From: a virus
IMG/VR virus record: IMGVR_UViG_3300023106_000159
Span: 1-21,303 of that record
Direction: 5' to 3' (one strand)
DNA length: 21,303 nt
Below are positions 1 through 21,303 of this stretch, piece by piece. The notes beneath the pieces are model-generated. The model worked only from the letters and a program-made list of their open reading frames with translations, made no database searches and was not told where the DNA came from. Position 1 is the stretch's first letter, and the number at the start of each line of letters is the position of its first letter. A program made the translations under genes and the position numbers.

Positions 1-153
1 GTGGTCGTCGAATGGCGTGAGTCCACGAGCGTACCGCTCGACAGGGCGACCGGCCTGTGCCGTGCGTGCGAGACCGTCTGGGAGGGAGCACTCGCCCTGC
101 GCGCACTTCGCTTCGACTTGGACGTTCCGCCCGCCGAGAGCGAGGCAGGCTGA
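1..153 (+). CDS. C-terminal part of a small CxxC protein, unknown function
   Basis: Frame 1 is open from the first base to TGA at 151-153 and gives 50 residues. The window begins with GTG, so this could be the true start, but more likely the gene is cut by the window edge. It contains a single CRAC (CxxC) pair at residues 20-23 of the visible part, followed by a segment rich in Leu, Ala and Arg and an acidic tail. One CxxC pair could be half of a zinc ribbon whose other half lies upstream. Codon use is typical of the window, with G or C in most third positions. No family is recognised. The stop is followed by non-coding DNA with a promoter-like element and a terminator, so this is probably the last gene of an upstream operon. 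Confidence 0.6.
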   Translation: MVVEWRESTSVPLDRATGLCRACETVWEGALALRALRFDLDVPPAESEAG

Positions 154-193
154 CCAAGTCGACCAACTAGACGGTGTGTCGCGCGCCGAATTG

Positions 194-202
194 TGCGATA
201 AT
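194..202 (+). promoter_or_regulatory. Extended -10 promoter-like element
   Basis: TGCGATAAT matches the extended -10 form TGnTATAAT at all but one position of the hexamer. It stands out as an AT-rich patch in GC-rich DNA. No good -35 hexamer lies 16-18 bp upstream, which is tolerable for extended -10 promoters. Transcription would start near 209 and meet the terminator at 248-282, giving a transcript of roughly 70-75 nt unless the terminator is read through. The activity is inferred. Confidence 0.35.
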
Positions 203-208
203 AGTCCA

Positions 209-282
209 CGAGTCGCACCAGTCTGTCAAAAGCTGGTCTGAAACGAGAGGCCCGGTCATTGCGACCGGGCCTTTCGTCGTTT
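209..282 (+). ncRNA. Possible short RNA between promoter and terminator
   Basis: A promoter-like element at 194-202 and a terminator ending near 282 would bracket an RNA of about 75 nt. Inside it are a short stem-loop (ACCAG at 217-221 with CTGGT at 233-237) and the terminator hairpin. No reading frame of useful length with a ribosome binding site is present. It could be a small RNA or a leader whose readthrough controls the genes from 457 onward. Nothing matches a known RNA family, so this is a candidate only. Confidence 0.25.
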
Positions 283-285
283 CAG
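238..285 (+). terminator. Long two-part terminator hairpin
   Basis: The inner stem is AGGCCCGGTC (248-257) paired with GACCGGGCCT (263-272) around a 5-nt loop, followed by TTTCGTCGTTT. An outer stem, CTGAAACGA (238-246) with TCGTTTCAG (277-285), continues the pairing after a small internal loop. The result is a nearly continuous 19-bp helix. The inner stem plus T-rich tail is a standard intrinsic terminator. The symmetric outer arm may allow function on both strands. Confidence 0.85.
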
Positions 286-421
286 GACTCGAACGCTTCC
301 GGCCCCAGCAGCCATCTGTCCCGCTACGAGCGGCCACTCTGGGCGAGCCGGAACACCTGTGAGCCACATGCGTGTCCGCGCCCCTCGCCCGGGCGTGCTG
401 CGGTGCGATGCCGTCGGTCAC

Positions 422-456
422 GCTGTGCCTCGCTTCACCTCAACGGGAGGCACAGC
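422..456 (+). promoter_or_regulatory. Hairpin sequestering the RBS of the gene at 457
   Basis: GCTGTGCCTC (422-431) is a perfect 10-bp complement of GAGGCACAGC (447-456), with a 15-nt loop. The 3' arm contains most of the Shine-Dalgarno run GGGAGG (445-450) and ends at the base before the ATG at 457. Folding would hide the ribosome binding site. A regulatory role (protein, small RNA, temperature or transcription-coupled opening) is inferred from geometry. Confidence 0.55.
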
Positions 457-633
457 ATGGACGACACCACCATCGGCCGCGACGGACGCGGCGCGGCGAT
501 CTACACCCACGAGATGCCCCACGTCGTCAAGTTCCTGCCGCCGCCCGTGCCGATCATCAACGCCCGCGACTGCGAGCTCGCAGGCTTCGACCTGGCACTC
601 GTGCTCGAAGCGCACAAGGCGGCGACACCATGA
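457..633 (+). CDS. Small protein of unknown function (58 aa)
   Basis: ATG at 457 is preceded by GGGAGG at 445-450, a good Shine-Dalgarno at a normal distance, which selects this start over upstream in-frame codons. The 58-residue product has a charged N-terminus, a Pro-rich centre (LPPPVPII) and an amphipathic C-terminus. It has one cysteine and no membrane segment. The stop overlaps the next start as ATGA (630-633), so translation of the next gene is probably coupled. I do not recognise a family. Small ORFs of this kind are common upstream of terminase genes in actinophages. The RBS lies inside a 10-bp hairpin, so expression of this three-gene run may depend on opening that structure. Confidence 0.65.
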   Translation: MDDTTIGRDGRGAAIYTHEMPHVVKFLPPPVPIINARDCELAGFDLALVLEAHKAATP

Positions 634-776
634 TCGAATCGCTCATCCTGCTCGGCGCTGGCCTCATCGGCAGCGCGGTCATCGCCATGTGCGGGCGCGG
701 CACACGCCCGCCCGGCATCTCGTTCTTCGAGGTGGCGCACGAGAGCAACCGTGCGAGCCGGCGGGCAAGACGATGA
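630..776 (+). CDS. Small single-pass membrane protein (48 aa)
   Basis: The start at 630 overlaps the previous stop (ATGA). The 48-residue product has one hydrophobic stretch at residues 4-20, rich in Leu, Ile, Gly and Ala, then an Arg-rich C-terminal half ending in RASRRARR. The positive charge after the segment predicts a cytoplasmic C-terminus. Its role is unknown. Small membrane peptides in this position could be morons, lysis modulators or exclusion factors, but nothing in the sequence decides between these. The stop overlaps the next start (ATGA at 773-776). Confidence 0.6.
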   Translation: MIESLILLGAGLIGSAVIAMCGRGTRPPGISFFEVAHESNRASRRARR

Positions 777-907
777 CCGACCCGGCCGTGATGCACGAAG
801 CGCACGACGCCGCCGCGCACCGCATCGACGAGGACAGGCAGGCCGCACTCGCGCTCATCGCCGCCCGTCGAACTGACGAGGACGACCGCGAAGAAGTGCC
901 CGCCTAA
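773..907 (+). CDS. Small charged helical protein (44 aa)
   Basis: The start at 773 overlaps the previous stop as ATGA. The 44-residue product is highly charged, with histidines near the N-terminus, an Ala-rich helix (around residues 19-32) and a very acidic end (DEDDREEVPA). It has no cysteines and no membrane segment. It is the last of three translationally coupled mini-genes (457, 630, 773). A 56-bp gap follows before the HNH gene. No family is recognised. The evidence for coding is the coupled start, uniform codon use and tight packing. Confidence 0.55.
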   Translation: MTDPAVMHEAHDAAAHRIDEDRQAALALIAARRTDEDDREEVPA

Positions 908-963
908 ACACTGGGCAAAGTCACCATCGCCCACCGACCGGCAAGCACCACGCGGGAGGCACC

Positions 964-1284
964 GTGACCCGCACCAACAGCCGCAACATGCACAAGCTGC
1001 GGGACGAGTTCTACGCCGAGGGCAAGGCGCAGTCCGAGTCGCCCGACCCGGAAGTGCGCGTGCTGTCCGACTGCTGGCTGTGCCGGACGCCCATCGACTA
1101 CGTCGCCCAGCCGCACACCACGAGCGACTCGCACAACCTCGACCACTACTTCGCGGTCGACGACTACCCCGAGCTTCAAGAGGACTGGGACAACTTCCGG
1201 CACTCGCACATGACCTGCAACACCAGCCGAGGCAAGCGCACACCGAGCGCCGGCCTCGGCGAGGACATGCCCAACTGGTGGTAG
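964..1284 (+). CDS. Small HNH endonuclease
   Basis: GTG at 964 follows GGGAGG in a proper ribosome binding site. The 106-residue product shows an HNH-type zinc nuclease signature: CWLC (Cys37, Cys40), Asp60-His61, Asn77, His82 and Cys85-Asn86, with a basic stretch after it. The pattern C-x2-C...DH...N...H-x2-CN fits compact phage HNH proteins of the beta-beta-alpha-metal fold. In HK97-type phages, HNH proteins encoded beside the terminase are needed for cos cleavage and packaging. The location about 1 kb upstream of the small terminase fits that role but does not prove it. A homing nuclease is less likely because it sits in a normal operon rather than splitting a gene. Confidence 0.8.
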   Translation: MTRTNSRNMHKLRDEFYAEGKAQSESPDPEVRVLSDCWLCRTPIDYVAQPHTTSDSHNLDHYFAVDDYPELQEDWDNFRHSHMTCNTSRGKRTPSAGLGEDMPNWW

Positions 1285-1315
1285 ACCGCCGCCATTCACG
1301 AACCTAGGAGCAACC

Positions 1316-1771
1316 ATGGCCCAGCTCGGCCCCCTCACCGTCACCGTCTCGATCAGCCTCGGAACCACGAAGCTGCCCATCCCGCCCATCACCTTCGAGG
1401 TGCCGCTGCAGGCCGTCGAGGACACGAAGCTCACCGAGGGCGCGGTCACGTACATCGTCGACCTCGACCGCACCGAGCTGCGCGAGCAGTTGACCAAGAG
1501 CGTGCGCACCATCGCCGACCAGGTCGAAGGCGCGTTCCTCACCCCGGGCGCGGTACTCCTCACGTGCGACGTGTGCGACGCGCAGATCGTCAGCGAGGTG
1601 CTGGCCACGCTGCGGCACGAGGCAAGCGGCGCCCACTCGCTCGGAGCACCGGCATACGCGAGGGCGTCCAGTGCATTGCCCGACGCTCTCGGCACCGTCG
1701 GTGAGGCCATCACGCCCGAGGGCATCGACCCGACCGAGGGTGACCAGACCAACGGCAAGGACGAGGCATGA
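1316..1771 (+). CDS. Hypothetical protein (151 aa)
   Basis: ATG at 1316 follows CCTAGGAGCAACC, a clear ribosome binding site. The N-terminal 60 residues look beta-rich, with alternating Thr/Val/Ile and a proline-rich PIPPITFEVP segment. The middle contains a CDVC (CxxC) pair near residues 83-86 followed by a helical stretch. The C-terminal 25 residues are acidic and probably disordered (EGIDPTEGDQTNGKDEA). No family is recognised. The stop overlaps the next start (ATGA, 1768-1771), so it is probably co-expressed with the small ATPase-like protein that follows. Confidence 0.7.
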   Translation: MAQLGPLTVTVSISLGTTKLPIPPITFEVPLQAVEDTKLTEGAVTYIVDLDRTELREQLTKSVRTIADQVEGAFLTPGAVLLTCDVCDAQIVSEVLATLRHEASGAHSLGAPAYARASSALPDALGTVGEAITPEGIDPTEGDQTNGKDEA

Positions 1772-2097
1772 ACAAGTACACGGCGGTCGGACTGCTCGCT
1801 GCGGCAGTTGAGGGCAAGCAGGTCCTCGTGCTGTCGCCTCACGGCCACGCCCTGAAGGATGCCGTGGACGAGGTGCACCGGGTAGCTCCCGACCTCACGT
1901 GGCGACGAGCCAACGGAGACGCACGAGTCACGCTCACATCAGGTGGCTCCATTGCGTTCATCACTCCTGCACAGGTACGCAGCCGCTCAGCAGACATCGT
2001 CCTCATCGAAGACGACCGAGACCTCCGCCCCGACCTCCTCAACGAGTTGCGCGCAGTCATCCACACCAGTACATGCGGAGAGATCATCCGCTACTGA
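1768..2097 (+). CDS. Small ATPase-fragment-like protein, no Walker A
   Basis: ATG at 1768 overlaps the previous stop. The 109-residue product resembles part of a RecA/terminase-type ATPase core: a beta strand with QVLVLSPH near the start, then GGSIAFITPAQVRSRSADIVLIEDD, which reads like the strand plus Walker B region of terminase and helicase motors (hydrophobic strand then acidic pair). No GKT/GKS Walker A loop is present, so it is unlikely to hydrolyse ATP alone. It could be a remnant of an old motor gene or a stand-alone partner of the downstream terminase. The resemblance is by eye and needs structural comparison. Length and codon use look like an intact gene, and 164 bp of non-coding DNA follow. 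Confidence 0.65.
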   Translation: MNKYTAVGLLAAAVEGKQVLVLSPHGHALKDAVDEVHRVAPDLTWRRANGDARVTLTSGGSIAFITPAQVRSRSADIVLIEDDRDLRPDLLNELRAVIHTSTCGEIIRY

Positions 2098-2135
2098 CGC
2101 CAACCGCACCGACAGCCACCCCGCCGAGGGCTTCG

Positions 2136-2151
2136 ATGGCGAATCCGCCAT
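2136..2151. repeat. Perfect inverted repeat ATGGCG-AATC-CGCCAT
   Basis: Two 6-bp arms around a 4-nt loop, followed by TAAAAT (2151-2156). No T-run follows on the plus strand, so it is not a typical terminator there. It may be a protein binding site, for example an operator or part of a packaging signal. Confidence 0.5.
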
Positions 2152-2232
2152 AAAATCCAGCCTCTCGGTGGGGAGCGGACCAGAGCCCAGGGGAGCTGTC
2201 CTCCCTCCCCGAGGTGCTGACCGGGGGTCGCA

Positions 2233-2244
2233 CGCGCGCGCGCG
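2233..2244. repeat. Alternating CG dinucleotide run
   Basis: Six consecutive CG dinucleotides immediately upstream of the ribosome binding site (TAGGAGT, 2249-2255) of the small terminase gene. Runs of this type can adopt Z-DNA. Whether it matters here is unknown. Confidence 0.6.
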
Positions 2245-2261
2245 AGTATAGGAGTACGGAA

Positions 2262-2615
2262 ATGGGTGATGTCGTCGATGCGACCGTGGTTTCCGTCGCG
2301 GCCGCCACGCATCTCGACCGTGAGGGCAAAGACGCTGGCGCGATCGCCGCGCTGCTCGCTCTCGCTCGGAAGATCGACGACTACGACTCGATCGTCGACG
2401 TCATCATGGAGCAGATCGAGATGGACCCGGAGTCGAAGATCCGTCCCCCGGCATCCGACAACGTGTCCCTGCCGACCTACCTGAAGTATTGCGACGCGCT
2501 CGGGCTGACGCCTGGCGGCCGCGGCGAGCTCGCGGCGACGAAGAAGCCGGGCGCCGCTGGTCCCCCGGATGACCTCGCGGCGTTCCGGGCCAACGCGCAG
2601 CAGCGCATTAGCTGA
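2262..2615 (+). CDS. terS: Terminase small subunit
   Basis: The 117-residue product is taken from ATG at 2262, preceded by AGGAGT. It lies directly upstream of the large terminase. The segment around residues 70-90 (LPTYLKYCDALGLTPGGR then EL) matches the conserved region of actinophage small terminases, where a helix is followed by LGLTPxxR. The N-terminal half is helical, and the C-terminus (KKPGAAGPPDD and after) is probably flexible and would contact the large subunit. The family recognises the packaging start site and loads DNA onto the motor. The call rests on gene order plus this motif. An 18-bp gap to the large subunit fits co-transcription. Confidence 0.8.
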   Translation: MGDVVDATVVSVAAATHLDREGKDAGAIAALLALARKIDDYDSIVDVIMEQIEMDPESKIRPPASDNVSLPTYLKYCDALGLTPGGRGELAATKKPGAAGPPDDLAAFRANAQQRIS

Positions 2616-2632
2616 TCCCCGCGGAGGTTTCA

Positions 2633-4216
2633 ATGACCTCCGAGCTGCTTGGATTCACCGAGCCGCGCATCTGGACGAAGCCGCGCCGGGAGTTGACGCC
2701 GGAAACGTCGCGCGGGTTCGAGGTCATCGACTTCGCGACCAACGTTCTGCGGGTGCACCTCTTCCCGTGGGAGATGTGGCTCCTCATCCACCTGCTCGAA
2801 ATCGACGAGCGCGGGCTGCTTCGCTTCCGCAAGGCACTCGTCATCGTCGGCCGGCAGAACGGCAAGACGCTGATGGCCGCCGTGCTCGCCGCGTTCTGGC
2901 TGTACGTCGACGCCGGCCGGTGGCCCGACCAGCTCCCCGAGCAGAACTTCATCATCGTCGGCGGCGCGCAGAAGCTCGACATCGCGATGAAGCCGTGGAA
3001 AGCGGTACGCCGGTGGGGCGCTCCGGACGACCCGAAGATCGGTATCGCCCACGACCGGGTGCCGTCGCTGCAGAACTTCACCTACCCGCCGCGCACGACG
3101 AACGGCGAGACCGAACTCCGGACCATGGGAGGCGGCGCCTACCTCCCCCGAACCTTCGACGGTGCCCGCGGCCAGAGCGCTGCGCGCCTCCTCCTCGACG
3201 AGCTGCGCGAGCAGTACGACTACGAGGGCTGGTCGGCGATCGAGAAGTCCGCCAACGCGATGTTCGACTCGCTGCTCGTGGCCTTCTCGAACGCCGGCAC
3301 GAAGCGCTCGCGAGTCCTCAAGGATGTCCGCGCCACGGCACACGAGGGCGTCGACGACCCGGATACCCAGTGGTTCGTAGCCGAGTGGTCCGCCGAGCAG
3401 GACGCTCCGCTCGACGACGTGCGTGCTTTCCAGCAGGCGAACCCGAGCGCAGGGTACCTGCCCGGCATGACGATCGAGGGCCTGATGCGCTCCGCGGCCG
3501 AGGCCAAAGAGAAGAACGTCGAGCGCATCGAGGTACTCGGCCAGTGGGTCACGGCCGAGGTCAACAACTTCATCGAAGCGCCGGAGTACCGCAAGCTCGT
3601 GCGGCCGGCCGCGAAGATCCGGATCCCGAAGGGCGCCCGCACGGTGTGGGGCGTCGACGTCTCCGACGATCGGCAGACGACGTGGCTGTCGTCGGCGGTC
3701 TACGACGAGGACGGGAAGCCGTTCCTGCACAGCCGGATCAAGCGCGCCGGCATGGTGTGGCTTCCCCAGTACCTCGCCGACCTCGCCGAGGAATCGGGGC
3801 AGTACGAGGTGGCCGTGAACGCGAAGGGCTGCGCGGCGATGGAGTTCGTCGAGCCGCTCGAGAAGCTCGGTCTCACCGTGCACAAGTTCGACGGACCCAT
3901 GTTCGCGATCGCGACCGGCCGCCATCAGGACGCGGTGCGCGACAGCAACATCGTGGTCACCGACCAGCCCGACATCGACCTCGCCGTGCAAGGCGGAGTA
4001 GTCGTGCGGTACGGCGAGAACAAAGCATGGTCCCGTTCGAAGTCCATGCCCGTCGACATCGCCGGCCTGGTCGCTATGTCGATCGCGCTCTACGCCCTCG
4101 AACTCCTCACCCCTCCCCCGCCGGAAGAAACCCCGCCGCCCCCGCCGCCAGCCGAGATCGTCGCCCACGACGACGGCTTCGAGTCCGAAGTGAACCTCGC
4201 TACCGCGTCGTTCTAA
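2633..4216 (+). CDS. terL: Terminase large subunit
   Basis: The 527-residue protein starts at ATG 2633 after GCGGAGG. It is the packaging motor: an N-terminal ATPase with Walker A GRQNGKT (residues 73-79) and Walker B LLLDE (186-190), then a nuclease domain of RNase H fold beginning GVDVSDD (residues 340-346, likely metal-binding Asp342), with a further candidate acidic residue at Asp475 in VDIAG. Size and order fit phage large terminases. It translocates DNA into the prohead through the portal encoded next and cuts the concatemer. The C-terminus has a run of prolines (residues 494-506), likely a flexible linker to a short acidic tail. No motif is missing or broken. Confidence 0.95.
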   Translation: MTSELLGFTEPRIWTKPRRELTPETSRGFEVIDFATNVLRVHLFPWEMWLLIHLLEIDERGLLRFRKALVIVGRQNGKTLMAAVLAAFWLYVDAGRWPDQLPEQNFIIVGGAQKLDIAMKPWKAVRRWGAPDDPKIGIAHDRVPSLQNFTYPPRTTNGETELRTMGGGAYLPRTFDGARGQSAARLLLDELREQYDYEGWSAIEKSANAMFDSLLVAFSNAGTKRSRVLKDVRATAHEGVDDPDTQWFVAEWSAEQDAPLDDVRAFQQANPSAGYLPGMTIEGLMRSAAEAKEKNVERIEVLGQWVTAEVNNFIEAPEYRKLVRPAAKIRIPKGARTVWGVDVSDDRQTTWLSSAVYDEDGKPFLHSRIKRAGMVWLPQYLADLAEESGQYEVAVNAKGCAAMEFVEPLEKLGLTVHKFDGPMFAIATGRHQDAVRDSNIVVTDQPDIDLAVQGGVVVRYGENKAWSRSKSMPVDIAGLVAMSIALYALELLTPPPPEETPPPPPPAEIVAHDDGFESEVNLATASF

Positions 4217-4238
4217 CCCAACTGAAAGCAGGTGCCAC

Positions 4239-5669
4239 GTGCCAGAAGAGCAGGGGTACCAAGTAGATGCATCCGGCCTGTCGTCCTGGGCGCAGATGGC
4301 CGACGAGTCGCACGAGACGAACCCCGACCTCATCTGGCCGAAAAGCCTCGAGGTGTACGACAAGATGCGCCGCGAAGACTCGCAGGTCGGGTCGGTGCTC
4401 CGCGCGGTGACGCTGCCGATCCGTGGTGCCGAGTGGATGATCGACCCGGCATCAGCGAGCGACGAGGTCGTGGAACTCGTCGCGGCCGACCTCGGTCTGC
4501 CGATCAAGGGCCGCGAGCCCGTCTCCGCACTCCGCACCAAGGGACGCTTCCAGTGGAGCGAGCACCTGCGGATGGCGCTCCTCGAGCTGGTCCACGGGCA
4601 CTCGTTCTTCGAGCAGGTCTACCGCCCCGAGGGCGACCGGCTGCGGCTCAAGAAGCTCGCGTGGCGGCCGGCCCGCAGCATCTCGAAGATCAATGTCGCG
4701 CGCGACGGCGGGCTGATCTCCATCGAGCAGCACGGCGTGAAGGAACCGATAACCGTCGACCGACTCGTGGCATACGTCACCGATCGCGAGGGTGGCAACT
4801 GGATCGGTGTCTCGCTGCTCCGCACCGCTTACAAGAACTGGCTCCTGAAGGACCGGATGCTGCGCGCTCAGGCGCTCACGGTGGAACGCAACGGCCTCGG
4901 CGTGCCGGTCTACGAGGCCGCACCATACCCCGACAAGGCGGACGCGTCCGGTCAGGAGGCGTGGCAGAAGTCGGAGAAGGACGCCGGTCTGCGGCTCGCG
5001 AAAGGTTTCCGCGCCGGTGAAGCGGCCGGTGCGTCCATCCCGAACGGGGCCAAGCTCACGCTGATGGGCGTCACGGGGAAGCTGCCCGACACGGACGCGC
5101 CGATCCGCTACCACGACGAGCAGATTGCGCGCGCGGTACTGGCTCACTTCCTCAACCTCGGCACCGAGACCGGGTCGTGGGCGCTCGGATCCACCTTCGC
5201 CGACTTCTTCACCAGCTCGCTCAACGCGGTCGCCGAACACATTCAAGACACCACGCAGGCGCACGTCGTCGAAGACCTCGTCGACTGGAACTGGGGCGAG
5301 ACGGAACCCGCGCCCCGTTTGGTGTTCAAGCCCATCGGTTCCGGTGGGTCCCTCACCGCGGAGGCGCTGAAGAGCCTCATCGACTCGGGGGTCATCCACC
5401 CCGACGAGACACTCGAGGCGTTCATGCGCTCGGCGTTCAGCCTCCCCGTCAGGGACGAGTACGAAGACGACAGCGAGGACGTAACGAAGACGGATACCGA
5501 GCTGGCGCGTTTCGCCGCAGAGGTGGTCCAGAAGGTCTACCTGGGAGTCGGCAAGGTGCTGACTCAAGACGAGGCGCGCGACCTGGTACGCCGCGCCGGG
5601 GCCAAACTCGGCGACGCTGCGCCTCCCGAGACGCCTCCCGCCCCCGACCCCTCACAGGAGGAAGCATGA
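4239..5669 (+). CDS. Portal protein (DUF935-type)
   Basis: GTG at 4239 opens a 476-residue protein. The N-terminal half (NPDLIWPKSLEVYDKMRRED, then VGSVLRAVTLPIRGAEW) and the later ALGSTFADFFTSSLNAV are typical of Mu gp29/DUF935-type portals, which form the dodecameric ring at the capsid vertex. Position after the large terminase and before the protease supports this. The C-terminal 70 residues are charged and helical and end in a Pro-rich acidic tail. Its TGA overlaps the protease ATG by 3 nt (5666-5669), and a strong AGGAGGA for the next gene lies inside the portal's last codons. The start is preceded only by a moderate binding site. Confidence 0.9.
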   Translation: MPEEQGYQVDASGLSSWAQMADESHETNPDLIWPKSLEVYDKMRREDSQVGSVLRAVTLPIRGAEWMIDPASASDEVVELVAADLGLPIKGREPVSALRTKGRFQWSEHLRMALLELVHGHSFFEQVYRPEGDRLRLKKLAWRPARSISKINVARDGGLISIEQHGVKEPITVDRLVAYVTDREGGNWIGVSLLRTAYKNWLLKDRMLRAQALTVERNGLGVPVYEAAPYPDKADASGQEAWQKSEKDAGLRLAKGFRAGEAAGASIPNGAKLTLMGVTGKLPDTDAPIRYHDEQIARAVLAHFLNLGTETGSWALGSTFADFFTSSLNAVAEHIQDTTQAHVVEDLVDWNWGETEPAPRLVFKPIGSGGSLTAEALKSLIDSGVIHPDETLEAFMRSAFSLPVRDEYEDDSEDVTKTDTELARFAAEVVQKVYLGVGKVLTQDEARDLVRRAGAKLGDAAPPETPPAPDPSQEEA

Positions 5670-6904
5670 CCGCCAAGCACAAGAACCGCTACTGGGGTAG
5701 CGCCGCTCCGAAATCCAAGGCCGAGTTCTTCAACGCGATCACTACCCCCGCGTCGACCGGCGACGGAACCGTCGCGACGATCCGGATGCACGGGCCGATC
5801 GACTCGTGGGGCGGGTTCTGGGGCATCTCAGCGAAGGACATGGGCGTCGTCCTCGACGCTCTGCCCGACTCCGTGACGCAGATCATCCTCCGGATCAACA
5901 GCCCCGGCGGCGAGGTGTTCGAGGGCATGGCGATTCTGAACATGCTGCGCGCGCACAAGGCGAGCGTCATCGCCGTGGTCGACGGACTCGCCGCATCTGC
6001 GGCATCGTTCATCGCCGCCGGTGCCGACGAGACCGTGATGTCGCCGGGCACGCAGATGATGATCCACTCCCCGTGGTCCATCGCGGGCGGCAACGCCACG
6101 GACTTCCGGAAGGCCGCCGACATGCTCGACGGCGTCGAGGCGTCCATCGTCGAGATCTACACGGCGAAGGCCGGCGAGAAGGACTGGACGGCCCTGCTCG
6201 CCGCCGACACGTGGATGACCGCCACCGAGACGGTGGAGCTCGGCCTTGCCGATCGCGTCGCCGTCATCCCCGATGCGGGGGAAACCGAGACGGTCGGAGC
6301 GGACGATCTGGTGCTCACGGCGCCCGACGACGACGACGACTTCCTCGCCCGCGTCACACCCCTCCCCCACCGGGCCGCGGCCCGGTCCCATGAACTCCCG
6401 AGCTCGTCCGAGCCGGGTGACCCCAACCGAAAGGAGAACGCTGTGGCTTACAGCGATCTGCAGGCTGGCATCCGCGAGCGGCTCGGCGTAACCGATGCTG
6501 CCGCCAACGACGAGACGCTGTTCGCAGCCCTCGACGAGGCGCTCGCGGAGCAGCCCGAACCCACCGCCGCCGCCATCCCGGCCGGCACCGTCCTGATCGA
6601 CTCCGCTGTGCTGACCGACCTGCAGGCTTCCGCCGCGCTGGGCCGCAAGGCGAGCGAGGCGCAGGACACCGCGCGCCGCGAGGCCATCGTCGAAGCAGCC
6701 GTGAACGACGGCCGAATCGCCCCGGCATCGCGCGAGACGTGGCTGACCAACCTCGCCGCGAACGAAGAGGGCACCGTGTCCCTCATCGGCTCGCTCGCGA
6801 AGAACACCGTCCCGGTTGCCGAGATCGGCAAGTCCGACGACGGCACCTCCGAAGCAGACAGCCTCTACGCCAAGGCGTGGGGCACCGAAGAGAAGGCGGT
6901 CTAA
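5666..6904 (+). CDS. Capsid maturation protease fused to scaffold
   Basis: ATG at 5666 follows AGGAGGA and gives 412 residues. Residues about 35-210 are a ClpP-like serine protease: NSPGG (78-82), GLAAS with the likely nucleophile Ser111, MMIHSPW with His134, and Asp181 in AADTW. The spacings (23 and 47) are close to the Ser-His-Asp spacings of ClpP. After an acidic, Pro/Ser-rich linker (about 215-259), the C-terminal 153 residues are helical with Gln, Ala and Glu, as in capsid scaffolds. The family cleaves scaffold and itself during prohead maturation. The scaffold part also has its own ribosome binding site and start (see 6443). The next gene is the decoration protein. Confidence 0.9.
   Translation: MTAKHKNRYWGSAAPKSKAEFFNAITTPASTGDGTVATIRMHGPIDSWGGFWGISAKDMGVVLDALPDSVTQIILRINSPGGEVFEGMAILNMLRAHKASVIAVVDGLAASAASFIAAGADETVMSPGTQMMIHSPWSIAGGNATDFRKAADMLDGVEASIVEIYTAKAGEKDWTALLAADTWMTATETVELGLADRVAVIPDAGETETVGADDLVLTAPDDDDDFLARVTPLPHRAAARSHELPSSSEPGDPNRKENAVAYSDLQAGIRERLGVTDAAANDETLFAALDEALAEQPEPTAAAIPAGTVLIDSAVLTDLQASAALGRKASEAQDTARREAIVEAAVNDGRIAPASRETWLTNLAANEEGTVSLIGSLAKNTVPVAEIGKSDDGTSEADSLYAKAWGTEEKAV
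6369..6386. repeat. Perfect 18-bp palindrome in the protease-scaffold linker
   Basis: ACCGGGCCGCGGCCCGGT is self-complementary and could form a 7-bp hairpin with a CGCG loop. It lies inside the linker codons, 56 bp upstream of the nested scaffold start. It might shape translation there, or be a relic of a former intergenic terminator. Confidence 0.6.
6443..6904 (+). CDS. Nested in-frame scaffold protein
   Basis: An AAAGGAG at 6430-6436 sits 6 nt before GTG 6443, which is in frame with the protease (codon 260). Translation from here gives a 153-residue scaffold-like protein starting VAYSDLQAGIRERLGV. This is the arrangement of lambda C/Nu3, where the free scaffold is made from an internal start so that it outnumbers the protease fusion. 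The ribosome binding site is better than many real gene starts in this window. The product is mostly helical with acidic and Ala-rich parts, as expected of scaffolds. Use of the start is inferred. Confidence 0.7.
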   Translation: MAYSDLQAGIRERLGVTDAAANDETLFAALDEALAEQPEPTAAAIPAGTVLIDSAVLTDLQASAALGRKASEAQDTARREAIVEAAVNDGRIAPASRETWLTNLAANEEGTVSLIGSLAKNTVPVAEIGKSDDGTSEADSLYAKAWGTEEKAV

Positions 6905-6906
6905 CC

Positions 6907-7272
6907 ATGTCCGACTACCTGCCCAAGTTCACCCCCGGCAAGGCCGTGACCTTCACCCCCTCGGCGGCCGTCACCGGCGGCCGCCTGGTCGAAGTCACCG
7001 GCAACCGCAGCGTCGGCCCCGCCGGCGCGGACGCGGTCGACGTCGTCGGAGTCGCTGGCTTCGACGCCGCGATCGGCGAGCCCGTCACCGTCTACACGCG
7101 CCCCACCGGCGTGCACCAGCTCGTCGCCAGCGGCGCGATCCTCGCGGGCGCGAAGGTCATCTCGGCAGCCGCCGGGAAGGTCGCCACCATCGGTGCCGGC
7201 GTCAACCCCATCGGCATCGCCCTCGAGGCCGCTGCCGCCGATCTGGACGTCATCGACGTCCTGTTCATCTAA
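6907..7272 (+). CDS. Capsid decoration protein (DUF2190-like)
   Basis: ATG at 6907, two bases after the protease stop, gives 121 residues. The sequence is beta-rich with many Val, Gly and Ala: GKAVTFTPSAAVTGGRLVEVTG, GVAGFDAAIGEPVTVYTRP, GAILAGAKVISAAAGKV. This pattern of small-residue strands is that of DUF2190 or lambda gpD-position proteins that coat and stabilise the expanded capsid. Its place between scaffold and major capsid protein agrees. No cysteines or membrane segments are present. The Shine-Dalgarno upstream is weak, so translation probably depends on coupling to the scaffold reading frame. Confidence 0.75.
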   Translation: MSDYLPKFTPGKAVTFTPSAAVTGGRLVEVTGNRSVGPAGADAVDVVGVAGFDAAIGEPVTVYTRPTGVHQLVASGAILAGAKVISAAAGKVATIGAGVNPIGIALEAAAADLDVIDVLFI

Positions 7273-7285
7273 GGAGCAAGAAGAC

Positions 7286-8200
7286 ATGGCGTCTTACACC
7301 TACCCGGTTCCGCGGCCGTCCGGCACGCTGACCGCGGAGCAGACTCACCTCCTGCTCCGCAACCCGCAACTGATCGCGAAGCGAGTCGCCTCGCTGACCG
7401 ACCAGCGATTCATCGGCGACTACCTGCTCGCCGGCCGCTACTCCGCTGAGGGCGGCGGAATCTTCTACGAGACCGGCGAGCAGATCTTCCCCGCCGACAT
7501 CTCGGAGTCGGTCGCCCCGAACGGCGAGTACCCGAAGACGGTGATGACCGACGGCGAGATCGCCTCGGCCAAGACCGACAAGCGCGGACTCGAGACCGAC
7601 GTCACCGACGAGCGGATCAAGCGCGGCTCGCAGGGTGCACTCGACCGAGCGCTCACCAAGATCGTCAACGGTCTGGTGCGCGACGTCGACAGCATCGCGA
7701 TGGCAGTCGTCGCGTCGAAGGTCACCGACTCCTACGCATCGAGCGCATGGACCACGGTCGCCAACGTCGTGCAGTCGCTCGCCTCGGCGAAGGCCAACCG
7801 TGAGGATCTCGCCCTCGGCCTGAACCTCGACACCGTCGCACTCAGCGGCGCCCAGTGGGCGAAGGTCATGGGCCTCTTCGCCTCGGCCGGCGTGCTCCCC
7901 CGCGAGGACGGGAACCCGATCGTCAACGGTCAGTTCCCGGCCAACCTGCTCGGCTACACGTGGGTCACCTCGCCGCACATCGTCGGCAGCGACCCGCTCC
8001 TGGTGGACCGCGAGCAGCTCGGCGGCATGGCCGACGAAGACCTCGGCTCGCCCGACTACGCGCGCGCCGGCGACTTCAATGTCGAGACCTACTCGAAGCG
8101 CAACGACACGGACAGCTACACCGTCCGCGCCCGCCGCGTCGTGGTCCCCGTGGTTCTCGAACCGCGTGCCGGTCTCCGCGTCACCGGAACGACCCTCTGA
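7286..8200 (+). CDS. Major capsid protein
   Basis: ATG at 7286 after AAGGAG gives 304 residues. The order (after the decoration protein, before the connectors), the size and the composition fit a major capsid protein of HK97 fold, perhaps lambda gpE-like. The N-terminal part contains PQLIAKRVASLTDQRFIGDY, the centre a long helix-rich segment (TDERIKRGSQGALDRALTKI) and the end a strand-rich RRVVVPVVLEP. There is no obvious N-terminal delta domain, in line with the separate scaffold encoded upstream. Fold assignment is inferred from context. The stop and the next start share one base (TGATG). Confidence 0.85.
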   Translation: MASYTYPVPRPSGTLTAEQTHLLLRNPQLIAKRVASLTDQRFIGDYLLAGRYSAEGGGIFYETGEQIFPADISESVAPNGEYPKTVMTDGEIASAKTDKRGLETDVTDERIKRGSQGALDRALTKIVNGLVRDVDSIAMAVVASKVTDSYASSAWTTVANVVQSLASAKANREDLALGLNLDTVALSGAQWAKVMGLFASAGVLPREDGNPIVNGQFPANLLGYTWVTSPHIVGSDPLLVDREQLGGMADEDLGSPDYARAGDFNVETYSKRNDTDSYTVRARRVVVPVVLEPRAGLRVTGTTL

Positions 8201-8526
8201 TGGCTGAGCGTTACGTCGTCACCGGAGCCGTCGCGGTACTCCCCACCGAAGGCGGAAGCGAGCGGTACCTGTACCGCGGCGCTCATCTCGGCGAGGGGTA
8301 CACGGACGAGGGAATCACGCACGCGCTGAGCCTCGGCCTGATCCAGAAGGTCAAGGCGCCGGCGAAGACCGCGGCCGAAAAGGCCGCCGAGGAGAAGGCC
8401 GCCGCAGAAAAGGCGGCCGCTGACAAGGCCGCCGCTGACAAGGCGTCCGCCGAGAAGGCCGCGACCGACGAGGCCGCAGCCAAGAAGGCCGCGGCCGACG
8501 AGGCCGCGGCCAAGCAGCAGAAGTAA
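8200..8526 (+). CDS. Head-associated protein with Lys/Ala-rich helical tail
   Basis: ATG at 8200 overlaps the capsid stop by one base. The 108-residue product has two parts. Residues 1-52 form a compact domain (RYVVTGAVAVLPTEGGSERYLYRG and a short helix). Residues 57-106 are almost only Ala, Lys, Glu and Asp in 5-6-residue steps (AAEKA, AAADKA, AAAKKA), predicting one long helix or coiled coil like TolA or surface-anchored linkers. The N-domain recurs, to my knowledge, in head modules of actinophages without a settled function. Candidates are a connector, a capsid accessory or a DNA-contacting protein, the last because of the basic residues. Function remains open. Confidence 0.75.
   Translation: MAERYVVTGAVAVLPTEGGSERYLYRGAHLGEGYTDEGITHALSLGLIQKVKAPAKTAAEKAAEEKAAAEKAAADKAAADKASAEKAATDEAAAKKAAADEAAAKQQK
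8368..8517 (+). repeat. Degenerate tandem repeats coding for Ala/Lys/Glu helix
   Basis: Units of about 15-18 bp built on GCCGC-GACAAGGCC or GAGAAGGCC repeat through this stretch and code for the Lys/Ala-rich tail of the gene at 8200. Such repeats change length easily by slippage or recombination. Confidence 0.7.
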
Positions 8527-8544
8527 CAACGAGGGGGTGGTGGA

Positions 8545-8907
8545 GTGACTATCAATCCAGACGAAATTAGCGGCGACGAGGATCTCGCGCGGCGCATCCT
8601 GGTGCGGGCGCGCTCCATCGCCCCCTGCCTCAACTCGATCCCCGACGATGACGATCGTCGGAAAGACGCGATCGCCATCCTCAAGGGCGTCGTCGCCGAG
8701 GTGCCGGCGCCCGGCGCCCGGCGGGTTCGTTCTCGCGGCCGGAACGGAACCTCGATCAGCTACAGCGACATCGGCGGGGCGTTCAGCGACGACGACATGG
8801 CGAGCCTCCGTTCGCTGTGCGAGACGGCGACGATCGGCCTCCCCATCGGCAGCTTCCCCGAGGCGCGCCCGTTCGCGGGCGAGTGGGCCGAAGGGCGGTA
8901 CTCGTGA
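8545..8907 (+). CDS. Head-tail adaptor protein
   Basis: GTG at 8545 follows a G-rich ribosome binding site (GAGGGGGTGG). The 120-residue product has an N-terminal helical part with many acidic and basic residues (DEDLARRILVRARSIAPCLN, then DDDDRRKDAIAILKGVV) and a C-terminal loop region ending in a short GEWAEGRYS. This is the pattern of gp6- or gp15-like adaptors that dock under the portal. It is the first of four small genes between capsid and tail tube, the usual place for the adaptor. The stop overlaps the next start as GTGA (8904-8907). Confidence 0.65.
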   Translation: MTINPDEISGDEDLARRILVRARSIAPCLNSIPDDDDRRKDAIAILKGVVAEVPAPGARRVRSRGRNGTSISYSDIGGAFSDDDMASLRSLCETATIGLPIGSFPEARPFAGEWAEGRYS

Positions 8908-9233
8908 GCTGGGATGATCCATTCTTCTACCCGCACACCGTGAGCATCCGCAACGCGCGCCCCGCGGGCGGCATGGGCACCGGTTACGCCGCGCCCCGGC
9001 CGGTCAATGCCGAGGTGAAGGACGAGCAGCGTCTCGTCCGCGGGGCGGACGGTCGCGAGATCGTCTCCTCGTCCTCGGTGACCGTCCCGATCAGCGAGCA
9101 CGTGCCTGTCGGCTCCCTCGTCACGGTGTGGCCCGGAACCGCGCGCGAGCGCGAAGCCTCGGTCCTCGCCGTCAGCGCCGACGAGAACGGCGTCGACGAT
9201 CTCGACTCGTTCCTCGTCCTGTCCCTGAAGTAG
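8904..9233 (+). CDS. Head-tail stopper protein
   Basis: GTG at 8904 overlaps the previous stop. The 109-residue product is predicted mostly beta: WDDPFFYPHTVSIRNAR, a variable loop, EIVSSSSVTVPISEHVPVGSLVTVWPG and a closing strand. The core (conversion of a sequence by a short barrel with VPVGSLVTV) fits stopper proteins such as SPP1 gp16 or HK97 gp7 that close the capsid channel after packaging. The second place in the connector block supports this. The stop is 9 bp from the next gene, whose ribosome binding site (TAGGAGG) overlaps it. Confidence 0.65.
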   Translation: MSWDDPFFYPHTVSIRNARPAGGMGTGYAAPRPVNAEVKDEQRLVRGADGREIVSSSSVTVPISEHVPVGSLVTVWPGTAREREASVLAVSADENGVDDLDSFLVLSLK

Positions 9234-9242
9234 GAGGTCGCC

Positions 9243-9560
9243 GTGAAGGCTCTCGTACCCGTCGCCTCCGTCTTGGAGAAGGCCGCGCAGGAAGGGCTGA
9301 AGGAAGCCGGCAAGGTGATCCTCAAGCGGGCCCGCGAACTCAGCCCGTCCGACTCCGGAGACTCCGACAAATCGGGCTTCTCCCTCGTCGACGACCTCAC
9401 CCTGCAGGTCGGGTTCAAGTCGTACATCTCCCGAATCCAACACGAGGACCTCGACTATCAGCATGAGCCGGGCGAGCAGGCCAAGTTCCTCGAGACGGCC
9501 CTCGACGAGACCGACGTCGGAGCGATCATCGCCGCGAAGGTGAGGGCCACCTTTGGATGA
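9243..9560 (+). CDS. HK97 gp10-like neck/minor tail protein
   Basis: GTG at 9243, nine bases after the stopper gene and preceded by TAGGAGG, gives 105 residues. The protein has an N-terminal helix (SVLEKAAQEGLKEAGKVILKRA), a middle strand section, and the stretch HEDLDYQHEPGEQAKFLETAL typical of HK97 gp10-like proteins, where a surface loop with His/Tyr precedes a conserved acidic-helical Gly-x-x-KFLE motif. These proteins act at the neck of siphoviruses or in early tail assembly. Placement between stopper and tail terminator is as expected. It overlaps the next gene by 8 bases. Confidence 0.75.
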   Translation: MKALVPVASVLEKAAQEGLKEAGKVILKRARELSPSDSGDSDKSGFSLVDDLTLQVGFKSYISRIQHEDLDYQHEPGEQAKFLETALDETDVGAIIAAKVRATFG

Positions 9561-9990
9561 CGTGACGCTGACGAAACTCATCTGCTCCCGCCTCGGCGAG
9601 GTCCCCGGGTGGGACTGGTACGACTCCGATCTGGATGAGCCGGGCGATGAGCCCCACACCTACGAGCCGGACGCCGTCGTGATCTTCTACGGTGCGCTCG
9701 GTGCCGAACCCGACAAGGCGGTAGGCGTCCGCGTCTACGGCTCCACCGACGAGCGCGACCTCGGGTGGCGGCGGGTGCAACTGCGCCTGCGCGGCGAAGC
9801 CGGCCGACCGGACGGTGCCGACGCCCTCGCAGGGCCAGCGTTCGATGCGCTCCTCGAGCTTCCCCGCGTGGGAGGGATCAGCACCACCAGCAGACAGTCG
9901 ATGGCACCAGCCGGTGCCGACGACAACCGGCGCGAAGAGCGCACGGAGAACTACCTCATCATCCTCGACAATCAGGAGAGTCTCACATGA
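9553..9990 (+). CDS. Tail terminator protein
   Basis: The frame opens at TTG 9553, 6 nt after GAGGG (9542-9546). An alternative GTG at 9562 is 15 nt away and so less well placed. The rare TTG start within the previous gene suggests coupled, low-level translation. The 145-residue product has a mixed alpha/beta make-up with a helix (LTKLICSRLGEV), strands (AVVIFYGALG, VGVRVYG, RRVQLRLRG) and a C-terminal strand ENYLIIL, in line with gpU/gp17-like terminators that cap the tail tube. Position directly before the tube gene agrees. Its TGA overlaps the tube start (ATGA, 9987-9990). Confidence 0.7.
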   Translation: MDDVTLTKLICSRLGEVPGWDWYDSDLDEPGDEPHTYEPDAVVIFYGALGAEPDKAVGVRVYGSTDERDLGWRRVQLRLRGEAGRPDGADALAGPAFDALLELPRVGGISTTSRQSMAPAGADDNRREERTENYLIILDNQESLT

Positions 9991-10523
9991 ACACCAAGGT
10001 CCCACTTCCCGCCGGCACGACGCTCGGCAAGAGCTACGAGTACGGGTGCGACATCAACGTCGGCACGTTCGACGTCAAGGTCTGGCAGCCGTTCCGCCGC
10101 ATCAGCGGGTTCCAGCCCAGCCCGACGCCGCAGACGCAGGACGCGCAGACCTATGACGACCTCGGCGCGGCGAACAGCGACGTCACCGGGTGGAGCGTCA
10201 ATCTCGCGTTCAACGCGCAGGTGAACCGCAGCGTGACGACCGGCAAGTACCTGCCGGAGATCGAGGCAGTCCTCGACCGCACCGGGACCGGAGCCGTCGG
10301 CGAAGCGGCAGTCCTCGAAGCCCGCTGGTACCACAAGCCCGGGACCGGCACCCCGAACCCGGACGACGCGGGTCAGGGCTTCTTCACCGCGAACGCGACG
10401 CGCCAGAACACCGGGCCGAACGGCGAGATCGAAGTCCTGGCCATCACCCTCACCGGCAAGGGCGAGTACGAGAAGATCGTCAACCCGTTCACCGGGTGGC
10501 CCGAGCCCGACCCGGAGGTCTAA
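9987..10523 (+). CDS. Major tail (tube) protein
   Basis: ATG at 9987, after AGGAGAG, gives 178 residues. It lies between terminator and tail chaperones, where the tube subunit belongs, and its composition is that of actinophage tube proteins: beta strands rich in Thr, Val and Gly (DINVGTFDVKVWQPFRRISGF, GWSVNLAFNAQVNRSVTTG, IEVLAITLTGKGEYEKI). The helix that faces the lumen in other tube proteins would be KYLPEIEAVLDR. The protein polymerises into the non-contractile tube around the tape measure. There is no C-terminal Ig-like extension. Confidence 0.85.
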   Translation: MNTKVPLPAGTTLGKSYEYGCDINVGTFDVKVWQPFRRISGFQPSPTPQTQDAQTYDDLGAANSDVTGWSVNLAFNAQVNRSVTTGKYLPEIEAVLDRTGTGAVGEAAVLEARWYHKPGTGTPNPDDAGQGFFTANATRQNTGPNGEIEVLAITLTGKGEYEKIVNPFTGWPEPDPEV

Positions 10524-10526
10524 CCG

Positions 10527-10925
10527 ATGAGCGCTGTCGACTTCGGCGAGTGGGTGGCGCCCGACCTCAAGCTCGAGCTGGGGGGACGCACATACTCGGT
10601 GCGTCCCCCCACGGTCGAGGCCGCGAAGATGATCCTCGCGGCCGCGGTGCGCGGCGAGGTGAACCTCGGACTCGTCAAGGGCGAGATCCCCGCCGAGGTG
10701 CAGGCGATCCTCGATAGCATCGGCGACGAGCACCCCGCGCTCGGCGACGCCTACTCGAAGATGGCGGCCGACGGTGTACCCGCGCTGACCATCGACCGTG
10801 TCGCCTACTACGCAGTCTTCTACTGGGCTCGCGGCAAAGAGTACGCCGACACTCTCGCGAAGCTCCTATGGCTGCCCCGCGACTTGGCGGCAGGCGTTGC
10901 GGGTGAGCCTGCCCCAAAAGGCTGA
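10527..10925 (+). CDS. Tail assembly chaperone G
   Basis: ATG at 10527 gives 132 residues up to TGA 10923-10925. It lies between tube and tape measure, and the last codons contain the slippery heptamer CCCAAAA, as in lambda gene G. The product is helical with DFGEWVAPDLKLELGG at the start and AYYAVFYWARGKEYADTLAKLLW near the end, a typical pattern for G-type chaperones. Most ribosomes stop here and make G. A minority shift -1 and make the GT fusion (see 10919-11245). Both bind tape measure and tube subunits during assembly but leave the virion. A 12-bp perfect hairpin (10580-10610) lies near the 5' end. Confidence 0.85.
   Translation: MSAVDFGEWVAPDLKLELGGRTYSVRPPTVEAAKMILAAAVRGEVNLGLVKGEIPAEVQAILDSIGDEHPALGDAYSKMAADGVPALTIDRVAYYAVFYWARGKEYADTLAKLLWLPRDLAAGVAGEPAPKG
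10580..10610 (+). repeat. Perfect 12-bp hairpin inside the chaperone G gene
   Basis: GGGGGGACGCAC (10580-10591) and GTGCGTCCCCCC (10599-10610) are exact reverse complements with a 7-nt loop. They code for GGRTYSVRPP in the G frame. No T-run follows, so it is not a terminator. It starts 53 nt after the start codon and may slow ribosomes or be an RNA-protein target. Confidence 0.7.
10913..10919 (+). promoter_or_regulatory. Slippery heptamer CCCAAAA for -1 frameshift
   Basis: In the G frame this reads C-CCA-AAA, a canonical X-XXY-YYZ site, with the G stop codon two codons later. After a -1 slip, the frame continues open to 11245. The site lies where siphovirus chaperone genes use it. A long hairpin follows at 10944-10980. 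Confidence 0.85.
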
Positions 10926-11245
10926 GCACCGCCGAGGACTGGGCACCCTTCGGCATCGGGCAACCCGATGCCGAAGGGTGGTACCCGGACTATCGACCGG
11001 TGCCAGAACACCTGAAACCTGAACGCGTCGCGGCGACGCCGGGCAAGACGCCCGCCGCCGAGATCGACGGGTCGCTGCTGGCCATCGTCTCCAACTGGCG
11101 GCTGGTCGTCGCCGAGCTCGCCGAGCGCGGCATCGACATGTACGACCCTGCAGTCCTCGCACGACCATGGCCCGGCGTTCGGGCGGTGATATTCAGTCTG
11201 ATCGACAGCCCCACACGTCTACGTGCGGTGCTCACCCGGAGGTGA
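10919..11245 (+). CDS. T segment of the GT tail chaperone (via -1 frameshift)
   Basis: The -1 frame after CCCAAAA is open from 10919 to TGA 11243-11245. Joined to codons 1-131 of G (10527-10919), it gives a GT fusion of 239 residues. The T part begins RLSTAEDWAPFGIG, passes VPEHLKPERVAATPG and ends in a helical WRLVVAELAERGID...PTRLRAVLTRR. A GTG at 11000 without a good ribosome binding site is the only internal start candidate, so fusion by frameshift is the better reading. The T domain of lambda GT binds the tube subunits. It ends 3 nt before the tape measure start, whose ribosome binding site overlaps the last codons. Confidence 0.8.
   Translation, partial: RLSTAEDWAPFGIGQPDAEGWYPDYRPVPEHLKPERVAATPGKTPAAEIDGSLLAIVSNWRLVVAELAERGIDMYDPAVLARPWPGVRAVIFSLIDSPTRLRAVLTRR
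10944..10980 (+). promoter_or_regulatory. Perfect 17-bp hairpin after the slippery site
   Basis: CACCCTTCGGCATCGGG (10944-10960) is an exact reverse complement of CCCGATGCCGAAGGGTG (10964-10980) with a 3-nt loop. It lies inside the T codons, 24 nt after the slippery heptamer, farther than the usual 5-9 nt for frameshift stimulators. No T-run follows. It may still stall ribosomes or act as an RNA control element. Confidence 0.75.
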
Positions 11246-11248
11246 CCC

Positions 11249-14200
11249 ATGGCTACTCTCAGGGCAGCAGAACTCGAAGTGCTCTTCACAGCTGACACGA
11301 GCCAGGTCGAGAAGGCCGACAAGGACGTCAAGTCGATCGGCGAGCGGATCGAGAAGAAGCCGATCAAGGCGACGGTCACCGCAGACGAGAAGGACGCTCT
11401 CGCGGGCATGGACCGTGTCGAGCAGGCGGCAAAGAAGCTGGTGTCGGCCGACACCGCACTGAAGCTCGACGCCGACGTCACGCGTGCCGAGAAGAGCCTC
11501 GACCGCGCGAAGCAACGTCTCGCCGACCTCGAGGTGCGGGCGCTCGGTGGACTCGACGTGACGGCTGATGTGCGTCGCGCCGAGGCGAACCTGCAGAAGG
11601 TCGGCCGTCAACTCGACGGCCTTCGCACCGCTCGGTCGAAGATCGAGATCGAAGCCGACACCGAGGACGCGCTGGATGCGCTCCACGAGCTCGGCGGCGC
11701 GGTCGAGAACGTCGTCTCCCGGGACACAGCGATTCGCATCAACGCCGACGTCGACAAGGCACAGAACAACATCACCGGCATGGTCGCGCAACTGGCGATC
11801 CTCCGCGCCATGGATCCCAACGTCCAAGTCTCGGCCGACATCCGCCGCGCGCAGATCGGGCTCGAGAAGGCCCGGTCTGAGCTGAAGGCGCTCGAGGGTG
11901 CTCGGGCGACGATGGTGGTCGAGGTCGACGGCGACGGCGCGAAGAAGCAGCTCGTCGGCGTAGCCGACTACGCCGGAGAAGCCGGCGACGACGCCGGGTC
12001 GAACTTCGGCCTCGGGATCATCGGAGCACTCGCGACGATCCCCATCGTCGGCGCTGTAGTCGGCATCGGTGCCGAGGCGGCGAAAGCACTCGTCGGGGCG
12101 CTCAACGATGGGCTGAAGCAAGAAGCGTCCTACGACCGCCTGCAGGGCCTCACCGGGATCAGCGAGGCCGACGCGCTTCGCCTGGGACGTGCGGCCGGCG
12201 AAGCCTACGCGAACGTCTTCGGTGAGTCGGTCGAGGCCAACATGGACACCGCTCGGCTCGCGCTGCAGTTCAACCTCATCGACGCCGACGCGTCCACGAA
12301 GAGTGCGCAGAAGGTCGTCGAAGGGCTGTCCGGAATCGCGGATGTCCTCGGCGAGGACGTGCGTCCCATCGCGGCCGCCGTGTCCACTCTCCTGAGCTCG
12401 GGCGTGGCGAAGTCCGCACAGGGTGCATTCGATCTGCTCGCGACCGGTGCCCGCGAAGGTGTGAACCGGGGAGAAGACCTCCTCGACACCTTCACCGAGT
12501 ACCCGGCGGTGTTCGCGCGGCTCGGGCTGACGGGCGAGGAAGCGCTCGGCCTAATCAGCCAGGGGCTGGACGCCGGCGCACGGAACAGCGACATCGCGGC
12601 AGACGCCCTCAAGGAGTTCCAGATCCGGGCGACCGACGCATCGAAGACGTCGACCGAGGGCTACAAGATGCTCGGGCTGTCCGCCGAAGACATGACGGCG
12701 AAGATCTCTCGCGGTGGCGCGGAAGCCCGTGACGGGTTGGACCTCGTGCTCACCAAGCTCCGCGAGACGGAAGATCCCGTGGTTCGGAATGCTGCCGCCG
12801 TCGCCCTGTTCGGCACGAAGGCCGAAGACCTCGGCGCGGCACTGTTCGCCATGGACCTCTCGACCGCCGTCGACCAGCTCAACGGCGTGACCGGGTCGGC
12901 GCAGAAGATGTTCGACACCCTCTCGGACAACGACGCGACGAAGATGGAGCAGGCTCAGCGCAACATCGGGGTGGCGGCGGACGGCATCAAGGGCGCGCTC
13001 GCGGCCGCGTTCTCCGAGCCCCTCGGCGATCTGGCTACGTTCGTCTCGGAGAACCGCGGCCCCGTGCTGCAGTTCCTGCTCGACATGGCGAACGGCGCGC
13101 TCGACTTCGGCGTCTTCATGGTCGAGGCGGCAGCCAACGGATCCGAGGCACTCGGCGAGTTCATCGCCGGACCCGGCTCGGAGATGGTCGACCTGCTCAT
13201 CCAGGTGCAGAAGTTCATCAACCCCTTCGCGGACACCTCGGCGCTTGAGGACATGCGCGACGAAATGAAGGAGTTCGACACCGTCACGGCTCTGGTCGCC
13301 GACACGATGCGCACGAAGCTGATCGACCAAGGCATCGAGCCTGCCCGCGTGAAGCTGAACGAGTTCGGCGATGGTGCTGTCGCCATGGGATTCCTCAACG
13401 ACGCCTCGCTGCGTCTGGCGAACGCGATCAGCGAGGTCGGGTTCAAAGCCGATGGTGCAGCGATCGGGCTGGACAGCATCGACCTGGCGAACCTACGCGC
13501 ATCGGGCTCGGGCAAGATGCTCGAGGACCAGGTGCGCAACTCGATCGCGGCAATGGCCGAAGAGGTCGACGCGGCGGCGACCGCAGGCGAAGGGCAAGAC
13601 CAGCTCGCCGAGCGCTACCGTGCGTCGACCGATGCGATCGTGGGTCAGCTCGTACAGATGGGGCTGACGGAAGCGCAGGCGCGGGCTCTGATCGACACCG
13701 TGCTGCAGACTCCCGCGTCGGCGACGACCGCGTTCGGGTCTAATGCCGTCGAGCAGCAGGGGATTGTGCAGTCCCTCGCCGAGCGGATCACAACTCTGCC
13801 GGACGGGTCGGTCGTGATCAAGGCCAGCACCGACGAAGCCGACGAGAAGTTCCGGGCGTTCATCAACCGGTGGAACGGAGCGACTGTGAACCTGACGGCC
13901 ACGGGCAGCGGCAAGCTCGGCTCCGGAATCCTCGGGAAGGCGGACGGCGGGCTCGTCGAGTTCATGGCGCAGGGGGGCATACGCGGTCTGACCTCCATGG
14001 ACCCGGTCGCTCAGGTCGTCCCCGCGAACACATGGCGTGTTGTCGGTGACCGCGGGGACGTGCCGGAGTCGTACATCCCACTCGATGGGTCCGCACGCTC
14101 GATGGCGATCCTTCTGGAAACGATGAGCCGCATGGGCGTCATGGCGGCCGGCAGCGACGGCGGAGCTTCTGTGACGGCGTCTCAGGTCACGCATAACCAC

Positions 14201-14281
14201 ACGTGGCAAATCACGACGAGCGGTGACGCGGAAGCGGCCGTCAAGGACGGAATCCGGCAGATGGGGTTGGTTGCATCGTGA
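11249..14281 (+). CDS. Tape measure protein
   Basis: The 1010-residue product is the longest in the window and follows the chaperones, as the tape measure does in siphoviruses. ATG 11249 follows CCGGAGGTGACCC. Residues 1-230 hold four similar coiled-coil units of the form ADVxxAExxLxxAxxxLxxL (near 73-95, 104-127, 164-185 and 194-217). A Gly/Ile/Val-rich hydrophobic stretch lies at about 253-276, as seen in tape measures that insert into the host membrane. The rest is mainly helical. Its length sets tail length: at about 0.15 nm per residue, a general rule for helical tape measures, this implies about 150 nm. No peptidase motif was found in it. Confidence 0.95.
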   Translation: MATLRAAELEVLFTADTSQVEKADKDVKSIGERIEKKPIKATVTADEKDALAGMDRVEQAAKKLVSADTALKLDADVTRAEKSLDRAKQRLADLEVRALGGLDVTADVRRAEANLQKVGRQLDGLRTARSKIEIEADTEDALDALHELGGAVENVVSRDTAIRINADVDKAQNNITGMVAQLAILRAMDPNVQVSADIRRAQIGLEKARSELKALEGARATMVVEVDGDGAKKQLVGVADYAGEAGDDAGSNFGLGIIGALATIPIVGAVVGIGAEAAKALVGALNDGLKQEASYDRLQGLTGISEADALRLGRAAGEAYANVFGESVEANMDTARLALQFNLIDADASTKSAQKVVEGLSGIADVLGEDVRPIAAAVSTLLSSGVAKSAQGAFDLLATGAREGVNRGEDLLDTFTEYPAVFARLGLTGEEALGLISQGLDAGARNSDIAADALKEFQIRATDASKTSTEGYKMLGLSAEDMTAKISRGGAEARDGLDLVLTKLRETEDPVVRNAAAVALFGTKAEDLGAALFAMDLSTAVDQLNGVTGSAQKMFDTLSDNDATKMEQAQRNIGVAADGIKGALAAAFSEPLGDLATFVSENRGPVLQFLLDMANGALDFGVFMVEAAANGSEALGEFIAGPGSEMVDLLIQVQKFINPFADTSALEDMRDEMKEFDTVTALVADTMRTKLIDQGIEPARVKLNEFGDGAVAMGFLNDASLRLANAISEVGFKADGAAIGLDSIDLANLRASGSGKMLEDQVRNSIAAMAEEVDAAATAGEGQDQLAERYRASTDAIVGQLVQMGLTEAQARALIDTVLQTPASATTAFGSNAVEQQGIVQSLAERITTLPDGSVVIKASTDEADEKFRAFINRWNGATVNLTATGSGKLGSGILGKADGGLVEFMAQGGIRGLTSMDPVAQVVPANTWRVVGDRGDVPESYIPLDGSARSMAILLETMSRMGVMAAGSDGGASVTASQVTHNHTWQITTSGDAEAAVKDGIRQMGLVAS

Positions 14282-15135
14282 GGAACCTTTCGACGACGAC
14301 GATCGCCCTCGGCCTCGACGGGCCCGTGCTGAACACAGTCGACGAGTTCGGCACGTTCTGGCGCGTCCCGCCGAGGGGGTTCACGGGTTGGGGCGAGCCA
14401 GCCTCGACCCTGCGACCCGTTCAGAAGCCGCGCCAGTCGGGAGCGTGGGCCGGAAAGTCCTCCAATGTGGCGCGCACGATCGGCGTCTCCGGAACGATAA
14501 CCGCCCTCACTCCGGCGCTGTTGAACGCTGCGATCGAGCAGCTAATCACAGCGGTGACCAACGCGGCTTTCCGGTTCACTGTCACCGAGTCCGGCGCATC
14601 CCGGTGGGTTGCGGCTCGGAGGCAAGGCGAGACCATCGCCGTCAAGGTCACGGCCCTCGTCGCGAGCTTCTCGATCCAGGTCGTGTCGCTCGACTCCCGC
14701 AAGTTCGGCGAAACACTGACCGGCTCCACCCTGCTACCAGTCACAGCGGGTGGCCTCACCGTGCCGTTCACGCTGCCAGTCTCCATCGCATCCACGGTGG
14801 TGTCAGGGCAGATCGCACTCTTCAACCCGGGCAACGAAGTCGGCCCGGTCGTGCTGCGAATCGACGGCCCGGTGGGAGGGCCGCAGATTACTCATAGCGG
14901 CACCGGTCGCCCGCTCGTTTTTGCGAGCTCGCTGGCTCTCGCCGCTGGCGAGTGGCTGACGGTGGACATGGACAAGCGCACCGCGATGGCAAACGACCAA
15001 GCGTCGCGTAGCACCTACATAACGTCGCGGGAATGGTCCGGCTTCGACCCAGGCCTGAACTCCTGGGGGTTCAGCGCCACAGGCTATGACGCGGGCGCGA
15101 AGCTCACCGTCATGGCGACCCCCGCCTCCAAATAG
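14278..15135 (+). CDS. Distal tail / minor tail protein
   Basis: GTG at 14278 overlaps the tape measure stop (GTGA). The 285-residue product is the first after the tape measure, the usual place of the distal tail (Dit) protein. The N-terminal half, with TIALGLDGPVLNTVDEFG, ARTIGVSGTITALTPALLNAAI and AVTNAAFRFTVTESG, fits the ring-forming Dit/BPP-like fold. The second half has strands (LTVPFTLPVSIASTVVSGQIAL, GPVVLRIDGPVGGPQI) reminiscent of a galectin-like or carbohydrate-binding addition. It joins the tube to the baseplate and may contact the cell surface. Family assignment is by position and composition. Confidence 0.7.
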   Translation: MRNLSTTTIALGLDGPVLNTVDEFGTFWRVPPRGFTGWGEPASTLRPVQKPRQSGAWAGKSSNVARTIGVSGTITALTPALLNAAIEQLITAVTNAAFRFTVTESGASRWVAARRQGETIAVKVTALVASFSIQVVSLDSRKFGETLTGSTLLPVTAGGLTVPFTLPVSIASTVVSGQIALFNPGNEVGPVVLRIDGPVGGPQITHSGTGRPLVFASSLALAAGEWLTVDMDKRTAMANDQASRSTYITSREWSGFDPGLNSWGFSATGYDAGAKLTVMATPASK

Positions 15136-15148
15136 TCACACATTCGCA

Positions 15149-15174
15149 GGCCGCCACACAGCGGCCCTCTTCGT
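15149..15174 (+). terminator. Short terminator-like hairpin in tail operon
   Basis: GGCCGC (15149-15154) and GCGGCC (15161-15166) pair around CACACA, followed by CTCTTCGTT. It lies in the only sizeable gap among the minor tail genes (15136-15188). The stem is only 6 bp and the T-run is interrupted, so termination is probably partial. Confidence 0.5.
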
Positions 15175-15188
15175 TCTAGGGAGTCTTC

Positions 15189-16070
15189 ATGGCTGCACGT
15201 CTCGGTTGGGCTGACGCGGTAGCGGGCGCCCCGTCTTATGTTGGCCGCGCCCTGCGGCAAATGTCATCGGTCTTCCTCGGCGGAGCCACGGCGGCGCGCC
15301 CGCTCGGCGCGCGCAGCGGCGTCCGTCCGGGGACTCCGACCACCATCGCGACTGCGACGTCGACGACGTGGACGGTGACTCCGTTCGCTGGCGTGATCGA
15401 CCTTCAGACGGCCGCGATCGCCGGGCCCTACCAGTTCGCGTTCGACACGAACCAGACCGGCGTAGTGACGGCCGCCGGCGGCGCGGCAAGGACCGACCTG
15501 CTGTTCGTGCGCGTGAACGACGCGGCCGAGGGCGACGGCACGGCGGGTGCCCCGTTCGTGGAGATCGGTTACCAGGCGGGCAACCTCACGCCGCCCGCGC
15601 GCTCGTTCGCACTCGCACAGATCAACGTGCCCGCGTCGGGCGGAGGCGCGCCCACCACCATATGGCTCGCGCCCTACACCGTGGCGGCCGGCGGCATTCA
15701 GCCGGTGAATGCAGGCGGCTACCCTGCTTCGCCCTACATCGGGCAGCACGTCGACGATCCGGCCCTCGGGCTCGTCCGATTCAACGGCGCCCTCTGGATC
15801 CCTGTGGGGAACTACACGGAAGCGGCAGGCACGCTCGCTGCTGGCTCGTCCGTCGGCTCGAACAACATCGTCTTCCCCGCCAACCGGTTCACCGTCCCGC
15901 CGATCGTCAACGTGACTCCGCTGAACATCCCCGTCGGCGCGATCATGGGCGTGACCGCGAAGACCGCAACTGGCATGACGATCACCTTCTCCAACTCGGG
16001 CGGATTCGTGAACGGCGTCGGGTTCGACTGGACCGCGCGCCAGATGACCGCCACGACGGCGGCCGGCTGA
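15189..16070 (+). CDS. Minor tail protein, possible receptor-binding role
   Basis: ATG 15189 follows CTAGGGAGTC. The 293-residue product starts with an Arg/Ala-rich helix (MAARLGWADAVAGAPSYVGRALRQ), then a strand-rich region (TTWTVTPFAGVIDLQTA, ARTDLLFVRVNDAAEG, FVEIGYQAG), a Pro/Gly-rich centre and a C-terminal beta domain (residues about 225-293: FTVPPIVNVTPLNIPVGAIMGV and ITFSNSGGFVNGVGFDWTARQ) that looks like the small lectin-like caps found on phage tail tips and fibres. It may bind host surface sugars. The start of the next gene overlaps its stop by one base. Confidence 0.65.
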   Translation: MAARLGWADAVAGAPSYVGRALRQMSSVFLGGATAARPLGARSGVRPGTPTTIATATSTTWTVTPFAGVIDLQTAAIAGPYQFAFDTNQTGVVTAAGGAARTDLLFVRVNDAAEGDGTAGAPFVEIGYQAGNLTPPARSFALAQINVPASGGGAPTTIWLAPYTVAAGGIQPVNAGGYPASPYIGQHVDDPALGLVRFNGALWIPVGNYTEAAGTLAAGSSVGSNNIVFPANRFTVPPIVNVTPLNIPVGAIMGVTAKTATGMTITFSNSGGFVNGVGFDWTARQMTATTAAG

Positions 16071-17023
16071 TGCCCGGCTACCGGCTGCCGTTCCCCGACA
16101 GCACGATCCCTACCGGGGGGACGTTCGCGGACCGCACGCCCCCGCGGGTGGTTGGGCACCGCGGCACGGACTGGTCCTTCTTCAAGGGCGCCCGCGGCGC
16201 GATCGGTTCCGTCTGCCGCGGCCGCGTCGTCAAAAAGGGATGGTCGTCGATCGTCGGATGGTGGGTCGAGGTCGCGTCGCTTGAGGGCGACGGCATGTTC
16301 TGGACCTACTGCCACATGGCGTCGGCATCGCCGCTCGCGGTTGGCGACGTCGTCGACACGGGCGACCGCGTCGGCATCGTCGGGGCTACCGGCTCCGCAG
16401 CTCGAGGAGCGCACCTGCACCTCGCCGGCTCGAAGGTCCGGGGCGGCGGGCTCGCGGAGAGCCTGTCGAAGCTCGTCGATCCGCACGCCTACATCGCGTC
16501 CCACTCCGCCGGAACCGCCGGCGGCAAAGCAACCCCGCTCGACAACGCCCCTGTGGCGCAGGAGGAAGACGAAGACATGCCCAAGCCCATCTACTTCATC
16601 GCGAACGACAACCTCGGCCTGACCGTCAACGTGGGATTCGAGGACGTCTGGTGCCGACCGTTCCCGAGTTCCCCTCTGCTGCGGATGACGCAGGGCCAGT
16701 GGACAGAGTTCAACAACGACCGGACCCCGCTCGAGGTGAACAAGGACTACTTCTGGAAGTCGGGCTCGTGGTTCGGTCTCGCGTTCGCCGAAGACAACCT
16801 GGTGCGTGCGTGGAACGTCTCCGCTCATCCGTGGCTGAACCCGTCCGTCACCGCGCAGGTGGACATCGACGCGCTCGTCGCCGCGATCGACGCGCGCGCC
16901 CTGCCCGTCGACGCCGACGAGGCGAAGCACATCGCCGAGACACGCGCCGAGCTCATCGCGATGAAGGCCCAGATCGAGGCGCTGCCGGACGCCGTCCGCG
17001 CCAACATCAAGGCCGCCCTCTAA
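16070..17023 (+). CDS. M23-family peptidoglycan peptidase with C-terminal domain
   Basis: ATG at 16070 overlaps the previous stop (TGATG). Residues 1-150 are a LytM/M23 zinc endopeptidase: GHRGTDW (His30, Asp34), CHM (His82) and HLHL (His115, His117), the metal ligands and catalytic histidines of the family. The enzyme cuts peptidoglycan cross-links. After an acidic linker (QEEDED, 164-169) comes a 148-residue domain (PIYFIANDNLGLTVNVGF, WCRPFP, then DYFWKSGSWFG) and a helical end rich in Ala and Glu. It could be the endolysin or a tail-associated enzyme for entry. Position among minor tail genes favours the latter, but no other endolysin is seen. A possible internal start lies at 16577. Confidence 0.85.
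   Translation: MPGYRLPFPDSTIPTGGTFADRTPPRVVGHRGTDWSFFKGARGAIGSVCRGRVVKKGWSSIVGWWVEVASLEGDGMFWTYCHMASASPLAVGDVVDTGDRVGIVGATGSAARGAHLHLAGSKVRGGGLAESLSKLVDPHAYIASHSAGTAGGKATPLDNAPVAQEEDEDMPKPIYFIANDNLGLTVNVGFEDVWCRPFPSSPLLRMTQGQWTEFNNDRTPLEVNKDYFWKSGSWFGLAFAEDNLVRAWNVSAHPWLNPSVTAQVDIDALVAAIDARALPVDADEAKHIAETRAELIAMKAQIEALPDAVRANIKAAL
16577..17023 (+). CDS. Possible nested product: C-terminal domain of the M23 gene
   Basis: An AGGAGGA at 16560-16566 stands 10 nt before an in-frame ATG at 16577, exactly at the boundary between peptidase linker and C-terminal domain. Translation there would give a 148-residue protein without the peptidase. Several endolysin genes make a free binding domain this way, which then assembles with the full enzyme. 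The spacing is a little long, so this is a moderate candidate. Confidence 0.4.
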   Translation: MPKPIYFIANDNLGLTVNVGFEDVWCRPFPSSPLLRMTQGQWTEFNNDRTPLEVNKDYFWKSGSWFGLAFAEDNLVRAWNVSAHPWLNPSVTAQVDIDALVAAIDARALPVDADEAKHIAETRAELIAMKAQIEALPDAVRANIKAAL

Positions 17024-17040
17024 CCCAGCTAGGAGCACCC

Positions 17041-18168
17041 ATGCCGAACTACCAGTGGCTCGCCACGGAGATGCGGACCGGCAAGGTGATAGCTGACCTC
17101 CCCGACGTCGCGGGCAACAACGGCGCACCGCTGACGGTGAAGCAGACGATGGGTCGCTACGAGCAGATCGTGGCGACCATCCCCCTGCCGACCGCGCCCG
17201 AGAATTGGCAGCGCGCCACCCAGCCCGGGGCGAGCACGCTGGTGCTGCTGCAGGACGACAAGCCGATCTGGGGCGCGTACGTAGCTCGGCGGCCGCGCAC
17301 CCCGGGTGATGAGATGCAGATGCCGCTGATGAGCATCGAAGGCTATCTGGATCGTCGGTATGTCGGTGACGTGACCTACACGGCGACCGGACAGAACAGC
17401 ATCATCCAGTCGCTCGTCGCCGCTTACGTCACGGCCGGGTCGAACGGCGGGATCCCGCTGCGGGTGCAGATCGTCAACGGCGGGGCCGGGAAGCTGCGGG
17501 ACCGGAGCTGCTTCGACAAGGACGACAAGACGGTCTATTCGGTCGTGCAGGACCTCGCCGGGCTGGTCGACGGTCCCGAATGGACCGTCGGGTGGGAGCA
17601 CCTGTCGAACCCGGAGCGGTACACCCCGGTGCTCTACGTCGGAGACCGACTCGGGAGCGCGGTCCCGGCCGGGCTCGCGCCGGCCGCCACGTTCGAGATT
17701 CCCGGTGCGATGCACGACTTCTTGCACATGCAGGATTTCGGGGCGAGCGCCGGCGCGAACGACGTCATGGCCTACTCCTCGGGGCAGGGCACGCTGCGAC
17801 CGCAGTCGCCCCGCCAGGTGGCGCCCGACCCCGACCGTCCCACTTTCGAGTTCCGCTTCTCTCCCTCGACCTCCATCACCTCGATCGACACTTTGACTGG
17901 GCACGCTCAAGGCAAGCTCGCTCAGATGTTGGGTGGATCCGATTCGCTGGCCATGTCCGTGATCGCCGAAGACGCACCACAGCTCGGTGTGGACTGGATT
18001 CTCGGCGACGACATCGGCTTCCAGCTTGGCGGGATAGACGCATCCGGCGAGGACACCGTGCCGGCATTCCCCGGGGGCCTTGCCGGTGTGGCACGCGCAG
18101 TCGGGTGGGAGCTGGAACTCTCCGAAACCCCCATCATCACCCCGATCATCGCCGGCGCGGCAATCTAG
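17041..18168 (+). CDS. Gp37-like minor tail / baseplate hub protein
   Basis: ATG 17041 follows CTAGGAGCACCC. The 375-residue product has the features of ReqiPepy6 gp37-like or gp27-hub-like proteins of actinophage baseplates: a start with YQWLATEMRTGKVIADLPDV, a strand-rich N-half (TLVLLQDDKPIWGAYVARR, MSIEGYLDRRYVG), a mixed centre (YSVVQDLAGLVDGPEWTVGWE) and a C-half with VLYVGDRLGS and SMSVIAEDA-like strands. Hub proteins form the central ring through which the tape measure and DNA leave. The family name rests on recollection of such proteins. Baseplate location is well supported by gene order. Confidence 0.7.
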   Translation: MPNYQWLATEMRTGKVIADLPDVAGNNGAPLTVKQTMGRYEQIVATIPLPTAPENWQRATQPGASTLVLLQDDKPIWGAYVARRPRTPGDEMQMPLMSIEGYLDRRYVGDVTYTATGQNSIIQSLVAAYVTAGSNGGIPLRVQIVNGGAGKLRDRSCFDKDDKTVYSVVQDLAGLVDGPEWTVGWEHLSNPERYTPVLYVGDRLGSAVPAGLAPAATFEIPGAMHDFLHMQDFGASAGANDVMAYSSGQGTLRPQSPRQVAPDPDRPTFEFRFSPSTSITSIDTLTGHAQGKLAQMLGGSDSLAMSVIAEDAPQLGVDWILGDDIGFQLGGIDASGEDTVPAFPGGLAGVARAVGWELELSETPIITPIIAGAAI

Positions 18169-18177
18169 GAGGAGCCC

Positions 18178-19134
18178 ATGACCAACCCCGGTGACCTCGT
18201 CCCCTACGGCGACGACGCTCTTGTGCGCAGGCAAGACGACACGATTCGCAAGATGCGGGAGGCATCTGCATCACGCTCGCTCGGCTCGTCCCAAATGGGC
18301 GGCGGCGGGGTGCTGCAGATCGACGGCGACCTTCGCGTGAACGGTGGCATCACCCTTCCCGGCGTTCTCAGCTCGGCGGGCGGGTTGACGGCGACCGCGG
18401 GGAACATCAGCGCGCCGGTGGGCAACGTGTCGGCAGGCGGGAACGTGACGGCAGGCGCTGCCATTAGCGCCGCCGGGCTGATCAGCGGCGGCGGCCTGAG
18501 CTCGGGCGGAGCGATCACTGCGCCTGGGCAGATCAGCGGCGGCTCCGGCGTTTTCAACGGCGGTCTCTACTCCACCGACGCGTACAGCTTCAACATCACC
18601 GGCACGCGCGTGGCGGGCTGGCACCAGATCGACGGGCATATCGGCACGGCGTCGTCGTCAGAACGGTTCAAGACGCACATCGTCGACGCCGACCTGGTCG
18701 CGAAGGCCGAAGCGATCCTCGACTGCCAGCTTGTCTACTACAACTATCGGGCGGAGATCGCGAAGCGCGACGACCCCGAAGCGCCCGGCTACATCGGCCC
18801 CGACTACAAGGTGCATCGGGAACTGGGCATGATCGCCGAACGGCTGCACGAGGCCGGGCTGTGGGAGTTCGTGGTCTACGAGCGCGACGTGACGACGAAG
18901 GATCAGGTCACAGTCGACGACGAAGGCAATGAGACCGTGACGCAGGTCTACGCCGGCGACACCCTTCGGCTGAACGCGGACGGCGAGCCGATCCCCTACA
19001 GCATCCACTACGAAAACTTCTCGCTCGGGGTGCTCGCCGCCACTCAGTACCTCTACGGGCTGTGGAAGGTCGACCACGAGCAGCTCGAACAAAACACGGA
19101 AGCGATCGCTGATTTGCAGCGGCGGCTCGGCTAG
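18178..19134 (+). CDS. Tail spike/fibre with S74 self-cleaving chaperone
   Basis: ATG 18178 follows AGGAGGAGCCC. The 318-residue protein has a short N-terminal helix (residues 12-35, likely for attachment), a Gly/Ala/Ser-rich stretch of short repeats (about 42-130, NISAPVGNVSAGGNVTAG, then ISAAGLISGGG) suited to a trimeric beta-helix, and a C-terminal S74 intramolecular chaperone (about 157-318). The chaperone motif SSERFK has Ser160, Arg163 and Lys165, with the Ser-Lys spacing of 5 known from endosialidase S911/K916, so cleavage before Ser160 would be expected. The C-terminus is a helical coiled-coil (HEQLEQNTEAIADLQRRLG). It is probably the receptor-binding spike. Its stop shares CTAG with the convergent gene. 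Confidence 0.85.
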   Translation: MTNPGDLVPYGDDALVRRQDDTIRKMREASASRSLGSSQMGGGGVLQIDGDLRVNGGITLPGVLSSAGGLTATAGNISAPVGNVSAGGNVTAGAAISAAGLISGGGLSSGGAITAPGQISGGSGVFNGGLYSTDAYSFNITGTRVAGWHQIDGHIGTASSSERFKTHIVDADLVAKAEAILDCQLVYYNYRAEIAKRDDPEAPGYIGPDYKVHRELGMIAERLHEAGLWEFVVYERDVTTKDQVTVDDEGNETVTQVYAGDTLRLNADGEPIPYSIHYENFSLGVLAATQYLYGLWKVDHEQLEQNTEAIADLQRRLG

Positions 19135-19643
19135 GGCTTCATCCAATTGGTGCAGACGTTGTTGGCGTCATACGCCTGGCATTGTTCGCCGCCGGCACCG
19201 AGCGCCTCGCAGTTGCTCTCGTTGCCCGCCGCATCGACTGCGTTCGCCTTCGTGCCAGCCGGGCACTTCACGGCCCCGCCTCCGCTCGAGCGCTTTACCG
19301 GCTTCGCGGCGGCCTGCCGTGCTGCTTCGTCCGCAGCCGCCTGTACGGCAGCCGCTTCCGCTGCGACCCGAGCAACTTCCGCGACGCGGGCCGCTTCGAC
19401 CTCTGCTGCGATCCGCTCGTTCTCCACGCGGATCGCCTCAACGTCTTCGTTGATGAGAACGGCGGTCTGGTCGAAGGCATCGGCGAGCACGCCGGGGGCT
19501 TCGCCGAACGATGCGGCCGCGGCAGCTTCGGCCTTCTGGTCAGCCCGCCACTGCGCGTTAGCGCGGAGCCCGACCATGCCACCGCCGATGACAGCGACGA
19601 GCGCGATGGTGCCGATGACGGTGCGGATCCGCGGTTTCTTCAT
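19131..19643 (-). CDS. Membrane-anchored Ala-rich protein with four-Cys tail (moron candidate)
   Basis: The minus-strand frame from ATG at 19643-19641 gives 170 residues. KKPRIR is followed by a membrane segment (residues 8-28), which predicts a short cytoplasmic N-terminus and an outside C-terminus. Residues 55-115 form an Ala/Glu/Arg-rich helical stretch, then a Gly/Ser linker, then a C-terminal part with Cys127, 145, 155 and 164 (KCPAGTKANAVDAAGNESNC and CQAYDANNVC), likely two disulphides. It is the only minus-strand gene inside the late block, typical of a moron. No clear Shine-Dalgarno is visible, and an AT-rich patch 6-16 bp upstream may be the promoter of a leaderless mRNA. Function is unknown: exclusion, wall binding or lysis control are options. 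Confidence 0.7.
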   Translation of the reverse strand: MKKPRIRTVIGTIALVAVIGGGMVGLRANAQWRADQKAEAAAAASFGEAPGVLADAFDQTAVLINEDVEAIRVENERIAAEVEAARVAEVARVAAEAAAVQAAADEAARQAAAKPVKRSSGGGAVKCPAGTKANAVDAAGNESNCEALGAGGEQCQAYDANNVCTNWMKP

Positions 19644-19648
19644 GAGCG

Positions 19649-19657
19649 AAATTTAAA
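19649..19657 (-). promoter_or_regulatory. AT-rich patch, possible promoter for the minus-strand gene
   Basis: AAATTTAAA is a rare AT-only run in GC-rich DNA, six bases upstream of the minus-strand start. Read on the minus strand, TTAAAT or TAAATT would be a -10 element close enough for a leaderless mRNA. No clear -35 is visible. The inference rests on composition and place. Confidence 0.3.
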
Positions 19658-19703
19658 CAGCTTCCACCGACATCCGCTAGACCCATTCCGAGTTAGGGGC
19701 CCC

Positions 19704-19760
19704 ATGAAAAACGACCGTGTCCACTCCCGCGAGGGAATCCTGCAAGGAAGGGAAAGCTGA
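19704..19760 (+). CDS. 18-codon leader ORF before the lysis genes
   Basis: ATG 19704 opens a short frame (MKNDRVHSREGILQGRES) that ends at TGA 19758-19760, overlapping the ATG of the next gene by one base. A weak AGGGGC lies upstream. The next gene's ribosome binding site (GGAAGGGA) lies inside the last codons, so passage of ribosomes through the leader could open or block it. The peptide is charged with no membrane segment. It could be a coupling leader or chance. Confidence 0.35.
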   Translation: MKNDRVHSREGILQGRES

Positions 19761-20233
19761 TGCCGAGTGTCTACGACACGATCCAGCGGCCGCCGAAGTT
19801 GAAGCGAGCGCCACGAAAGCCGTCCGCCCTCGAACGCTGGGCATGGTCGCCAATCACCGCATTCCGAATCGGCCTCACGCTCACCTACATCGGAGCGATT
19901 TACTTCGGCACATCGGCGTTCATCGCCGGCGTCCCGGCGTTCGTCATCGCTGCCCCCGACGGATGGACGCCGCTGTGGGCTGGCGTGTTGGTGATCGCCG
20001 CAGTGCTCGCCGCCATCGGGTCGGCGGCCGACACGAAGCCATTCCGGCTCATGGAACTAATCGGCTCGTGGGCACTCTTCATCAGCCTCGGCGTCTACGC
20101 GATTGTCCTCTTGTTCATCGCCTACCACGACGGGGATGCCACCCGAGCTGCAGTCGGCGCGGGGTTCGTCGCCCTCGGCATCCAACCCGGCGTGCGAATG
20201 CTGTGGCTCATGGCCCAGCTCGGAAGGAAATAA
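19760..20233 (+). CDS. Multi-pass membrane protein in the lysis region
   Basis: ATG 19760 is preceded by GGAAGGGA. The 157-residue product begins with a basic tail (residues 10-20, RPPKLKRAPRK), then hydrophobic segments at about 38-62, 71-89 and 101-122, and perhaps a fourth at 129-145. The basic N-terminus should stay inside the cell. No enzyme motif is seen. The gene opens a run of three membrane proteins before the terminator, as in phage lysis cassettes, so it may be a holin, antiholin or accessory lysis protein. No single family is recognised. Stop and next start overlap by one base (TAATG, 20231-20235). Confidence 0.7.
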   Translation: MPSVYDTIQRPPKLKRAPRKPSALERWAWSPITAFRIGLTLTYIGAIYFGTSAFIAGVPAFVIAAPDGWTPLWAGVLVIAAVLAAIGSAADTKPFRLMELIGSWALFISLGVYAIVLLFIAYHDGDATRAAVGAGFVALGIQPGVRMLWLMAQLGRK

Positions 20234-20553
20234 TGGAGTGGCTAGCCCCCTCAGTCGCCGGCCTGCTGGCCCTCATCACAGGCGTCACCGTGGCGATCAT
20301 CACGGTCCGCGGCGGCCGCAGCAGCAACCGTGAGAACCGGGCGCCGGATGTCACCGACTCGTGGGCGGAGGCAGACCGCGCACGCACGGTCGCTTGGCGT
20401 GCCCTCGATCTGGTGTTCAAGCTGCGGTCCGCGTTCCGCTCGTACTTCCTGCGCGTGTCTGCGGGCGGCTCCCTCGAGCTGACCGTCGACGAGCGGCACG
20501 CGCTCGAAGCAGAACCACCCACCCTCGACCCAACACCTAAGGAGAAAGCATGA
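20233..20553 (+). CDS. Single-pass membrane protein, lysis region
   Basis: ATG 20233 overlaps the previous stop and is preceded by GGAAGGAAA. The 106-residue product has one membrane segment at residues 5-25 (VAGLLALITGVTVAIITV) followed by RGGRSSNR, so the C-terminal part should be cytoplasmic by the positive-inside rule. The remainder is charged and helical (DSWAEADRARTVAWRALDLVFKLRSAF), ending in a Pro/Glu-rich tail. Similar one-segment proteins sit next to holins in actinophages and may be antiholins or regulators. Its stop overlaps the start of the holin candidate (ATGA, 20550-20553). Confidence 0.7.
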   Translation: MEWLAPSVAGLLALITGVTVAIITVRGGRSSNRENRAPDVTDSWAEADRARTVAWRALDLVFKLRSAFRSYFLRVSAGGSLELTVDERHALEAEPPTLDPTPKEKA

Positions 20554-20876
20554 ACATCATCTTCGACATCCCGCCCGCGCTCGTCATCGGCCTGGTCGTC
20601 TCAACGATCCTGCCGCTGCTCGTCGGCCTTGTCACGAACGTGAAGATCGACCCGCGCGTGAAGGCGCTGCTGCTCGCGCTCTTCTCGGCGGCGACGGGCC
20701 TGCTCACCGAGCTGCTCGCGGCGGTCAACGCCGGCGCGGCCTACAACCTCGGAACCGGGCTGGTGCTGGCCGTGGCTGCGTTCCTCGTCGCGGTCGGCCT
20801 GCACTTCGGGCTGTGGAAGCCGACGGGCGCCGCTGATGCGGCGCAGCGCGCTGGCGCGAGGCATCTCGCCCTGTGA
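20550..20876 (+). CDS. Putative holin
   Basis: ATG 20550 follows AAGGAGAAAGC, the clearest ribosome binding site of the lysis genes. The 108-residue product has three hydrophobic segments at about 9-29, 38-58 and 68-88, short loops with a conserved-looking KIDPRVKAL between the first two, and a charged C-terminus (AAQRAGARHLAL). Length and three-segment layout match class I-type holins, which form membrane lesions that release the endolysin or trigger it. The call rests on topology and its place at the end of the late operon. The related membrane genes upstream could share the role. Confidence 0.7.
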   Translation: MNIIFDIPPALVIGLVVSTILPLLVGLVTNVKIDPRVKALLLALFSAATGLLTELLAAVNAGAAYNLGTGLVLAVAAFLVAVGLHFGLWKPTGAADAAQRAGARHLAL

Positions 20877-20962
20877 TGGATCCGGACGACGTCGAAGACG
20901 CGGAGCCCTACGAGGTTCCCGTCGACCCGATGGACCTTCTGCAGTGCGAGAGCTGCCAGTGA
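20876..20962 (+). CDS. 28-aa acidic CxxC peptide
   Basis: ATG 20876 overlaps the holin stop by one base (TGATG). The frame gives a 28-residue peptide, very acidic (MDPDDVEDAEPYEVPVDP), ending in CESCQ (CxxC). The stop is 15 bp before a strong terminator, so it is the last gene of the transcript. The coupled start, the codon bias and the similar sort of tiny acidic Cys peptide I recall in some actinophage genomes favour a real gene. Possible roles include metal binding or modulation of a partner, but nothing is known from sequence. Confidence 0.55.
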   Translation: MDPDDVEDAEPYEVPVDPMDLLQCESCQ

Positions 20963-20977
20963 GAATGAGCACGACCG

Positions 20978-21016
20978 AGCCCCGCTCGGCCTCTTCGGAG
21001 GTCGGGCGGGGCTTTT
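20978..21016 (+). terminator. Strong terminator with UUCG tetraloop
   Basis: AGCCCCGCTCGGCCTC (20978-20993) pairs along all 16 positions with GAGGTCGGGCGGGGCT (20998-21013), with two G-U pairs, around a TTCG loop closed by C-G. TTTT follows (21013-21016). This ends the late transcript and separates it from the convergent gene whose stop is at 21019. Confidence 0.95.
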
Positions 21017-21018
21017 CG

Positions 21019-21303
21019 TCATGTCTGCTGCTTGCCGCCCCACCCGATGTACGGGACGCCGGAGGGGCCGCGGGTGGAGGTGAACCACGAGTGGCCGGCG
21101 CGGGCGGCCGCGAGCAGGTTGCCGTTGTAGGAGATCACGGCTCGCTCGTCGCGGGCGGGGTGGGCGATGACCCGGTAGCCGAGTTCGTCGCCGCGGCGCA
21201 CGAGCGTGATCGTGGCATATGTCTCGCCGACGGGGCCGATCATCGACCACGTGCCGACTGGTCCCTCGATGGCGTTGAGGATGGGGTGCCAGGTTGTGGC
21301 CAT
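21019..21303 (-). CDS. Small protein of unknown function (94 aa)
   Basis: On the minus strand, ATG is the last three bases of the window (21303-21301) and the frame ends with TGA at 21021-21019. The 94-residue product has strands with Thr/Val and Gly (GTWSMIGPVGETYATITLVRRG, GYRVIAHPARDERAVISYNG) and ends in a Trp/Gly-rich VPYIGWGGKQQT. It has no membrane segment and no cysteines. The upstream region is outside the window, so an earlier start cannot be excluded. It converges on the late operon. No family is recognised; its small, soluble, beta-rich nature is all that can be said. Confidence 0.7.
   Translation of the reverse strand: MATTWHPILNAIEGPVGTWSMIGPVGETYATITLVRRGDELGYRVIAHPARDERAVISYNGNLLAAARAGHSWFTSTRGPSGVPYIGWGGKQQT

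Follow-up and report, generated by a model that had tools for sequence, protein, structure and literature searches.

Surface exclusion encoded beside fibre genes is well documented in coliphages. Cor, known from T1, phi80, N15 and HK022, is encoded downstream of the tail-fibre genes (PMC13164509), and Llp of T5 adjoins pb5 and has an intramolecular disulphide (PMC9586334). Both are small, exported lipoproteins that are anchored and concern Gram-negative outer-membrane receptors. Ltp of the Streptococcus thermophilus phage TP-J34 and the Ltp-like gp41 of Cutibacterium acnes phages belong to phages of Gram-positive hosts (PMC3952083, PMC11480721). Ltp consists of a lipid anchor, a spacer and a C-terminal active domain outside the cell (PMC3952083); it has helix-turn-helix repeats and its gene is located in the lysogeny module.

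The window analyzed here (the whole stretch of DNA, a 21.3-kb virus record) is a fragment of a Microbacterium-type siphophage genome; its terminase gene is 82.5% identical to the terminase of phage Min1 over 0.9 kb. It carries a gene for a small protein with four cysteines, hereafter the four-Cys gene, which by our comparison resembles Cor and Llp in placement and Ltp in body plan and is a member of neither, because no sequence or fold match was found and the window protein has no lipobox. Like Cor and Llp, the predicted product is small, exported and anchored, and its gene lies next to a tail gene. The placement by a fibre gene is shared in eight members of the family, provided that the S74-type tail protein encoded alongside acts as the receptor binder. 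In contrast to Cor and Llp, the host is Gram-positive and the protein has a long stalk and no lipobox; among the relatives, L050 alone possesses a lipobox. The plan of Ltp is predicted in 14 of 14 family members, whereas the C-terminal module of the window protein, with four predicted short strands and no family match, differs from the helix-turn-helix repeats, and the gene is found beside a tail gene and encodes four cysteines.

The four-Cys gene and its predicted product

The gene and the parts of its product are as follows.

19131..19643, minus strand: four-Cys gene, predicted 170-aa exported protein; ATG start; 13 relatives
19566..19622, minus strand: hydrophobic segment, residues 8-26 (membrane anchor or signal peptide), from a hydropathy scan
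19266..19565, minus strand: Ala-rich stalk of 100 residues (27-126), with a predicted long helix at 50-113
19134..19265, minus strand: C-terminal four-Cys module, residues 127-170; invariant cysteines in 14 members, dN/dS of ~0.1

The initial annotation had described a single membrane segment, an Ala-rich helical stalk and a C-terminal four-Cys module, and the hydropathy scan, the composition and AlphaFold2 confirmed this description. A single hydrophobic segment was found, the best 19-mer covering residues 8-26 with a mean hydropathy of 2.11. It is followed by a linker of 100 residues with 34% Ala, and the protein has exactly four cysteines (C127, C145, C155 and C164), all within the last 44 residues. 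AlphaFold2, run on six family members, predicted for the window protein a helix at 7-43, a second, confident one at 50-113 and, in the module, four short strands; the module was modeled at moderate confidence. Instead of serving as a permanent anchor, the membrane segment may be cleaved off as a signal; in either case the module would be outside. The product is predicted at the cell surface, where it had been placed before.

The earlier remark that the module could not be placed was borne out: no family in Pfam, PHROG, NCBIfam or PADLOC matched the protein, and neither fold searches nor sequence searches of the PDB gave a significant match. The fold search with the module alone returned nothing with an E-value below 1, and PAN_2 matched two of 14 members, below its curated cut-off (E = 0.053, 14.1 bits against 21.1). 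A search among actinobacterial cellular proteins, proposed along with the initial annotation, found no relative when run, and no plasmid homologues were found. Weak family matches (GltJ, TolA) mostly covered the low-complexity linker and were rejected, and weak TNF-receptor-like fold matches were not used. The possibility of an exported effector directed against the host or competing bacteria would suit a small, Cys-rich protein with predicted export, and one relative gave a weak match to Microcin V (E = 0.029, 15.4 bits, cut-off 27). This match is below the cut-off and is seen in no other member, and no leader-processing or immunity partner gene was noticed adjoining; we regard an effector as improbable.

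In OscarSo (L010:3876-4004) and L020 (6001-6123), the module contains DTDGDG in its second half, which resembles a calcium-binding loop; from Pfam there was only an EF-hand_5 match, in 1 of the 14 members (E = 0.34).

Conservation and genomic place of the family

Relatives were collected by pattern searches in IMG/VR, stepping from relative to relative and via the neighboring tail gene. Thirteen were found, namely ten distinct contigs and the three named phages OscarSo, Isperia and Wyvern, making 14 members together with the window; L007 has the same sequence as L006 and was left out of the contig count. Microbacterium phages and contigs of uncultured phages account for all of them. Scanning with the Isperia/Wyvern module added no contigs, and L051 and L052 were dropped, since only the Thr/Pro-rich portion of the query seems to be matched in them. 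The Arthrobacter phage Wilde drew attention through a weak fold hit and through a gene flanked by terminase and portal; the product of that gene, gp16, proved to be an unrelated membrane protein.

The four-Cys module is under purifying selection with a dN/dS of ~0.1 (dN 0.09 and dS 0.90 between the window and L002; dN 0.09 and dS 0.68 between the window and L004). Seven of its columns, the four cysteines included, are invariant across all 14 members, and an alignment of its two sequence groups over the first 23 columns has an hhalign probability of 86% (E = 5e-6). The predicted order of anchor, stalk and module is common to the family; the stalk, of ~50-110 residues, varies freely in composition, from Ala-rich to Pro-rich. 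Considering the lipobox of L050, anchoring itself seems to be the property that is kept.

GC-rich DNA gives many long frames, and in 4 of the 5 members compared one antisense frame is open as well, as might be expected if the frame were due to chance or the stretch had an antisense regulatory role. However, the low dN/dS, the invariant cysteines, the conserved place and an annotated relative in OscarSo speak against this, and in L003 every antisense frame contains 2-4 stops while the sense frame is open. We rejected this explanation on the dN/dS and the conserved place, and its probability appears negligible. The initial annotation had named a broken frame in relatives, together with conserved plus-strand frames, as an observation that would contradict it; the frame is intact in the relatives and the plus-strand frames are not conserved. 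On this comparative evidence, 19131-19643 (minus strand) is a real gene.

In the window, the gene converges with the last tail gene.

18178..19134, plus strand: convergent partner, last tail gene with an S74-type C-terminal region (Pfam, PHROG, profile A4)
19131..19134, both genes: CTAG, the 4-bp overlap of the two convergent stop codons, with the same overlap in six convergent relatives

The partner matches PHROG tail families and scored 18.8 bits with Pfam Peptidase_S74, below the curated cut-off of 22; our S74-type profile A4 matched the tail partner in 8/8 convergent members. These eight are the window, L002, L003, L004, L006, L031, L037 and L049, and the overlap of the two stop codons measures exactly 4 bp in seven of them and 16 bp in L006. 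In five other members (OscarSo gp7, Isperia gp7, Wyvern gp9, L020 and L050) the gene is on the plus strand between terminase and portal, a placement that for L020 and L050 was derived from gene order, not from a family search. In L048 it lies beside the integrase.

The products of OscarSo gp7 (annotated as "membrane protein"), Isperia gp7 and Wyvern gp9 (both "hypothetical protein") resemble the window protein in the membrane segment, a similar stalk length and the four-Cys module, and these phages also have an S74-type tail protein. They differ in gene place and strand, in the Pro-rich stalk, in a TTGACA promoter pattern and in having no integrase.

A membrane segment and a location with the tail genes on one side and the holin (20550-20876, PHROG holin E = 8e-25) on the other could also indicate a factor for lysis or a late membrane event, grouped with the neighboring holin genes. 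Its strand is opposite to that of the lysis genes, it has its own promoter-like sequence and five members carry it at the terminase end, which makes such a role about as improbable as that of an effector. The statement that this is the sole minus-strand gene is correct inside the plus-strand block; beyond it, just past the holin, lies a second minus-strand ORF (21019-21303, 94 aa), whose relative (42.5% over 80 aa) occurs in contig G011 (L037), which has the four-Cys gene. Between the four-Cys gene and the holin are two small plus-strand genes with hydrophobic segments (19760-20233 and 20230-20553); neither has relatives among the contigs compared, and the first has no usable family match. Among the tail genes, 16067-17023 (plus strand) encodes a peptidase M23 domain (Pfam E = 2e-13) and is possibly an endolysin or a tail-associated wall hydrolase.

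Predicted promoter and lifestyle of the carriers

The AT-rich patch reported upstream of the gene is present, and it contains a promoter-like hexamer.

19650..19655, minus strand: predicted -10 box TAAATT, 6 nt from the ATG, with leaderless geometry
19664..19671, minus strand: GTCGGTGG, with a closely similar form upstream of the L002, L003, L004 and L031 genes

In mycobacteria, TANNNT -10 boxes and leaderless mRNAs are prominent in the transcriptome, and about a quarter of the genes with a primary start are leaderless (PMC3898074). A TANNNT box stands 6-7 nt before the ATG in 6 of the 8 convergent genes, compared to 6 of 91 control genes at that spacing (the other genes of Isperia and Wyvern; p = 2e-5), and none of the eight has an upstream Shine-Dalgarno sequence. 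A leaderless promoter separate from the late operon is therefore predicted, and it is from this pattern that we infer promoter activity. A scan of the window region with the sigma-70 consensus found no promoter, and TTGACA is absent upstream of the convergent members, for which reason the claim is limited to the -10 box and its spacing. In OscarSo, Isperia and Wyvern, the upstream region reads TTGACA, 17 nt, a -10-like hexamer, 6 nt and ATG, a score equaled in at most 0.05% of mononucleotide shuffles; L020 and L048 have no TTGACA-type pattern. In L002 and L003 the -10 box lies within an inverted repeat that has no counterpart in the window or L004, for which reason no operator is proposed.

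A tyrosine integrase was found in 5 of the 6 distinct convergent contigs scored, the exception being the 24-kb contig G011, which is perhaps incomplete. None of the four terminase-portal phages scored (OscarSo, Isperia, Wyvern and contig G006) has one (p = 0.048 between the two arrangements). Both temperate and probably lytic phages thus carry the gene, and a role confined to lysogeny is disfavored. The initial annotation saw in the gene the marks of a moron acting at the cell surface, for example in superinfection exclusion or in host change in lysogens. The patchy presence and the mostly integrase-bearing convergent relatives agree with a moron, and the opposite strand relative to the flanking genes and the leaderless-type promoter sequence may indicate independent transcription; a restriction to lysogens does not hold, given the four scored phages without integrase.

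The same architecture and promoter evidence, and the prevalence of integrase among phages with the convergent form, would also fit a conversion protein that alters the host surface for a purpose other than exclusion, such as adhesion, wall protection or signaling. However, the gene is also carried by phages without integrase, for which a benefit to a long-lived host would count for little, and the link with a single tail-protein class would be left unexplained. We consider a conversion protein unlikely, while giving it more weight than an effector or a lysis factor.

Association with the S74-type tail protein and proposed function

The S74-type tail protein is present in 13/13 members on adequate contigs; L050, an 8.4-kb fragment without tail genes, was left out of this count. 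Neither the four-Cys gene nor the S74-type tail protein occurs in 14 other Microbacterium phages, comprising Min1 and 13 representatives, and these negatives are the informative part, as the search profiles include some of the positives. In five contigs with an S74-type tail, no detectable module gene was found. The association is weaker than it appears, because several contigs were found via the tail gene and the three named positives represent one lineage (collapsed p = 0.07), and the tie between the four-Cys gene and this tail protein is suggestive.

The gene, its conservation, its architecture, its place and its co-occurrence with the S74-type tail protein can all be read from sequence. 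The combination of an anchor, a variable stalk and a conserved cysteine tip suggests presentation outside the cell. The gene adjoins one for a particular class of tail protein, which suggests that the product may target either the receptor used by phages with such a tail protein or their tail. From these features we infer export, disulphide bonding and a function in exclusion: the product may be, with about an even chance, an exported surface protein for superinfection exclusion that works like Cor/Llp or Ltp and is unrelated to them in sequence. In a phage of a Gram-positive host, such a protein would be exported and held at the cytoplasmic membrane, and its small module, probably bridged by disulphides, would be carried by the stalk into the wall or across it. 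Its own promoter, probably giving a leaderless mRNA, would face against the late tail operon and act independently of it, which would allow the protein to be produced by a repressed prophage or at an early stage of infection. The module would most likely bind the receptor, or the incoming tail, of phages with an S74-type tail protein, and further infection would be blocked.

More tentatively, we propose a wider possibility, to which we give somewhat less than even credence: a new stalked four-Cys family, unrelated in sequence to known ones, with which phages of Gram-positive, Microbacterium-type hosts, temperate and lytic alike, would exclude phages with the same S74-type tail class, from a gene located beside a fibre gene like that of Cor. 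Exclusion is opposed by the lack of a sequence or fold match to any exclusion protein, by the S74-tail contigs without a detectable module gene and by the distance of the gene from the tail gene in the terminase-portal phages.

If exclusion is the function, the solution known from coliphages would recur with a different protein where the host lacks an outer membrane. In that case, the module and the S74-type tail protein would jointly offer a handle on the receptor of these phages. OscarSo, Isperia and Wyvern are isolated phages that allow the exclusion reading to be tested. OscarSo clusters with MulchRoom and MiniFlayer, satellite phages of Streptomyces, when terminase, portal and capsid protein are compared (PMC10690885); thus, one niche of the four-Cys gene is a structural block akin to that of the satellites.
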